This document shows, piece after piece, positions 1 through 64,000 of a stretch of DNA of 64,000 bases. The notes below the pieces were generated by a model that was not told the DNA's origin, ran no database searches, and saw nothing but the letters and a program-made list of their open reading frames with translations. Each line of letters starts with the position of its first letter. The first letter of the stretch is position 1. The translations under genes and the position numbers were made by a program. Source of the DNA: Haloferax massiliensis (GTDB lineage Archaea > Halobacteriota > Halobacteria > Halobacteriales > Haloferacaceae); assembly GCF_001368915.1 (NCBI RefSeq), contig NZ_CSTE01000001.1, positions 199,364-263,363 on the forward strand, written 5' to 3'.

Positions 1-21
1 AACTCAATCGAGGCGGCTGTA

Positions 22-888
22 ATGTCCACTGATATCGACGTAGATCAGATCACGGACGTATTCGTCCGCATTCACGCTGATCTCCTCGTCGTTGGCGACT
101 CGATAATCACCGATCGGCATCACGCTTCCAGCGGGAACTACGAGGACACTGACCCACAGAATCAGATCGGTGGCCTCATTCCAGCCTTCTCACTGTCGGG
201 ATGGCTCCGGCATGGGATGGAAGCAGTCATCCAAGAGTACGGCGGCACCGCGTGCCACCCCGGGGAATCGAATGCGAACTTCCGCAAGGAAGCGATCTAC
301 AACCGCGACCTCGAATCCGGGTATCACGAGAAGGGTTCATGCGTTGATGACCACGAACACGGCTGCGTTGTCTTCGACCTCTTTGGAGGATTCGGAAACA
401 ACCCCGGGAAAGTGATGCGCCGTCCGATTCGATTCTCACCGGTTCGATCCGGCGTCGATTACACGCGTGGCCAGGCCGAGGGACACTATCGTCGCCTCAA
501 TAGGAATATTGTCTCACGAAACAGAGACGACCACCGCGACCCGCTCCGGAACACCAAACTCGACGCAGTCGGCAATCTCGATGGTTGCTGGCATCTGTCG
601 TTTCGTGAGACGAAGCCAGAGTTCCTCGGAATTCTGGCTGAGGCCGTCGCGTATCTCGACAATCACAATACTGAGTTCATGCACCAACTCGGTGGGATGC
701 GAAACTTTGGTGGCGGCATCGTCGACACCGAACTTCTGAATCCGCTATACGAAGAACGAGAACTCCGTCGTGTGTTCAACCGGGCGCAAAAGCCCACCAA
801 GGCGATGGGCGGGAAAGACGAGATGTGGGTGGCTGACTACCTCCCGTCGCTACAGTCTGCACTCGCCGAGCGGGTGGAATCGGCATGA
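22..888 (+). CDS. RAMP-superfamily protein, Cas7/Csf2-like
   Basis: The 288-residue product looks like a Cas7-type RAMP protein of a type IV (Csf) CRISPR effector, which would form the RNA-binding backbone. What is seen: a motif IPAFSLSGWLRHG near residues 53-65, matching the 'IPGSSLKGxLR' helix of RAMP backbone subunits, and a glycine-rich loop LGGMRNFGGG at 223-232, typical of these ferredoxin-like folds. Three cysteine/histidine pairs between residues 78 and 115 could bind zinc. It overlaps the next gene by ATGA, so the three genes form one transcript that probably begins left of the window. Family knowledge supports Csf2; the exact subtype is inference. Confidence 0.6.
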   Translation: MSTDIDVDQITDVFVRIHADLLVVGDSIITDRHHASSGNYEDTDPQNQIGGLIPAFSLSGWLRHGMEAVIQEYGGTACHPGESNANFRKEAIYNRDLESGYHEKGSCVDDHEHGCVVFDLFGGFGNNPGKVMRRPIRFSPVRSGVDYTRGQAEGHYRRLNRNIVSRNRDDHRDPLRNTKLDAVGNLDGCWHLSFRETKPEFLGILAEAVAYLDNHNTEFMHQLGGMRNFGGGIVDTELLNPLYEERELRRVFNRAQKPTKAMGGKDEMWVADYLPSLQSALAERVESA

Positions 889-1625
889 CCGATGTCCATC
901 TCGCGGCACTTCGACACGACGCTCACAAGTTTACTGGCGAGAGTCACAGACACGCGTCAGCTACCTTCGATGGCGTTCGAGTTAACGAACCAGTCCCACA
1001 GGGTGCAGATGCTGATGCGGCAGCTCTCAGTCGACCAACGGGGGACCCGTCACTCACGACACCAACCCATACGTCGCTGTATCGGCTGTCAATTTGTACC
1101 GGTGAGACCCCGGTAGAACGGAAGCACATCCCTCGGTCGACGATTCGACAAGATGTGCATGACCTCCTAACTGAGGCCGACTCAGAGCGTGCCCATCAGC
1201 GATGGCTTGAAAGCGAGGTTGCGGCCCTGTTCAACGAGAGTTCGTTCTATCCGTATACGAGTCTGAAGTACCACACCCTGTTGACCGCTGCACTCGTGTA
1301 CAGCTACGAGATAGGATACTCATTCGAGGATCTCGCTCTCATCGTCGACGACCCGACGACAACCATCCCACATCGGACAATCTTCACGAGCGAGCGCTTC
1401 AATCTCAGGCTCGCGGCATCACCGAACAGTCGGCCATATGCACCGCTCGGTGACTCTCCACAGCGCTCATGGGCGACTATCTGGCAATCACTCAACGAGC
1501 ATCCCCTCGAAACGGCTACAAATCGCTGGCAGATGGTGCTCGATTCGAATCTGCGTCGCATCCGATCATGGTCGACGGCGCTGCAGTACATCGAGGACTT
1601 CGAAGCATGGGGTGCCCGCCCGTGA
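885..1625 (+). CDS. Unknown protein between two RAMP genes, possible effector subunit
   Basis: I do not recognise this 246-residue protein. It starts inside the stop codon of the Cas7-like gene (ATGA overlap) and ends 19 bp inside the next RAMP gene, so it is translationally coupled to both. The first 85 residues look poorly structured; residues 95-246 are rich in Trp, Tyr and His and probably helical. Position between a Cas7-like and a Cas5-like gene suggests a large- or small-subunit role (Csf1/Cas8 or Cas11 position) in the same complex, but no motif proves this. No transmembrane segment is visible. Confidence 0.6.
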   Translation: MTDVHLAALRHDAHKFTGESHRHASATFDGVRVNEPVPQGADADAAALSRPTGDPSLTTPTHTSLYRLSICTGETPVERKHIPRSTIRQDVHDLLTEADSERAHQRWLESEVAALFNESSFYPYTSLKYHTLLTAALVYSYEIGYSFEDLALIVDDPTTTIPHRTIFTSERFNLRLAASPNSRPYAPLGDSPQRSWATIWQSLNEHPLETATNRWQMVLDSNLRRIRSWSTALQYIEDFEAWGARP

Positions 1626-2509
1626 CGTGGATTCAACAGGTGTGTTGGCGTCTCGAAATGGATTACCTCGGGCACCCCTACTACGTGACAGGGAACGCCA
1701 TCACCAACGCACTGGCCCAGTCACTTCCACGTGATATCCGGTGCAGTATCCACGCGAGTCACGGGATGTTCGCGCCAGGGCAGTTCGGCGTGTATCCTGA
1801 CGAACACTCGAAGCTCCGCGCCCATCCTTCGATGGGTGCAGCGCTCCCAGAGGTAGAGGCGTATGATGACCTCTTCCTTCACAGACACCCTGAACAACTG
1901 TGGTTGCTTGATTCACGGCCGCGAGACGCGATCAACGCGCACGACCTTCGCAGGCACTCTGGTCACCCGACGTTTGCGTACGAGATGCGTGTCGGCAGAG
2001 AATCGGCGTCGTGGACTGATGCTCGAAAAACTACGTGGTTCGTGCATGCGTACCTCCACGCTGCTGAGTCGGGAATCCTCCCACTTGACGACGACATGAT
2101 CGATGGATTACAGTTTGGTGGGAAACGAAACTACGGCTACGGGGCAACAAGCCTCCACAAGACGCGACTCGTCGACCTCGAACAACTTGACTATTCTCGA
2201 CTCGAAGGGGCAGACCGGTACCGTATCGATCTCTGTACACCGTTTGTCCTGAGTAGTGACTATCCCGGCACAACTACCGTCAATATCCCGGAGTGGTGGG
2301 AGATGTCACAGAAGCTCCGCCATCGCGAGGAGTGTCTCGTCAAGAGCGGCAGTCGGCATCAACTCCAGACGATTGATCACGGACAACAAGTCACATATAC
2401 TGGTGACTGTCCGGTCGAGACGGCTAAAGCTGGTCTGACTCGCATCGGAACACATTCGAAGTACGGCTTCGGTGAGTTTCGCATTAGGCCGATAACGACA
2501 ATGTCGTGA
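1607..2509 (+). CDS. RAMP-superfamily protein, Cas5/Csf3-like
   Basis: With the ATG at 1607 the product has 300 residues. It carries two glycine-rich loops typical of RAMP proteins: FGGKRNYGYG at residues 170-179 and SKYGFGEF near the C-terminus. A helix DDDMIDGLQFGGKRNYG precedes the first loop as in Cas5/Cas6-like folds. This suggests the Cas5-type subunit (Csf3) that would hold the 5' handle of a guide RNA, or a processing Cas6-like role. The open frame extends upstream to 1469 but that would overlap the preceding gene by 157 bp, so the internal ATG giving a 19-bp overlap is preferred. Nothing that looks like a CRISPR array follows. Confidence 0.55.
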   Translation: MGCPPVTWIQQVCWRLEMDYLGHPYYVTGNAITNALAQSLPRDIRCSIHASHGMFAPGQFGVYPDEHSKLRAHPSMGAALPEVEAYDDLFLHRHPEQLWLLDSRPRDAINAHDLRRHSGHPTFAYEMRVGRESASWTDARKTTWFVHAYLHAAESGILPLDDDMIDGLQFGGKRNYGYGATSLHKTRLVDLEQLDYSRLEGADRYRIDLCTPFVLSSDYPGTTTVNIPEWWEMSQKLRHREECLVKSGSRHQLQTIDHGQQVTYTGDCPVETAKAGLTRIGTHSKYGFGEFRIRPITTMS

Positions 2510-3085
2510 CCTTGATCCGACCCGTGTACAGCATGACGAACGTCATAAAGCGAATCAAGTAACCCCAAACGACACTTGCGAAGGTTTCGGCATCACCTAC
2601 GCCGATTTTTCAGACCTGATCGACAATTCCTACAGTAACGTCTGGCTCTAGTAGCCGAATTCTGAATCAACTGCTCCACACCACTCCCAACGAGTGACAA
2701 AAGCGACGGGACAACCAACAATGTCTGATGTCCTGACTAGAACGAAACGTGCCGAGTAGTACGATTGGGACAGCGAAACTGGCCAAGCTGAGGCTGCTAC
2801 GAGCGCACCATTGCCGGACTGAGTGACTCTAAGTAACAAAGTGTTGTATTCAGATTTTGACACTGTTCGCTAGAGAAACAGGAGTACAACGAGTTCCACC
2901 GCCAATTTCTTTTTGGACATAGTCAGATGGCTTGGCTAGAATCCTTAGCAGTTATTGTGTTCTGGTCTTGCGGAGTCCATACTAGCGAAGGACTGACCAC
3001 CAGACGGCTTAGTAATTTCCCGTCTATCGAGTGGTTGAATCTATTGGATGCGAAGTCTGATATAGCATTCCGGTAAACATATCCT
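2510..3085. other. Gene-free stretch with decayed sequence
   Basis: No convincing gene is present. It holds one remnant of a glycosyltransferase tail (2742-2807, listed separately) and, at 2676-2697, a sequence matching the 22-bp origin iteron at 17 of 22 positions. I see no array-like repeats, although CRISPR-like genes end just upstream. Confidence 0.5.
2742..2807 (+). pseudogene. Glycosyltransferase C-terminal remnant, copy 1
   Basis: Read in the frame starting at 2742 this gives TKRAE, a stop codon, then YDWDS and a diverged tail. It matches the better preserved remnant at 3856-3942 (TKRAEQYDWDSVADQAEKAY) codon by codon, including the in-frame stop where that copy has Gln. The YxWxxVAxQxExxY pattern is typical of the last helix of GT4-family glycosyltransferases. 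It is a decayed fragment without a start. Confidence 0.55.
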
Positions 3086-3784
3086 GTGAGCCTTAGTGAT
3101 CTGCATTCTCGGGTGACGAGCGAGAAAGCCAGAAGAATTCTCAAAATTGCTCAAAATCTTGGTCCCTCTGGGCTAATCAAATCAGTCTATAATTCGAAAA
3201 AGTATACTGGATCTTTCGCCTCATTAATAACATCAAAGCGAACCACTATAGATGTCGCTGCGGTTTCAAACATCACCGTTAATGGAGTCTGCTTCTATGG
3301 TTTGAGCCCATATTCACCAATAACTGCTAACCTCCACCGGTCACTGTTAACTACTTCTAGAGATTCTAAGTTCACCATTGATTCACCAAACACTCCGGTA
3401 TACATTGGTTCCGGGTCGAAAATCAACGTGAGTGGGAACCTTTCGATAGGAGAAGGATCGCGTATCGGCGATCGCGCAACTATCAATTGTCTTGACAGTA
3501 TCTCTATAGGGACAGATTGCTCAATTTCGTGGGACGTAGATCTCGCCGATTCAGACTTTCACCCAATTACAATTCAAGGAGATACGAAAAAGATGACAGA
3601 ACCGATTGAGATTGGTGACCATGTTTGGATTGGGTATGGTGCTTCGATAAAAAAAGGAGTGACAATAGGAGATGGTGCGGTCATCGCTAGCGATAGTGTT
3701 GTGACAAGAGATGTCCCAGAGAGATCGTTGGCTGCGGGTGTACCTGCGAAGGTAATTAAAACAGACGTATCTTGGGAAAGATAA
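3086..3784 (+). CDS. Hexapeptide-repeat O-acetyltransferase (sugar-modifying)
   Basis: The 232-residue protein has a left-handed beta-helix built of hexapeptide repeats from about residue 105 to 225, with the family ending GDHVWIGYGASIKKG and later LAAGVPAKVI, which define maltose/galactoside/WcaF-like acetyltransferases that move an acetyl group from acetyl-CoA to a sugar hydroxyl. The likely acid-base His lies in SDFHP. The start is GTG at 3086. Codon use is AT-richer than the flanks. Glycosyltransferase tail remnants lie on both sides, so it is probably a survivor of a surface-polysaccharide or S-layer glycosylation cluster. Confidence 0.8.
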   Translation: MSLSDLHSRVTSEKARRILKIAQNLGPSGLIKSVYNSKKYTGSFASLITSKRTTIDVAAVSNITVNGVCFYGLSPYSPITANLHRSLLTTSRDSKFTIDSPNTPVYIGSGSKINVSGNLSIGEGSRIGDRATINCLDSISIGTDCSISWDVDLADSDFHPITIQGDTKKMTEPIEIGDHVWIGYGASIKKGVTIGDGAVIASDSVVTRDVPERSLAAGVPAKVIKTDVSWER

Positions 3785-3807
3785 TCTCAATCGGTAACGT
3801 TCTTATC

Positions 3808-3942
3808 CACTCACTATCGCGTGCACTCGCGGGAGAGACACCATCCACCGAGCCGACGAAACGCGCTGAGCAGTACGATTGGGATAGCGTCGCCGACCAA
3901 GCGGAGAAGGCCTACGAGCGCGCAATCAATGGGCGGTGGTAA
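3808..3942 (+). pseudogene. Glycosyltransferase C-terminal remnant, copy 2
   Basis: An open frame of about 44 codons ending at the TAA of 3940-3942 reads LAGETPSTEPTKRAEQYDWD and continues VADQAEKAYERAINGRW. This is the C-terminal helix of a GT4-type glycosyltransferase; the catalytic domains are absent. The same tail occurs at 2742-2807, so the acetyltransferase gene is bracketed by two copies in the same orientation. Confidence 0.6.
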
Positions 3943-3983
3943 TGTTTCGTTGGAGGCGGGGCGACGCGCGTCCGTGGCTGTGC

Positions 3984-4142
3984 CTATCGAAGAAACTGAC
4001 GCCAGCGAGTGTACAGATACATCCCGCCGAAAATGAGGATGACGAGCACCACGAGCCCAGTCACGTGCGTTTCGCGCCCGCCGATGCGAAAGGGAGGTGT
4101 TTGGAGGGGTACGCCAGACCACAGTAGAAGGACGGAGAACAC
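3984..4142 (-). CDS. Small membrane protein or C-terminal remnant
   Basis: A 52-codon frame from GTG at 4142 encodes a short hydrophobic N-terminal stretch (VFSVLLLWSGVPL), a polar loop, a clear transmembrane helix (GLVVLVILIFGGMYLY) and the basic tail TRWRQFLR. The composition is strongly protein-like, but the frame stays open nine codons further upstream without an ATG, so it may be the tail of a truncated larger membrane protein. Function unknown. Confidence 0.4.
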   Translation of the reverse strand: MFSVLLLWSGVPLQTPPFRIGGRETHVTGLVVLVILIFGGMYLYTRWRQFLR

Positions 4143-4169
4143 AACTAACCGCGTCGAACGTGCACTTAG

Positions 4170-4749
4170 TTAGTGATTGTGTCCGCGGTATCGTTGCGAC
4201 CACGTCGTCGATCGGGTCACGCCGAACAGTAACGGGGCCGCATAGACAACAGAGGAGGGAGGTATAACATCCATATGTCCGGTACACCGGTCCGTAGTTT
4301 CCGACACTCACTGGGACACCACGAGTCGGACACACCCTTGGTTGTTTTTGGGAATTCTGGTGGCCACATAGTGTGTTGTGTGGATTTTCCGTTAGGACCA
4401 AAAGTGAGTGATTGCTGTCTGAAAATGGTAACAGTCAGTTCTAATACTGTTGTATCTGTTGACTAGATATATTATTCAGCATTTGGGTTGGAGAGACGAG
4501 AAAACAGTGGTTTGATGTGTCTACCTCCACCCAGTCAGCCGGTGAGCAGTATGTGGGCCTTCGTATTGGTGACGTATCGATCGCTAGTATTTCTAGAAGA
4601 GAATCGTCTATCAGAAACCGTTGTTTCGACAGGCTATAGCAGTCTATGCGGTCGTCTCTGCTTCACCAGCGCTCGTTGACGCACTCGTTTTCCGGGTATG
4701 TCATGACACAGTACGTCTCCAGAATAGTCAAAAAGCTAGTAGTTACGCG
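4170..4749. other. Gene-free AT-rich stretch
   Basis: No frame in either strand shows a convincing protein. I see no strong repeats or RNA gene. It separates decayed glycosylation genes from the following small operon. Confidence 0.4.
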
Positions 4750-4983
4750 TTAAAATATAGGTTTGCTCTGATAGCGTTTGAGACTCGGTTTATCCACGTC
4801 GACAGTCGTGTATTTCAATCCGTTCTGGCAGCCCCACAACCCACACGCGGGACACGCCACGGGCGTCGTCGGTAACTCCTGGCAGGACTCTAAGGCGGCG
4901 TGGAGATGCGCTTGCACGTCGGGTTCAGTCGTTCGCGTCAGCGCTTGGGCGAGGTGCATCTGTAGCTCTTCGTGAGCACTCAT
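4750..4983 (-). CDS. Small zinc-ribbon-like hypothetical protein
   Basis: The 77-residue product has an N-terminal amphipathic helix and a motif CPACGLWGCQNG (residues 44-55) that could form a zinc knuckle, followed by a basic tail. Its ATG overlaps the stop of the upstream gene (ATGA at 4980-4983), so both belong to one transcript read to the left. Function unknown; small zinc-finger proteins of this type are common on haloarchaeal plasmids. Confidence 0.6.
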   Translation of the reverse strand: MSAHEELQMHLAQALTRTTEPDVQAHLHAALESCQELPTTPVACPACGLWGCQNGLKYTTVDVDKPSLKRYQSKPIF

Positions 4984-5288
4984 GCGCGGGGAGTCTCCTT
5001 ACGCTCTGTATCCACCTGGAGTCCGATGGATGCAAGTTGGCCCATCGAATCCCACCCACGCTTCTGGGAGACGAATGCCTTCCACTCGCGAAGCGGCCGG
5101 CCATCGAGTGACTGGTAGTGATCGAGGGTCCGACCATCGAAGACGACGACGGCGTCGGCAGGACGGAAGTAGTGGTGTGTGAAGCCCTCGGCGTCGACAC
5201 CAAGGGTGAACGAGCGTGCGAGGGCGTCGATGAGTTGGTCGGCTAACGATACGGTACGCTCTTGTGTCGTGGTGTGCGTAGTTGACAT
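4980..5288 (-). CDS. Hypothetical plasmid-type protein
   Basis: From the ATG at 5288 the product has 102 residues, with a mixed alpha/beta pattern and segments HHYFRPADAVVVFDGRTLDH and REWKAFVSQKRGW. I do not recognise the family. The frame continues upstream to 5411, but that part lies in the promoter region and is less protein-like. It is the first gene of a two-gene operon divergent from the winged-helix gene at 5478, so it may be controlled by that regulator. Confidence 0.6.
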   Translation of the reverse strand: MSTTHTTTQERTVSLADQLIDALARSFTLGVDAEGFTHHYFRPADAVVVFDGRTLDHYQSLDGRPLREWKAFVSQKRGWDSMGQLASIGLQVDTERKETPRA

Positions 5289-5477
5289 TGGCTTTCTTGC
5301 TCCAATCGAGAAGCCACCGGTCACGTGTTCTAGCACGTGGCCTTTCTGCGAAAGCCGAACCCGGTACTTCTCAGTTACAACTATGATCTTCACCGACTTA
5401 ATACTATGCATAATGCCCAGTCAAATTGCATATTTGTAATGCCATGCTTTATAGCATATGCTGGTCGAGTAGAGACT
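5289..5477. promoter_or_regulatory. Divergent promoter region with palindrome
   Basis: The AT-rich spacer between the leftward operon (start 5288) and the rightward winged-helix gene (start 5478) contains the inverted repeat ATGCT-TTAT-AGCAT at 5444-5457, about 25 bp before the regulator start, where a TATA element is expected. A regulator binding here could repress itself. This is inference from position and symmetry. Confidence 0.4.
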
Positions 5478-5714
5478 ATGAGTGGCTCAAATCTCACTGG
5501 GACAGACAAAGCAATTCTCGACGTGCTCAAGCAAGGACGCGATGGCGAGAGTCCGTGGGGAATCGCGACAAAGGGGTATCTTGTCGACGAGACTGGCTAC
5601 TCACGCAACAGTGTGTATAATCGCCTCGAAGTGCTTGAGGCTCGCGGCTACGTGAAACTGGTCCACGAACCGACTCGGCTCTTTGAATTCGTGAGTGATC
5701 CGCGAGAAGAGTGA
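5478..5714 (+). CDS. Winged-helix transcriptional regulator
   Basis: From ATG 5478 the 78-residue protein is almost entirely one winged-helix domain: helix 1 (TDKAILDVLKQGR), recognition helix (SRNSVYNRLEVLEARG) and wing (YVKLVHEPTRLFEF). This architecture matches small PadR/MarR-like haloarchaeal regulators. It is divergent from two small genes and lies just before the origin iterons, so control of plasmid copy number or of the neighbouring operon is plausible but not shown. Confidence 0.75.
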   Translation: MSGSNLTGTDKAILDVLKQGRDGESPWGIATKGYLVDETGYSRNSVYNRLEVLEARGYVKLVHEPTRLFEFVSDPREE

Positions 5715-5737
5715 GCGGAGGTCCTGATTTTGAGACG

Positions 5738-5975
5738 AGACACACCTCACACCGAGTGACTAATACACGAACAGGATGATGTGAGCAACCAGCCAGACAC
5801 ACCTCGTAACGAGTGAGGATATAATTCGTTTAGGGAGACACACCTCACACCGAGTGACTAATACACGAACAAGGTGATATGAGCAATTAGCCAGACACAC
5901 CTCGCAACGAGTGACCAACAGTGGTGTTACATAGCTATTGGAGAATCCTACTCAGACACACCTCACAACGAGTGA
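5738..5975 (+). repeat. Five direct 22-bp origin iterons
   Basis: Copies lie at 5738-5759, 5795-5816, 5836-5857, 5893-5914 and 5954-5975, all in the same direction. The consensus is AGACACACCTC, then two or three variable bases, then MCGAGTGA. Start-to-start spacing is 57, 41, 57 and 61 bp. The unit 5738-5816 is duplicated at 5836-5914 with 6 differences in 79 bp, all transitions. The same motif occurs on the other side of the orc gene, so these are probable initiator-binding sites (ORB-like elements specific to this replicon). Confidence 0.8.
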
Positions 5976-5999
5976 ATCAGAAAAGAGGAGGCCAGGGGG

Positions 6000-7196
6000 T
6001 TACTCACTCAGCGCTTCAACAACCACTTCCGGATCTCCAAGCAGACGATGTTCAAGATAGCTTCCTTCGCCAGGTCCTCCGCCCGTGTGGTTTGACTCTG
6101 TAATTCCAAGGAAGGCTTGTTCTTTAAGCAGTCTGTATACTCGATCTTCAGAAAGCGGCGAACTTCCCTCTGTTGAAGCAAGCGAACAATAAGCATCGTA
6201 GATATCATGTGTCCGGAATGCGCCCTTCCCAGGGTTCTTGGCGGTGAGCAGTGCCAACGCCCGAAGTATATGTTGTACATGAGGTGTCGATCCAGTAATC
6301 AGGCGTTCAAATCGGTTTACCTCTGCTTTGTGGACGGCCTCATCAACGTGAGCTGCCGTCACAGTCTCAAGATTTTGTTTCTCTGCGAGCCGACCTGCCT
6401 CGTATAGTGTGTCAACTGCCTTTCTCGCATCCCCGTGTTCTTTTGCTGCGATTGCTGCGACTTTTGGAACCACACCATCAGCCAATACACCGTCACCAAA
6501 TGCGTCAATACGGTGTTCGAGTATCGCACGAATCTGTGTGGCGTCATACGGGTCGAAAATTAACTCGTTATCTTGGAGGCTCGAATCAAGGCGCTCGTTC
6601 AGTCGGTCACGATATTCGATCTTGTTACTGATACAGACTGCACCGATGTGAGACGCTGCTTTCCCACTCTCACGTGCACGTGTGAGGCTTCGAAGTAGTT
6701 CATCATCGTCGAGTTTGTCAATCTCATCGAGAATGACAACGAATGCGTCGACATCGTAGTCGTTCAAAATCTCCCACGTAATGTCCCGGTAGTCAGACGC
6801 AGAGATACCGATTCGTGGGACGTTGCGGTCAACTCCCAGCGTATCAACCAACTGTCGAGCCATCTCTCTACTTGCCTTCGTCTCTGACTGATAATCTGAA
6901 CAGTCGACATACGCATACGCAAGTGTCGTGTCGTGCGACTTGGCTTCGATGCGTGCTTCTCGAGTAACGCACCGTGACACGAGTGACTTACCGGTTCCAG
7001 TCTTTCCGTAGATGATTGTTGTCTCTGGTGGGCCGCCACGTGTTGCTGGTGCAAGTGCCCCCCCGACAGCAGCAATCTCTTGATCTCGACCAACTACCCG
7101 GTCAAGCTCAGGAACGTGCCCAACCCGGAGAAGTTCACGATTTGAGAATATATCTCCGGTCTCAAAAAGCGACGACCGGTCATCAGTATCAACCAT
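6000..7196 (-). CDS. orc: Orc1/Cdc6 replication initiator
   Basis: The 398-residue protein is an archaeal Orc1/Cdc6 AAA+ initiator that would bind the neighbouring iterons and open the origin. It shows Walker A GKTGTGKS at residues 64-71, Walker B VVILDEID at 153-160, sensor 1 (AVCISN), sensor 2 (GDARKAVD) and a C-terminal winged helix from about residue 310. The ATG at 7196 is chosen over GTG/TTG codons at 7208 and 7211 because a TATA-like element TATTAA lies near 7228-7233, about 30 bp away, as in leaderless haloarchaeal genes. Iterons flank it on both sides, which marks this as the replication module of a plasmid or integrated plasmid. Confidence 0.92.
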   Translation of the reverse strand: MVDTDDRSSLFETGDIFSNRELLRVGHVPELDRVVGRDQEIAAVGGALAPATRGGPPETTIIYGKTGTGKSLVSRCVTREARIEAKSHDTTLAYAYVDCSDYQSETKASREMARQLVDTLGVDRNVPRIGISASDYRDITWEILNDYDVDAFVVILDEIDKLDDDELLRSLTRARESGKAASHIGAVCISNKIEYRDRLNERLDSSLQDNELIFDPYDATQIRAILEHRIDAFGDGVLADGVVPKVAAIAAKEHGDARKAVDTLYEAGRLAEKQNLETVTAAHVDEAVHKAEVNRFERLITGSTPHVQHILRALALLTAKNPGKGAFRTHDIYDAYCSLASTEGSSPLSEDRVYRLLKEQAFLGITESNHTGGGPGEGSYLEHRLLGDPEVVVEALSE

Positions 7197-7211
7197 GCTT
7201 AGTTTCACCAA

Positions 7212-7585
7212 TGCGGTAATGTCTCTTAATACTGCCGGACCTCAAAACGAGTGAGAGACATCAAACACCGATATTCAGATGTTAACGACGATTTCAAGAG
7301 TGTTTAAGTATTAGATGTTGTTCATGGACACACTACACACCGAGTGAGTGAGTGAGTGCGTCCGGATAGATGTAGGCCAAACCCAGATGTATCAGCCTCA
7401 GATGCAGCATAACAGGATATTCTTCAGGTGGTTTGTCACTCGGTGTGAGGTGTGTCTCCCCTCAGTAAGTGGCGGTGCCATCTACCCGCAGTTAGACATT
7501 GATGACACTGAATCGCGGGAAGCAAGAACCAAACTGACGAGGGACATCCTTTCCTACCACTACTCACTCGGTGTGAGGTGTGTCT
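7212..7585. other. Probable replication origin with inverted iterons
   Basis: In front of the orc gene there is an AT-rich stretch (about 7255-7325) followed by a forward iteron at 7326-7347 and inverted copies at 7436-7457 and 7564-7585. A degenerate forward copy lies at 7233-7254. Oppositely oriented initiator sites around an AT-rich unwinding element next to orc1/cdc6 is the standard haloarchaeal origin layout. The forward copy at 7326 is followed by GAGTGAGTGAGTGAGTG, a short tandem tetranucleotide run. Confidence 0.75.
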
Positions 7586-7873
7586 CTGGTGTGTTTCACA
7601 GAGTACGCCACGAACGTCCCTGCAGGCTTCGCACTCGACGCAAGTACGATTCGCACCGTCCTCCACGCAAAGGAAGGCCGAACACCCCATACTCAAACCG
7701 TGAGTCGGGTCATGGACTTTCTCGATGACCTTGGCAAAGCGGGTGTGAAGATCGTGAAACGCCGCGGGACCAAACGCGTCATCTTCACCGAGCACGCTGT
7801 CTCGGAACTCGCGGCGACAACAACGTCCGCGGGTGGAAGTGGTATCACGGATGTTGTGATGGGGTGGCGCTAA
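7580..7873 (+). CDS. Hypothetical winged-helix-like protein beside the origin
   Basis: The 97-residue frame has a credible helix-turn-helix-like core (TVSRVMDFLDDLGKAG followed by VKIVKRRGTKRVIF as a beta wing). The GTG start at 7580 lies inside the last inverted iteron (7564-7585), so either the gene starts at a later codon or its 5' end was lost to the repeat. It may be a plasmid regulator. The family is not recognised. Confidence 0.5.
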   Translation: MSLVCFTEYATNVPAGFALDASTIRTVLHAKEGRTPHTQTVSRVMDFLDDLGKAGVKIVKRRGTKRVIFTEHAVSELAATTTSAGGSGITDVVMGWR

Positions 7874-8210
7874 CGAGCGTGTGATCAACGGTCGATAGTC
7901 GGCCGCACGCCACAGGTCGTCGACACCCACCGCGGGTACAGACGCTCGTTCTAGCAGCGGCACTGAAGAAAGCTCCTCTGTGGACAACGGTAGTGTGAGT
8001 GAATAAAACGAGTTTGTGGTGGTGGGTCCATCGAGACAAATCACAACAGGTGTGATTAGTAGGCACTGTTGAATGCCGTAGAACCTGATAGAACCTATGT
8101 GACACAGACAGAGCGCATCTCTTGCACGATTGATGGGAGCAAGTCGGGCAGAAAATAAGTCTGCGAGGTTATCACTAAGTCATCTCAGAGAGACATAACG
8201 AGCAGAAATC
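7874..8210. other. Intergenic stretch
   Basis: No gene seen. A sequence GGCACTGTTGAATGCC at 8062-8077 resembles one terminal repeat of IS6-type elements, but I see no partner. The 50 bp before 8211 are AT-rich and probably hold the promoter of the acetyltransferase. Confidence 0.35.
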
Positions 8211-8645
8211 ATGGAGACAGAGGTCGTCTATGAAATCGAGAACGCCGAGGAACTTCAGAGGTTATATCAGATGTATGGATGGTGGGAAGACCGTGAGTTG
8301 GACGATATTCGCCGGGCAGTAGACCACACCGATGAAGTTGTGAGTATTCGCGAAGTCAAGAGTGGGCAACTTCTTGCTTCGGGACGTGTCTTGACGGACT
8401 ATATTTACTCTGGAAAGGTTCTTGATGTGATTGTCGATGAATCACATCGGGGCGAAGGGTTAGGAAAGCAGGTTATGCAGGCTATCACATCGCATCCTAA
8501 ACTAGAAGACGTGGAGGTCTTGACCTTGAACTGCCGAGCCGGATTGGTGCCGTTTTATGAAAATTGTGGCTTTCGCGTCCACGATATGACCACGAAACGG
8601 CCTGACGGGACGGAAGAAGACTATCACCTAATGCTGCAATCGTAA
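8211..8645 (+). CDS. GNAT family N-acetyltransferase
   Basis: The 144-residue protein has the GNAT fold: beta strand VLDVIVDESHR followed by the acetyl-CoA pyrophosphate loop RGEGLG at residues 80-85, the helix KQVMQAI, and the late strand/helix LNCRAGLVPFYENCGF that closes many small-molecule acetyltransferases. It transfers acetyl from acetyl-CoA to an amine; the substrate cannot be read from sequence. It stands alone between the origin and a divergent HD hydrolase. Confidence 0.85.
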   Translation: METEVVYEIENAEELQRLYQMYGWWEDRELDDIRRAVDHTDEVVSIREVKSGQLLASGRVLTDYIYSGKVLDVIVDESHRGEGLGKQVMQAITSHPKLEDVEVLTLNCRAGLVPFYENCGFRVHDMTTKRPDGTEEDYHLMLQS

Positions 8646-8724
8646 ACTGCGCCCTCTGTAGATTTTGCTCTGCTGCATACAGGAGTTACACCGAGCAGGG
8701 GGGAGTTGCGACTGAAAGATGTAT

Positions 8725-9336
8725 TCAGAGCTGGCAGGGTCGCCCGAGTTCTCGTTCGTACTGCGATTTAATTTCCTCGAACAAGTCCTGGCCGACTTTT
8801 GTCTGGAAACGAGGCGCGGCGGTCGCAAAGAACTCGTCCAGATTCTCGAACTCGGCAAAGTGGTCGTTCGCTTCAGCGTCGTCGTACCGACCTTGGCGCT
8901 CGTACTTGAGCGCCTGGAGACAATTATCAATCAGATCCATGTCCTTGACGAACTGTGCTGTCGGGGTGTCACGAGCTTCGTACTCTTCCCAAAGCGACAG
9001 CAGTTCGGTATCGTTGAAAGGTCCGAGGAGATCGGTTACTGCGCTCCGTTCAGCCGACTCCTTCTCGGATGTGGAGATGGTCTGGCGTCCGTCCTCCGCG
9101 CGAGTTGCGATATCACCCGTTCGAGCTTCGCCGAGGTCGTGAATGAGTGCCATCGTCACTGCTTTCTGAGGGTCAACCTCTTGCTGGTCGGCATAGAGCA
9201 GACAAAGCGACGCTGTCCCCCACGTGTGGGCTGCGACCGATTCAGGCGAGTCGATATTCCGAAGCACCCACCCTGTCCGAAGTTCATCCTTCAACTCGAA
9301 CCATTCAAGCAAGGAGTCGAGTTCATTGGTCATCAT
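8725..9336 (-). CDS. HD-domain nucleotide phosphohydrolase (YfbR/HDDC2-like)
   Basis: The 203-residue protein carries the metal-binding HD signature: His37 in VAAHTWG, His66-Asp67 in LIHDLGEA, and Asp in DMDLID near residue 132. Order, spacing and length match the YfbR/HDDC2 family of 5'-deoxyribonucleotidases, cytosolic enzymes that remove phosphate from dNMPs. The start could be either of two adjacent ATGs (9336 or 9333). On a plasmid it could affect nucleotide pools or anti-phage defence, but that is speculation. Confidence 0.8.
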   Translation of the reverse strand: MMTNELDSLLEWFELKDELRTGWVLRNIDSPESVAAHTWGTASLCLLYADQQEVDPQKAVTMALIHDLGEARTGDIATRAEDGRQTISTSEKESAERSAVTDLLGPFNDTELLSLWEEYEARDTPTAQFVKDMDLIDNCLQALKYERQGRYDDAEANDHFAEFENLDEFFATAAPRFQTKVGQDLFEEIKSQYERELGRPCQL

Positions 9337-9443
9337 ATCGTGGAGAAGGGAAGTGGCCAGTTCAACTCATCGAGACTAGTCCACCGGATCGCCGACATTC
9401 AATCTGAAGTTGCGGGTTTCGGTCTTGAAAACCAATCAATTAG

Positions 9444-9667
9444 TCACTTGCCGACGAGATAGTCTGCGCCGTCCTCCTGCTCGAATTCGTATTCCGACCG
9501 AAAAACCAGATCTGTTGTCGCCCAGATATCGTTGATTCGCTTCTCGATACTCTCAAGAACCATCCGAAGCACGTCATTCGGATCATCTGGATAGACTGCA
9601 TCAATCACACGCTCTTCTCCTGGCTGGGGTGGTACGTGGTAGTGGTCGCGTGTGTTGTGTATTCACC
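9444..9667 (-). pseudogene. 5'-truncated hypothetical gene
   Basis: An open frame of about 73 codons ends at TGA 9444-9446 and reads DHYHVPPQPGEERVIDAVYP and later LESIEKRINDIWATTDLVF. The composition is clearly coding, but a stop codon lies just upstream and the only internal starts are GTG (in ERVID) or an ATG after 31 more codons. An iteron copy sits 17 bp beyond the break, suggesting that rearrangement involving the repeat removed the 5' end. Function unknown. Confidence 0.5.
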
Positions 9668-9683
9668 TTTCGTTCTCGAAAGA

Positions 9684-9705
9684 AGACACACCACACACCG
9701 AGTGA
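9684..9705 (+). repeat. Outlying origin iteron
   Basis: A forward copy of the 22-bp iteron (AGACACACCACACACCGAGT then GA) lies more than 2 kb from the other copies, at the break point of the truncated gene on its left. Confidence 0.7.
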
Positions 9706-9998
9706 GCAATGCAGCGACAGATGAGCAGGGAACCGACCACACTGAGTAGCAGTGAACGCACGTTCGGCCACTCACGCACAACAGAGTGCTCGCTCGTGAT
9801 GCGATCTGGGCTTGAAATCAGCAGTAAACTCCTCGTAGGCAAGACAGTCATGAAGAAACGAACTACCAGTGAAATCTAGATATTCTGTAGATATTAGCAC
9901 CTAAACCACACATTTAGCAATCAAAAGAACTTAATTATCGCCTGAAAGTTGAATGTATAGGAATTGTAGCCCGCTGGCACAATTCACAAGCAACCTAC
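9706..9998. promoter_or_regulatory. Promoter region of the conjugation-like operon
   Basis: The stretch from about 9880 is strongly AT-rich and contains TTAATTATCG at 9931-9940, a plausible TATA element for a transcript starting near 9960 and reading into the 9999 gene. A short leftward frame with one hydrophobic helix (9663-9851) overlaps here but is not convincing. Confidence 0.4.
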
Positions 9999-10418
9999 AT
10001 GTCGAACGAAAAAGACAGCCAACCCAATACAGTAGTCAATCCAGATCACGATTCAGTTCGAGTTGTTTCGTCCGGCCGCCTTGCCGTGATGATTATCTTT
10101 GGACTCGTTGTTCTCACACAGCCTGTTGCAGCCCAAGATGGAGTCATCTGCAGTACAAGCAAACTGCCACAGATGCTCGAAGGCTTCTTCCAATTAACCA
10201 CGGCGCTCGGGCTGATCGGTCTCATCGTTGTCTGGCAAGGAGATTCGCTCTTCCAGATGTTCACGACGAATCACGAGCAGAAAGCCAAACTGAAAGAGCA
10301 TATGCGGGCGGCGTTGAAGTCTGCAGTCACCCTGCTTGTACTCGGTCCCCTATACACCGTTGCGGGGTCGTTGATGGGACTGCCACTTGCAGAGTGTGTC
10401 GATCTCGCGCCCTGGTGA
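9999..10418 (+). CDS. Pilin-like small membrane protein (TrbC/VirB2-like)
   Basis: The 139-residue protein has a hydrophobic segment at about 29-45 ending in VAAQDG, a likely signal-peptide cleavage, then two transmembrane helices (about 58-80 and 106-128) joined by a charged loop with NHEQKAKLKEH. Signal plus two helices, and position at the head of an operon with VirB6- and VirB4-like genes, fits a VirB2/TrbC-type pilin subunit. The assignment rests on topology and context only. It overlaps the next gene by GTGA. Confidence 0.55.
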   Translation: MSNEKDSQPNTVVNPDHDSVRVVSSGRLAVMIIFGLVVLTQPVAAQDGVICSTSKLPQMLEGFFQLTTALGLIGLIVVWQGDSLFQMFTTNHEQKAKLKEHMRAALKSAVTLLVLGPLYTVAGSLMGLPLAECVDLAPW

Positions 10419-12181
10419 GTGCGGGCTTCACAGTGCCGTCCCACATGCACACTCCCGCGTGGGCTGTCGTCTTCGTTTGCCTCCTTCTCACGAGCGGGCT
10501 CACCGGTCTCGTCACAGCCACGCCACCACGCCCGGGGACAGAAGACAATGGCTTGACCGAAAACGAGACGGCTACGCTGTGGTCCGGTGACTCGGACGCG
10601 TACATGAACGAGACGACGTATCGCCAGCGCTACGGCGAAAGCCGAACCCCGATCCAGCAACTCGCGAATGGGACAGATATCACGTTCACCCGTCCACCGG
10701 CGACCGCGGCAACGTGGACACGCAATGACTTCCGTGACCTGAACGCAGGCAATTCACAGACATCGCTGTATCCAGACCACGCGTCGCTCACAAGTGGACG
10801 CTTCATCGACGATGCACACGCGACGTTCTTCGCTGTCCATCCATCGACGCGAGGTCATCTCGAAGCAGGTGAGACGCCACTGTACGTCGCACCCGAGGGG
10901 AGCGTTCGTGGATTTGTCGATTACCGTGTTCGGATTCCGAATACGAGTCAGTATAGTAGTTCGTCTGTTCGGTGGTCACTCGTCAATGACGAGATCTCGG
11001 AGGTTCGACTGAAATCGGACGATGACGTTATCGTCCGTTCAGGAGGGAGTCACACACCAGTCCTCGCGTACCAACTCGACGAAACGTGGAGCACGACGCT
11101 CACCCTCGAAGCCGACATCGATGTCCGACTCAAGAAGACGACGACAACCACAATCGGGAATCGCACTCAGACGGACGTCACGTATCGGACCGAGACGATC
11201 ACCGTCGCTGATTCACTCGATGTCGAGGTGTACAATCTCCACGCGTCTGCCTACGATGCGGCGTATCCCAATGGCGACACCGGGGTTGCGATTTTCCAGT
11301 CTCGGCCGTGGCAAGGCTACACGCTCACCGAAGATGGAGAGTCACGCGTTCGCGGTGTCTGGCGGTTCTACACCGCCCGTGACCCTCGCTGGGACCGGCT
11401 CACCCAAGCAACGGCGACAGCTGAGACCGAGATTCACTCCGAGGCACTCCCGGTCTATGTCCACGCATATCCATCACGCATCGGCCCGCGAGCTGAACCA
11501 ATTCGTGATGGACCGATCATACTCGACTCGTGGGGGAGAAAACGTCCGAGTCCACAGACCACGATACCAGACACGGTCGCTGTCGAGGTCGTCGACCGGG
11601 TGTATACGCCTACCTACGGACTTGCAGTCCGCACAGACAACCTCGACCGTGATGCACTCCGTGTGAGCGGTATCGTCCACGGCGTCGACGCGACACCCAT
11701 CACGTCAACGGTGGGCACTCCTCGTGAACTTCGCGAGAGTCAACTTACCGCCGAAGTGGTCTCGCAGACGACCGACCAGGCGACCATCCACATTGAGCTC
11801 CGCGATACCGAGACTGGCTCTCCAATCGACCTCACTGCCGATGACCGACACGGTTCGCTCAATGGTGAGTCTGGAGGCGGCTATCTCACTGTTGCCGACC
11901 AGCGTGTTCGGACGAACGAGTCTGGGGTCGCGGTCGTAACTATCGACCAACCCGGAATCTACACGGCACGCTATCATCCCGGCACGTGGTTGGTCGCAAA
12001 TCCAGCCTATGTGTCCGACACGGCGACGGTGCGATGGCATCCACTCGGCACCCTCGATGGGTGGGTTGGATTGCTCATCGAGGTCGGCTGGCAGTTCATC
12101 CCTTTCATTGTCGTGTTCTATGCAGGGAGGCAGATTCTCCAATTCTTCGGGCCACGAGATGATTCTGAACGATATCCATGA
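10415..12181 (+). CDS. Large exported membrane-anchored protein of the conjugation operon
   Basis: The GTG at 10415 overlaps the previous stop (GTGA) and gives 588 residues; an ATG at 10445 is an alternative. A signal peptide (AWAVVFVCLLLTSGLTGLVT) is followed by about 500 residues of beta-rich, Asp/Thr-rich extracellular sequence with several Asn-X-Ser/Thr sites, and a C-terminal transmembrane helix (FIPFIVVFYAGRQIL) with a short cytoplasmic tail. It resembles long surface proteins found in haloarchaeal conjugation-like operons and may contact the recipient cell. The frame extends upstream to 9953 but that part is antisense-like and excluded. Confidence 0.65.
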   Translation: MSAGFTVPSHMHTPAWAVVFVCLLLTSGLTGLVTATPPRPGTEDNGLTENETATLWSGDSDAYMNETTYRQRYGESRTPIQQLANGTDITFTRPPATAATWTRNDFRDLNAGNSQTSLYPDHASLTSGRFIDDAHATFFAVHPSTRGHLEAGETPLYVAPEGSVRGFVDYRVRIPNTSQYSSSSVRWSLVNDEISEVRLKSDDDVIVRSGGSHTPVLAYQLDETWSTTLTLEADIDVRLKKTTTTTIGNRTQTDVTYRTETITVADSLDVEVYNLHASAYDAAYPNGDTGVAIFQSRPWQGYTLTEDGESRVRGVWRFYTARDPRWDRLTQATATAETEIHSEALPVYVHAYPSRIGPRAEPIRDGPIILDSWGRKRPSPQTTIPDTVAVEVVDRVYTPTYGLAVRTDNLDRDALRVSGIVHGVDATPITSTVGTPRELRESQLTAEVVSQTTDQATIHIELRDTETGSPIDLTADDRHGSLNGESGGGYLTVADQRVRTNESGVAVVTIDQPGIYTARYHPGTWLVANPAYVSDTATVRWHPLGTLDGWVGLLIEVGWQFIPFIVVFYAGRQILQFFGPRDDSERYP

Positions 12182-13020
12182 ACCACAAACAATCACATTT
12201 CAATCGACGAACCGTCATCCGAACCGCAGCCGGGCTCTCCGTTGGTGGTCTCGCTGGCTGTCTCAACGGCAGTGGTGAGACTCGTGATGGGACTTCCATC
12301 GCGAACGACGATGCTGACGACCAGGGTATCCTGCGTCAGGTTACTGTTGACGGAACCAAACTTGTTGTCGAGCTTGGTTCTGCGGCTGACGTAGAACAGC
12401 TCAATCTCATCCAGCCGAACGGCGAGTTATTCGGGACACGGGAGGTTGCGGCCGGCGTTCAGCAGGTCTCATTCGAGATTGGGACTGCGTACAACCCCGG
12501 AGATTATCGAATTATCGCCGTTCACGGCGAAAAGACGGTGGCCGAGACGAGTGTGGAGATTCGACCGCAACTCGAAATTGTTGCCGTCGGGCTGTTCAGA
12601 AACAACCCAGACAAGCCGTGGGATGCAGTGTATGGGGAGAGTGAGACTAACCGGATACAAAATGCCGAAGCATGTGTCTCTGTCCATAATTCTGGAACAG
12701 GACCTGATGCAGCCGTCTCACTCCAATTCTCTGGAGACATCCCAAACCCAATCGAAGACCCACGAAATAGTGGTCTCTACGACGCTGATAAGGTGACTAT
12801 TCCGCCGAGTGAGACAAGAGATCTGTTCAGCAGTTCTCTACCATTTGGTGCACATGTCGGCAATGACGGCATGGGGTGTATTGTAGAGAAGAACACAGGT
12901 GAGTTCTCTGTGCTTGTTGGAAGCCGTGTTTTTGCCAAAAAGATTTCAGAGAGATTCACTGTCGAATACTCTGGTTCCGACGTCATGAGAGACTGCAGTA
13001 TCACGATTAACAGGAGATAG
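12178..13020 (+). CDS. Tat lipoprotein of the conjugation operon
   Basis: The 280-residue protein begins with a twin-arginine signal RRTVIRTAAGLSVGGLAGC whose final Cys is a lipobox, so it is exported folded and anchored by lipid. The mature part is beta-rich with an Ig-like pattern and two cysteines late in the chain (GMGCIVE, MRDCSI). It overlaps the upstream gene by ATGA and ends 2 bp before the next, so it is part of the same operon and may help assemble the surface apparatus. No enzyme motif is seen. Confidence 0.7.
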   Translation: MNHKQSHFNRRTVIRTAAGLSVGGLAGCLNGSGETRDGTSIANDDADDQGILRQVTVDGTKLVVELGSAADVEQLNLIQPNGELFGTREVAAGVQQVSFEIGTAYNPGDYRIIAVHGEKTVAETSVEIRPQLEIVAVGLFRNNPDKPWDAVYGESETNRIQNAEACVSVHNSGTGPDAAVSLQFSGDIPNPIEDPRNSGLYDADKVTIPPSETRDLFSSSLPFGAHVGNDGMGCIVEKNTGEFSVLVGSRVFAKKISERFTVEYSGSDVMRDCSITINRR

Positions 13021-13022
13021 TC

Positions 13023-14084
13023 ATGGTTGATCTGATAGACGTCGTTTTGGAAGGTTTCAAAGACGTCATTAGCTGGGTTACCAGTTCCTTCATGAAGGGG
13101 ATTCGGACAGGATATGACACACTTTCTGCTGAGTTATTCGGCACGCCAACTCCAGAAACAAGTGGTGCATTTATCTTCGGTACACCGTCTAACAGTCCTT
13201 GGATTCAGATTCGGGAGGCGCTTGTCGGTGGAGAAGTCATGCTCATCGCACTATTGCTCCTCGTGGTGAGTGTCCAAGGTAGACATGCGATCCGAATTTT
13301 CAACATAGGAAGTGCGTACGAGAACACTAAGACGAAGAGAAACGCATGGACAGGGGCCATTTTCATTATCCTCTGGTATTGGGTTGCAACTGTATCGTTA
13401 TTCCTCGTAGACGGATTCACAATCGCTCTTGTTCCCTCACTCGAACGCCTAACTGATGTTTTAGTCAACTTCCTGGGAGTGACCATCACAAACCCAATTC
13501 TCGGTCTCCTCCTCGCAGCACTCGGCGGGATCTCAATGTGGGCAATTCAAGCCCTCTTTTTCATCCGCGAAATCTTGCTGTACGTCTACGTCTATGGGAT
13601 GCCGATTGCCATCGCACTCGGCTATGGAAACATCCCCGTCCTCTCAGACATCGCAACCGGATTCGCAAAGCGATTCGTCCCATTAGTCGTCCTCCCACTC
13701 CCCGCAGCAGTCGTGTTCAAAGGCTACGACCTGCTATTCGCCAGTGGGACGTTCTCGCCGGAAACTGCCTTCCTGCAGTATCTCGTCGCCGTCTCACTCC
13801 CTGTCATCGCACTCTATCTGACGTGGAAGACGTTCGCCTACGCAACCCCGCTTACTGCGAAAGCCATTGGAACCGCAAGCAGAGGCGCAGTCATCGTCGG
13901 AAGTGTCGCCGCAGGCGCGTCCATCGGTGGTGCAGGCGTTGCTACGACCGCCGCCCGCTGGGGCCCAAAAGCCGCTGCTGGCCAAGTAATCGCACAGAAA
14001 GCCGCCGCCCGAGCTGAAACCACCACACGCGACACTGCCTCGTACCGCCGTACCGAGAACGACCCACACAACGCCAATCGCTAA
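13023..14084 (+). CDS. Polytopic membrane protein, VirB6/TrbL-like
   Basis: The 353-residue protein has six or seven transmembrane helices (near 70-86, 106-130, 155-200 as two, 218-240, 250-268, 285-305) and a charged C-terminal tail rich in Ala, Arg and Thr. VirB6/TrbL proteins form the inner-membrane channel of type IV secretion systems and have this topology; sequence identity is too low to be sure by eye. It sits between a Tat lipoprotein and the VirB4-related genes in one compact operon. Confidence 0.6.
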   Translation: MVDLIDVVLEGFKDVISWVTSSFMKGIRTGYDTLSAELFGTPTPETSGAFIFGTPSNSPWIQIREALVGGEVMLIALLLLVVSVQGRHAIRIFNIGSAYENTKTKRNAWTGAIFIILWYWVATVSLFLVDGFTIALVPSLERLTDVLVNFLGVTITNPILGLLLAALGGISMWAIQALFFIREILLYVYVYGMPIAIALGYGNIPVLSDIATGFAKRFVPLVVLPLPAAVVFKGYDLLFASGTFSPETAFLQYLVAVSLPVIALYLTWKTFAYATPLTAKAIGTASRGAVIVGSVAAGASIGGAGVATTAARWGPKAAAGQVIAQKAAARAETTTRDTASYRRTENDPHNANR

Positions 14085-14090
14085 TTCATC

Positions 14091-15206
14091 ATGTCGACTG
14101 ATTCAGACGCTGCAGAACGCCGTATCATGGACGAATTCGGAGAAGAAAGCCGTATTCCAGGGCTCAATATCGAAGAAGGGGACGTTGGGGTCCTGATTGC
14201 GTTCCCACTTCTCGGATTGTTCATCGCCGGGCTCACTGGACTCGACTCACTCGCAGTCCCACTCATCACAGGTGGTGTTGGACTGGGTGTCGCCGTGATC
14301 TATGTCGCACCGGACCACCTCACTGCGTGGGCATGGGCCAAAGACGTGTCTCGATTCGCAACGCGACCGCGTCGAACATTCAGTGCTGGTCCCTCGACAG
14401 ACACCCAAGAAGCCGTCCGAAACGAGGGTGGCCTCGCGAACTATACACCGTTCAAACCAGATGAACGAACACAGGACCTCACCAACATCGAGCGTGCCTG
14501 GCCCGGTGTGGGTGCGATCCAGCGGTCGGATGGCGTGATGGAGGCGTTCATCGAAGTCAATCCCGGGAATATGGACTTCGCCATGTCAGATGACTGGGCG
14601 AGCCTCCACGCAGCCGGCGCTGAGTTCGCGAACAAGGAACTCGATTCAAAGCTGAAGTTTCACGCGACGACACGGTCGTTTCCGGTCGAACAGCTCACAG
14701 CAAATATCGAACAGCGACTGTCGGATGACGACGTCACCCAAAACCCGGTCTTCCGTGAACTCCTCGAAGAGTACCGCGAGACGCGCCCACAAGCGATGCG
14801 AAACCGTGGAACCCAACAGATTCGGTTCTTCATTGGCGTCGAAGTCTCGCCACTCGAAGTCTATGACCGCTTCCGTGACGAACGAACACCCGCAGAAAAA
14901 CTGACTGGACTCCCCGGAATTGGCTTCCTGTTCAACCCATTCGTCACCCGACGTGAAGACCTCTCAGCGGCCGAAGAGCGTGCGCGAATGCTCGACCGAT
15001 TAGAGACCCGAATCACGAACATCGAGTCTGGATTCATCCAACAGGCGTCAGGGTGGTCTGCTCGTCGATTGAGCACGGTCGAACTATTCGTGTTGGCGAT
15101 GGATTTCTGGAACGGCCACGAACACGACTACGACGATCCACGACAGGTCATTCGTGACCAACCGATTATCGGGCGTTCGCGCCGAGAGGATGAGCTCAAT
15201 GGGTAA
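14091..15206 (+). CDS. Membrane-anchored VirB4 N-domain-like protein
   Basis: The 371-residue protein has two transmembrane helices near residues 33-75 (VLIAFPLLGLFIAGLTGL and a Gly/Val-rich second helix), then a soluble alpha/beta domain of about 270 residues with no Walker motif. Two short helices followed by a VirB4-N-like domain recall PrgI/VirB3 fused to the N-terminal part of VirB4/TraC. The next gene, which overlaps it by 17 bp, encodes a VirB4-like ATPase. The assignment is inferred from topology and order. Confidence 0.55.
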   Translation: MSTDSDAAERRIMDEFGEESRIPGLNIEEGDVGVLIAFPLLGLFIAGLTGLDSLAVPLITGGVGLGVAVIYVAPDHLTAWAWAKDVSRFATRPRRTFSAGPSTDTQEAVRNEGGLANYTPFKPDERTQDLTNIERAWPGVGAIQRSDGVMEAFIEVNPGNMDFAMSDDWASLHAAGAEFANKELDSKLKFHATTRSFPVEQLTANIEQRLSDDDVTQNPVFRELLEEYRETRPQAMRNRGTQQIRFFIGVEVSPLEVYDRFRDERTPAEKLTGLPGIGFLFNPFVTRREDLSAAEERARMLDRLETRITNIESGFIQQASGWSARRLSTVELFVLAMDFWNGHEHDYDDPRQVIRDQPIIGRSRREDELNG

Positions 15207-17304
15207 GCTCACGCTTCAAATCGAGCGCGAACTCACTCGCCAACTCGTCGAGTGGCTCCACCAGCCAACGTCACCCGAAGGGGCGGCGGTGTACGCTGCG
15301 GGCGTACTCCTGTCCATCGTCATTGTCATCGGTGTGCAGAAGCATCGCACTGGTGATGAACCACAAGACCAAGAAGTCGACTTCGCAGATGTCCTCGACG
15401 AAGAGACAATCCAAACAGGACACACTGAGGGACAACTCCTCGATGACGTCGCAGAGTCACACAAGACGACGATTGCACCCGCAGCCATTGAATGGGAGAC
15501 GCGCGCAGCCCGTGTGGGCGAGCAGTGGACTTCCACACTCACGATCACCGACTACCCAGATTACCCGAGCGATGGCTACCTTAGTGATCTGTTCCAGCTA
15601 ACAGACATCGAGTTCGACCTCACAGCCCACATTCGACCAAAGAACCAGCTACGTGCTCGAAGCGAACTCCAAGAGATCGCTGATGACCTCCAGGTCGATG
15701 CCGACCTCGATAAGAGCGTTCGAAGTGGGTATCTCCAACAGCGGGCACACCAGGCTGCGGCGACGTACAATGCTGTCGAGAGTGGGACTCGTGTCTTCGA
15801 CCAAGCACTGTTCGTCACTGTCCGGGCTGACACACGTGATGAGCTTCACGATGCCGTCCAAAGCGTCAAAAGCACGCTTCGCGATGAGCCGGCGAGTCTC
15901 ACACCGAAGACTGCGATTTGCAACCAAGACCTCGCACTCCAATCTGCAGCACCGATTGGAGAGAACGTCATTGGTCGCAGCGCAATCGCACTTGGTGGGG
16001 CCGTTGGTGCACTCCTCGCCTCACCACACAACGCGACAATTCTCGAAGAAGGGGGCGTCGAATTCGGCATCCACAAAGACACTCACAGCCCGGTCGTTAT
16101 CGACCCGTTTGCTCGCGAGAACGGCTATGCGATGTTTACTGTGGGCGATACCGGCTCTGGGAAGTCATTTGGCTCAAAACAGAATTTCATCCGGTCAATC
16201 GAACAAAGCACAGACCGGATCGGCATCATTCTCGAACCCCTCAACAATTGGGCTGGCGTCGCCGAAGCCTTGGACGCCAAACGGATCACCGTTGGTGGGA
16301 CACTCGGGTTGAACCCCTTAGAGATCCGCCAGACGCCCGAACACGTCCAGCGAGCACTGGGTGAGGATGCAAGCCCCTTTAACGAGAAACTCGACGACGC
16401 AATGAGCTTCCTGACGAACTACTTCGCGCTCCGTGGCATCTCACTTGGTGACCGCCGGACCACCCTCGAACTTGGACTCCAACAGGCCTACGAACGCCGA
16501 GGAATCACTGACGAGATCGATACGCATGGAAATCCGAGTCCGACCATTCGAGAGATGATGGACGTCTTCGAAGACATGGTTGCGTCGCCAAGCGAGTTTG
16601 TCGTTCGGACGAACGCCGAGGCGAACAAACTACGAGAAGATGCAACGTGGCTCCTTGGACAACTTCGGTTGTTCGAGGAGGGTGGGCGGTACGCAAATCT
16701 CGGCCGGCCATCCGAATTCAACATCCGCGACGAGAAGGTCATCTATCTTGACCTGGCTCAACAAGAAGGCAGCGTCAGCAGTAGTACCGCGCTGACGATG
16801 CAACTGCTCATTTCCTTGGTGTACGAGCGTGCCAAGGAAACGGACAAAGAAGTCGTGTTCGTCATTGACGAAGCACGGTATATTATGCAGGACGCCGCGA
16901 GTCTGGCGTTCTTGGAGACGGTATTCCGTCATCACCGCCATCACGACCTCTCGATTCGACTCGTCACACAGACCGTCGACGAGTTCTTCGAACACACAGA
17001 GTCCGAAGCAATTCTCGACCAGTGTGCAGTCAAGCAGTTCCACCACCTTGACGGAATGGACGAAACGTGGGCGACAGAGTTCGGGCTGAACTACGCCCAG
17101 ATGCGATTCGTCCAAGATGCGATTCCAGGCAATGAGGATGCGGGGTACTCCGAAGCGCTCGTTGGCGTCGACGGTGAGTGGCGTGGGATTCGCGTTGAGG
17201 CGATGCCCAAAGAAAAGCGGGTCATTGACTTCGATCCAACGGAGTCGGCTACTGGTTCGCTACCCGGTGGTGAGCGCACTCGTCGAGCGCACAGACGTTC
17301 ATAG
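15190..17304 (+). CDS. VirB4/TraC-like conjugation ATPase
   Basis: From ATG 15190 the product has 704 residues. One transmembrane helix (about residues 32-50) anchors it, followed by a VirB4-type N-terminal domain and a HerA/VirB4 ATPase core: Walker A GDTGSGKS at 319-326, Walker B VVFVIDEA at 555-562, and the conserved QTVDEF region that follows. VirB4 ATPases power pilus assembly and transfer in type IV secretion. An ATG at 15199 is also possible. It closes the operon that begins at 9999; the matching coupling ATPase lies 6.5 kb downstream. Confidence 0.85.
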   Translation: MSSMGKLTLQIERELTRQLVEWLHQPTSPEGAAVYAAGVLLSIVIVIGVQKHRTGDEPQDQEVDFADVLDEETIQTGHTEGQLLDDVAESHKTTIAPAAIEWETRAARVGEQWTSTLTITDYPDYPSDGYLSDLFQLTDIEFDLTAHIRPKNQLRARSELQEIADDLQVDADLDKSVRSGYLQQRAHQAAATYNAVESGTRVFDQALFVTVRADTRDELHDAVQSVKSTLRDEPASLTPKTAICNQDLALQSAAPIGENVIGRSAIALGGAVGALLASPHNATILEEGGVEFGIHKDTHSPVVIDPFARENGYAMFTVGDTGSGKSFGSKQNFIRSIEQSTDRIGIILEPLNNWAGVAEALDAKRITVGGTLGLNPLEIRQTPEHVQRALGEDASPFNEKLDDAMSFLTNYFALRGISLGDRRTTLELGLQQAYERRGITDEIDTHGNPSPTIREMMDVFEDMVASPSEFVVRTNAEANKLREDATWLLGQLRLFEEGGRYANLGRPSEFNIRDEKVIYLDLAQQEGSVSSSTALTMQLLISLVYERAKETDKEVVFVIDEARYIMQDAASLAFLETVFRHHRHHDLSIRLVTQTVDEFFEHTESEAILDQCAVKQFHHLDGMDETWATEFGLNYAQMRFVQDAIPGNEDAGYSEALVGVDGEWRGIRVEAMPKEKRVIDFDPTESATGSLPGGERTRRAHRRS

Positions 17305-17491
17305 TTGGCACGGACGGCATGATACCCCACCGAGAGGAAAACATCGTCTCCGCCGAGCCGACCGCGAGACGTCGGACCAGTCAACTTCTGAACCAGATTT
17401 GTTCAAATTGAAAGGGAACGGGTGGTGCTATCTGGGGACTGCCGGGATATCAGTAATCTCCGATAGCCGGTCGCCGTAGATACAACGTCTC

Positions 17492-18676
17492 TTATCGGGA
17501 TTTGTCCACCACAAGCCTGTTAATTATCTTGTGTAGCTCTAATCCATACTGCTCCCATGTCGGCACAATAGATGGGTCAATTGAAGTTGGATCTACTTTC
17601 AATAATTTGGGTATCATTTCCACCCATTCATCTATATTTGGTTGGACAACCTCTACGCCTGGTTTCCCTGTTAAAACCTCGTTAACGAATGCGTCAGATG
17701 AAACTCCAACCGGGGTACGCATTGCATACGCTTCCAACGGCGTGATGCCATAAGACATCCAGCCCGGACAAGCAAAAACATCCGCAGATTTATAATATGA
17801 CGGTAGTTTATTCTCTGGGACAAACCCTGCGAATATAACCGAGTCCCGAATTCCCAATTTTTCAGAGAGATTCTCAAGATGTTCACGACGTTCGCCAGTC
17901 CCCGCAACAACTAATCCCACGTCATATCCGTCCTGTCGAAGAGAGCCAACAGCCTTGATTAATAAAGAAACTCTTTTGCGTTTATCAAGTCGGCTAACAC
18001 TTAGTATTGTATAGTCATGATTCGTGAGACTAAGATGTTCAGTCTCCTCGTATTGTGAAATCCATGCCTTGGATACACCAGGGCGCGCGATCAATGAATT
18101 AACTGAGTAAAGGTTTTCTAACTCTCTTTGAACTTGATGGGAGCCAGTGATAACTGTCGAACTGGACTGAAGTGCGCGCTTTTCCAGCCATTCATTTACG
18201 TATGAATGTAATGTATCCTGAGATGAGGGAGAGAGTTCATCATAGAATTCCCCATGACCTGGCACGGAAGAGATTAGTTCTTGATAGCTCCGAGAATTTG
18301 CATGGGGAAGACGATTCGGTTCATCAACAAACCATAGAACTGTACCGTGAACGTGGGGGATATAGGGAGTGTCATCGCCAAAAGGCCTTGTCGCTAAGTA
18401 AACTCGTTTGGTAAATGTATGTGTGAGAAAGAGGTCAATATCTTCTTCACTGAGGATTTTTCTAACTGTGAGTATATCGTCTATCAACCCCCCGCTTGTG
18501 ACAACTATATTAACGCTATGAGGCACGCCATAATCGTCTAAAATTGCTTGGTCATAATCGGCGACAAGGAGAGTAACTCCCCAACCTTCAGAAGATAGAT
18601 ACTGAATTTGTTCACAGACTACTCGTTCAGCACCACCGTGTGTCGAGAGGGAAGGAATAGCGATACACGCTCTCAT
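17492..18676 (-). CDS. Glycosyltransferase family 4 (GT-B fold)
   Basis: The 394-residue protein has the GT4 layout: N-terminal acceptor domain beginning CIAIPSLSTHGGAERV with the Gly-Gly-Ala-Glu loop, and a C-terminal nucleotide-sugar domain with SVSRLDKRKRVSLLIKAVG, VVAGTGERRE and the GITPLEAYAMRTPVG motif in place of the common EPFGxxxxEA. It would transfer a sugar from an NDP or lipid donor during polysaccharide or S-layer glycan synthesis. AT-rich codon use and isolation suggest recent acquisition. It is convergent with the conjugation operon. Confidence 0.85.
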   Translation of the reverse strand: MRACIAIPSLSTHGGAERVVCEQIQYLSSEGWGVTLLVADYDQAILDDYGVPHSVNIVVTSGGLIDDILTVRKILSEEDIDLFLTHTFTKRVYLATRPFGDDTPYIPHVHGTVLWFVDEPNRLPHANSRSYQELISSVPGHGEFYDELSPSSQDTLHSYVNEWLEKRALQSSSTVITGSHQVQRELENLYSVNSLIARPGVSKAWISQYEETEHLSLTNHDYTILSVSRLDKRKRVSLLIKAVGSLRQDGYDVGLVVAGTGERREHLENLSEKLGIRDSVIFAGFVPENKLPSYYKSADVFACPGWMSYGITPLEAYAMRTPVGVSSDAFVNEVLTGKPGVEVVQPNIDEWVEMIPKLLKVDPTSIDPSIVPTWEQYGLELHKIINRLVVDKSR

Positions 18677-19070
18677 ATACTTAAAGAGATGGTAGTTCGT
18701 TAGATAACTTTGGATGTCCTGTGTTCAAACATCACCGAGTACGTGGGGCGATATTGACGACGGACACTTACTCGCACCCCAACGAACGGAGAGCGCTTCG
18801 CAGTGCTTGTTCTTGAGTGTCGTGTCGGTGGATCGACATCCGAACAGTCACAACGACGGCGAGCATTTCAATCCGTCGCCAGATGTTGCGACACTTGGAG
18901 AGAATATGCGTTTGGAAGTGATTTGAGTACGGCAGCCGACGCGATGTCAGAAGAGCTTACAACTCGATCGAGAATCGACTTCCCCGAGATGCCGACGCTC
19001 TCCGACTGATTCAAACAAGAGGCTGAGGAGATGTCATCCGTCTCCTGGGACTGGGAAACGTGAGAAATCA
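18677..19070. other. Gene-free stretch left of the MITE
   Basis: No intact gene. Short frames such as 18714-18926 have biased but unconvincing composition and may be decayed insertion-sequence DNA. The MITE begins directly at its right edge. Confidence 0.35.
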
Positions 19071-19195
19071 GGCTCTGTTGAAATCCTTCAGCGTTGATAT
19101 TGGAGAGAGCGCTCTTTCTGGCTAGTTTCCGTGGGTCACAGTGAAAACTAGTCTCTCAACAAATCGCAAGACTGAAACAGGGTTTCAACAGAGCC
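19071..19195. mobile_element. IS6-type MITE, 125 bp
   Basis: The element is bounded by inverted repeats GGCTCTGTTGAAATC (19071-19085) and its near-perfect complement GGTTTCAACAGAGCC (19181-19195). The GGCTCTGTTG terminus is characteristic of IS6-family elements. At 125 bp it cannot encode a transposase, so it is a miniature inverted-repeat element moved by a full-length relative. No matching 8-bp target duplication is visible, suggesting later rearrangement. Confidence 0.75.
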
Positions 19196-19281
19196 GTGTG
19201 TTTCCAACACGTCCGTCAACGCCCAGACAGACACTGATCCAAACACAAGTCTTACCTCTAGCAATCGGGTATGATGTCGCA

Positions 19282-19356
19282 GCGGGATGGGATAGCCGGG
19301 AGATTCCGCCGGGCTCATAACCCGGAGATCGGTAGTTCAAATCTACCTCCCGCTAT
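19282..19356 (+). tRNA. Initiator tRNA-Met (CAT)
   Basis: A 75-nt cloverleaf folds with acceptor stem AGCGGGA/TCCCGCT plus discriminator A, anticodon loop GGCTCATAACC with anticodon CAT, and T arm CGGTAGTTCAAATCTACC. The A1-U72 pair and the three G-C pairs of the anticodon stem mark the archaeal initiator tRNA. CCA is not encoded. An essential initiator tRNA inside mobile-looking DNA suggests an integration site in the main chromosome, or a carried spare copy. Confidence 0.93.
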
Positions 19357-19460
19357 GGTTTTGCCGACCGCAACTCCTGAATGGCGAGTCTCTGCTCGGC
19401 TTGGTGCGACCCACGAGGTCGGCCACAGAGTACAGTAGAGTTGAACCGGGGAACGTCAGC

Positions 19461-19518
19461 GACCGGGGTTCAAATCCACCTCACCTCACCTCACCTCACC
19501 TCCCCTTCCCTCCCGCTA
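19461..19518 (+). repeat. Interrupted copy of the tRNA 3' end (possible att scar)
   Basis: About 105 bp after the tRNA, GTTCAAATCCACC repeats the T-arm sequence GTTCAAATCTACC, then follows a CACCT microsatellite of about four units plus CCCTTCCC, then TCCCGCTATTG, which repeats the tRNA end TCCCGCTATGG. This looks like a second copy of the tRNA 3' half split by repeat expansion, as left by site-specific integration or by a partial tRNA duplication. No integrase gene is seen nearby. Confidence 0.45.
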
Positions 19519-19621
19519 TTGCTCTTGAAATCCCCGCTCCGAAATTGTGGAGTACGTCTCCCGAATGGAATGCTGAAAAGGCGAACTCCAGTTTCGGCGT
19601 CGGAAGGTGGTGACTGGCGGT

Positions 19622-20455
19622 TCAATTATCGGCCAACTCATCGAATCTCTCGGCGACAACCGACCCGACTGCAGACCGCAACGTCGTCCAATCGATGTTG
19701 CCGTGGTCAAGTCGGGTGTACTCCTCTCGAACAATCATCTCGAATACACGTGCATGAATTTCGGCAGTCGTGGCTGTCTTTCCGTGCGTTTCGATGGCTT
19801 TAATGGCTCGGTTGACTCGTGGCTTGGTTACAAGGCTGTGAGAGACTCCTGTTGGCTCACCGTTGAGTGGCTCGTGGTCAACCTGCTCTTCGACTCGGGT
19901 TTCTTCGATGAGTGCGCGTCCACCACCTCGGTTCTCGATTACGATACCTGCGGCGGGTCCATCGTACCATGCAGATTTGGGAATCTCGAAGCGCTCGGGA
20001 TGGAAGTCCCGGACGTTCACCTCCTTCTGGAAGACGTTCGCTGGCGCGAGGCCCAGACGCTCGAACACCCGTTCGGCTTTGTCGATGGGGAGGAGTCGTT
20101 CGTTGGCTTCGTTCCAGACAGCACAGCCAAGAAACGGTGGAATTCGGTCCCAGTCATAGTCGATACCGACGTTGCACGGAGCCACACCAAAGAAGACGTA
20201 CGCTGACGGGTCGTCGACAGCGTCGTGGAACGCGTCACGGTCGAACTGCTCTCGGACGTGCCGAACAGCGTGTTCGTACGGCGGTGGCACGTCGTCGAAG
20301 ACTCGGTCTCGGTCTCCGAAGACCAGAAGCCCCGATGGTTTCATCTGAAACCGCAACCGAAGTCCAGCGACGTACTCACGGAGCCACAGGTGCCCGCTCG
20401 ACAGCAACCCTTCGGGGGCGTCTGCGAGTTGAGGCGTCGATGGATACGGTTTCAT
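19622..20455 (-). CDS. RNA-ligase-fold protein lacking catalytic residues
   Basis: From ATG 20455 the product has 277 residues and aligns along its length with what I know of haloarchaeal Rnl2-type RNA-ligase-domain proteins (conserved landmarks: YEHAVRHVRE, DYDWDRIPPFLGC, SAWYDGPAAGIVI). The nucleotidyl-accepting motif EKxDG reads E27-Y-V-A-G31, so Lys and Asp are lost; the FFGE motif reads FFGV near residue 90; and motif V (RNKxG with its lysines) reads IENRGGG at 173-179. It should be unable to form an enzyme-AMP adduct but might bind RNA. The frame extends upstream to 20623 without support. Confidence 0.65.
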   Translation of the reverse strand: MKPYPSTPQLADAPEGLLSSGHLWLREYVAGLRLRFQMKPSGLLVFGDRDRVFDDVPPPYEHAVRHVREQFDRDAFHDAVDDPSAYVFFGVAPCNVGIDYDWDRIPPFLGCAVWNEANERLLPIDKAERVFERLGLAPANVFQKEVNVRDFHPERFEIPKSAWYDGPAAGIVIENRGGGRALIEETRVEEQVDHEPLNGEPTGVSHSLVTKPRVNRAIKAIETHGKTATTAEIHARVFEMIVREEYTRLDHGNIDWTTLRSAVGSVVAERFDELADN

Positions 20456-20457
20456 GA

Positions 20458-20751
20458 ATAGATACGGCCACCTTCCACCGCGAGACAGATAGTCTTGGTC
20501 GTGCCCTGATTCATCTCGTCGATATTCTGAACACGTGGCTGAGTGGTATCTATAGTAAAATTGGAGGCGCTGAAGGGAGTCTAAAGGGGATGTTCTACGA
20601 CGAATCAGTAAACAACGGGTCACACGTCATCTACGCTGGCACCGCGGAGCGTCCCATCTACTTCGACGAAGGGAACAATCTTGCCCGTGTTGACGGGGGC
20701 GAGACTCGCAGCTCGACGGTGGGGATCTGGATTTACTCGACATTGGTGTGA
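20458..20751 (+). pseudogene. 5'-truncated remnant of an unknown gene
   Basis: The frame is open for 97 codons before TGA 20749-20751 but has no start until ATG 20590. It reads ALIHLVDILNTWLSGIYSKI and later NGSHVIYAGTAERPIYF, clearly protein-like. It probably is the C-terminal end of a larger gene whose 5' part was replaced by the divergent RNA-ligase-like gene. Family not recognised; surface-associated or glycan-related is a guess from the FkbM neighbour. Confidence 0.45.
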
Positions 20752-20926
20752 TAAAGGACAATTCAACGACAGCCGATAGTATGACTGCGGACCCCTGAAA
20801 TCGGATCAGAGTACAGACATATTGAAACCGAGGTTAGTGGGTCAACGAGGCAAATCCTGTTCTACAACCCGTAATCAGAAATGATAAAGTGGGGATTTAT
20901 GTTAATTGCAGGCCCAGTTCGTTTCA

Positions 20927-21709
20927 ATGCAACGGATTATGGACCCTCTCGTGTCCTTGGCTCTATCGCTTAACTATCGGCGTAAACAGGGCAACGAGCT
21001 CCCGTTCGATTTTCTCGTGCTCAGACTGCTCTATCGCCTCATCGCGTGTTTCCCTGCTCCGGTACGCATATCAATAGGTGAGCAATCAGTCTCGTATCGC
21101 TTCCCAACCATATCCGCTGCTGGGGCAGGACTGCACATCCTTGCGACCGAAAAGCCACTGATTAGGGACGTGGTTCAGTTCATCGAAGAGGATGATGTGT
21201 TTTACGACATCGGAGCAAACGTCGGCGTCTTCGCGGCGGCAGTACAGGGGAAGACATACGCCTTCGAGCCTGTTCCCGCCAATATTATGGCGTTGACTCA
21301 GAACCTCCAATCGGGACATGGGCAGCTTATCGGCACTGCCCTTTCCGATACGACCAATCTATTGTGGATGAATATGGCGGATATTCGAAACGGTTCACCG
21401 ACGGCATCCCCTGGCGAAGTCAACGAAGGAGTCGCGCTTGCAGGGATGGCACTAGACGATTTGGATCTTCCTGCGCCGTCAGTGGCGAAGATCGATGTTG
21501 AAGGGGCGGAATTGTCCGTCCTTCAAGGCGGTAAGGAGACATTTTCCGGCGATGCCTGCCAGCGGCTCTATATCGAGGTTCACGAAGGTGAGGGGATAAA
21601 ATATGACGATATCAAAGCTCTCCTCACCGATTATGGCTTTACGGCCTTTGAGATACTGGACGAACGCGGCGAGGAGCTGTTTGTCCGGGCCGAAAAACAA
21701 TCCCAATGA
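20927..21709 (+). CDS. FkbM-family methyltransferase
   Basis: From ATG 20927 the product has 260 residues (an upstream TTG at 20906 is possible). The S-adenosylmethionine site is FYDIGANVGVFA followed by the acidic end of strand 2, YAFEPVPAN, and the FkbM hallmark KIDVEGAELSVLQGG. These soluble enzymes methylate hydroxyl groups, usually on sugars or polyketides. Surrounded by glycosyltransferase and acetyltransferase genes, modification of surface glycans is likely. Confidence 0.88.
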   Translation: MQRIMDPLVSLALSLNYRRKQGNELPFDFLVLRLLYRLIACFPAPVRISIGEQSVSYRFPTISAAGAGLHILATEKPLIRDVVQFIEEDDVFYDIGANVGVFAAAVQGKTYAFEPVPANIMALTQNLQSGHGQLIGTALSDTTNLLWMNMADIRNGSPTASPGEVNEGVALAGMALDDLDLPAPSVAKIDVEGAELSVLQGGKETFSGDACQRLYIEVHEGEGIKYDDIKALLTDYGFTAFEILDERGEELFVRAEKQSQ

Positions 21710-21790
21710 TGGCGTCATATCGTAGGTGATAGTGGGATATACAATCGCGTACCATTCGCAGACACACCATCGACGACTGCCCAACGAACA

Positions 21791-21890
21791 CAGGGTGGGA
21801 GTGAAGGGGGCCGCAGCGTCGCGAGCCGAGCCGACGCAAGCACCTCCGGCGCGCAGCGAGGCACAGGCCGCGAGGCTGCGGGGGGCCTTC
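21791..21890. repeat. Palindromic solo element, copy 1
   Basis: The core AGGGTGGGAGTGAAGGGGGC is followed by a hairpin with arms GAAGG-GGG-CCGCAGC (21803-21817) and GCTGCGG-GGGG-CCTTC (21875-21890). The loop contains GACGCAAGCACC. A related element with the same core and a cleaner stem lies at 23343-23439. There is no protein in it. Confidence 0.6.
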
Positions 21891-22040
21891 TATGGAAACA
21901 ATTCCCTTCGCTTGCTAAATCATATACAGAATGGTATGCGTACGAATGAGTCTTGACCAACCTTTGCGCTCCGACTACTTCTCACTGGGGAGTGGGTGCC
22001 CGAGAGAAGGTATTTGAATATTGTTAACGTATGGACAGTT

Positions 22041-22910
22041 ATGGGTGGGGCAATTCACGATATTCGCTCGAAGCTCTACGAATTGGAGTGGCAAGAATTT
22101 GAGAGATTCGTCGCTGATCTTTGGACGATAGATGGATGGACAACAGAGGTTACTGGTGGGAATGACGAGGAGGGAGAAGATATCAGGGCGACGAAATCAA
22201 TCCCATTCGAGATGGAAGTACTAATTCAAACGAAGGCATATAGGGAGGGAAATAAAGTACAGAAGAATCAGGTTGAACAATATGCCCCGTACAGGGGTGC
22301 CGAATTCGATCATATGGTGGTCGTGACAAGTAGCTCATTCACCAAGCCAGCAATCAAAAGGTCTCAAGATAACCGCACAAAAATAGTGGACGGAGAATCA
22401 TTAGCCGAGTATATTCAGTACCTCGATGCGGAAGAACTTCTCGACGACTATCTAAAAGCCGATGATGCGTCACAGCTGAATGTGTCAAAATACATCGTAT
22501 ATGATGAGCACGTCAGGCCATTAAAAGATATCAGGGGAATTGGTCAGAAAAAACAGACTCAATTAAACGATGCTGGCATATACACGGTGACTGAACTCGC
22601 CAATCGTGATCCTGCTCAGGTGGCGAGTGAGACACAACTTACAGAAAATAGTTTGAAGAAGTGGGTTAGAGAGGCTGCATTTCAGGACGGGAAGTACGAT
22701 ATCGTTAAAGCCCACTCTCCTCAGGAGGACATACCTGTCGAGGTTATCGATGGTATCGGTGAGAGATATGCGGAGAGATTGGTTGATGCTGGCATTCACA
22801 CCGTAGCTGACCTTTCAATCGCTAAGCCCGAAGAAGTAGCTGAACGGAGTGACATCTCGGAGAACCATCTCGAAACATGGGGGAAGCTAGCACGGTATCA
22901 CGAAAGCTGA
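22041..22910 (+). CDS. Mrr-like restriction endonuclease with two HhH domains
   Basis: From ATG 22041 the product has 289 residues. The N-terminal 110 residues match the Mrr catalytic fold: ELEWQEFERFVADL helix, then GNDEEGEDI and MEVLIQTKAY, giving the D-(Q/E)xK active site. The C-terminal half has two helix-hairpin-helix units (KDIRGIGQKKQTQLNDAGIY, and VIDGIGERYAERLVDAGIHT) that bind DNA without sequence preference. Mrr nucleases cleave modified or foreign DNA; here it would be a stand-alone defence or DNA-processing enzyme. AT-rich codon use suggests transfer. Confidence 0.8.
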   Translation: MGGAIHDIRSKLYELEWQEFERFVADLWTIDGWTTEVTGGNDEEGEDIRATKSIPFEMEVLIQTKAYREGNKVQKNQVEQYAPYRGAEFDHMVVVTSSSFTKPAIKRSQDNRTKIVDGESLAEYIQYLDAEELLDDYLKADDASQLNVSKYIVYDEHVRPLKDIRGIGQKKQTQLNDAGIYTVTELANRDPAQVASETQLTENSLKKWVREAAFQDGKYDIVKAHSPQEDIPVEVIDGIGERYAERLVDAGIHTVADLSIAKPEEVAERSDISENHLETWGKLARYHES

Positions 22911-23008
22911 AACTGTGAGGATTTACACTCCTATGAGATTATATCCTATCCTACCACCGCGGTCCTGTTATCACATCCACACGTAGAGAGAAATTATGTT
23001 TAGCGACC

Positions 23009-23158
23009 GTGATTTTTGCCATTATTCAGCGCACGTCACCGCGAATCTTTATTCATATCTCTCCGATAGTCGATGTGTTCTACTCGGCAACCGTCACCGC
23101 ACGGTTCACCCGCCTGTTCGAACTCCTTAACACGACCGAGCCTGCGAGGGCGTCGTAA
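23009..23158 (+). pseudogene. Truncated duplicate of the coupling-protein 5' end
   Basis: A frame from GTG 23009 to TAA 23156-23158 encodes 49 residues that align with the N-terminus of the VirD4-like protein at 23755: IFIHISPIVDVFYSATVTAR against TFIHLSPTADTFASSTVTAQ, then FTRLFELL against FTRLYYLL. The similarity stops after about 45 codons. It is a broken tandem duplicate or relic of a related element. Confidence 0.7.
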
Positions 23159-23340
23159 CCGACAGCGCGCTTGGTGCTGGCACACCGGAAAGATGCGAGC
23201 GATGCGAGCGCGACTGCAAGGAGCAACTCGTCACAACGACGAACGAAGTGAGTCGTGAGTACAGCGGGCACAGGGCGGCGAGCGGAGCGTGCCGTTCGTA
23301 CTATACCGGGCTACCGACAGCCATCGTCAACCCCACTACA
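23159..23340. other. Intergenic stretch before the second palindrome
   Basis: No gene. It contains hairpin-like GTCACAACGACG / CGAAGTGAGTCGTGA (about 23228-23256), of a style common in haloarchaeal intergenic DNA. Confidence 0.3.
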
Positions 23341-23441
23341 GCCTAAGGGTGGGATTGAAAGGGGCCGGACGCTCGGCGTGCCCCGACAACGCAAGTACCG
23401 CAGGAACGAGTCGCGACTGTCGAGCGTCCGGCCCCTTTCAG
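23341..23441. repeat. Palindromic solo element, copy 2
   Basis: The core AAGGGTGGGATTGAAAGGGG leads into a perfect 19-bp inverted repeat: arm 1 at 23357-23375 (GAAAGGGGCCGGACGCTCG) and arm 2 at 23421-23439, enclosing a 45-nt loop with AACGCAAGTACCGCAGG. The core and loop match copy 1 at 21791. GTGGGATTGAAAG resembles the 3' end of haloarchaeal type I-B CRISPR repeats and pseudo-repeats at IS200/IS605 ends, but nothing is arrayed here. Confidence 0.7.
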
Positions 23442-23737
23442 AGTAACCGCAACTAGACCGTGTCACCGATATCCTGGGTCCAGAGATACACTCACAATGT
23501 GGCACGACACACATTCCGATCGAAAAACAACGAAAGCTAACAACGACGTGTTACTACGTTGGGTACCTCGCCAAGCCGCCAGTGTCGGGGGAAGAAACTA
23601 TCAAGCGTCAAAAAGACGCCAGTCGAGTCACAAACCCAGCAACCGTGTCAGTTAGAAATCGATTGAGAATACAATTATCAAACAAAGATGCAATTCTATC
23701 TAGTTTTGTTTCTGAAATCACAGATATAGGAGGAATT

Positions 23738-23758
23738 ATGTCCACTGAGCGAGAGTGA
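23738..23758 (+). promoter_or_regulatory. Six-codon leader ORF with strong ribosome site
   Basis: A sequence ATAGGAGGAATTATG places a strong Shine-Dalgarno GGAGG before ATG 23738, which opens MSTERE and stops at 23756-23758. The stop overlaps the GTG start of the large coupling-protein gene (GTGA). The GTG has an in-frame stop just upstream and no Shine-Dalgarno of its own, so it probably depends on translation of the leader. Confidence 0.5.
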
Positions 23759-26700
23759 AATTCATTATTTCGTCCACCACCGACCGAACCTTCATCCATC
23801 TCTCGCCAACTGCGGATACGTTCGCTTCTTCGACTGTCACTGCACAGTTCACTCGATTGTACTACCTCTTAGCGTCGACACAAACTTCGTCCCCCCTCGA
23901 ATGGGTACTCGTCACTGACGGAGCAGACACAGGATCCATCGAGTACGTCCTGAGCGTCGACACTGACCTCGCATCGACGATTGAGACGTGGTGTCGAGAA
24001 CTCGTCCCAAATTCGTTCGACATTTCGACCACAACGACAGACCCACTGTGTTGTCTCTCACCGACTGAGTCTGACGCCACCACCAACCCAGACGATGGGG
24101 CCCTCGAATCGTATTCACCACCACGATACCGAGCAGTCGAGTTCGTGGGCGTCACAGACCGACGCGAAGACTGGCAAACCACGCTCACTCGATACGACGA
24201 GTTCACCGACAAACACAGCCGTCTTCCACTCGCAACGGTGGTGAGTACGCTTGCGGACGCGTCCGTGCCGATGGCAGTCCAGATACTCGTGAGCCCGTAT
24301 CCAGACTGGCGACACCACGCCATTGACAGAACACAACGGCTCAAGCAGGGTCGAGATACAGCTGTCCAGCGGTTCTTCGAAGACTGGATTACGACGACTG
24401 CCCCCGAGACCAACGTCTCTGACCCAGGGGTTCGCTCGCGCGTGGATGCACTCGACGAAAAAGACGCACAGCACAGTTATGTGGTCACCGCCAGGGCAGT
24501 TGCGACAACGACTGATCAGCATGCACAACTTCCCGTCTTCACTCCAATCGCGACTGCGTTTTCACATCTCAATGGCGACCACTACCGAATCGAAGGTCGT
24601 ACACACCACGGCGACCGCGCAAAATCAATCTGCGAATCACTACGCAATCGGGTCGTGAGTGAGCCAGAACACTCGAAGTTCACTGCCAGACTGCCGTGGA
24701 CGGAGAATGCCAGTCGTGGACTCGTCATGGATAGCCATGAACTCCCGTTGCTATGTCTAGTAGATGCAGCTACTCTCCCGACAAAAGCCCACCGTGGGCT
24801 CGCACCCACACCGACAGACGAACACGGTCTCCCACGCCCACCACGTGACCGGATCGAGCGGTATCGAACAGCGGGGTTCACGCTCGGACATGCACAGACG
24901 GCCGACGGCGATGCCGAAGCCGTCCCTATCTCACTGCCGCCAGCACTCCAACCACTCCATCTCGGTCTGTTTGGCCGGACCGGCTCTGGCAAATCATCGA
25001 GTCTCGTCGCAGCACTCCTCGCGAATCACGCAGCGACCGATGGCGCAGATATCTTCATCGACCCGAAAGGCGACGGAATGGCCGACGACTATCTCCGAGC
25101 ACATTATGCGAAATACGGCTCTCTTGACGATGTCTATTATTTCGATTGCACAGAAACACTCCCCGCACTGTCGTTTTTCGATATTCGCGACCAACTCGAT
25201 GCAGGCGTCGACCGCACGACTGCTGTCGAAGACGTCGTCGACCACTACATCGATATCCTGATCGGCATCATGGGCCGGGAGCGATTCGAACAGGCCGTCC
25301 GCTCACCCGACATCATTCGCTACGTTCTCAAAGCGATGTTCGACCCGATTCATGGGTCGAACGCCTTTAGCCATCGTGAGTTCCAAACGGCGGTCGCCAG
25401 ATTACACGAAACACGCGACCCGCCTCCGGTCGTTGATGAAGACCTCCAAGCGATGCTCGCAGGTGTCGCCGCCAACTCGAAGCGCTCGTTCGACGAGCTG
25501 ATGCAAGGGGTTGCAAACCGCATCGAGAAGATCCCTATCGATGCACGACTTGCACAGGTATTCAATCACACTCCAGATGACGACAGCGACGATCCGGAAT
25601 TCGACCTTCCGAGACTCATCGACGAAGACGCAGTCATTATTATCGAGACGGGGGGTCTCAGGCCGGCTTCACAACGCGTCATCACGCTCGTGATTCTGTC
25701 GGCGTTGTGGACTGCCCTTCGACGTCGGACCCAGCAGGGTGCCGATGAGACAGCCCACCCACTTGTGAATCTGTATCTCGAAGAAGCCGCGCAGTTATCG
25801 ACGTCATCGCTCTTGTCAGATCTCCTTGCCCAGTCTCGTTCGTTCAGCCTCTCGATTACCCTGGCGATGCAGTTTCCTGCACAACTCAAAGAGGCCAATC
25901 CAGAGGCCTATCGTGAAGTCCTCAATAACGTCTCGACGATTGTCACAGGGAACGTCGCAGTCGACTCGCAGTTCAGTCGGCGATTTGCAACAGCCGACTG
26001 TCCCGCAACGGAGGTGCAAACCCGACTGCGCGCGCTTCGTCGTGGCCAGTGGCTCGCGACGCTCCCTGCGGAATTCGGACAGCCAGAGCCACAACCGTTC
26101 GTCCTCCAGAGCCCACCACTCCCAGCTGGCCACCCAGAAAGTACTGACCCGTTTTCGCCCGCTCGTGAGACAGCATACGCGGCTGCACTTGAGTTGCGTA
26201 CGACGCAGACTTCCCACGCGTATGGGCTCGATGTCTCGGGGATTGGCAGTCGGACCACCACAGAAGAGACACAGACGCCACTGGGCCACCGCGAATCAGC
26301 ACCGCTCGATGAGTCCGCAACGTCGACACACCACGCAACTCCCACGTCCGCACACACACCATCCGAAGACGCACCAACAGAAGCCTATCCACCGCGGAAT
26401 GCGCCGACACCCGATGCGCGTATCAACTCTGCGCTGCCCTACACGTCGCGTCTTCCCCCAATGGTGGGGTATGACCCCGAAGTTCACGTCGTCGTCTGTG
26501 AGGAGTGTTCGACTCGATACGACCCAACACTCACGGGCATCAAAAACGCCGTCCAATGCTGTCACAGCCTCGACGCTGTCGACCGCGATGAAATCCCGAT
26601 CTCACAACTCCCACTCAAACTCTCGGCAGTCGAACGCGGCAGTAGCGCGTTTACCGACGCCCAACTGCGCTTTCTCCAAGCGGTCTACTCGGCACATCAG

Positions 26701-27387
26701 CGTCGATTCGACCCGGAATTCGAGTACGATCTCTTGTATGATAGCATGGTTCGCCTCCAAGAATACACCGGCATCAGATATCAGGAAGTCCAAGAACTCA
26801 TCGATGGTGGGTCGCTCTCGGTCGATTGTACGTATCCACACAAACTCTACACTGTCACGCCCAAGGGCCGTCGTGCGATTGCAGTTCGCCACCGCGAAGG
26901 CGTCGCCCACGGTCACGGCCGCGGCGATCTCAGTGAGTCGAGTCTCCACGTCGTCATGGTGGAACTTGGCAGACGATATCTCGAAGCAGAGTTCGTCGAA
27001 GACGATGACTCAGCGGCTGTTGAGGCTGTCGCGTACCACGAACATGAAGGCTCGCGTTCGCGTCTCGATGCAGTCTGTCTCGATGAAAATGGTGACATCG
27101 CTGTCACACTCGAAGCCGAGCGAGCGAATCACGATATTTTGACTGCGGTCCCCGATGACTATGACAAGATGGCAGCGTGCGATCCCGAAGCAGCGGTGTG
27201 GGTCGTGAAGAATCGAAGCGATGCACATGAGGTACTTCGTGCCCTCAACGAGCCAAACGAGGGCTACCCACGCGTCGAAAAGACCTACAGTTCGAATTCG
27301 CCGCCATCGTCGTTCCAGATTCACCAACCCGGGTTCACCGAGATGCGTACCTTACAGGAGTTGCAGTCATTACTATCCCAGAATTGA
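23755..27387 (+). CDS. VirD4/TraD-like coupling ATPase with C-terminal extension
   Basis: The 1,210-residue protein has an N-terminal domain (1-390), a HerA/VirD4-type ATPase with Walker A GRTGSGKS at 407-414, IDPKGDG shortly after, and Walker B LVNLYLEEA near 669-677, then a Thr/Pro linker (about 820-900), a Cys cluster CEECxxRY...CC (about 914-935), a winged-helix-like part (LYTVTPKGRRAIAVRH), and a final domain from about 1060 with SRLDAVCLDENGDI followed by TLEAE (1118-1122), which suggests a PD-(D/E)xK nuclease fold. It would feed DNA to the VirB4-like machine; the last domain might nick or process it. GTG 23755 is the first start after an in-frame stop. Confidence 0.8.
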   Translation: MKFIISSTTDRTFIHLSPTADTFASSTVTAQFTRLYYLLASTQTSSPLEWVLVTDGADTGSIEYVLSVDTDLASTIETWCRELVPNSFDISTTTTDPLCCLSPTESDATTNPDDGALESYSPPRYRAVEFVGVTDRREDWQTTLTRYDEFTDKHSRLPLATVVSTLADASVPMAVQILVSPYPDWRHHAIDRTQRLKQGRDTAVQRFFEDWITTTAPETNVSDPGVRSRVDALDEKDAQHSYVVTARAVATTTDQHAQLPVFTPIATAFSHLNGDHYRIEGRTHHGDRAKSICESLRNRVVSEPEHSKFTARLPWTENASRGLVMDSHELPLLCLVDAATLPTKAHRGLAPTPTDEHGLPRPPRDRIERYRTAGFTLGHAQTADGDAEAVPISLPPALQPLHLGLFGRTGSGKSSSLVAALLANHAATDGADIFIDPKGDGMADDYLRAHYAKYGSLDDVYYFDCTETLPALSFFDIRDQLDAGVDRTTAVEDVVDHYIDILIGIMGRERFEQAVRSPDIIRYVLKAMFDPIHGSNAFSHREFQTAVARLHETRDPPPVVDEDLQAMLAGVAANSKRSFDELMQGVANRIEKIPIDARLAQVFNHTPDDDSDDPEFDLPRLIDEDAVIIIETGGLRPASQRVITLVILSALWTALRRRTQQGADETAHPLVNLYLEEAAQLSTSSLLSDLLAQSRSFSLSITLAMQFPAQLKEANPEAYREVLNNVSTIVTGNVAVDSQFSRRFATADCPATEVQTRLRALRRGQWLATLPAEFGQPEPQPFVLQSPPLPAGHPESTDPFSPARETAYAAALELRTTQTSHAYGLDVSGIGSRTTTEETQTPLGHRESAPLDESATSTHHATPTSAHTPSEDAPTEAYPPRNAPTPDARINSALPYTSRLPPMVGYDPEVHVVVCEECSTRYDPTLTGIKNAVQCCHSLDAVDRDEIPISQLPLKLSAVERGSSAFTDAQLRFLQAVYSAHQRRFDPEFEYDLLYDSMVRLQEYTGIRYQEVQELIDGGSLSVDCTYPHKLYTVTPKGRRAIAVRHREGVAHGHGRGDLSESSLHVVMVELGRRYLEAEFVEDDDSAAVEAVAYHEHEGSRSRLDAVCLDENGDIAVTLEAERANHDILTAVPDDYDKMAACDPEAAVWVVKNRSDAHEVLRALNEPNEGYPRVEKTYSSNSPPSSFQIHQPGFTEMRTLQELQSLLSQN

Positions 27388-27434
27388 GATAGATCATCAC
27401 CTGTCTCACAAACGAGAGAACGACTGCGACGTGA

Positions 27435-28676
27435 CTACCGTCTGAACCACCCAAACAGCGACCACCCACGACCACTCTCGTCTGTCTTGTCTACCGCAGC
27501 TGCCGCTGCTTCCAGTTCACGTCGCCGTTCGCGTTCGGTTTCCAACTCTGCTTGGAGTCGTTCGTTCTCTGCGAGTACCGATTCGAGGTGGCGCTGAAGC
27601 TCTGCGAGCCGGTCGAGATAGTCGGTATCGCGAGACGAGGGTGGGGTTGTACGTTCGGTTGGTGTGGTCGACGTCGGATCGTGTGCTGTCTGGTGGTCTG
27701 GACGTCCATTGGTGGTGTCTGTGTGCGACGTTGAACGACCGACTGCAGTCGACCACTGTGAAGGGTCATAAAAATCGGACGTCCTTGATACCGACCGCTC
27801 GATGGTCTTTGCTCCGTACGTCGACCCGTCAGCGAAATGGACCTCGTCCCATTTCCTGCGATACAAGCCCGAGTCTCGGAGTAGCCGGTCGATCTGTGCT
27901 TCGTCGCCACCTGTCCAAAACGCGAGGATCGAACACAGCGCCATATCGGCTTCTGAGTGGCTGTCATACGCGCTGGTATCACCTTTCCACAGTCGGCTGA
28001 ATTTCGGCCCGTTGGCTGCGGTCGATGCCCGCTCGACTACGTCCTCGTCGGTGAGGTCGTTTCCTGGCGTGTCGACAGCACTCGATTTCTGCGTCGCGCT
28101 GTCTGTGGTCTGTGGGTGTGTGCCACCCTGAGTGTGTTGTGTCTCGAAGTACGCACCGTGGAGTGCGGTGAGTTCGTCCGCTCGGTCGGCAACCGTCGTG
28201 GGCGTCTCGTCGACGTGGTCACCAGTCATCGTAAAGAATCGCGAGTCTTCGTAGAGTTCGAGGTCCCCTGTTCGGTTGCCACCTGGCGGCAGTGATCCAC
28301 GGACGATGATGTGATACCCCGTTCCTGATGGACTGATCTCCGTGTATGACGCCAACTGGTCGATGATCTCTGTGGCCCATGCTTCTGTCTCGCCCGTTCT
28401 GCGAGTGCGGCATTTGTCGAGGTCGACACCAACATATGGATCGTCAGTACTGAACACGAAGCCAACACCATCTGCCGCGCCACCCCTTGCATACGCGAGC
28501 GCGTCGTCGAACGTCGTCCACGTCGCCGCATCGGTTGCGGAGGCATAGCCGCCGTTCACCGAGACAGGCACCTTCGTTTCGTCTCCACCACGTGTCTGTT
28601 TACGCCAGCCCACCCAATGGTCTCGTTCGAGGAGTTTGTCGGGAAGTGTGTCGCGTGTGGGAAGGGGTGGCGTCAT
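27435..28676 (-). CDS. Primase-polymerase-like protein (NrS-1 type)
   Basis: The 413-residue protein begins with the primase/polymerase-like domain WVGWRKQTRGGDETKVP, GVGFVFSTDDPYVGVDLDKC (catalytic-type DxD) and SPSGTGYHIIVRG, then a helix-bundle domain FSRLWKGD...SEADMALCSILAFWTGGDEAQ similar to NrS-1 polymerase. The C-terminal 120 residues are a Ser/Thr linker and a coiled coil (LAELQRHLESVLAENERLQA). No helicase domain is attached. It is likely to prime replication or conjugative transfer for this element. Convergent with the coupling-protein gene; palindromes lie 80-200 bp upstream. Confidence 0.8.
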   Translation of the reverse strand: MTPPLPTRDTLPDKLLERDHWVGWRKQTRGGDETKVPVSVNGGYASATDAATWTTFDDALAYARGGAADGVGFVFSTDDPYVGVDLDKCRTRRTGETEAWATEIIDQLASYTEISPSGTGYHIIVRGSLPPGGNRTGDLELYEDSRFFTMTGDHVDETPTTVADRADELTALHGAYFETQHTQGGTHPQTTDSATQKSSAVDTPGNDLTDEDVVERASTAANGPKFSRLWKGDTSAYDSHSEADMALCSILAFWTGGDEAQIDRLLRDSGLYRRKWDEVHFADGSTYGAKTIERSVSRTSDFYDPSQWSTAVGRSTSHTDTTNGRPDHQTAHDPTSTTPTERTTPPSSRDTDYLDRLAELQRHLESVLAENERLQAELETERERRRELEAAAAAVDKTDESGRGWSLFGWFRR

Positions 28677-28752
28677 CGGTACTCGATGGTCTCGCAGACA
28701 CGTAGATAGCTATTTCGTGCGGCTACACGGGCGCATCGATTCGCCTGCGTTC

Positions 28753-28880
28753 CTACACCTGTGTAGAATTAGAAATCCGTCAAGACACACCCTACAGCCC
28801 CATTTTTCAGGGGTGTACATCCACGCCGAGTTCCCGCATGGGTGTATGCAAGCGGTGGCTTGATCGGGTGTAGATACACC
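28753..28880. promoter_or_regulatory. Cluster of GGTGTA palindromes upstream of the primase gene
   Basis: Two near-perfect palindromes, CTACACCTGTGTAG (28753-28766) and GGTGTAGATACACC (28867-28880), frame two further GGTGTA half-sites near 28812 and 28841. They lie 77-204 bp before the primase start on the opposite strand. Such spacing suggests an operator for a dimeric regulator or a secondary initiator-binding cluster. Confidence 0.5.
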
Positions 28881-29829
28881 TGGAGAGCTACTGCCGCGAT
28901 GTGAGGTGCCTATCGCATCGATCCGTCGATGTCGACGTCTGACGCCGCTCAGACGCGAGATTCACAGTGAGGGGAAATCACCCCATTGTTGACGGTCGCC
29001 TCTCACTCACCTGTGTTCGAGCACACGCGAGTCGTCTATTCTCCAGTACACCACAGCATACGGAGGGTGTACCGGCCATTCTCAAATTCTCTGTTGCCGT
29101 CGATTGACCGGGGGGCGATGCCTGCTCATCGCTGGTCATGGTCGCTTCCACCCCGAGCGTCGAACGCACTGAAACCCCGTCTTTCGGCCGCTTTGACCTG
29201 TCTTTTTTGTGTTCGTCTCGACTTGAAGTGGGGGTCTGGCGTCGCTGGTCAAACGAAGACGTGACGAAGCCGAGAACGGGCCGTCCGTGGGAGTGTCAGC
29301 TCTCGCCCGAACCACTACTCGCAGGTTGTGGATGGGGCTACCGTGGCGTCCAGTCACGCCCGTCTGGACGGGGTTACTGGCAGGTCACCCCGGCAGTGAG
29401 GATGGAATCGCCGGTGGTCTCGTGTTCTCCCCCGTGGTATCGAGAGGACCGTCGCGGTCGTGTTTGCGATAGTGGAACCATTATTGTGGCCCGTATCCCC
29501 CGAGAGCCGTCGTGTTTGGACCCTCGAAGATTGCTGTGTCCCGTGGGTGTCTGTTGGAACGAAGCCACAGTTCCAGATTGTCCGTGACAAGTGTTCGCGC
29601 TCGAATCAAACGCACTTCCTCCCGACTCACTCGTGAGTCGAGAGCCAAAGTGGCTCGTCATCACAAACAATCTCCGATCGGTCGAACGACGTTGCTTGTT
29701 CATTGAGGAATGTGCTTCCACGCTACCGCTTAAGCGAAGTCGATTGTTGCGGGACAAACGGCGGGGTGTACTCCGATTGACCAGAGGTATAGTGTAACCC
29801 ACCGACCCACGAACAGCACCGACTGCAAC
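28881..29829. other. Gene-free stretch of about 950 bp
   Basis: Open frames on both strands have Arg/Ser-rich shadow composition with no credible protein. No tRNA, insertion-sequence end or iteron is visible. It marks the change from the moderate-GC plasmid-like left part to the GC-richer right part. Confidence 0.4.
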
Positions 29830-30006
29830 TCACCGCAATGACAACCCGGCCCCCAGACCCGTCCCGAGCGCCACGCCGATTGCAATCCCGAGTGCGAGAT
29901 TATCCATCACCAAGCCGAGTGCGACGCCAAATCCTGCCCCGATCGCAATCCAGGTTCCCATCGCTGTAGGGTCGATACCTCCATCCCCGTGTTCGTCCGC
30001 ACGCAT
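29830..30006 (-). CDS. Small glycine-zipper membrane protein
   Basis: A 58-residue frame from ATG 30006 starts MRADEHGDGGIDPTAMGTW and continues with one or two Gly/Ala-rich transmembrane helices (IAIGAGFGVALGLVMDN, LALGIAIGVALGTGLGAG). Gly-zipper patterns GxxxGxxxG and clean start and stop codons make it a real gene. Function unknown; similar short proteins are widespread in prokaryotes. Confidence 0.7.
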   Translation of the reverse strand: MRADEHGDGGIDPTAMGTWIAIGAGFGVALGLVMDNLALGIAIGVALGTGLGAGLSLR

Positions 30007-30255
30007 GATTTCGTAGTTGCGTCGAACAGCTATAGTCGTGGCCCGCTAGACACCGCCCGCCCGACTGAATTATCACAGTCGTGTAGTTGCCACACCACAG
30101 AGCACACAATTCTCGACAACGGAGAGACTAACCACGCGGCGCAACGACCCTCGTACGAGATACCGAGACAACTCTCGTCCCGCGGCTCCGAAGGGAGCCA
30201 CCCTACGGAACAGTGCCGACTTATTTCACCGTCCGAGTCGACGCACGAGTACGGA

Positions 30256-30636
30256 ATGCCAGGTACTGAATCCCTCGCCAACGCGCTCGGCCGACTCGGG
30301 GTATACGCCCTTATCGCCGTCGTCCTCGTCGCGCCTCTCGTCCCGTTTTGGTACGTCGACTCGACGGTAGGCAGAGGCCCCTCTCTTGTCCAGATTGGGG
30401 GCGCGCTCCTCGCCGGGTCGCTCATCCTGCTGTGCGGACTCGTCGTCCTCGAACGCTACGCAGGAACCCGCCCGAAAGCCATCGCGTCGTTCAACGGATT
30501 CTGCCTCGGTCTCAACGCGGGATTGCTGTGCGGGGAGTGGAGTGGTCTCTCGCAGAACGCGTCGGTGTTCCCCGGACTGGCCGGCGCACTCGTGTGGTCA
30601 CTCGGCATTCTCGAGATGTACGAACGAGTCAGGTGA
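30256..30636 (+). CDS. Four-helix membrane protein
   Basis: From ATG 30256 the 126-residue product has transmembrane helices near 14-32, 44-64, 76-92 and 104-118 with short loops, ending LVWSLGILEMYERVR. The family is not recognised. A decayed paralogue lies at 42981-43144 (LVWSLGVLAAYERL). The frame is open upstream but those residues are not membrane-like, so the ATG after the AT-rich promoter is preferred. Confidence 0.7.
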   Translation: MPGTESLANALGRLGVYALIAVVLVAPLVPFWYVDSTVGRGPSLVQIGGALLAGSLILLCGLVVLERYAGTRPKAIASFNGFCLGLNAGLLCGEWSGLSQNASVFPGLAGALVWSLGILEMYERVR

Positions 30637-30739
30637 GCTGTTCGCTCGGCGTGTCGCCGACAGATGAGTTTCAACCACCCTCGATTCCACAACAGTCTCC
30701 GAGAGGTATACTTACGGTTTACAGGTCCGTTCCGAGGAC

Positions 30740-31528
30740 ATGGCTCATCACGGCTGGGACTCACGCCAATTACTGGACCAGACACCGCTGCTGGATGCGT
30801 CCCGAGATGGACCGGTCGACCGATCGACGTTGCAAGACGAACTCGACATTTCGCGTGCGACGGCCTACCGGTGGACGTCTTCGCTCACCGATGAGGGGTT
30901 GCTCGAACAGACACCTACGGGATACCAGACAACTGGAGCCGGCTGTGCTGTGGCCGACGTCGTGTCACGATTCGAGCGGTCGGTCGCGGCGATCGACCGG
31001 TTAGAACCCCTCCTCGCCCAGATTTCAGCGCCAGAGTTCACGCGTCACGTCCACCTGTTCGCCGATGCCGATCTCCACGTCGCCACACCGCAAAATCCGA
31101 ACGCGCCCATCGAACCGTGGCTCGAACACTTCGCGTCGTTCGAACACTCGCGGAGTCTGGTCGTCGCAGGGTGTCCGCCGAAGGTCACAGAACAGGGTAT
31201 TGAACACGCCCGAAACGATGTCGACTTCGAGGCTATCTGTACGCCGCTGGCGCTCGAAGCCGACCGAAACGCTTCGAAGAACGCGTTCGACACTATTGCG
31301 TCGGCTGAAGCGCCCGCGCTGTACACCCACCCCGGACTACCCTTTACCATGGGCATCATCGACGACGTAGTCATCGTCGGCGGTTTCGACGACGAGACAG
31401 CCCTCCCGATTGCTTCGGTCACGACCGACGACCCCGAGGCTCGCGAGTGGGCCGTGGATCTCTATCGGCGCTACAAGCGCGATGCGGATCGGCTCGATGT
31501 GGCCGAGATGACCGCCGGAGAGCCGTGA
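30740..31528 (+). CDS. HTH transcriptional regulator (haloarchaeal two-domain type)
   Basis: The 262-residue protein has an N-terminal winged helix (VDRSTLQDELDISRATAYRW for the turn and recognition helix, then wing residues to about 75) and a C-terminal ligand domain (about 120-245) of the kind seen in many haloarchaeal IclR-like or FilR1-like regulators. It lies 100 bp before the halogenase-like gene in the same direction and probably controls it. A second member of the family is at 36993. Confidence 0.8.
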   Translation: MAHHGWDSRQLLDQTPLLDASRDGPVDRSTLQDELDISRATAYRWTSSLTDEGLLEQTPTGYQTTGAGCAVADVVSRFERSVAAIDRLEPLLAQISAPEFTRHVHLFADADLHVATPQNPNAPIEPWLEHFASFEHSRSLVVAGCPPKVTEQGIEHARNDVDFEAICTPLALEADRNASKNAFDTIASAEAPALYTHPGLPFTMGIIDDVVIVGGFDDETALPIASVTTDDPEAREWAVDLYRRYKRDADRLDVAEMTAGEP

Positions 31529-31629
31529 ACCCAACGGGGGTGACCTGTCTTCAGATTGAATGGAATATCACGAACTGAGACGCCGTCTCAGGGAATGACT
31601 ATAATCCTGATCTGTCCGTCGAACGAATT

Positions 31630-33339
31630 ATGGAACGGACAGGACAGACCGACGCGGGCAACGGGAATCGACAGCACGGGCGACGAGGCGACCGGGGTGA
31701 CGGAGAGTCACCGCCGCCGAATTCCTACGATGTCGTCGGCGGCGGCTCGGGGATGTCGGCGTCTCTCACGGCGATGATTCTGGGGAAACACGGCCTCGAC
31801 GTGGTGATGCTCGAAGCCGGGTCGCATCCGCGGTTCGCCGTCGGCGAGGCGATGCTCCCGCAGAGTTCGATGTGGATGTGGATTCTCGGAGAGTACCACG
31901 GCATCCCTGAGATTCAGTATCTCAGCGATACGAACGAAATCGTCGACAACGTCACGTCGTCGTGCGGTATCAAACACTCCATTGGCTTCGCGTATCACGA
32001 GCCAGACCGAGGAGTCACAGCGGACCACAGCCACCAGTTGATCCCGCCAAGCCTGCCGTTCTACAGCGAGAGTCATCTCCTGCGCTCAGAGGTCGACCAA
32101 TATCTGGTCGCGGCCGCCCAGCGGTACGGCGTCGAGTACGTCGACGAGACCGAAATTACCGGCGTGGACATCGGCCGAGACGAGGTATCGGTGACGACCG
32201 AGCGGGGTGTCATCGAAGCGGCGTTCTACGTCGACGGGACCGGGGGGAACTCCATCCTCGCGGAGAAGAGGGGATACCGAGAAAACGCCCCGGAGTTGGA
32301 GACGGATTCGCGCGCCATCTTCACGCACGTCGGAGGGCTCGCCCCGTTCGACGAGCTACTCGACGAGGCTGCCCGCCCCGGACAGTCTAACCGCCTCCAC
32401 GACGGGACGCTCCACCACGTGTTCGACGGGGGCTGGATGTGGATTATCCCCTTCGACAACTTCGAGCGCTCCGAGGCGAACAAGGTGAGCGTCGGGTTAG
32501 TGCTCGACCGGGCGCAGTACCCCACAGACGAGTCGGTCAGCGCCGAGCGAGAGGCCCGACGAATCATCGCCGAGTTCCCCGATATCGAACGCCACCTCGA
32601 ATCGGCGACGCCAGTGCGACCGTGGGTCCGAACCGGCAGACTCCAGCGGACCGCCAGTCAGTCCGCCGGCCACAGACACTACCTGACCAACAACACCTAC
32701 GGCTTCGTCGACCCGCTCTACGCGGTCGGTCTGGTGAACACCCTCGAATCCGTCTTTGTGTCGACCAACGTGCTTCTGGACGCGTTCGAAAACGGCGAGT
32801 TTTCGGCGACACGCTTCGCGCCGATCGACGAGATGCATCGCCATCAGCTCGCGACCAACGACCGGGTCATCAGCAACGCCTACAAGTCGATGGGCGATTT
32901 CCGGCTCTGGAACGCGTGGACGCAGATGTGGCTGGGACAGGTCCTGTTCCACGACCTGTACATCCAGCGGCATTGCTTCAACTACCTCGCAACAGGGCGA
33001 CCCGACGAGTTCGACTCGCTCCTCGCGGAACCGTCGCCAGGCGATGGCGCGCCGTTCGTCCCGCAGAAATCCGAGATGCACCGACGGATGGCCGAAATAT
33101 TAGACGTCTACAGGGCCGGAGACGCGAGTGCTGACGAGGCCGCTGGACTGCTGTTCGCGGAGCTTCGGCAGGCGGACTGGCTCCCGAAGCACATCTACGA
33201 CTGGGGAGACGAGCGGGCACGGCACGTCGATTTCTCTGACCCAGAGTTAGTGGGAAAACTCATCCAGTGGGGGAAGACCGAATCCCCCGATCAACTCCGA
33301 GAGGGACTGTTCGACTTCCCCGTTCCCGAGATGGCGTAG
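31630..33339 (+). CDS. Flavin-dependent halogenase-like protein
   Basis: The 569-residue protein has an FAD-binding start SYDVVGGGSGMSASLTAMIL (GGGSG at 37-41), the early VGEAMLP motif of halogenases, and the halogenase fingerprint WxWxIP as W269-M-W271-I-I-P274. An FVDPLYAVGL segment matches the second flavin-contact motif. Such enzymes use FADH2, oxygen and halide to make HOCl/HOBr that a lysine guides to the substrate; some relatives act as reductases. The first 32 residues are low-complexity. Located in the cytosol; substrate unknown. Confidence 0.75.
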   Translation: MERTGQTDAGNGNRQHGRRGDRGDGESPPPNSYDVVGGGSGMSASLTAMILGKHGLDVVMLEAGSHPRFAVGEAMLPQSSMWMWILGEYHGIPEIQYLSDTNEIVDNVTSSCGIKHSIGFAYHEPDRGVTADHSHQLIPPSLPFYSESHLLRSEVDQYLVAAAQRYGVEYVDETEITGVDIGRDEVSVTTERGVIEAAFYVDGTGGNSILAEKRGYRENAPELETDSRAIFTHVGGLAPFDELLDEAARPGQSNRLHDGTLHHVFDGGWMWIIPFDNFERSEANKVSVGLVLDRAQYPTDESVSAEREARRIIAEFPDIERHLESATPVRPWVRTGRLQRTASQSAGHRHYLTNNTYGFVDPLYAVGLVNTLESVFVSTNVLLDAFENGEFSATRFAPIDEMHRHQLATNDRVISNAYKSMGDFRLWNAWTQMWLGQVLFHDLYIQRHCFNYLATGRPDEFDSLLAEPSPGDGAPFVPQKSEMHRRMAEILDVYRAGDASADEAAGLLFAELRQADWLPKHIYDWGDERARHVDFSDPELVGKLIQWGKTESPDQLREGLFDFPVPEMA

Positions 33340-33398
33340 CCGTCGGCTCGAAGTGGGAACTCTCCTTGACCCGTGTGTTTTCGTACCGACCCGGGCGG

Positions 33399-33950
33399 CT
33401 AGCGGGCCAAGTGCCCCCGAGCAACCGCCTCATGGATAAGCCCGCCTCCGACGCCGATCGGGACTGCCACCCAAATCGTCGATGCGACCGCGACGAAACC
33501 GATGGCGGCCGCGAAGCCGGCGGCTTCGAGAAGTTGTGCGACTTCGACCTGTCCGGAGACGCCCACCGGGACCACGAGAAAGGCGAACACGACGCAGAGA
33601 CCGAGAAAGTACGTACCCAGCGTAGTGAGCATGCCCGCGACTGCACCGAAGTGTGGAACGTCGGCGGGGAGCGTCCGCCAGACGGTGACAGCGGAGACGA
33701 ATGCGGCTGGCACGACGAGCGGGAGTCCGCCCATTCCAAACAGCGCCATGAGCGCCCAGTCAGACCCGCTCGGTGCGCCGAGGGCGAACAGCCCCCACGC
33801 GAGGAGGACGAAAACGAGAGTGGCTCCCGCAGCGGTGGTCGCCATCGCGTAGCCCGCGCCGATATCACGCCGGTCCGCCTTCGGCAACCGGTCGGGACCG
33901 TATCGCTTGCACGTCGTTTCGACCGCGGTTCGGAACCGTGTGTAGGACAT
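33399..33950 (-). CDS. Four-helix membrane protein
   Basis: The 183-residue protein has a basic cytoplasmic N-terminus with a possible zinc-free amphipathic helix, then four transmembrane helices near 37-60, 66-92, 100-128 and 143-168 rich in Gly, Ala and Val. No catalytic motif seen. Convergent with the halogenase-like gene. Function unknown. Confidence 0.7.
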   Translation of the reverse strand: MSYTRFRTAVETTCKRYGPDRLPKADRRDIGAGYAMATTAAGATLVFVLLAWGLFALGAPSGSDWALMALFGMGGLPLVVPAAFVSAVTVWRTLPADVPHFGAVAGMLTTLGTYFLGLCVVFAFLVVPVGVSGQVEVAQLLEAAGFAAAIGFVAVASTIWVAVPIGVGGGLIHEAVARGHLAR

Positions 33951-34056
33951 ACGACCGTATTCGCGGACCGATACAAAGACGTTTGTTCGTACGGCCTCGG
34001 TATAGGCGACGCACGGGCTTCGAGAGCTGTCGCCTCATCCCCATGCCCCCGGCTGT

Positions 34057-34305
34057 TCACTCCTCGTCGTCCGAACCGGGAAGCCGTCGAACGGCTTTCT
34101 CCCACCTGTCGCGGGCGGCCTGGCCGGGGTCAGCGAACGGGTCGTAGGTGATGTCTTCGGCGGTTCCGAGCCGACTGCCTTCGTCCCGTCCGGTCGCGCG
34201 CCGCCACAGCGCGACTATCGACGCGAGAGCGACCGCGGCGAACAGCCCGCCCAAGAAGAGATTGACCGGGTACTCGAACGCGGGCACGACGAACACGAGA
34301 ACCAA
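34057..34305 (-). CDS. Small membrane protein, uncertain start
   Basis: The 82-residue product (TTG start at 34305) has two transmembrane helices and the tail YDPFADPGQAARDRWEKAVR with acidic end. The frame is protein-like for 14 more codons upstream (reading FSYLLYAFQLTALA, a helix) until a stop, with no ATG or GTG. So the gene is probably 5'-truncated or starts at a rare codon. Confidence 0.55.
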   Translation of the reverse strand: MVLVFVVPAFEYPVNLFLGGLFAAVALASIVALWRRATGRDEGSRLGTAEDITYDPFADPGQAARDRWEKAVRRLPGSDDEE

Positions 34306-34349
34306 CGCGAGCGCAGTCAGTTGGAACGCGTACAGCAGGTAGCTGAATC

Positions 34350-34695
34350 ACGTCCCGGAGAGTGAAACCGTTCGACCCATCTCTCGGGAACGTGGGGCTC
34401 CACCGCCAAAGTGCTTCACCTGAGCTGGCTCTGGTGGACTCCTCGGGGAGCGTGCGGGCGGAACTGTGCCGAAATGGGGGGCGCAGCCGAATTACGAGAG
34501 CCGGGTGAAAAGTAGGTCAATCACCCTCGAAGCAGTGCGTTCTCGGAGACCGGCTCCGGAAACGTCGACTGCGCCGTGTCGGGCGACAACCACCGTCTGA
34601 CACTTGACTCGTACTGGGGGTTCGATTGTCGACACCGGGCCTCGGTGAGTGAGCTCGGAACCCCCGGTCGAAACACACTAACGCGAGCGCGCTCG
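34350..34695. other. Gene-free stretch
   Basis: No credible gene or structured element. It lies between two 5'-damaged genes and may be a recombination scar. Confidence 0.35.
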
Positions 34696-34987
34696 TCAGT
34701 CGTCGAGGTACGGCTCACAGACCCGCTCGACACCCGCTTCGAACGAAACTTCCGGCTCCCACCCGGTCGCCTCGTGCATCTTCGAGTAGTCCGCTTTCGT
34801 GTCGTGGACGTACACCTCGAACGGATTCTCCACGTACACCGGCTCAACGTCCGTCCCGAGCACCTCATTAATCAGCTCGACCATCTCGTTGAACGAGTAG
34901 CTCTCGGCAGTCCCGAGGTTGTAGATGCCCTGAAGTCGCTCCTCTGCGGCGAGTTCGGTGCCGCGGACGATGTCGTCGACGTGGGTG
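34696..34987 (-). pseudogene. Truncated sugar-nucleotide epimerase (C-terminal third)
   Basis: The frame from about 34987 to 34696 encodes THVDDIVRGTELAAEERLQG and continues to CEPYLDD, matching the last 97 residues of the intact epimerase at 37833-38747 at roughly 85 percent of bases. The Rossmann domain and active-site YxxxK are missing, and sequence upstream of the break is unrelated. Both copies have the same orientation. Confidence 0.8.
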
Positions 34988-35055
34988 ATACGCTCGAAAC
35001 AGCACCTGCTCCGAAAGAAGCCGCAAAGACAAAAAAGCCACATCGAGGAACGCGT

Positions 35056-35487
35056 CTACTGCGTCGGTGACCGAATAGCCGTGACACCGGTATCAACCAG
35101 CACGACGAACCCGAGCAGGGACGCGATGAAGAGCGCGATAATCGGGCCGGCGAACGCACCAGAGCCGCCGTACGTGAACGCCCCGTCGGTCGTGAGGACC
35201 GCAGAGACGTTCAGCACAACGATACCGAGTGTGAGGACGCTAAGTCCGCCGGTCAGGTATGAGGCGAGTCGTCGCGGACCCGCGTACACGTGATAGAGTG
35301 CGACGGCACCGAGAAGCGTCGGTACCGCCCAAATCCCGAGTGCAATCGCGATACCGGCGGGCGAACCGGCGGCGATACTCGAGAGCTGAACCGGTGGGAT
35401 GGCGAGCAGCACCACCACGACGAGCAGGGTTGCAACCGAGAGCGCAACCTCGGTCATTCGGATGGAGAGATTGTCATTGAATGACAT
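35056..35487 (-). CDS. Four-helix membrane protein
   Basis: The 143-residue protein has a short N-terminal tail and four transmembrane helices (about 12-32, 43-66, 76-95, 110-132). The sequence is Gly/Ala/Val-rich without polar motifs. Family not recognised. It lies between a broken epimerase and a secreted peptidase gene, all read leftward. Confidence 0.7.
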   Translation of the reverse strand: MSFNDNLSIRMTEVALSVATLLVVVVLLAIPPVQLSSIAAGSPAGIAIALGIWAVPTLLGAVALYHVYAGPRRLASYLTGGLSVLTLGIVVLNVSAVLTTDGAFTYGGSGAFAGPIIALFIASLLGFVVLVDTGVTAIRSPTQ

Positions 35488-35534
35488 GTTTTGGCTTGGA
35501 TGCGGGGATGTAAATTGTTTGTGACGAGTACTGT

Positions 35535-36821
35535 CTACGCTGGCGTAACTGGCGTCGTGAACCCCGTGAGCCAGTTTTTATGTCGGATCCAACTCGTGCC
35601 GCCGTAGGTGTCGTGGCATTTGTAGTAGAAATTGCTCGCGTCATCGTAGCCGACCACGGTTTCGGTATGCCCGACGAGCGAGACATCCAGCGGCATCGTG
35701 GACAACAGAAGCGGGTTACCATCGTCGATCTGATTTTTCGTCTGCTCTGGTCGAGTTAGGCCCACATCGACGAAGTTGTTTTCCGGAGATTCGTAGTCGT
35801 TGTCACCGCTATCGTACTTTCGAATGCCCCGCGGGATATCGCCGGGGATGGTCAGTCCGCTACCCGCGCCGGGGACGTCCCTTGTACTCATCTTTTGATG
35901 AAGGCTATCGATGAGAGCGTCTCGGTCAGAATAGGAGGTTCCTTCGTGGTGGCCGATGGCCATTGATGCCGCAATCGGAGAACAGCCGTCCCACTCATTC
36001 CACGAATCATCGGTATCGCCTTCAGTCCAGTTCGGGACTCCAGACACATCTTCGTCCGTGCTTCGCTGGATACCTATCTGGCGGACGTGCTGTTCTGGTG
36101 ATGCCTCCTGGACCGTACGCCACTCAGTTTTTGCTCCGTGAGTGCTGGACTCAAACCGGTCGATGCCACTTACGGTCGGGAGCGGACGTGCGTGCCCGGT
36201 TCGAAGGTCCACGAACCGTGTTTGCTCGTCATCGCCAGCAGTCGGATCCGTCGCTGCGACACCGTACGACATCCCACCCAGATAGAGCAGCGTCTCGTCG
36301 AATGTGAGACTGTCGTGAATAGCCGAGTTCGAGAGACGACGCAGGCGTGACTGGGGTGCAGGGCTCGTGCCGTACCCCAACACGGGTGGAAGCTGCTTCC
36401 GCGCGGAGATAACGATATGACCCTTCTCGTTCGTAACCGGGAAGACGTATACTGCCGGTTCGAAGTTCGTTGTCGAGTTCTCCGAAACGGGGAGTTTGAA
36501 CAGCGTTGCGGAGCCAACGTCGGTACGATTCCACTTCTGTAGTTCATCGTCACCCGCAAGCTGTTCGACCTTTGCCTCGGCCATTGCCCGTGCGAGGGAC
36601 TTCGAAACCCGGTCCGATGACTGTGCTCTCGCTCCCTGCGTGGCGACGATAGAGCCGAGACTCAACGCGCCGAGCGCTTTCATCGCACCCCGCCGTGTAG
36701 TCCGAGTCGGCTGTGGTGAGCCGGCAGTACAGTTGGATGCGCTGTTCGGTGAATTTCGATTCGTGTCGTCGTCGTGCGTATCGTCGGTCATGAGGGCTTG
36801 CCTCAGTGGAGTTGTTACCAT
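35535..36821 (-). CDS. Tat-secreted papain-fold (C39/C10-like) peptidase
   Basis: The 428-residue protein has a twin-arginine signal TRRGAMKALGALSLGSIVA, a prodomain-like region (about 95-165, EPAVYVFPVTNEKGHIVISA, as in streptopain-type proproteins), and a C-terminal cysteine peptidase domain: catalytic Cys in WDGCSPIAAS near residue 279 and His in GHTETVVGYD near 383. It would be exported folded and cleave extracellular proteins. ATG 36791 is an alternative start with a GAGG ribosome site. The divergent HTH gene at 36993 may regulate it. Confidence 0.75.
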   Translation of the reverse strand: MVTTPLRQALMTDDTHDDDTNRNSPNSASNCTAGSPQPTRTTRRGAMKALGALSLGSIVATQGARAQSSDRVSKSLARAMAEAKVEQLAGDDELQKWNRTDVGSATLFKLPVSENSTTNFEPAVYVFPVTNEKGHIVISARKQLPPVLGYGTSPAPQSRLRRLSNSAIHDSLTFDETLLYLGGMSYGVAATDPTAGDDEQTRFVDLRTGHARPLPTVSGIDRFESSTHGAKTEWRTVQEASPEQHVRQIGIQRSTDEDVSGVPNWTEGDTDDSWNEWDGCSPIAASMAIGHHEGTSYSDRDALIDSLHQKMSTRDVPGAGSGLTIPGDIPRGIRKYDSGDNDYESPENNFVDVGLTRPEQTKNQIDDGNPLLLSTMPLDVSLVGHTETVVGYDDASNFYYKCHDTYGGTSWIRHKNWLTGFTTPVTPA

Positions 36822-36992
36822 TCATTAACATTACTTCATTTACTGAGAAATAGCATGGAGAAGCTGCATATGATGAGTCGAATAGATAGAGCCTTCGCCT
36901 TCTGCACAACTCACCGTCGCAACGCACGGATCGACAGTTGGTTTTAAATGAAGTTAGATTTATTATAGACGGATAACATTTTCTGGACTACG

Positions 36993-37805
36993 ATGGGTAG
37001 CCCGTCTCAGACTCTCATTTCGACCCTCCAAACCCGTCACAGCATGCTCGCCGAGTTGTGCACGGCCTCATATACGAAACGTCAGCTCGAAACAACGCTG
37101 GATGTTTCGCGATCGACAGTCAATCGTGGTCTTCGAGACCTCCAAGAGGAATCCCTCGCTGAATATGACGGTGGGGAGTGGCAGGCGACTGCGTTCGGAC
37201 GGCACGCCGTACGCGTCCGTGAGTCATACTTAACAGAATTGGCCTCGTTCGAGGAGGCGGACGTATTTCTCGAACAGTTGGCCCAAGAGGGGGAGCTCGA
37301 TTACGACTTTCTACGCGGGGTGACAGTACACAAAGCGGAAGCAGCAGCGCCCTGCAAAATACTCGAACAGTACATTACGCAAACGACTCGCGGGACGACA
37401 GTTCGAATTATCGCACCTCGTGACGTATTCGGGTGTACGAGAGTCGTGTACAACCGGCTCTGTGAACGCGAACAGTACGGCTTAGAGCTACTGGTTGCTG
37501 ATGATGTCCTCGAATCATTTCGAGAGGTGTTCCCCGAGTTCACGCAGTCGTTGCTTCGTGATTGTGGTGTGCGATTTCACAGAGCGGCGGTCCCGTTCTC
37601 CTTCGGTCTGTGGATCGTTGATGAGACGGCTGCAGGAGTCATCATCTATGGCGATTACGGCATTGCTGGTCTCTTGGTGAACAACTCGCCGCGTTCGGTC
37701 GAGTGGGCAAAAAGTCAGTTCCAGACAGTCGAAGCTCACGCGGAGGAAGTCGAACTCGCCCACGTCACAGCCGTGACCGAGGCCGAACCCACGTCAACAC
37801 GCTAA
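36993..37805 (+). CDS. HTH transcriptional regulator (haloarchaeal two-domain type)
   Basis: The 270-residue protein has an N-terminal winged helix (YTKRQLETTLDVSRSTVNRG recognition part) and a C-terminal ligand-sensing domain (about 100-250) with IIAPRDVFG and FSFGLWIVDETAAGVIIYGD, as in many haloarchaeal regulators. It has the same architecture as the regulator at 30740. It is divergent from the Tat peptidase gene, with an AT-rich promoter region of about 170 bp between them. Confidence 0.8.
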   Translation: MGSPSQTLISTLQTRHSMLAELCTASYTKRQLETTLDVSRSTVNRGLRDLQEESLAEYDGGEWQATAFGRHAVRVRESYLTELASFEEADVFLEQLAQEGELDYDFLRGVTVHKAEAAAPCKILEQYITQTTRGTTVRIIAPRDVFGCTRVVYNRLCEREQYGLELLVADDVLESFREVFPEFTQSLLRDCGVRFHRAAVPFSFGLWIVDETAAGVIIYGDYGIAGLLVNNSPRSVEWAKSQFQTVEAHAEEVELAHVTAVTEAEPTSTR

Positions 37806-37832
37806 TCCGCATCAACGAGTAGTCCTTTCAGT

Positions 37833-38747
37833 TCACAGATACGGCTCACAAACCCGCTCGACGCCCTCTTCGAACGAGACTTCGGGATCCCATCCGGTCG
37901 CGTCGTGTATCTTCGAGTAGTCCGCTTTCGTGTCGTGAACGTACACCTCGAAGGGGTTCTCGACGTACACGGGCTCGACGTCCGTCCCCAACACCTCGTT
38001 TATCATGTCGACCATCTCGTTGAACGAGTAGCTCTCGCTCGTGCCGAGGTTGTAGATGCCCTGCAGCCGGTGGTCGGCGGCGAGTTCGATGCCGCGGACG
38101 ATGTCGTCGACGTGGGTGAAGTCACGCGTCTGCGACCCGTCACCGAACAGCTCCGGCGACTCGCCGTTCGCAATCTGGTCGGTGAACTGCGCGACCGTAT
38201 TCGCAAATTCGCCTTTGTGTGCTTCCGCGCCGCCGAAGCCCTGGTACACCGAGAAGAAACGCATCCCGGCCAACTGCATATCGTAGTGGTGGTGGAAGTA
38301 CTCCGCGTAGCGCTCGCGCCCCAGCTTCGACGCCTCGTACCCCGTCCGGGATTCGACGGGCATATCCTCGGGCGAGGGCTCGGTCCGCGACCCGTAAATC
38401 GACGACGTGGTCGCATACACCACGGTGTCGCAGCCGTCCTTTCGCGCCTGTTCGACCGTGTTGACGAAGCCTTCGATGTTCACGCGAGCGCCCTTCGTCG
38501 GGTTCTCCTCGTGCATCTTGTACGACGACAGCGCCGCGAGGTGGAACACGGCGTCGACGCCCTCGGTCGGGAGGTCGTCGTCGAGGACGCTCGCGTCGTG
38601 GAATTCGACCGCGTCGTCGAGGTTGTCGGGCGTCCCGAGGTAGAGGTCGTCAATCGCAATCACGTCGTTGTCTTCGGCGAGGTGATTTGCGAGGTTCGAA
38701 CCGATGAAGCCGGCACCGCCAGTAACGAGGACTCGTTTGCCGTCCAT
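37833..38747 (-). CDS. NAD-dependent sugar epimerase/dehydratase
   Basis: The 304-residue protein is an extended short-chain dehydrogenase: NAD loop TGGAGFIGS at residues 9-17, Asp of strand 2 (AIDDLYLG), TSSIYG with catalytic Ser/Thr, and YEASK giving Tyr137 and Lys141. It resembles UDP-glucose 4-epimerases and uronate epimerases that supply sugars for S-layer glycans and exopolysaccharide. A truncated copy of its C-terminal third lies 3 kb away. Confidence 0.9.
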   Translation of the reverse strand: MDGKRVLVTGGAGFIGSNLANHLAEDNDVIAIDDLYLGTPDNLDDAVEFHDASVLDDDLPTEGVDAVFHLAALSSYKMHEENPTKGARVNIEGFVNTVEQARKDGCDTVVYATTSSIYGSRTEPSPEDMPVESRTGYEASKLGRERYAEYFHHHYDMQLAGMRFFSVYQGFGGAEAHKGEFANTVAQFTDQIANGESPELFGDGSQTRDFTHVDDIVRGIELAADHRLQGIYNLGTSESYSFNEMVDMINEVLGTDVEPVYVENPFEVYVHDTKADYSKIHDATGWDPEVSFEEGVERVCEPYL

Positions 38748-39225
38748 ATGTCGAAGCTCTCACCGAGTGACAAGAACTTATCGTAGGCGGGAGGGGGATC
38801 GGCCCGTACTCGTGCGCGCTCTCCAGCGGTCGGTCGAGTCACCGGACAATCCGAGCCACTCGCTCCGATCGATAGGGTTCACCCACCGGTCGGAACTCAC
38901 TGAGAAGGTGGGCTTTGCACCGACTTCAAAACCGACGGATCGGTACCGGTCCGTACTACGGTGAGGTCTGCATAGAATGTGAACGCGACGTGGGACGCGT
39001 TCGAAGGGGACGACACACCGACGGTTGAGCGATTGGTGAACCGACTGTACTCCCGTGACGGCCTCGTACCGTGGAGACCAGTCGCTGAAGGCCACGTTAG
39101 GGAACCAGCGGTCGCCCGGTGTTAGGTATAACAGCCATATCGGTGCCACAGCGAGGCGCTAGCAAACCCATGCAGAATGCTGAGACACCGCCCAACCCGA
39201 GTGAACACTTCGATAGCACACTACA
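38748..39225. other. Gene-free stretch
   Basis: No convincing gene. A sequence at 39183-39204 matches the origin iteron at 17 of 22 positions, perhaps by chance. The right end leads into the iron-type operator region. Confidence 0.35.
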
Positions 39226-39278
39226 TTTTGGTCTGCCTAAAAATCGAAGTCATTATTTGGTTTTAGGCCAACCTAAAA
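39226..39278. promoter_or_regulatory. DtxR-family (iron repressor) operators
   Basis: A perfect palindrome TTTTAGGCCAACCTAAAA lies at 39261-39278, only 4 bp before the GTG start of the substrate-binding protein, and an imperfect copy TTTTGGTCTGCCTAAAA at 39226-39242. TTAGG-N4-CCTAA is the known form of archaeal DtxR/SirR/Idr boxes. The two sites straddle the expected TATA position (near 39254), a layout for iron-dependent repression. Confidence 0.65.
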
Positions 39279-39282
39279 TGTA

Positions 39283-40458
39283 GTGGACAAGTACAAGCAA
39301 CTCACGCGACGGGACTACGTGAAGTACGGGGCTGCGGCAGCGACGGCCGCACTCGCCGGCTGTAGCGGACAGTCGGCGTCCGAACCACCGACAACCGAAG
39401 CGAACACGACAGCGACACCAACGGACGACGAGCGTTACGCAGCCACCCTCTCGCCGGCCGGCCGTGTGGAGTTCACCGAGCCTCCGGAGAACGTGTTTAC
39501 TGTCCTGCTGCACCACGCGGATATGGCGGTCGCACTCGGGCAGGGCGAGTCGCTCAACGGGATGTATAACCCGGAGGGGTTCGGGCAGTTGTACGACCTG
39601 CTATTCGAACGACTCCCCGGCGTCTCGGTCGATTGGGCCGGGCTGGTGGATACCTGGAATCCCGACAAGGAGGAGCTCTACGAGCTCGACAGCGATATCC
39701 ATCTCGAAGACCCGGCGTTGATGGCGACGATGGAGGCGTGGGAGCCCGACGACGTTGCGGAGATTCGGACGGAAGTCGCCCCGTGGTTCGGGAACTCGCT
39801 GAGCCGAAACCACAGCGAGCCGCCGGCGAGGTGGGCGGACCAGTACCAGTATCACACGCTCTGGGAGATTTTCGAGCAGGTAGCGGTGGTGTTCCAAGCG
39901 CGGGCGCGGTACGAGGCGCTGGCGGAGATTCACAGCGACCTCCTATCGACGATTACGGCCGGCCTCGAAGAGATGGAGGCGCGGCCGTCGACGGCGCGGT
40001 TCCTGTGGCGCGGCGGTATCTGGGTGTACCCACTCAACGGCCCCGGGACGGTCCGAGCCCACACGCGCGTGTTCGACGCCGAAGACGCACTCGCCGACGT
40101 GCCGAGCGGGACACAAATCGACATGGAAGCGCTCGTCGAAGCCGACCCGGACGTTATCCTCGTCGACGGTGGCCTCGGTCCGGACTGGACGACGACCAAA
40201 CAGGAACTGTACGACGAGCCGACTGCGCAGGGCCTCTCGGCGGTCGCAAACGACCGTGTCTACCCGATTGGAGTTCGCTACGGCGGCCCGCTCATGAACC
40301 TGTTCCAGTTGGAGATGATTGCCAAGCAGCTGTATCCCGAGCAGTTCGGCGCGTGGCCGACCTACGAAGGCGGCCCGTATCCCGACGTTCCGGAAGCCGA
40401 GCGACTGTTCGACCGACAGCGCGTGGCTGACATCATCAACGGGGACTTGCAACCGTAG
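39283..40458 (+). CDS. Iron/siderophore-type ABC substrate-binding lipoprotein
   Basis: The 391-residue protein has a twin-arginine-like signal RRDYVKYGAAAATAALAGC whose Cys is the lipobox, a Thr-rich linker, and a periplasmic-binding-protein fold of the FepB/BtuF class with NVFTVLLHHADMAVALG at the start of domain 1 and VEADPDVILVDGG in domain 2. It would capture ferric siderophore or cobalamin outside the cell. GTG 39283 starts right after two DtxR-like boxes, which supports iron control. No permease or ATPase gene follows, so it must use components encoded elsewhere. Confidence 0.8.
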   Translation: MDKYKQLTRRDYVKYGAAAATAALAGCSGQSASEPPTTEANTTATPTDDERYAATLSPAGRVEFTEPPENVFTVLLHHADMAVALGQGESLNGMYNPEGFGQLYDLLFERLPGVSVDWAGLVDTWNPDKEELYELDSDIHLEDPALMATMEAWEPDDVAEIRTEVAPWFGNSLSRNHSEPPARWADQYQYHTLWEIFEQVAVVFQARARYEALAEIHSDLLSTITAGLEEMEARPSTARFLWRGGIWVYPLNGPGTVRAHTRVFDAEDALADVPSGTQIDMEALVEADPDVILVDGGLGPDWTTTKQELYDEPTAQGLSAVANDRVYPIGVRYGGPLMNLFQLEMIAKQLYPEQFGAWPTYEGGPYPDVPEAERLFDRQRVADIINGDLQP

Positions 40459-40565
40459 TCGAACACCGGGCTGGTGGATAGCCTCGTCAAACACTGAGCG
40501 ACGGAGCTCACCAAACGACGAAAGAATACACAGCGTTCATGAGCGACGCCTGTAACCCTCGCAAC

Positions 40566-40784
40566 ATGAGTACAGACGCGAGCGCACGCGTGCCACACCT
40601 GTTGATGTCGATTGGAGGGTTGGCGCTGGTCATTCAGTCGGTCGTGTTCGAAGGTGCCTTCGGACTGGTGACGAACCCGGGCGTGTCTGGCGGCCTTCAA
40701 GACGTGCTGAATGGTGGTCTACTATTTGTATCAACCGTCTGTTCATTCAGTGGTGTATATCTGCAAATCCGAACGTCTCGATAG
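40566..40784 (+). CDS. Small two-helix membrane protein
   Basis: From ATG 40566 the product has 72 residues with two hydrophobic segments (LLMSIGGLALVIQSVVF and VLNGGLLFVSTVCSFSGVYL) joined by a Gly-rich loop. An upstream ATG at 40539 is possible. Family not recognised. Confidence 0.5.
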   Translation: MSTDASARVPHLLMSIGGLALVIQSVVFEGAFGLVTNPGVSGGLQDVLNGGLLFVSTVCSFSGVYLQIRTSR

Positions 40785-41403
40785 CGACTCGCCCATCACT
40801 CGAACGAAGTATGGACTTGCGGTTTGACGCGCGTTTCGCTCAAATCGGATTCTCAGTGTGGTATCCCCACAGATGGCGTGGCTTCCCCTTGACATCCTCC
40901 CCGCCCTGAAGAGCAGGGTTTTACCCTTCAATCTTCCATGAGTAACCCCACGAGCGAATTCAGGCCGGTGATCAGATTTCCGGGGTGAAAATGTTTACTC
41001 AGGGTCATATACGAGACCCGCTATGGATTCGCACATGGAGTCTCCAAGCCCTCCGACGGACCTACGGTGGTGTCTCGTTGTTAGCTAGTTCCTAGACCAT
41101 GATAATTATTGTCTCCCACTACTATCGCCACTGTCACTCGTGGCAGCCGAACTCCTCGCCGCGGTTATCGGCAGTAGTACGTCAACGTTTATGCTCACTT
41201 CTCGGTTGCTGTCTATGACGAGTTGACCTGAGCGAGACTGAGACATCCCCTGTCGTGTTGGTGACGAAATGAAGCACGACTCGGGAACCACCACACCCCA
41301 CTTGGAAAGCGGCAAAATTCTTGACCAATTGCTTATGTGTCGTTCGCACAACGATCTCAATAGGAGACGCACCCGATCCGAACGAGACGGTGCGACCGAA
41401 CAC
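40785..41403. other. Gene-free stretch with an insertion-sequence scar
   Basis: No credible gene. It includes the IS200/IS605-like end at 40887-40926 and otherwise unremarkable sequence. Confidence 0.35.
40887..40926. mobile_element. IS200/IS605-like end remnant
   Basis: The sequence TTGACATCCTCCCCGCCCTG then AAGAGCAGGGTTTTACCCTT forms a hairpin (CCCTG-AAGAG-CAGGG). TTGACATCCTCCCC followed by a CCCTGAAG hairpin is typical of the subterminal structure at ends of IS200/IS605 (tnpB-carrying) elements. No tnpA or tnpB remains next to it. Confidence 0.5.
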
Positions 41404-41619
41404 ATGTCTACTGAGGAGAACACACGGAGTGACGACACTCGCGAACAGGTAGCTCAGGCGACACAGATTGCGCGAATACTAACAGGAAGTGTGGTGAGTG
41501 CGGTAGCGTTGATAGGTATCGCTGTGACATCACTCACACAGTTCATCCTCGTCGTATTCCTCACAGTGATACTCGGGGCCGGTGTCTATCTGTTGGCTGG
41601 AGTGCTTCGTCACGACTGA
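41404..41619 (+). CDS. Small two-helix membrane protein
   Basis: From ATG 41404 the product has 71 residues: a charged N-terminal half (MSTEENTRSDDTREQVAQAT) and two transmembrane helices (TGSVVSAVALIGIAVTSL and FILVVFLTVILGAGVYLLAG). Family unknown. The upstream part of the frame (from 41269) is not protein-like. Confidence 0.55.
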   Translation: MSTEENTRSDDTREQVAQATQIARILTGSVVSAVALIGIAVTSLTQFILVVFLTVILGAGVYLLAGVLRHD

Positions 41620-41641
41620 CGAAGCAACACAAACCGACCAC

Positions 41642-41847
41642 TCAGTCACGGACCTCAACGACGGCGAACCAGAGGCCGATGATGACCCCATCGTCGTTGC
41701 TTCGACGAGGTCGGCGGCACCGAGCAACGCTCCAACACCGAGGGAGGTGGCGAACACGACCAATCCCGTACAGGCAGCGTACTGCCACTGAGGTAGGTCA
41801 CTGAGCCAGCGGTCGAGACGCTGAAAGCGGTTCGTCGCCATCGCCAT
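41642..41847 (-). pseudogene. Frameshifted small membrane protein
   Basis: From ATG 41847 the frame reads MAMATNRFQRLDRWLSDLPQ, a transmembrane helix, and LVEATTMG. At the CCCC run 41686-41689 the frame is lost: restoring one base gives GVIIGLWFAVVEVRD and a stop at 41642, the natural hydrophobic end, whereas the actual frame runs on as Ser-rich shadow sequence to 41530. A single-base deletion in a homopolymer, or a sequencing error there, explains it. Confidence 0.6.
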
Positions 41848-42177
41848 CAGATAACTAACGTGACATGGTAACACCACTAGAAGCCGTTCACGAGGACACC
41901 GCACGCGACGAGCGAAACCACTCGACAGCGTCAAGGTCCGTGCCCAACGGTCGGTAGATACGATGTGTGAGCAGGACAGACGGGTCTATCCTCGGAATCG
42001 CTCTTGGGACCAGAGTAACCACGCTCATCGTGGGTGAGGCGGTCGCGTCGGCGTGGTTCCCAGCGTGTACGCAATCGCCTTCGAAGTCAAATGGAGTTGG
42101 CGACGCGTATCTCGTGGGTCGGAACACAGCGGTCCCGGACACACCACAACTAACAGACTGCTCGCCCACGAGCCAAC
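41848..42177. other. Gene-free stretch
   Basis: I see no credible gene or element in this 330-bp spacer. Confidence 0.35.
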
Positions 42178-42354
42178 ATGGACCGGACGGACCTGTTCCT
42201 CGGATTGATAGTCGTTCTGTTAGCCGCACAGGTATACGAGACGGGCGACAGCCACACGTCGATATTCATCGTGCTCCCCGTGATGGCGATTCTGTACCTG
42301 TTTCCGGTGTACCTCGCCGGAGCGGTTCTCATTGAGAACTTCGTCGACGGCTGA
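42178..42354 (+). CDS. Small two-helix membrane protein
   Basis: A 58-residue frame from ATG 42178 encodes MDRTDLFLGLIVVLLAAQVY, a polar turn (ETGDSHTS) and a second helix (IFIVLPVMAILYLFPVYLAG), ending ENFVDG. Clean boundaries and composition argue for a real gene. Function unknown. Confidence 0.6.
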   Translation: MDRTDLFLGLIVVLLAAQVYETGDSHTSIFIVLPVMAILYLFPVYLAGAVLIENFVDG

Positions 42355-42603
42355 TTCACAGCACATGGCGGCTTCGAAGGCGCGAGACACAACGCGCACA
42401 GCGCATGAAACAGAAACACGCGACTGTCCGTCGTCGCGGATGAGAAACAACAACAGCGAACAGCAGAACCGAATCAGTCCTGCGACTAGAGGGGTCTGTT
42501 CGACAGCAGTTCGGACGACTGGACAGGAGCGTTCCCAGCGAGCGACAATCACGACGTGAGTTGATACGGTCTGTGAGTATACCACTACGTAGAGGTGAGA
42601 AAG

Positions 42604-42930
42604 ATGATGCAAACGGCGACCGTCATACTCCAATGGGGTGGACACGGTCCGATGGGCCCCCACCGTGGCCACGAGGCTGCCGCGGGGGGCGCGACAGCCG
42701 CCGGAAGCATGGGGTTCTGGTGGCTCGCGGTCGGTATCATCCTCCTGGTCGTACTCGTGGGTCTGAGTCTCGTGTACGTCAGTCGCATACGGGCGAGCGG
42801 GACCGAGACGACGACCCCGAAGGAAGCCGACAGCGCCATGGAAGACCTTCGAAAGCAGTACGCACGCGGCGAAATCGACGACGAGGAGTTTGCAAACCGG
42901 GCGACCACGCTGAATCTGGAGTGGGGATAG
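42604..42930 (+). CDS. SHOCT-domain membrane protein
   Basis: From ATG 42604 the 108-residue product has a Gly/His-rich N-terminal segment, one transmembrane helix (WWLAVGIILLVVLVGLSLVYV) and a C-terminal SHOCT motif: MEDLRKQYARGEIDDEEFAN (about 80-100). SHOCT is a short helical oligomerisation or membrane-association motif at the ends of many prokaryotic proteins. The first ATG after the GTG at 42595 is chosen. Confidence 0.75.
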   Translation: MMQTATVILQWGGHGPMGPHRGHEAAAGGATAAGSMGFWWLAVGIILLVVLVGLSLVYVSRIRASGTETTTPKEADSAMEDLRKQYARGEIDDEEFANRATTLNLEWG

Positions 42931-42980
42931 GTCGGAGTGGATTGAGTACGAGATGTCCGAACGCGGCACGCTCGTCAGGT

Positions 42981-43144
42981 CAAGCAGGCGATCTGGGTGT
43001 ACGCCCCATCACCGTCGTTCTCGGCACGCCCGCGGCCCGTTTTGGTACGTCGGGTCAGCGGTGACCGGACCGATTTCGCTCGCGCACATCGGGGGCGTAC
43101 TCGTGTGGTCTCTCGGCGTCCTCGCAGCATACGAGCGACTCTGA
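42981..43144 (+). pseudogene. Decayed paralogue of the 30256 membrane protein
   Basis: One frame reads LGVYAPITVVLGTPAARF and a second, shifted frame continues FWYVGSAVTGPISLAHIGGV and LVWSLGVLAAYERL. Together they match LGVYALIAVVLVAPLVPFWY and LVWSLGILEMYERVR of the intact protein at 30256-30636, with the middle two helices deleted and a frameshift. It ends at TGA 43142-43144. Confidence 0.65.
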
Positions 43145-43248
43145 TGAGCAGTCATTCGCGGACAACGGCGGCGACCGGTGCGGGCACGGCGTCGGCGGGC
43201 GAGGCCGGTGACGCCGGACACGCCGAACACGGGCTAAACGACGGGTAG
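43144..43248 (+). CDS. Very small Gly/Ala/His-rich ORF
   Basis: A 34-residue frame overlaps the pseudogene stop (TGATG) and encodes a Thr/Ala/Gly-rich peptide with EAGDAGHAEHGLNDG. No domain. It may be a genuine small protein or chance in GC-rich DNA. Confidence 0.25.
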   Translation: MSSHSRTTAATGAGTASAGEAGDAGHAEHGLNDG

Positions 43249-43316
43249 TGACGGTCTGTCACGACTTTTCGTGGCCGTAATGAACATATGCCGGCGGGCG
43301 AGTGTACCAGTCACGG

Positions 43317-43592
43317 ATGCCGACGCGAGAGCATATCGACCAGAAGCCCACGAGCGAGCAGCGAAGCGAACTCGCTGCACAGGACACCCGCGACGACGAC
43401 GACCGCGTCGCGACGACGCCCAACGGCGCGTACACCGGCGGCTACGCGTATCACGAACTCGACGGAGACGGCGAAATCGTCTGCGGCGGCCACAGCGAGG
43501 GTCACTTCGTCGAGGTCACGCGCGGCGAGGCCAAGCGGACGGGCAAGACGCCCTGCGGGAAGTGCGAGTGGATTCTCGAACTGAAACGCTAG
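43317..43592 (+). CDS. Small hypothetical protein with zinc-finger-like cysteines
   Basis: From ATG 43317 the product has 91 residues. After a charged N-terminal helix comes VCGGHSEGHF and PCGKCEWILELKR, giving one Cys-x2-His and one Cys-x2-Cys pair that could bind zinc. The preceding YAYHELDGDGEI is beta-like. Family unknown; cytosolic. Confidence 0.6.
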   Translation: MPTREHIDQKPTSEQRSELAAQDTRDDDDRVATTPNGAYTGGYAYHELDGDGEIVCGGHSEGHFVEVTRGEAKRTGKTPCGKCEWILELKR

Positions 43593-43661
43593 CGCCCGCC
43601 ACTGCGACGCCCGTCGGCGAAGCGGCGTCCGCGTGCCGGCGAGCGGGCGACCGACGGGTTC

Positions 43662-46600
43662 CTACCCCGACCACGTGGCGCTCAGCGGGATGACGAACCG
43701 CCCGTTTTCTTCGAGGACGTACTCGTAGCCCGCGTCCGGGTTACTCGGGTCGCGGAACTGTTTGACCGTCGTCCGCTCGCCGAGTTTGAGCGTCGCCCCG
43801 GCGCTCGTCGCGTCCTCGACGCCGACGATTTCGTACGCGCCGTTTCGGCCGTCGACCGCGTCGGCGTACACCCACGAGCCGACCGCGCTCTCGATGCGCC
43901 CGGGGTCGAGCGGCCCGTTCGACACGCTGACGCGCAGTTCGTTGTCGAGCGAGAGGCTTCGAGTGAAGCCGTCGACGGTCCCCTCGATACGCGGCCGTTG
44001 GTCGATGAGTCTCTCGCCGTCGGCCGTCAGCGACGACCCGTCGACGAGGTACGCGTGTTCGTGATTCCCCGCGTCGTCGACGGAGTAGACCGCGAACGCG
44101 CCGTCGCAGGAGAAGACGCCGTCGACGGTGTGCTGGGTCGGTTCGCCGTCGGGACGAGCGGTCGCACAGAGGACGTAGTCCGTCCGGCCGTCGTTCAGTT
44201 CGACTTGCACGGCGCGGGCGGTCGGGTCGTCGCTCTCGACGGGGACGGCGGTCACGTCGGCAATCGCTCGCTCGCCCTCGTACGATTCGATAACTGACCG
44301 GAAGACCGAACTGCCGCGTTCGGGCCGTCGGTGGGCGAGGAGGTAGTTCAGCGAGTCCGGGTTGTTCCAGCGCTGTGGCGGGTCGCCGGTGGCGATTGCC
44401 ACGTCGTCGCACGCCGTCAGCATCGTCAGGCGCATCCGGACGGGGTCGGCGTCGGCCGGACGGACGTCCCAGTAGTCGAGGGCGTTCCACTCGACGCTGA
44501 ACCGGTCGCCCGGGTCGGGGTCGCGCTCGACCTCCGAGAGGTAGTTGAAGCCGTTACCGACCCGCTCGTCGTACTCCGTCTGCTCCCCGGGGGCGGGCTT
44601 CGGAACGTCTCGACCGGCGTACGTCCCCCCGTCTTGCGGCGTGAGGTGCAGCCGCTCGGTCGAGACACCGGACTGTTCTTCGAACTCCGTCCGGAGGAGT
44701 TCGACCGCGGTGCCGTCGACGGTGAACCCGTCGAAGTAGAGACTCCCCGTCTGGCGCGTCCCGAGTCCGCCGAAGATGCCGACCCGGTCGTCGGTCGCAC
44801 TCGGTAACTCGTAGGTCCCCCGTGCGCGGGTCGTACCGTCGGGCGATTCGAGCGCGACGTCGACGGTCGTCCCGTCCGTCGAGACGGTGAGCGAGTACCA
44901 CGACCCCTTCCTCCAGCCGTCGATTGACGTGGACGCTGCCCACGTGTTGGCCTCGGGGTAGAACAGCCCGAGCCGCGGGTCGTCACCCGAACCGTGGTTG
45001 CCGACGCCCGCGCAGACGTGCCGACCGCGCTCGTCTTGGCCGAGGTAGATGGCTTGGACGTGTTGCCAGTAGGCCTCCGTCCCGGTCGGCTGTGCGTTGA
45101 TAGACACCCGCGCCTCCGCGTCGGACCCCGCGGCGACGGACAGCCCACGGCAGTCGTGCGACTCGTCGGAGGGGTCGAAGACGCGTATCGACCACGACCC
45201 GTCGACGGCGGCGTCCCGCGAGGGTTCGATGCCGCCCGCACCGCCGCGGGCGACGAACTCCGAGACGCCGTCTCGAAGGTCGTACGTCACGCGGTCGCCC
45301 GGGGTCGGCGGGCCGTGGAAACTGAAGTGGTGGTCGGTCCCGCCGGCGACGGCGAAGAAGTCCACCGCGTACGAGTTCGCCTCGTCGATGGTCACCTGCG
45401 CGGTCGTTCTGCGGTATCGGTCGGTCTCCTCGTACACGTCGGCGGCGTCGACGTCGAACAGTTGGACGCGGTCCGTGTGGTCGAACCGCTTCGGGGCGGC
45501 GACCCACTGCCGGTCCTGCTGTCGCTCGTTGACGACGACGGTGTTGTGGCTCACCGTGTTGGCGGTCCAGTGCCACCGCTTCGGCCAGTCGCCGGTCTCC
45601 TCCGGATAGCCGAGGTCGGGCGAGAGGTTCAGGTCGTGGCCGAACACGCCGAGGTTGAGCGTGTCGCGGTGGCAGTGGCTCGTCCCGTAGCCGTCGTCCG
45701 GACCGAACGCGTTCCGCCCGTAGTACGTCCACACCCCGCGCCCCGTCCCGTCGGCGGCCGACCCCGCCCGGAGGGCCGTGAACCCGTAACCCGCGAGCTG
45801 TGTGCTTTCGAGGTCCAGCGGCCCGGTCGCGGCCAGCGCCGTCTGGAGCGCGGAGTCGATCTGCTCGGGGTTCCGGTCGAAGATGTCGCCTCGGAGGCCC
45901 GCGTCAGAGTTCCCGTTTCGGTGATACAGCCACTTGACGAGGCCTTCGCCCCCGTATTTCACGTACGCCCGAATCAGGGTGGCCGTGGGAATCATGTCGT
46001 CGAACCCCGGACTGCCCGTCCCGGCGGTGTCGCCGATACGCGGAACGTACCGATTGAGGAACGTCAGCCGCGACTGAGTCTCGAACGCCTGACTGACGAG
46101 CGGAGTGCGATACAGGTCGGCACCGGAATAGCCGTCGTAGCCGTTGAGAACCTCGGCGGTGCCCTCGAACGCCCGAGCGACGAGGCTGTTGTAGTGGACG
46201 CTCGCCTCGTTCGAGAAGCCGTCGCGGTCGAAGTCGGCGAGGAGCTTCGACAGCACCTCGCCGCCGGTGAGACGCCAGCGGCCGAACGCCGTGCCGTCGT
46301 CTTCCTTTTCGAGCGTTCCCGCTTTGAACAGGAAGTCGAGCGCCTCGTCGGTGTAGCCGTCTCGGTCGTCCTGAACGACCGCCGAGAGCGCCACCGTCTG
46401 CTGGTGGCTCCCGAAGTTGCCGCGTATCTGCGCCCGCTTGACGCCGGGGAGCATCTGCCTGATGAACCCCGATTCGATGTTCGACCGGACGGCGTCCGTG
46501 GTGTCCTTCGCTGGCAACGAGGGGTACTCGGTCGCCTTCCGGTCGAGAAAGCGCGTGAGTTCGGAATCGACGTCGAGCGCGGGGAAGACGGCGTCGTAGG

Positions 46601-47588
46601 CCTTCATGACGGCTTTGACCCAGTACGACTCCCAAATCGACCCGATCTGTTTGCCCTGCCCCGTCCCGCCGTGGGTCGGGTTCGGAAGCCCGTTTACCTC
46701 CGTGTACCCGCCGTCGTCGAAGTACACCGTCTCCTGCAGGCTCATGTCCGGATACACGTCGGCCAGTCGGTCGAGAAGCACCGCGACGGCGCGTGCGTAC
46801 CGCTGGTCTTCGGTGTAGAGGTAGGCGTGCGAGAGGTTGTCGAGCATCGAGCGCATGCCGTAGATGACGTTCCAGTGGTGGGCCCACCCGACCGGCGTCC
46901 ACCGGACGCCGGGGTCGCCGAGGTCGCCGTTCTCGTCGACCCAGCCGAGGCCGTCGTCGACGCCCCACTTCGGACCCATCTCGGGGTGTTCTTCGTTGAC
47001 GAGGAGCGACCGGTCCGCGAGCGACGGGTCGAACGCGCCCGTCTCGTCGAGGCCGCTCCGGCGATACGCCTCGAAGTCGTTCGTCGGAAGCGTGTACTCG
47101 CGGTCGGATATCTTCCACTTTGCACCGGGCTTCGCCGCGTAGGAGGCCCCCGAAGCCGGCGACTTCGGTGCCCAGGCGCTCGACCACGGGTAGCTCCCCG
47201 CCGTGCCCTCGGCGAGCCACGCCGTCCGAGGGACGTGCTGTGAGCCGACGTACTCCCAGAGGTCGTCGAGCGAGAACTGGTCCAGGAGTTTGTTTGCGGC
47301 CGACACGACGCCGTCGCGTCTCGCCCGCGCCCAGTCGTGCGAGTCGATGTTCTCGCGGGCGGCCCGCCGCTTCCGGTCGGTGTAGAACGTCGCCCGCGTC
47401 TTCCGCGACGACGGCGTCGCGGAGGGGAGATAACTCCACAGCAACGCGCCGATGAGGCCGACACTCGACGCTTTCAGGAACCCGCGACGGCTCAGGGGCA
47501 ACGTGGAGCCCAGATATCCGTCGGTGTCAGACCGCTCTGACGGCGGGTCGTCCGAGTCGGTCGGTGGACCCGGATTCGTGTTAGTCAT
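43662..47588 (-). CDS. Tat-exported heparinase II/III-like polysaccharide-degrading protein
   Basis: The 1,308-residue protein has a twin-arginine signal LSRRGFLKASSVGLIGALLW, an alpha/alpha-toroid region (about 60-560), and a heparinase II/III-type beta domain with GTSHCHRDTLNLGVFGHDLN (His pair) and NTVSHNTVVVNERQQ, the catalytic-type His/Asn region of polysaccharide lyases. A concanavalin-like insert (about 800-950, LYFDGFTVDGTAVEL) probably binds glycan. It is likely an extracellular lyase for uronate-containing polysaccharide. It is convergent with small genes to the left; a second Tat-exported protein is encoded just upstream. Confidence 0.8.
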   Translation of the reverse strand: MTNTNPGPPTDSDDPPSERSDTDGYLGSTLPLSRRGFLKASSVGLIGALLWSYLPSATPSSRKTRATFYTDRKRRAARENIDSHDWARARRDGVVSAANKLLDQFSLDDLWEYVGSQHVPRTAWLAEGTAGSYPWSSAWAPKSPASGASYAAKPGAKWKISDREYTLPTNDFEAYRRSGLDETGAFDPSLADRSLLVNEEHPEMGPKWGVDDGLGWVDENGDLGDPGVRWTPVGWAHHWNVIYGMRSMLDNLSHAYLYTEDQRYARAVAVLLDRLADVYPDMSLQETVYFDDGGYTEVNGLPNPTHGGTGQGKQIGSIWESYWVKAVMKAYDAVFPALDVDSELTRFLDRKATEYPSLPAKDTTDAVRSNIESGFIRQMLPGVKRAQIRGNFGSHQQTVALSAVVQDDRDGYTDEALDFLFKAGTLEKEDDGTAFGRWRLTGGEVLSKLLADFDRDGFSNEASVHYNSLVARAFEGTAEVLNGYDGYSGADLYRTPLVSQAFETQSRLTFLNRYVPRIGDTAGTGSPGFDDMIPTATLIRAYVKYGGEGLVKWLYHRNGNSDAGLRGDIFDRNPEQIDSALQTALAATGPLDLESTQLAGYGFTALRAGSAADGTGRGVWTYYGRNAFGPDDGYGTSHCHRDTLNLGVFGHDLNLSPDLGYPEETGDWPKRWHWTANTVSHNTVVVNERQQDRQWVAAPKRFDHTDRVQLFDVDAADVYEETDRYRRTTAQVTIDEANSYAVDFFAVAGGTDHHFSFHGPPTPGDRVTYDLRDGVSEFVARGGAGGIEPSRDAAVDGSWSIRVFDPSDESHDCRGLSVAAGSDAEARVSINAQPTGTEAYWQHVQAIYLGQDERGRHVCAGVGNHGSGDDPRLGLFYPEANTWAASTSIDGWRKGSWYSLTVSTDGTTVDVALESPDGTTRARGTYELPSATDDRVGIFGGLGTRQTGSLYFDGFTVDGTAVELLRTEFEEQSGVSTERLHLTPQDGGTYAGRDVPKPAPGEQTEYDERVGNGFNYLSEVERDPDPGDRFSVEWNALDYWDVRPADADPVRMRLTMLTACDDVAIATGDPPQRWNNPDSLNYLLAHRRPERGSSVFRSVIESYEGERAIADVTAVPVESDDPTARAVQVELNDGRTDYVLCATARPDGEPTQHTVDGVFSCDGAFAVYSVDDAGNHEHAYLVDGSSLTADGERLIDQRPRIEGTVDGFTRSLSLDNELRVSVSNGPLDPGRIESAVGSWVYADAVDGRNGAYEIVGVEDATSAGATLKLGERTTVKQFRDPSNPDAGYEYVLEENGRFVIPLSATWSG

Positions 47589-47720
47589 CGATACATTGTT
47601 GTATTCATGAAGTTTAAAACACTTTATACATTTTGATTAAAACTAATAAAATTCTGATTAGAAAAATGTGCCGTGATCTGTGCTTCATTTGCGATAGTCG
47701 GTCGTGAGTCCCCACTGCGC

Positions 47721-48971
47721 CTATTTCGGAAGTCTCACTTTCGCCACGAAGCCGTCGTACTCGTCGCGTCGTTGAGGCGGGTTCCGAGAGCCACAGATGC
47801 CGAGGTGTTCCGCGTCCATCGCCGTGATTGCGTGCGGCTGTTCGGCGCGCTCGGTCCCGAACGTGTACGTCCACGTGCGGTTCCCGTTCCCGTCGAGTCC
47901 GTTGAGCCACATCTGCGGGCCGACGACGTCGACGCTTCGGGTTCCGACCGCGGCGTAGCCGTCTTCGAGGGCGACGATTCCGTCGGCGGTGAACTCCTGA
48001 CCGTCCTCGCCGTGGGTCTTCGTCCAGACCGCGTCGCCGTCGGCCGCGGTCTTGACGAACAGCGCGTCGGTGGTGAAGGCGTCCGCTGCCCCCGTCGTCC
48101 CCGCGAGGACGTAGCCGCCGTCGACCCGGATGCACTCTTCGAGGCGGTTGTCTTCGTTCGCCGCGTAGGACGTTCGCCACCGCTCGCGTCCCGCCGCGTC
48201 GGTTCGCACCATGAGGAACTCGGTGGTGTCGTCGTCGCTCGTGCGCGTCCCCGCGAGCGTGAACCCGTCTTGGGCCCGGGTCACGGACGCGATCTCGGTG
48301 CGCGTCCCGCCCGCGTACGTCCGCGTCCAGCGAACCGCGCCGTCGGAGCCGAGTTTCGCCAGCGCGGCGCGGCCGCCGGAGGTTCCGGCGACGACGAACC
48401 CGCCGTCGGGCGTCTGGACGACGTCGTTCGCGCGGTCGTCCGCGGTCGAGGAGATCTGAAACCGTTGCGTCCACCGTTCTCGACCGTTCCGGTTGGTCTC
48501 GACGACGTACATCTGTTGGGCGCAGCGACCCCGCGTTGCTCCGCACAGCACGTAGCCGTTGGTCGCGGTTCGGGCACCGCCGTACGCGACGTCGAACCCG
48601 GCCTGACCGTGGGAGGTCGTCCACCGCGTCTCACCGTCGGCGTCCCAGGTGTACTGCCACGACTCCGCACCGCCGTCGGACGTGGTGGCGAGGCCGAGCG
48701 TCGTGACGCCGCCGTCGGGGGTGGAGACGGCCGCTCTGAACTTCTCTCGGCCGGATTTGTCGCCAGTGCGGTACCAGACGACGTTCTCTCGATACTCGCT
48801 GAGCGGCGTCGCCTCGGTTGGAGCGGCGTCACCCTCGGTCTGCGTCGGCGTCGCGGTCGCGGTCGTCCCCGCGGACGACAACAGTGCTGCCAAACCGATG
48901 CTTCGGAGAACGTCCCGACGGTTCACGGGGAGTCCCGTACGTGCTGCGTTTCTATCTGAGGAGTCTGTCAT
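47721..48971 (-). CDS. Tat-exported beta-propeller protein
   Basis: The 416-residue protein has a twin-arginine signal (NRRDVLRSIGLAALLSSAG) and about seven repeats of the pattern 'GGxVVAGTxxxxxxxAxLxKxxxDGxxxWTxTYG', clear at FVVAGTSGGRAALAKLGSDG and YVLAGTTGAADAFTTDALFV. These are blades of an extracellular beta-propeller; no active site is visible, so binding or scaffolding is most likely. It lies 130 bp upstream of the heparinase-like gene in the same orientation and may be cotranscribed. Confidence 0.78.
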   Translation of the reverse strand: MTDSSDRNAARTGLPVNRRDVLRSIGLAALLSSAGTTATATPTQTEGDAAPTEATPLSEYRENVVWYRTGDKSGREKFRAAVSTPDGGVTTLGLATTSDGGAESWQYTWDADGETRWTTSHGQAGFDVAYGGARTATNGYVLCGATRGRCAQQMYVVETNRNGRERWTQRFQISSTADDRANDVVQTPDGGFVVAGTSGGRAALAKLGSDGAVRWTRTYAGGTRTEIASVTRAQDGFTLAGTRTSDDDTTEFLMVRTDAAGRERWRTSYAANEDNRLEECIRVDGGYVLAGTTGAADAFTTDALFVKTAADGDAVWTKTHGEDGQEFTADGIVALEDGYAAVGTRSVDVVGPQMWLNGLDGNGNRTWTYTFGTERAEQPHAITAMDAEHLGICGSRNPPQRRDEYDGFVAKVRLPK

Positions 48972-49378
48972 TGGTCGATGGGGAGGTGGGTGCGTGCGGT
49001 GGACCCGAGACTGGGCACGCGATGTGCGCGAGTCGGTCAGCGGCCCATCGCCGCGCGCTCGATACGCTACGTCGTCGGGCCGCCGGCGGCGTCGACTGGG
49101 TGCCTCTCCTGCCGCTCACCCGTCCAGGCGGAATCGCGCGGGACGCGCTCATTCTGGACGAGGTGTGCGCTCGGTAGGCAGGGCGCGGATTCGCGATGCT
49201 GTTTCCGACATTACACGTCCACGCAATAATTACTACTGGCCAACATGACAAAAGGAATGTGGCGTCGATTAATAATATTTTTCTGATATGTGTGGATAAC
49301 CATAGTATCGGCCTGTAGTGGGAGATTGTTCGATTTATCGCACAGTACCAGCACCTATTTGTCAGTTCATATTCGTTT
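48972..49378. other. Gene-free stretch
   Basis: No convincing gene. The right 150 bp are AT-rich and hold the promoter of the following M14-type gene. A 50-codon frame ending at 49177 (GGVDWVPLLPLTRPGG) may be a relic. Confidence 0.35.
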
Positions 49379-50339
49379 ATGGAGACAGGTGCCAACACCG
49401 TGCACGAGTACCTCAAATCCCTCCGTCAGAATCCAGACAGGTCGGCCAAACGAGTTGCGACTCGCGGGTCGGGGCGAGGGGCGCTCGGCCGTCGCTCGCT
49501 TGCGACCGCTGCCGGGGGGACGGCGCTCCTCGGCGCGGCCGATGACGCCGCCGCGGCGTTCTCGCCGGGCGTCGTCGGGACCGCACCGTATCTCCGCGAC
49601 CGACTCTACCCGACGATGGGCACCGACGAGGAGAACCCCACCCTCGTCGTCTACGTCAACTTCCTGTCGGACTCCTCGCAGTACTTCGTCCAGCACAACC
49701 TCGAAGACGTCGTCCGCGAGTACGTCCGGCAAGCCCGGCCCGACCGCGTTCGTCGTCGGCGGCGTCCACGGCGAGGAACCGCAGGGCTACCACGCCGCCG
49801 ACCAACTCAGACACCTTCGCCCGACCGGCGGCAAACTCGTCGTCGTCCCCCGCGCCAACAGGCCCGCTATCGAAATCGGCGCGCGGTACACCGAAGACGG
49901 CGACCTGAACCGCCAGTTCCCCACCGGCTCCGAGCCGACCTCGAAGCTCGCGCGGGCGCTCTGGGACGAACTCCAGTCGCACGACCCCGACGTGGTCGTC
50001 GACCTCCACAGCTCCAGCGGCATCTACCGATACGACGGGAAAGTCGGGCAGGCCGTCTTCTCGACGCCTGCCACGCCCGAAAACGCCGGCAACGCCTGCG
50101 ACTACGTCAACGACTGCTACATCGACCGCTCGGCGTACCCGTCGCACTACGACTTCGACTGGAGCGGTTCGCTCAGCGGGTCGCGACCCCTGTTCGTCCA
50201 CAAAGCGTACGGCGACTTGCGACTCCCGGGGTATATCGTCGAGACGACCCGCAAGGGGACGACCCTCGAAGACGCCGTGACGTGGGGAGTCGCCGTCGCT
50301 CGCTCCCTGCTGTGGCAACACGAAGTCTACCACGGGTGA
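49379..50339 (+). pseudogene. Frameshifted secreted M14 (AstE/AspA-type) carboxypeptidase/deacylase
   Basis: Frame 1 from ATG 49379 gives a Tat-like signal (GRRSLATAAGGTALLGAA) and residues up to REYVRQA; a shift within about 49717-49740 moves to a second frame with GPTAFVVGGVHGEEPQGYHA, DLNRQFPTG and VVDLHSSSGIYR, the zinc ligands His-x2-Glu and His of the M14 succinylglutamate desuccinylase/aspartoacylase fold. Domain order across the shift is complete, so one base was gained or lost. If not a sequencing error or programmed event, the gene is dead. Confidence 0.75.
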
Positions 50340-50524
50340 TGTCGCGCCGTGCGCTCGGGTGCGCAGCCAGCGCGTTCGCCGACGGGTACGTCAGCGATTG
50401 AACGCGTCCGGCGGAGCGCTCGACGACCGTGCGACCTAGTTTCCGGACGCGACTGGGCGACGATTCACCGAATCGTCAATTTAGACCGGGGGATTAATGA
50501 CAATCACACGCAAAAGATCCGGAG

Positions 50525-50986
50525 ATGACCTACGAGAACCTCGATTCCGACCTCATCAACGCACTCCTCGAAGACGGGCGGCGCAGTCTCCGGAGCCTCG
50601 CCGAAGAACTCGACGTGTCGGTGACGACCGTCTCGAACCACCTGCGAGACCTCGAAGACGAGGGAATCATCGAGGGCTACACGCCCCGCGTCGACTACGA
50701 CGCGCTCGGCTACGACGTGACCGCCGTCATGCATCTCAAAGTAGAGGGGAGCGCCCTCTCGGAGGTCACCGAACTGCTCGCCGACGAGCCGCAGATGGTC
50801 TCGGTGTACGAAGTCACCGGCGACTACGACGTGCTCGCGGTCGGGAAGTTCAGGAACACAGACGACATGAACCGCCAGATCAAGGCGCTGTTGAGCGAGG
50901 CCCCGATTCGGGAGTCGAACACGAGCGTCGTCCTCAACGCGGTCTCCGAGAACGGGCAGTTCGACCTCGGCGACAGCGACGCCTGA
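50525..50986 (+). CDS. Lrp/AsnC-family transcriptional regulator
   Basis: The 153-residue protein has the Lrp layout: N-terminal HTH ([20 protein letters not shown], then [15 protein letters not shown] recognition helix) and C-terminal RAM/AsnC ligand domain (about 65-145, [16 protein letters not shown]). Lrp proteins form octamers and respond to amino acids. It is convergent with the LOV kinase gene. Target genes cannot be inferred here. Confidence 0.88.
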
Positions 50987-50995
50987 CGCGGCGGC

Positions 50996-52945
50996 TCAGT
51001 CGACGCGGAACTCGAACCGCGCACCGCCTTCGGACCCCTCCGAGACCGTCACCTCCCAGCCGTGTGCGGCCGCGACCTGCGAGATGATGTTCAGTCCGAA
51101 GCCGGTCCCCTGCGACGACGTGGTGTAGCCGGCCTCGAACACGGTGTCGCGGTTCTCAGGGGGGATTCCCACGCCGTCGTCTTCGACGAAGAACCCGCGG
51201 TCGGTCTCGCCGACGGTGACGGTCACGCCGGCCCCGCGGTCGGGCGAGTCGTCTCGGTCGCCTGTAGAACCGTGTTCTACAGCGTCACCGGACGCAGTCC
51301 GGTTGCCCGTGGAACCGTGTTCCACGGCGTCGTCGGGAGAATCCCGACTGCCCGTCGAGCCGTGCTCGACGGCGTTTCGAAACAGGTTTTCGAGGAGTTG
51401 CTGGAGTTGGTCGGCGTCGGCGTCGAGGACCAGTTCGGTCTCGACCGAAAGCGTGGCGTCGCCGGTCACCACGTTTCGCCAGCACGCTTGCGCGAGGTCG
51501 GACAGCGCGACCGGCTCGATTTCCATGGCGTCGTCGCCGTCGTGGGCGAGCACGAGCAGGTCGCTGATGAGGTCGTCCATGCGTTCCAGCGCGCGGTCGA
51601 TAGCGTCGACGTGGTCGCTGTCGCAGTCGTCCGCGAGCAGGTCGAGTCGGCCCATCGCGACCTGCAGCGGGTTGCGGAGGTCGTGGCTCACGACGCTCGC
51701 GAAGCGGTCGAGCCGCTCGTTTTGCTCGACGAGTTCGACCTCTCGTTGCTTCTGCTCGGTGATGTCCCGAATCATCGCGACGTACAGGTCCTCGCCCGCG
51801 ACGTTGAGTTGGATGAGGTGGACCTCGGTGGGGAACGTCGTGCCGTCGCGGCGCTGCAGTTCGCCTTCGAACCGATCCGGTTCGTTCGGTGGTAGCTCCC
51901 CCCAGAACGACCGCGAACGGGCCGGGTCCGACGAGGGGTCGAGGTCCCAGATGGTCTTGTCGACGAGTTCCGCCTCGCTGTAGCCCAGTTCCTCGCATAT
52001 CCGCTGGTTCACGTCTCGGATCGTGCCGTCGTCCGTGTGGACGACGACGAGGTCCGGCGAGTGTTCGAACAGGGCTTCGAGCCGCGCGGTGTTCGCCCAG
52101 AGGGTCCGCTCGTAGACCTTCCGCGGCGTGACGTCGTCTTGGAAGCCGACGAAGAAGTCGATGTCCCCGTCGTCGTCGAACAGGGGCGCGATGCGCACGC
52201 GGTTCCAGAACTGGGTGCCGTCCTTGCGGTAGTTCAGCAGTTCGACCGTCACGTGGTCGCGCCCTTCGACCGCCGCCCGCAGTTCGGCGACGGTGTCTTC
52301 GTCGGTCGCCTCGCCCTGTAGGAACCGACAGTTCCGCCCGACTGCTTCCTCGGCGTCGTAGCCCGTGAGCGTCTCGAACGCCTCGTTGGCGTAGACGATG
52401 GGGTTGTCCGCCGCGTGGGGGTCGGTGAGGACGATGCCGACGGGCGCTTCGTCCATCGCCCGTGACCTCACCGACAGGCGCGCTTCGAGCGCCTCGCCCG
52501 GCGACGCCCGAGCGGACCGGACGCGCTCGACGGCGTTCTCGATGCGGGTGGCGAGGAGTCGGTACTGGGTCGCGTCATCGCCCTTCCGCAGGTACCCGGT
52601 CGCGCCCGCGGCGAGCGCCTCGCCAGCTATCTCCTCGCGTCCCCGTTCGGTAAAGAGGATAAACGGCAGTTCGGGGAACTCGTCGCGGACCCGCGACAAC
52701 ACGTCGAGACCGTCGAGGTCGGGCGGGTCGTAGCCGCAGACGACGCAGTCGAACGCCGCGTCACCGCTCCGAATCCGGTCGAGCGCGGCCCGCGGGTCCG
52801 ACTCGGTATGGACGGTGAATCGCCCGCGCTCGCGTTCCAGTTGCGACGCGACGAGCGCCGCGAAGTCGCGGTCGGCTTCGACGTAGAGGACGTCGATAGA
52901 CGCCGGCTCCGAGAGTGAACGCGGCGCGTCACGAGATGAGACCAT
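50996..52945 (-). CDS. LOV/PAS sensor histidine kinase with degenerate receiver
   Basis: From ATG 52945 the 649-residue protein has a receiver-like domain (18-135), a LOV-type PAS (about 160-275, flavin Cys motif GRNCRFLQG at 203-211), a second PAS (about 285-395), HisKA with SHDLRNPLQ (His421), and HATPase_c with DDGVGIPP and GTGFGLNI. In the receiver the acceptor position reads CVVCGYD instead of VSDYD, so Asp is Gly71. The ATP-binding N box is interrupted by three 15-residue repeats starting AVEHGSTG at 525, 540 and 555. It would phosphorylate an unknown partner in response to blue light or redox. Confidence 0.88.
   Translation of the reverse strand: MVSSRDAPRSLSEPASIDVLYVEADRDFAALVASQLERERGRFTVHTESDPRAALDRIRSGDAAFDCVVCGYDPPDLDGLDVLSRVRDEFPELPFILFTERGREEIAGEALAAGATGYLRKGDDATQYRLLATRIENAVERVRSARASPGEALEARLSVRSRAMDEAPVGIVLTDPHAADNPIVYANEAFETLTGYDAEEAVGRNCRFLQGEATDEDTVAELRAAVEGRDHVTVELLNYRKDGTQFWNRVRIAPLFDDDGDIDFFVGFQDDVTPRKVYERTLWANTARLEALFEHSPDLVVVHTDDGTIRDVNQRICEELGYSEAELVDKTIWDLDPSSDPARSRSFWGELPPNEPDRFEGELQRRDGTTFPTEVHLIQLNVAGEDLYVAMIRDITEQKQREVELVEQNERLDRFASVVSHDLRNPLQVAMGRLDLLADDCDSDHVDAIDRALERMDDLISDLLVLAHDGDDAMEIEPVALSDLAQACWRNVVTGDATLSVETELVLDADADQLQQLLENLFRNAVEHGSTGSRDSPDDAVEHGSTGNRTASGDAVEHGSTGDRDDSPDRGAGVTVTVGETDRGFFVEDDGVGIPPENRDTVFEAGYTTSSQGTGFGLNIISQVAAAHGWEVTVSEGSEGGARFEFRVD
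51264..51370. repeat. Triplicated palindromic 45-bp repeat inside the kinase gene
   Basis: Three 17-bp palindromes sit exactly 45 bp apart: 51264-51280 (GTAGAACCGTGTTCTAC), 51309-51325 (GTGGAACCGTGTTCCAC) and 51354-51370 (GTCGAGCCGTGCTCGAC). The arms differ but stay complementary. The linkers also contain palindromes (CCGGAC-GCA-GTCCGG and GTCGGGA-GAA-TCCCGAC). They encode AVEHGSTG plus a variable linker, in frame. Confidence 0.9.
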
Positions 52946-53199
52946 ACGCGACGATAGATAACGCCAAGAGACAATAATGGTGATGCCGGGCGAGAACGTG
53001 TCGCGTCCTCGGTCGCGTCGGACTCCCCGTCCGGAACGAGAAACGCATCCATCGACGCCGCCGGGGACGGCCACACTGCAACTCGCGCGCGACGGCGAAA
53101 CAGCGCCCGAATTTCGAAGACGCAACGGCGAGCGGTAAAAACGCATCGGCCGGTTCGTAAACAGAGCCCTTATAATTTTGAGTCCGCTTTCAAACGGTG

Positions 53200-53592
53200 A
53201 TGACAGCCCCCGACGAATCCGAACGCAACGCGCCATCGCGGCTCGCCCGCGCCCTCTTCGCGAGCGGCCTCGCAGTCCTGGCGATTCGCAACCTGACCGA
53301 CCTCGACGGCCGCATCGCCTACGCGGAGGCGAAGGGCGTCCCCGAGGCGGACCGGCTCGTCCCCGCCGCGAGCGGTCTGCTCCTCGGAGGCAGCCTCGGT
53401 ATCGGCCTCTGGAAGCTCCCCAAACTCGCTTCCGCGAGCGTCGCGGCGTTCTTCGCCGGCGTCACGCCGACGATGCACGACTTCTGGGCCGTCGACGACG
53501 ACGCCCGCGACGAGGAGCTCACGTCGTTCCTCCAGAACCTGACGCTGTTCGGCGCGGCGCTCGCGTTCTTCAAGCGCGCCTCGGACGAGTAG
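53200..53592 (+). CDS. DoxX-like membrane protein
   Basis: The 130-residue protein has four transmembrane helices and the DoxX pattern: RLARALFASGLAVLAIRNLT at the start, LVPAASGLLLGGSLGIGLW, SVAAFFAGVTPTMHDFW, and FLQNLTLFGAALAFFK with the conserved KNLxL-like segment. DoxX-family proteins take part in membrane redox or detoxification. A GTG one codon earlier (53197) could also start it. Confidence 0.8.
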   Translation: MTAPDESERNAPSRLARALFASGLAVLAIRNLTDLDGRIAYAEAKGVPEADRLVPAASGLLLGGSLGIGLWKLPKLASASVAAFFAGVTPTMHDFWAVDDDARDEELTSFLQNLTLFGAALAFFKRASDE

Positions 53593-53627
53593 AGACAGTC
53601 CGAACGCGGCCGGCCGGTTTTTTGCGG

Positions 53628-53807
53628 TCACGTATCGACGGCATACTCGTCGATCTGGTCGACTCCCCGCCAGAGCGCGTACAGATACCACAGTCCGACA
53701 ACAGTCCAACCAACCGCGACGAGCGGAGAGCCGTGGAACCACCGGTACGCCGCGAAGCCGAACGCGGAGAGGGCGAGGACCTGATAGAGTCGAGCGTGGG
53801 CGGACAC
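53628..53807 (-). CDS. Small two-helix membrane protein
   Basis: A 59-residue frame from GTG 53807 encodes SAHARLYQVLALSAFGFAAY, a short turn (RWFHGSP) and a second helix (LVAVGWTVVGLWYLYALW), ending GVDQIDEYAVDT. Composition and boundaries support a real gene convergent with the DoxX-like gene. Function unknown. Confidence 0.6.
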   Translation of the reverse strand: MSAHARLYQVLALSAFGFAAYRWFHGSPLVAVGWTVVGLWYLYALWRGVDQIDEYAVDT

Positions 53808-53907
53808 GGGCGCGGCTAGTACCCGCCGCGACCGTATTTTTTACTCACGCGGGAGGCGGACACCCCACCGTTTCCAGTATATCGTCGGCGGCCGCGACGA
53901 AAGCCAA

Positions 53908-55080
53908 TCAGGACGAGAACGCGTCGCCCGCGCCGTCGACGTCGGCCGGGCGGTAGAAGCCGACGACGAACTCGACCGCGCCGTCGTCGTCCCGAATCGG
54001 GTGACTATCGAGACGGGCCCGGACGGGCTCGCCGCCGGCGTCGTAGATTCGAATCTCCGTCGAAATCGGCTCGCCGGCGTCGGCGGCCGCCCGAATCGCG
54101 GCGACCGTCTCGGGGTCCGTCTCGGGGCCGTAGAGGAACCGACAGTTGCGCCCCGTCACCGACTCGGCGTCGTAGCCCGTGAGCGTCTCGAACGCCTCGT
54201 TGGCGTAGACGACGGGGTTGTCGGGCAGCGAGGGGTCGGTGACGACGACGCCGACGCCGACGGCGTCGAGCACCCGGTCTTTCAGTTCGACTTCCGCCCG
54301 GAGCGCGTCGACTTCGGTGAGTTCCTGAACGATACAGACGTGTCCCCCGTCGTCCATCTGCGTCAGCACGAGGCGCTCGGGAACCGCCTCGCCGCCCTTG
54401 GTGACGCCGGTCGAAAACCCCCGCCACGACCCCTCGGCTTCGAGTTGCGGGAGGATTTCGTCGTGGAACCGCCGGGCCTCGTCGGCCGGGTAGAGGACGT
54501 CCCAGTGCTCGCCGATGAGTTCGGCCCGGTCGCGGTCGTAGAGCGCGGCGTACGCCTCGTTGAGGTACTGGTAGACGCCCTCGTCGTCGATGATGCCGAT
54601 TCCCTCCTCGGCCGATTCGATGGCGAGAAAGCCGCGTCGCATGTGCGTCTCGGCCCAGTACTTCTCGACGAGGTTCGAGACCTTGTTCGCCAAGACGGGG
54701 TACTCCTCGGGACCGCCTTTCTGGAGGTACTCGTCGACGCCGGCGGAGATGGCGCGGCTCGCGATCTCCTCGCTCCCCTTGCCGGTGAAGAGGACGAACG
54801 GGAGATCGATGCCCCGCTCGCGCGCCGCCGTGAGGAGTTCGAGCCCGTCCATCCCCGGCATGTCGTAGTCGCTGACGACGCAGTCGTACTCCCCGTCGGT
54901 GAGTTCGTCGAGCGCCGGTCCCGGCTCGGTGTACGTCTCCGTCTCGACGTCGTCGAGTTCGCGTTCGAGAAAGGTCGCGGACAGCTCCACCATCGCCTCG
55001 TTATCGTCGACCAGCAGGATTCGCATCGCACGCCGCTCCGCGCTAAACGGGGCGATACCGTGGAGTGGAGACACGTCCAT
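53908..55080 (-). CDS. Receiver-PAS-LOV signalling protein without kinase domain
   Basis: From ATG 55080 the 390-residue protein (ATG 55026, giving MRILLVDDN, is an alternative) has a complete receiver domain with the acidic pair DD at 25-26 and acceptor Asp71 in VVSDYDMPG, a PAS domain (about 150-260) and a LOV-type PAS with GRNCRFLYG near residue 310. No HisKA or output enzyme follows. It would receive phosphate from a kinase and combine it with flavin or light sensing, acting by protein contact. It shares the LOV motif with the kinase at 50996. Confidence 0.85.
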   Translation of the reverse strand: MDVSPLHGIAPFSAERRAMRILLVDDNEAMVELSATFLERELDDVETETYTEPGPALDELTDGEYDCVVSDYDMPGMDGLELLTAARERGIDLPFVLFTGKGSEEIASRAISAGVDEYLQKGGPEEYPVLANKVSNLVEKYWAETHMRRGFLAIESAEEGIGIIDDEGVYQYLNEAYAALYDRDRAELIGEHWDVLYPADEARRFHDEILPQLEAEGSWRGFSTGVTKGGEAVPERLVLTQMDDGGHVCIVQELTEVDALRAEVELKDRVLDAVGVGVVVTDPSLPDNPVVYANEAFETLTGYDAESVTGRNCRFLYGPETDPETVAAIRAAADAGEPISTEIRIYDAGGEPVRARLDSHPIRDDDGAVEFVVGFYRPADVDGAGDAFSS

Positions 55081-55267
55081 ACGTCTGTGGTGTCGCGTCA
55101 CAGTGATAAAAACAGCTACGGCGACAGTCACGTCCGACGACAGAACGCCCCAGACCGTCCCGGGGCACTCGCCTCGGAGGCGAGCGGACGTCTGTATAGA
55201 ATATATATTACTAGATGAGCCCGACGGCAATAAATTATATGCGATGTGACACAGTTGACATCATCAT

Positions 55268-56650
55268 ATGGAAGTGGTCAGGAACGTCCGAGAGCTCACG
55301 GCGGTTCTCGAACAGTTTACGGAGACGACGGGAGCGGTCTGCGAGCTTGAACTGACGAGCGACGGCGAATCGGCCGCGGACGGTGTCCTGGCTTCGGTTA
55401 CCGTCGCGTACGACCTCGCGTCCGAGTGCGCGGTCGACCCGAACCGGCTCTCCGTGTCGTCGCCGGCGGCGTCGGTCGCCGACGGCCGGCTTCGACTCGA
55501 ACTCGACGTGGCGCTCGCGCCCCCGCCGGGCGGAGACGCCGACCCGGAACCGGCGTCGGCCGAGCGCGACTCCGAACGCGACTCCGAGCCGACTGAACTG
55601 GTCGCCCGGGCCGACGGCTCCGGGACGCGAAACGCGGCGGTCGACGCGGCTGTCGGACCCGGCGCGTCGCCGCCGACGATGGAGTCCGAAGTCCCGACAG
55701 AGAGTGGCGAAACGCCGGAGAGCGACCGGGGTGCATCCGCGTCGGCGGACGACGCCACCGAGGCGGGCGCGGAGACGGAGACGGACGCCAGCACCGGCCC
55801 GGACGCCAGCACCGACCCGGACGCCAGCACCGACCCGGACGCCAGCACGGAAACGGAGACCGACGCGGACGCCAGCACCGTGGCGGAGCCAGCGGTGGAG
55901 GCGGACGCAAAAGCGGACACAGACGCGGAGCCGGATTCCGACGCGGTACCGGCCCATCACGACCCGGTTCGGCTTCGGGAGGCCTACGAGGCCTGCGAGA
56001 CGTTCAAGGAGATGACCGCCGCTCTCGGCGTCGACGTGACCCCGCAGACCGTCCGCAACCAGATGATTCAACGCGGGATTCACGAACCGGAGTCCTACGG
56101 CCCGTCGACCGAAACGGCGTCTTCGAGCCGAGCGAGCGACGCGGGCGACGAGGCGCGGACCCCGGAGCCGAGCGTCGCCGACGAGGGGGGCGCGGCCGCG
56201 CCTGAGCCGTCGGCCGAACCGGGAGGCGAGGACACCGCGGACTCGGCGGGGACGGAGCGTGAGACGCGAGCCGAGGCCGACGCGGAAGTCGGGCCGGCGT
56301 CGACTGCGGGGCCGACCGGAGACGCCGGGACCGACGCGGTCGACGCAGACGAGACGCCTGCGGTGACCGAGGACGACTCCGGCGCGAGTGACCTCCCGCC
56401 GCTTCCCGCGTCGGTGTCCTCGCTCGACTGCTCGACGGCGGACGTGTGTGCGGCCGTCGCGGGCGCGAAGACGCTGTACGAAGTCGAGCGTCGCCTCGGA
56501 CTCGACCGCGCCGAGGTCCGCGACGTGCTGACCGCGCTCGACCTCCTCGACCTCGTCACCGGGCGGATGGCCCGACGCGACGCGTCGGCGGCGACCCCCG
56601 CCGACGTTCGAACGCGAGCGCGCGCCGCGCTCGACGGCGGGGCCGAGTGA
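55268..56650 (+). CDS. Disordered two-HTH putative regulator
   Basis: The 460-residue protein has an N-terminal structured domain (1-80), a long acidic Ala/Asp/Thr-rich disordered stretch with tandem DASTDP repeats (about 172-200), an HTH-like segment LREAYEACETFKEMTAALGV (about 236-275, with TPQTVRNQMIQRGIHEP), a second disordered stretch, and a C-terminal winged helix (about 395-440, TLYEVERRLGLDRAEVRDVL). The two HTH units suggest DNA binding. I do not recognise the full architecture. It is divergent from the receiver-LOV gene. Confidence 0.7.
   Translation: MEVVRNVRELTAVLEQFTETTGAVCELELTSDGESAADGVLASVTVAYDLASECAVDPNRLSVSSPAASVADGRLRLELDVALAPPPGGDADPEPASAERDSERDSEPTELVARADGSGTRNAAVDAAVGPGASPPTMESEVPTESGETPESDRGASASADDATEAGAETETDASTGPDASTDPDASTDPDASTETETDADASTVAEPAVEADAKADTDAEPDSDAVPAHHDPVRLREAYEACETFKEMTAALGVDVTPQTVRNQMIQRGIHEPESYGPSTETASSSRASDAGDEARTPEPSVADEGGAAAPEPSAEPGGEDTADSAGTERETRAEADAEVGPASTAGPTGDAGTDAVDADETPAVTEDDSGASDLPPLPASVSSLDCSTADVCAAVAGAKTLYEVERRLGLDRAEVRDVLTALDLLDLVTGRMARRDASAATPADVRTRARAALDGGAE
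55784..55855 (+). repeat. Four 18-bp tandem repeats in coding sequence
   Basis: Units of GACGCCAGCACCGACCCG start at 55784, 55802, 55820 and 55838, the first and last with substitutions. They encode DASTDP in the disordered part of the two-HTH protein. An isolated fifth GACGCCAGCACC follows at about 55870. Confidence 0.85.
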
Positions 56651-57388
56651 ATCGGCCGGGCGAGTATCGGCGCGACGGGAGACGCCCACCGATACGTCGC
56701 TCTACCGCGAGCGGCGAGCGAGTCGTCTCCGGATTCATCACATAATTGGAAAGTGATATAACCCGGGAGTTCGGCGGTGGCGTACGTCGCACGTCGAGCG
56801 GAAGCGCGCTCATCGAGGTCGGTGTGCGGTCCCGGTAGATACGCCGGTCACGCGGCCAGCACGTTCGACAGGAGACCGAGTGAGCCTGCGAAGGCGTCCG
56901 TCTTCCGACGCTGTTTTCGCAGTCGATTCGGACCGCTTCTGCCCCTATCCGCGGATTCGACGGCGAGAAGACGTATTCCGAATTCCCCAACGCCGATTCG
57001 TTGAGCAACTGCCGGTGGGTCGGGACCGCGCAGTCGACGCCGGACGTATCCTCGCGAGATTCTCGGGCGAATGCCGGCGCGTCCTCTCCCGACCGAGTCG
57101 GGCGGGTCGTCGATTCCCTCTTCGGTGTTTTCTCGATTTACTGATGGTTCTCAGTTATTATAACTCATCTTACTTTCATATTGCCGGACACGTTCCCGGC
57201 CGAGTACCGCCGGCGTCCCCCGGCCCCCGTCGCTCGACGTGCGGTGAAGTCGGTGCGTTCGCCCCGCCGGCCCGAAGACGAACCGCAGCGCGTCGGACAC
57301 GTCAGTATGTTGTAGTATGGTTACCAACATATCAGTCTTACCAGCGGTTATCACATCCGCCTCGGTGCGGGTTGTTGTGTTTGCGCAC
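56651..57388. other. Gene-free stretch of about 740 bp
   Basis: No credible gene; frames are Arg-rich shadows. An AT-rich part at 57140-57180 (TTATTATAACTC) may hold a promoter for the nucleotidase-like gene or a noncoding transcript. A frame upstream of the nucleotidase ATG (from 57317) adds 24 residues but is not needed. Confidence 0.4.
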
Positions 57389-60139
57389 ATGACATCACGG
57401 ACAGTTTTCAGACGTACTGTAACAGCAATGCTGGTGGTCGTACTCACGACCGCGACGCTCCCCGCCGGTGCGGCGGGCGTCGCGGCCGGAGACGCGAGCG
57501 CACTCGATTCGAACGTTCAGTCGGTGGCGAACGCGTCCGTCCCGGCGGACGTGACCACCGCCACGCTCCAGTCGGACGGGGCCGACGGCGACGCCGGTAA
57601 CGACACCGCTGGCACGAACGCGACGACCATCACGCTCGTCGGCTTCAACGACATCGGCAAGGCGGCCGCTGGCTCCGGTGACGACAAACTCGGCCGGATG
57701 ATTACACTCATCAATCGCGAGCGGGCGAACGCCTCCGGGCCGGTGTTCGTGGCCGGCGGCGGCGACGAACTCAGCCCGCATGCCCTCCGAAACTACGACG
57801 ACCTAGAACACGGCTACGAGCCGCCGGTGACAGCGATGAACCTCATCGATCCCGACGCCGAAGTCGTCCAGAATCACGAACTCGACTACGACGAGGACGC
57901 GGGGACGAACGACTTCGCCGTCTTCGAGGCCGTTGCCGACGAGTCGACCTACCCGTGGCTCCTCGCCAACGTCGTCGACGAGGAGACGGGCGAGAATCTC
58001 CCCGGGACGCAGAACTACACCGTTGTCGAACGCGGCGGTGTCAGGGTCGGCTTCTTCGGGCTGACCGACGAGGCCATCAACGCCAAGACCGACGGCGTCA
58101 TCGAGCGCAACGGCTACACCGTCGTCGACCCGACGACCGCCGCCCGGCGGACCGTCGACACGCTCCGCAACGAGGAGGACGTCGACGTGGTCGTCGCGCT
58201 GGCTCCGGTCGGCATCCCGGACTCGAAGGACCTCGCGCGGAACGTCGACGGCATCGACGCGCTCGTCTCCGGCGACGACCAACGGCGCTACCCGCCGCAG
58301 ACGACGAACGGCGTCCTCATCGGCGAGACCACCGGCAAGGCAAACGCCATCATGCGGATGGAGCTAACCGTCGATAACGGGAGCGTCACCGACGCCTCCG
58401 GCGAACTCGTCGACGTGACGACCGACGTACCGCGCAACGACTCGTGGCAGGCGTACATCAACCCGCTCCGCGAGGAGTACCTCGACACGGAACTCGCAAC
58501 GGCGGTCATGCCCGAGCACACGGGCGTCGGCTCCAGCTACACCGACGACTCCGCGACGGGCCACCTCGTCACCGACGGCGTCCGCGGCTACACCGGTGCC
58601 GACGTGGCCGTGACGAACGCCGGCGGCATCCGCGACACGCTCTATCCGAGCGACTACGCCGCGGGCGAGGAGTTCAACGTCACCCGCGGGATGGTGACCT
58701 CGACGCTCTCGTTCGGCAACCACATCGTCGTGGTCGAACTGACCGGCGCGGAGCTCCGCGAGGTCGTCGAGAGCCAGATAACGCCGCTGGAGATGGACAA
58801 CCAGTACGGCACCCAGACCCAACAGCAGGTCAGCGGCGTCACCTTCGAGTGGGTGCCCCACAGCGATAGCTCGTCGCCCGGCGAGGGCGACGCGACGATT
58901 CGCGACCTCACGGTGAACGGCGAACCCGTCAACGACTCGGCGACGTACACGCTGGCGACTAACTCCTACATCGCCGACGGCGGCAGCGGCTACCCGCTCG
59001 CCGACAAGCCGCGCGTGGCGGTCTACAACGAGACGACGATGGCCGACGGCGTCATCGGCTACCTGCAGAACCGCGCGACCGTCGCGGCCGCCGAGGTCGA
59101 CACCGAATCCGACGACCGGATGCGACGGGTCGACACGACGGTCGACGCCGACGCGGTCGACGTGACGAGCGGCGACGGCCGGACGACGGTCACCATCGAC
59201 GCACCATCGCGCGTGACCGGCGTGAGCGGAACCGCCGCCTTCGCCGACCGAAGCGGCGGCTACGTCGAGGCGACGAACGTCGCCTACGACGGCGCGAGCG
59301 GCACCGTCACGGTCTCGGTGCCGACGAGCGACCTCGACGCCTTCGGGACGCCGGTGACCGCGCCGGACTCGGGCGTCGACCTCTACGTCGACTACACCGA
59401 CAGCGCGTATTCGAGCCGGTACGAGAACTTCGATTCCGCGGTGCTGAACGTCGACCTCGACGGCGAGGCGACGACGCCCGACCCGACGCCCGAACCGACC
59501 GACGGCGTCGCGCTCGCGGTCGGCTCGAACGGCCAGTCCGTCCCCCTCGGCGACACCCGGGCGTTCGACATCACCGCGAGTGACGCCGCCAGCGGCGTCG
59601 GCGCGTACGAACTGACCCTCGCGGTCGGCGATTCGAGCGTGGCCCGCATCGCGGACGTGCAGTTCCGCGACGACCCCGGATTCTCGGCGGTCAATATCAG
59701 CGACGACGGGAGTGAGGTCCGCATCGAGGCCGCCGGCGTCGACGCCGACGACGGCGACGCGAACGGCTCGCAAGTCCTCGCCACCGTGACGGTCAAGGGC
59801 GTCGCGCTCGGCGGGTCGACCGCCCTCGAACTGACGCCCGCCGCGACCTACGACCCCAACGGGACGGCCTACGCGGTGTCGCGCATCGACAACCGACCCG
59901 TCAACGTCGAACCCGGCGATCTCACCGGCAACGGCTACGCGATGGCCGACCCCGACGGCGACGGCACCTTCGAGGACGTCAACGGCGACGGGAGCGTGGA
60001 CATCGTCGACGCGCAGGCGCTGTTCGTGAACCGCGACGCCGACGCCGTCCAGGCGAGCACCCCCGCGTTCGACCTCAACGGCGACGGGCGGGTCGACGTG
60101 GGCGACGTGCAGTGGCTGTTCGTCACCACGGATGACTGA
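57389..60139 (+). CDS. Secreted 5'-nucleotidase-like protein with cohesin-like and dockerin-like domains
   Basis: From ATG 57389 the 916-residue protein has a signal peptide (MLVVVLTTATLPAGAAGVAA), an UshA-type calcineurin-like domain (about 80-300), the C-terminal 5'-nucleotidase domain with TNAGGIRDTLYP and FGNHIVVVELTGAEL, a cohesin-like beta domain (about 707-824) and two dockerin-like calcium repeats (DPDGDGTFEDVNGDGSVDIV and DLNGDGRVDVGD, about 850-910). Metal-site motifs are altered: GFNDIGKA for NDxHG, QNHELDYD for GNHE, and SGDDQRRYPP for GHTH, so activity is doubtful. It overlaps the next gene by 8 bp. Confidence 0.8.
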   Translation: MTSRTVFRRTVTAMLVVVLTTATLPAGAAGVAAGDASALDSNVQSVANASVPADVTTATLQSDGADGDAGNDTAGTNATTITLVGFNDIGKAAAGSGDDKLGRMITLINRERANASGPVFVAGGGDELSPHALRNYDDLEHGYEPPVTAMNLIDPDAEVVQNHELDYDEDAGTNDFAVFEAVADESTYPWLLANVVDEETGENLPGTQNYTVVERGGVRVGFFGLTDEAINAKTDGVIERNGYTVVDPTTAARRTVDTLRNEEDVDVVVALAPVGIPDSKDLARNVDGIDALVSGDDQRRYPPQTTNGVLIGETTGKANAIMRMELTVDNGSVTDASGELVDVTTDVPRNDSWQAYINPLREEYLDTELATAVMPEHTGVGSSYTDDSATGHLVTDGVRGYTGADVAVTNAGGIRDTLYPSDYAAGEEFNVTRGMVTSTLSFGNHIVVVELTGAELREVVESQITPLEMDNQYGTQTQQQVSGVTFEWVPHSDSSSPGEGDATIRDLTVNGEPVNDSATYTLATNSYIADGGSGYPLADKPRVAVYNETTMADGVIGYLQNRATVAAAEVDTESDDRMRRVDTTVDADAVDVTSGDGRTTVTIDAPSRVTGVSGTAAFADRSGGYVEATNVAYDGASGTVTVSVPTSDLDAFGTPVTAPDSGVDLYVDYTDSAYSSRYENFDSAVLNVDLDGEATTPDPTPEPTDGVALAVGSNGQSVPLGDTRAFDITASDAASGVGAYELTLAVGDSSVARIADVQFRDDPGFSAVNISDDGSEVRIEAAGVDADDGDANGSQVLATVTVKGVALGGSTALELTPAATYDPNGTAYAVSRIDNRPVNVEPGDLTGNGYAMADPDGDGTFEDVNGDGSVDIVDAQALFVNRDADAVQASTPAFDLNGDGRVDVGDVQWLFVTTDD

Positions 60140-60995
60140 GGCGAACACGCCCGCGGTCGCGGTGTTCGTGGCGGTCGTCTGTCTCAGCGCCGTCGCGCCG
60201 CCCGCGGTCGCCGCGACCGACACGACCGTCGGCTTCGGCACCGACGCGGCGACCGTCGAACCCGACTCGACGCGGACGTTCGACCTCGTCGTCGACAGCG
60301 TCGACGGCGGCGTCGGCGCGTACGACCTGACGGTCCGACTCGACGACGACGCCGTCGGCCGCATCGCCGAACTCACCACCCCCGACAACGCCGACCCGCA
60401 ACTGAGGAACACGTCGTACGACGAGAACGGCACGGTCGCGTCGCTTCGCGTCGTCGGCCTCGACACCGACGACGACGGAACGGTCGCGGTCGCGTCCGTC
60501 ACCGTCGAGACCGCCGATACCACCGCCGACGGTGCGCTCAACGTGTCCGTGACCAAACTCGGCGACGAGGACGGCAACAACTACTCCGTCACCGGCACGT
60601 CCGAACTCGACCTCTCTGTCTCGGAATCGACCGGCGGTGGCGGCGGTGGTGGTGGCGGTGGTGGTGGTGGTGGCGGTGGTGGCGATGACGACGAGTCGGA
60701 CGACGACACCGACGACGATGCCGACGCGGACGACGACACCGACGACGACACCGACCAGCCCGCGACCACCGAGTCGGCGGCGGAGTCGCCAACGTCCACC
60801 GCGTCGCCCGCGAGTCCGACGACGGCCGACGACGGTACGACGACCGCCAGCGCGACAGACACGCAGTCCGCGACCGGGACGACCGAGACTCGGACCACGG
60901 CGACCGGGGTCCCCGGCTTCGGCGTCGCGCCCGCGGTCGCCGCAATCGCGGCGCTCCTGCTCGGGGCCGGACGCCGAGTGCGACGCGAGAACTGA
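60132..60995 (+). CDS. PGF-CTERM surface protein with cohesin-like domain
   Basis: The 287-residue protein has a signal peptide, a cohesin-like domain (about 30-160, VGAYDLTVRLDDDAVGRIAE), a run of 17 glycines from about residue 167, an Asp-rich stretch, a Thr/Ser-rich stalk and the archaeosortase signal VPGFGVAPAVAAIAALLLGA followed by RR. Archaeosortase A would cleave it and attach lipid, fixing it to the cell surface. Its domain resembles that in the preceding dockerin-bearing protein, with which it overlaps, so the two probably bind each other. Confidence 0.85.
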   Translation: MTEANTPAVAVFVAVVCLSAVAPPAVAATDTTVGFGTDAATVEPDSTRTFDLVVDSVDGGVGAYDLTVRLDDDAVGRIAELTTPDNADPQLRNTSYDENGTVASLRVVGLDTDDDGTVAVASVTVETADTTADGALNVSVTKLGDEDGNNYSVTGTSELDLSVSESTGGGGGGGGGGGGGGGGGDDDESDDDTDDDADADDDTDDDTDQPATTESAAESPTSTASPASPTTADDGTTTASATDTQSATGTTETRTTATGVPGFGVAPAVAAIAALLLGAGRRVRREN

Positions 60996-61059
60996 GCGAA
61001 CGCGGGCTCTGCGGAGCCTGTGTCGAATCTTTATCCGTGTGGGCGTCTAGCAGAGAGGT

Positions 61060-61665
61060 ATGAACGGCCCGGACACCGCGGACGAAACGAGCTTCTATCT
61101 CGACTACGAGCTGCAGGTCGATGCGACCCGCGACGCCGTAGCGAAGCTCGCTCGTGAGGTCCTCCAGTACGAGTGGGCCGACTACCTCCGCGCGTCGCCG
61201 CCGGCGGGCGGCCACGAGTGGCACGCCCTCGACTCGGGGAAGCCGTGGGGGCGCGTCACGCCCACGTCGTGGGAGCGCGGCCGCGACAGCGGCTACGACC
61301 TCCACTTCGAGCACTACCCGACGCCGCGCGCCCTCCAACGCGGGCAGTTCCGGCTCGAACTCCACCTCGAAGACGGCGTCCACGGCGACGCCGACTTCTC
61401 CGGCGACTCGCCGTACGCGGCGCTCCGCGAGCGACTCGTCGCGGCGCTCGACGAGGCGCGCGGCGAACACGACGACCTCCCTGCCGGCGAGTTCGGCACT
61501 GGGCGGACGCTCTGGCGGGTGGACTCGCACTTCCTCGCGGGCGACACCGTCGCCTACTACGAGGCGCTCCGCGAGGCGCTGTCGGCGCACGACCCGTTCG
61601 TCGACGCCGTGGCGGCCGTCCTCGACGACGAACTCCCCGAGCGCGACCCGTTCGAACGCGGCTGA
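61060..61665 (+). CDS. Hypothetical haloarchaeal protein
   Basis: The 201-residue acidic protein has a regular alpha/beta pattern, Trp/His-rich centre (GGHEWHALDSGKPWGRVTPT), SGYDLHFEHYPTPRALQRG and LWRVDSHFLAGDTVAYYEAL. No signal peptide or transmembrane helix. I do not recognise the family. It follows the surface-protein pair by 65 bp but is probably separately transcribed. Confidence 0.65.
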   Translation: MNGPDTADETSFYLDYELQVDATRDAVAKLAREVLQYEWADYLRASPPAGGHEWHALDSGKPWGRVTPTSWERGRDSGYDLHFEHYPTPRALQRGQFRLELHLEDGVHGDADFSGDSPYAALRERLVAALDEARGEHDDLPAGEFGTGRTLWRVDSHFLAGDTVAYYEALREALSAHDPFVDAVAAVLDDELPERDPFERG

Positions 61666-61937
61666 CGCGGCGGGCGACAACCGACTCACGGTGCGGGCCG
61701 AATCGCGCGAGTGCCGACAGACGCGCGGCGACGCCCGGATTCGACCGCGATTGTTCCGCGGCGCAGTCGGCGGACCCCGCGAGGTCCGGCCGAGTCGGAG
61801 CCGCGACCGGCAGTTCGAAACCGTCCGGAACGGAAAGTGTACAATCAAACCGTCAATACCCCTATATAGCCACATTCGCTCACCGAATGTCGTGAACTGC
61901 GAAAGAACTATACTATTTGACGCCCGCTAGCGAAACG

Positions 61938-62138
61938 ATGGCACAAGCAATCGAGGTCGCCCCGCACGTGATCACGGAGGGGTCGACTATCCGGCATTCG
62001 ACGCTGTGTACGGAACAGACGGTGGTGGAAATCGAAGACGGGACCGTCCGGACGACGTACGGCGACGAGGAGTTCGTCTACCCGCGCGAACAGCTCGCGC
62101 TCGACCTCTCGGTCGGTCGGTTCGAAGTCGTCTCCTGA
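61938..62138 (+). CDS. Small conserved-looking hypothetical protein
   Basis: From ATG 61938 the 66-residue product is beta-rich (TVVEIEDGTVRTTYGDEEFV, YPREQLALDLSVGRFEVVS). An AT-rich promoter region precedes it (61840-61920, CCCTATATAGCC). The fold might be an SH3- or KOW-like barrel. Function unknown. Confidence 0.6.
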   Translation: MAQAIEVAPHVITEGSTIRHSTLCTEQTVVEIEDGTVRTTYGDEEFVYPREQLALDLSVGRFEVVS

Positions 62139-62352
62139 CCCCGCCTTCGGGACGGCACGGGCCACCGTCCCGCCTTGCGTCGTCGCTCACGGTTATACTC
62201 GGGCCGGCCCACACGCGGTCCCCGTTTTCGTCGCCCGTGACGGATTCGCCTCGCCTCCGAACGCTCGCGAGCGTCCGCGCCGAAGCGCGTCTCGGAAATC
62301 CGGACAGTTCGATTGCCGACACTATTTGTACGAGCCACATGAACCACCGGGC

Positions 62353-63198
62353 GTGTCCTCCGCTGACCCTCCGCGCTCGCCGGGCACACTCGCCGTGAGC
62401 GCCAAAGAGACCGGTCAATCGCTGTACGAACGAGCCTACAACACCCTGCTGACGGGCGTGGCGATCATGATCCCCATCGTCATCACGCTGTACGTCCTGC
62501 GCGTCGGCATCGACTTCGTCAGGGACGCCCTCGAACCGTTCATCGACCTGCTTCGCTGGGCGGGCGTCATCAGCCGCTTCGAGAGCGTCGAGTTCATCAG
62601 CCTCCTCATCGAACTCGGCGTTTACTCGTTCGTCGTCGACTTCTTCACCGAGTTGGTGGCGCTGCTCGTCCTCTTCGGAATCGTCGCGGTCGTGGGGACC
62701 GTCGGCCGCAACCAGTACGGCGAGAAGATCATCGGCGTGTTCGACCTCGTGATTTCGTCGATTCCGGGCGTCGGGACGGTGTACAAGAGCTTCCGCCGCA
62801 TGGGCGACGTTGTCCTCGACGAGGGGGCAGACGAGTTCCAGGACGTGAAGCTCGTCCAGTGTTTCGACGACGACGTGTACGTGCTGGGCTTCCAGACGGG
62901 CGGCTCTCCCGCGACCATCGAGCAGTCCACCGGCCACGGCGAGATGGTCTCGATGTTCCTCCCGCTCGCGCCGAACCCCGTCACCGGCGGCCTGCTCACC
63001 TACATCCCCGCCGACGACGTGTACGACATCGACATGACCGTCGAGGAGGGCGTCCGGAGCATCCTCACGAGCGGCGTCGCCACCGACGAGGACTCGGACG
63101 CGCTGGGCGTGAACATGTCCGAACTCCGCGGCACCGAGCGGTTACAGGACATCCGCGAATCGATGATTACGACCGACGAGAAGCGGGACGACGACTGA
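62353..63198 (+). CDS. DUF502 family membrane protein
   Basis: From GTG 62353 the product has 281 residues (TTG 62326 is another option). Two long transmembrane helices (about 35-57 and 85-113) are followed by the DUF502 signature GRNQYGEKIIGVFDLVISSI, PGVGTVYKSFRRMGD, and later FLPLAPNPVTGGLLTYIPAD, with a soluble C-terminus. The family is widespread in bacteria, plants and haloarchaea; its role is unknown, probably in membrane organisation. Confidence 0.88.
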   Translation: MSSADPPRSPGTLAVSAKETGQSLYERAYNTLLTGVAIMIPIVITLYVLRVGIDFVRDALEPFIDLLRWAGVISRFESVEFISLLIELGVYSFVVDFFTELVALLVLFGIVAVVGTVGRNQYGEKIIGVFDLVISSIPGVGTVYKSFRRMGDVVLDEGADEFQDVKLVQCFDDDVYVLGFQTGGSPATIEQSTGHGEMVSMFLPLAPNPVTGGLLTYIPADDVYDIDMTVEEGVRSILTSGVATDEDSDALGVNMSELRGTERLQDIRESMITTDEKRDDD

Positions 63199-63249
63199 CC
63201 GCAGAGGTGTCGAAGGGACGAGTCGCGTTTCCGAGGCCGCCCCGGCGAC

Positions 63250-63480
63250 CTACCGCCCGTTTCCTCCGAACTCGGCCGACAGGATACCGGGGAGGTCGGT
63301 CAGCCAGCTGACGACCGCGCAGACGACCATCACGCCGACCGCGGCCATGTAGCCCCAGACGGTGACCGCGTCGAGCACGAAGTCGATAGCGACGAATCCC
63401 GAGAGGATGACGGCACCGCTGATGGCCGCCGCGACGACGACGGCCAGCGCACCGTACGCCCGTGTCGGATTGTCTACCAT
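63250..63480 (-). CDS. Small two-helix membrane protein
   Basis: From ATG 63480 the 76-residue product has two transmembrane helices (GALAVVVAAAISGAVILSGF and WGYMAAVGVMVVCAVVSWL) and a short tail. It is convergent with the DUF502 gene. Function unknown. Confidence 0.65.
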   Translation of the reverse strand: MVDNPTRAYGALAVVVAAAISGAVILSGFVAIDFVLDAVTVWGYMAAVGVMVVCAVVSWLTDLPGILSAEFGGNGR

Positions 63481-63915
63481 ATCGAAGGGTGTCGACTCGG
63501 CAACAAAAACGTGAGGGCCACCCTCGGCGGCGGGAACGACACCACCGACCGGCGACGACCATCGGTCACCGCGACGAGAGACACCGCGGGCGCTCACGGG
63601 AGACTCGTCGGGACGCGAAGATGGTCAGTCGGCCTCGGTAGTGGTGGTGGGTCTACGGAAGGAACACCGAGGCTCGGTTCGTCCTGACCAGATAGATATC
63701 TCTTAGGCGCTCCTAAAAAATATATCGGAGGTCACGAATATCAGCCGCATACACGTCGAACGGGGCTGTCCGCGTCGTCGGGCGGGGGACGACCGCGGTG
63801 GCGCTGAAACACCACACCACGGTCGGGGGTCGCCGTTCAGCGGTCGGTTGGGAAACGGCGATGTCGTTCCGTTCCGACCGAGGTATTTTTGATTGACACG
63901 TCCGATAGCGGAGAT
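63481..63915. other. Intergenic stretch
   Basis: No gene. It contains a DtxR-like palindrome (63703-63716) followed by an AT run, and the probable TATA of the last gene (TATTTTTGATTG near 63883). Confidence 0.4.
63703..63716. promoter_or_regulatory. DtxR-like palindrome
   Basis: TTAGG-CGCT-CCTAA is a perfect dyad with the same arms and spacer length as the operator at 39261-39278. It is directly followed by AAAAAATATATCGG, a TATA-like element. No gene start follows within 150 bp, so its target is unclear. Confidence 0.5.
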
Positions 63916-64000
63916 ATGGGTCCCCAGTTATCGTCGGGCATCGAACCGATTCCGAGCATCGAAGGCCGCCCCGTGTACACCGCCTCGGGCGATCGATTTG
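63916..64000 (+). CDS. PRC-barrel-like protein, partial
   Basis: The frame from ATG 63916 runs off the window after 28 codons: MGPQLSSGIEPIPSIEGRPV then YTASGDRF. The 'GxPVYTASGDRxG' pattern begins many haloarchaeal PRC-barrel proteins. A TATA-like element lies about 30 bp upstream. Only the N-terminus is visible. Confidence 0.45.
   Translation, partial: MGPQLSSGIEPIPSIEGRPVYTASGDRF

Follow-up and report, generated by a model that had tools for sequence, protein, structure and literature searches.

Why would a short repeat within a protein-coding gene be palindromic, and remain so while its sequence changes? The question arises from a sensor histidine kinase gene of Haloferax massiliensis, in the 64,000-nucleotide stretch of DNA that we analyzed (hereafter, the window). 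According to a preliminary description of this DNA, the N box of the kinase is followed by two extra copies of AVEHGSTG, each of the three copies is palindromic in the DNA, and third codon positions in the two arms have changed in pairs. It proposed hairpin-mediated insertion, template switching, or a mini-element as the cause. The repeats, the palindromes, and the paired changes are all present in the sequence (Table 1).

The kinase has a response regulator receiver domain, two PAS domains, HisKA, and HATPase_c. On the coding strand, the sequence 3' of the N box reads GCCGTCGAGCACGGCTCGACGGGC AGTCGGGATTCTCCCGACGAC, GCCGTGGAACACGGTTCCACGGGC AACCGGACTGCGTCCGGTGAC, GCTGTAGAACACGGTTCTACAGGC GACCGAGACGACTCGCCCGAC, or three 45-bp units. 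Each unit is a 21-bp hairpin that encodes VEHGST plus a linker, and in units 1 and 2 the linker is a 17-bp hairpin as well. In the VEHGST hairpins, arms of 9 bp (8 bp without the loop-closing C-G pair) enclose a loop of 3 nt, and the linker hairpins have 7-bp arms. The 17-bp length first given for the VEHGST palindrome is just its inner part. Similarly, the linkers had been called palindromic, which holds for linkers 1 and 2 (both are perfect) but not for the segment after copy 3 (51239-51259). Two covarying codon pairs had been recognized; a third, at the third positions of the Ala and Thr codons, was missed (C-G, C-G, and T-A in the three copies).

Table 1. Features of the kinase gene and its repeat array, in window coordinates.
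Feature	Coordinates	Strand	Remarks
Sensor histidine kinase gene	50996..53236	-	746 aa by longest ORF; true start possibly further in
N box of ATP-binding domain, NLFRNAVEHG	51359..51388	-	Last codons are the 5' half of hairpin 1
Unit 1, 45 bp	51329..51373	-	AVEHGSTGSRDSPDD
Unit 2, 45 bp	51284..51328	-	AVEHGSTGNRTASGD
Unit 3, 45 bp	51239..51283	-	AVEHGSTGDRDDSPD; linker half is now a poor hairpin
Hairpin 1, perfect	51352..51372	-	CCGTCGAGC ACG GCTCGACGG
Linker hairpin 1, perfect	51332..51348	-	GTCGGGA TTC TCCCGAC
Hairpin 2, perfect	51307..51327	-	CCGTGGAAC ACG GTTCCACGG
Linker hairpin 2, perfect	51287..51303	-	ACCGGAC TGC GTCCGGT
Hairpin 3, perfect	51262..51282	-	CTGTAGAAC ACG GTTCTACAG
Third linker, degenerate	51239..51259	-	GACCGAGACGACTCGCCCGAC; pairing limited to CGAG/CTCG

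All 38 of the arm pairs in this array match. When we recoded the array 200,000 times with synonymous codons, using local codon usage, the number of matching pairs averaged 24.4 and never exceeded 35. Of the strongest short hairpins in the whole 64-kb window, five fall within a 111-bp stretch of the array. Because we picked the hairpin positions after inspecting the sequence, an independent test has to come from the homologues, where the same pairs stand out unprompted.

The window has other repeats, separate from the kinase array. A pair of direct repeats of 98 bp each, almost identical (92% matches), lies at 5737-5914, and at 55781-55857 there is an 18-bp coding tandem repeat with 3.7 copies at 97% (CGGACGCCAGCACCGACC). 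Dense short repeats of GGT and GAC type at 60632-60772 probably encode an acidic low-complexity segment.

Among 149 distinct units from homologous arrays, the third codon positions of Val and Ser could pair in 125 (84%, versus 62 or 42% expected, z = 11.1), those of Glu and Gly in 127 (85%, versus 71 or 48% expected, z = 9.5), and those of Ala and Thr in 110 (74%, versus 72 or 49% expected, z = 7.6). Adjacent codon pairs, which served as controls, were at expectation in the same units. We also scored all pairs of variable columns, without supplying any structure, in about 200 two-unit stretches (113 with 45-bp units and 89 with 48-bp units), and the hairpin pairs scored the highest, among them linker pairs whose changes are nonsynonymous, as in the residue pairs T..S, P..A, and D..P. 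For example, linkers may encode PDS..RQD, PRS..PED, PAS..RQD, or PPS..PED: the amino acids are coupled because the underlying bases pair. Perfect linkers were found in 69 of 113 and 58 of 89 stretches, versus about 7 if the halves are shuffled, and these have 20 (45-bp set) and 18 (48-bp set) distinct arm sequences. Dozens of genera keep the palindromes despite their different sequences. Across homologues, permutation z-scores range from 7 to 13, but kinship inflates these scores, so we give more weight to comparisons of orthologues (below) than to the z values.

These data bear on two simple explanations. The array might be an ordinary protein tandem repeat whose palindromes arise from codon bias, and a high G+C codon usage does ease matches (the chance mean is 24 of 38 pairs). 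Given that none of the recodings reached the observed pairing, and given the permutation tests in the homologues, we reject this explanation and consider it practically excluded. The preliminary description had named two outcomes that would refute it, and neither occurred: the recodings did not reproduce the palindromes, and homologues with different sequences retain them. This supports its inference that protein constraint does not account for the covariation. Alternatively, the hairpins might act in the transcript, perhaps in translation or stability, as would befit covarying arms in a transcribed gene. If so, G-U pairs should be tolerated, yet G-T is the most depleted mismatch (29 observed versus 203 expected, a ratio of 0.14), beyond A-C (82 versus 260, 0.32) and the others (186 versus 529, 0.35). 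In other words, there is no tolerance for wobble on the coding strand, which argues against mRNA structure and makes it very improbable. The mismatches are also strand-symmetric.

How widespread are these arrays? All 15 of the 15 genomes from the genus that we tested matched the unit pattern, although in a few of these genomes, the sole match was another sequence. Across the class, 102 of the 391 haloarchaeal genomes, from 38 of the 86 genera, matched a two-unit pattern; a control pattern (read backwards) had no matches in the 391 genomes. In a GTDB-wide scan of 84,980 prokaryote species, for which we used half of the pattern, all 78 of the 78 matching stretches were haloarchaeal, with Haloferax, Halorubrum, Halosimplex, Natronomonas, Halorientalis, and Natrinema among the genera. 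We found no arrays in viral contigs with two patterns that cover most Val codons, so we rejected viral spread. In the arrays that we fetched, units are spaced by 45 bp (124 cases), 48 bp (97), 51 bp (8), or 42 bp (1), which are all multiples of three, and there are 1 to 8 copies per run.

Every array that we examined sits 3' of a histidine kinase N box, and among about 150 arrays, no copy lies elsewhere. A few loci failed a strict test for the N box; these have variant N boxes, a drifted first copy, a loop-inverted array (two cases), or a gene that is truncated or frameshifted. Within the genome of the window, the strong matches are restricted to six kinase loci. Candidates in other genes of this genome are weak matches, and the strongest (L209) proved to be coincidental, in a different gene. 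The repeat family is confined to the haloarchaea and always lies at a single site, the HATPase domain loop that follows the N-box helix and precedes the next strand. Separately, at L133 (minus strand of G381:C44), the upstream N box is in another frame, which suggests a frameshifted kinase or an assembly error. Also, GTTGAGCATGGATGCAC occurs once per genome in several Haloferax (L014, L016, L019, and L026); it is not a palindromic unit and probably marks an unrelated conserved gene.

This site might be one where the protein can accept extra residues. In an AlphaFold model (52 haloarchaeal sequences), the insert (residues 131-171 of the fragment) is coil with pLDDT near 50, between the N-box helix (109-130) and a strand (173-179), and the core is confident. 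N118, N122, and H126 (alignment numbering) of the N box are invariant. The invariant Asn is in the original copy, while later copies have Asp or another residue there. Each insert unit has 15-17 residues and is hydrophilic. We infer that the insert is probably tolerated, with the kinase's function unaffected or tuned, because it forms a disordered, hydrophilic surface loop and leaves the N box intact.

Orthologues that differ in the number of units show that the copy number varies. A plasmid kinase that adjoins an aminotransferase gene has no units in H. gibbonsii ARA6 and LR2-5 (CTGTTTCGGAACTCCGTCGAGCACGCCGGCGAC), a single unit in the genome of the window, and two units in both H. lucentense SVX82 and H. 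alexandrinus BNX82, in exact 45-bp steps. Orthologues of the window kinase, with its three VEHG copies, have either three copies (the last is modified) or one. In another pair (L011 and L158), the genes are 99.6% identical over the 270 bp upstream and differ by one 45-bp unit. Units are also shared by unrelated kinases. Unit 2 of the H. lucentense plasmid kinase and the only unit of an unrelated kinase (G000:C1:827195) have an identical stretch of 49 nt, yet the upstream flanks of the two genes are just 15-50% identical per 20-bp block, which is the background level. For this event, which is the best example of copying, there is about 7 to 10 bp of homology at each end. More broadly, when two units come from different genes of one genome, they have exactly the same linker in 5.4% of cases, versus 0.8% for units from different genomes of a genus and 0% for units from different genera. 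VEHG codons flank each unit, but a target duplication (which, with terminal inverted repeats related to a full transposon, is a criterion for MITEs) cannot be distinguished from the ends of the units. Some arrays have a higher order, such as ABAB.

Two other kinds of arrays have their own patterns. Some arrays are made of nearly identical units (observed among L144, L145, and L198-L200), and in genome G144, three kinases with different linkers have the same imperfect hairpin, GTGGAACACGGCTCCAC, with an A-C mismatch. Since this hairpin is common to different linkers, hairpins and linkers seem to be copied partly independently, and since many units of G144 carry the mismatch, correction is not universal. 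Also, units in several genera (L061, L126, L216, and L289) have another recurring module between them, with the sequence EPSVADAPEDAVEHGST or one close to it.

Close orthologues also differ by double changes that leave the arms complementary. Between L013 and L022, whose flanks are 97.8% identical, GTA..TCT corresponds to GTG..TCC, and a neighboring ACA codon is kept in both. Between L013 and L020 (99.3% identical upstream), a linked change from A-T to G-C alters Gln to Arg. In two genomes (G008 and G198), the loop has been inverted so that VEHGST became VEPCST, with the arms intact and the kinase's reading frame open. These arrays are from different families, and the two inversions are independent. 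Template switching in coding hairpins of yeast has two reported outcomes, homogenization of the arms and inversion of the spacer (PMC8604942). The VEPCST inversions match this known footprint, which supports template switching between the arms.

Overall, units have been inserted or lost exactly, near-identical units lie in unrelated kinases, and double changes have kept the arms complementary. The hairpins remain self-complementary even as the amino acids change, so copying or correction acts on the DNA itself. The explanation that we favor, with a probability of roughly 55%, is DNA-level processing of hairpins combined with short-tract copying between paralogous kinases. While the DNA is single-stranded, in replication or repair, the hairpins would extrude, and a polymerase might switch templates between the arms, which would make the arms identical and would occasionally invert the loop. 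Within an array, units could multiply by slippage or unequal exchange, which would account for ABAB-type arrays. Units might spread to other kinases by ectopic copying of short tracts, with the N-box sequence that kinases have in common (CTGTTTCGGAACGCCGTCGAACACGG or a variant) providing the homology; this would account for both the sharing of units and the confinement to N boxes. No benefit to the cell would need to be assumed. The original proposal fits the data, including the variable copy number, the exact 45-bp steps, the units common to unrelated kinases, and the loop inversions, but the choice among its three mechanisms is only partly resolved: template switching is the one with a specific footprint. 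Even template switching is inferred from footprints, as there are just two loop inversions and no mutation has been observed in real time.

Two other explanations are harder to set aside. For ordinary gene conversion, 7-10 bp of homology at the ends is little, and an enzyme may therefore have a role. A dedicated enzyme might recognize the hairpins, probably as single-stranded DNA, and insert the 45-bp unit at the N-box sequence GTCGARCACG. Such a mini-element would explain the exact 45-bp gains, the presence of one unit in unrelated genes with background flanks, and why exact sharing is more common within a genome than between genomes. Its hairpins resemble those of the IS200/IS605 and REP systems. 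However, the lack of any copy outside of kinase N boxes, in the arrays overall or in the window's own genome, counts against it, and no enzyme has been identified. We did not detect genes for Y1 (IS200/REP-type) transposases in G002, G006, G007, or G008, which bear arrays, while G003, G005, and G010 have these genes but no arrays. We therefore rejected a link to Y1/RAYT transposases, as there is no association with arrays in the 14 Haloferax genomes that we considered. A dedicated mini-element remains possible but unlikely. So does its fullest form, a 45-bp mobile coding element with two single-stranded hairpins that homes, throughout the haloarchaea, to a single motif in a single protein family, relies on an unidentified enzyme of the host or the element, and rewrites itself by template switching while keeping the frame. 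The other explanation is that selection keeps the arms complementary and neighboring units distinct, because the DNA fold, or some protein that binds it, has a function; for example, the hairpins might be a recombination hot spot for exchanging the sensor and catalytic halves of kinases. Selection on the hairpins, for whatever reason, would be compatible with the strong covariation across many genera. Also, neighboring units differ at the third position of the Val codon more often than expected (85 of 113 versus 65, and 66 of 89 versus 49), which would prevent mispairing between units. Hairpin processing with short-tract copying does not predict this difference on its own; it could reflect the loss of identical neighbors, or selection for separate hairpins. 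But most kinases have no array, and counts of 0, 1, and 2 units are all found among orthologues, so no particular number of units is required, and loop inversions and decayed units persist. We judge functional selection to be rather improbable.

If hairpin processing and short-tract copying are responsible, then the kinase copies, which number in the hundreds across dozens of genera, are a natural record of the correction of hairpin arms, the inversion of loops, and the copying of units. This record sits in working genes of a group that is genetically tractable (Haloferax). It should now be possible to test how protein-coding palindromes originate, how they spread while leaving genes functional, and how often changes of several residues in a protein stem from template switching as opposed to selection. 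A caution is that coupled residues in alignments, such as T..S, P..A, and D..P in these linkers, can reflect pairing in the DNA instead of contacts in the protein.

We did not find an earlier description of this repeat in the open-licence literature (subscription journals were not covered), and it goes unmentioned in a census of archaeal two-component systems. Its closest known counterparts are the protein-coding palindromic elements of Rickettsia (RPE), Wolbachia, and Methanocaldococcus jannaschii (Ogata 2000/2002/2005, Suyama 2005; cited in PMC2996958, PMC10969869, PMC2229807), along with PARCEL. RPE-type elements are likewise in-frame palindromic DNA in genes, at loops that the protein tolerates, and one case is archaeal. 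The haloarchaeal repeat meets the criteria of in-frame insertion (the spacings are multiples of three, and some orthologues have empty sites) and of lying in a surface loop (the disordered segment that links the N-box helix to the strand after it). But an RPE-type element is a single stem-loop of about 105-150 bp that is found in many unrelated genes, while the haloarchaeal unit is 45 or 48 bp, with hairpins of 21 + 17 bp, and is found only at histidine kinase N boxes. It also differs in using one site, in being tandem, and in carrying a copy of its target motif.

PARCEL (PMC2996958) shares tandem coding repeats, dyad symmetry, variable copy number, and spread within genomes. However, its repeats are amphipathic, with 25 residues (DUF285) and imperfect palindromes, in membrane-associated proteins, while the haloarchaeal units are short, hydrophilic, and disordered, in kinases; there is no DUF285 among the domains of the window kinase. 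REP/REPIN elements are extragenic and are associated with a RAYT (Y1) transposase, while the haloarchaeal repeat is intragenic and does not co-occur with Y1 (in 14 genomes only). Quasipalindromes mutated by template switching (PMC8604942, PMC7202029) also have identical arms, inverted loops, and several residues that change together, and the haloarchaeal arrays meet the criterion of arm homogenization with spacer inversion. Those cases are scattered single hairpins, while in haloarchaea a lineage-wide family of repeats seems to live on the process. The MITEs, PATEs, and small mobile repeats of Haloquadratum (PMC3119063) are small, palindromic or with inverted repeats, without a transposase, and haloarchaeal, but the small mobile repeats are about 110 bp, and the accessible part of that source does not describe in-frame insertions in kinases. 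Overall, the haloarchaeal repeat is distinguished from known coding palindromes by its size, its single site, the target motif that it carries, its tandem expansion, and its confinement to one class.
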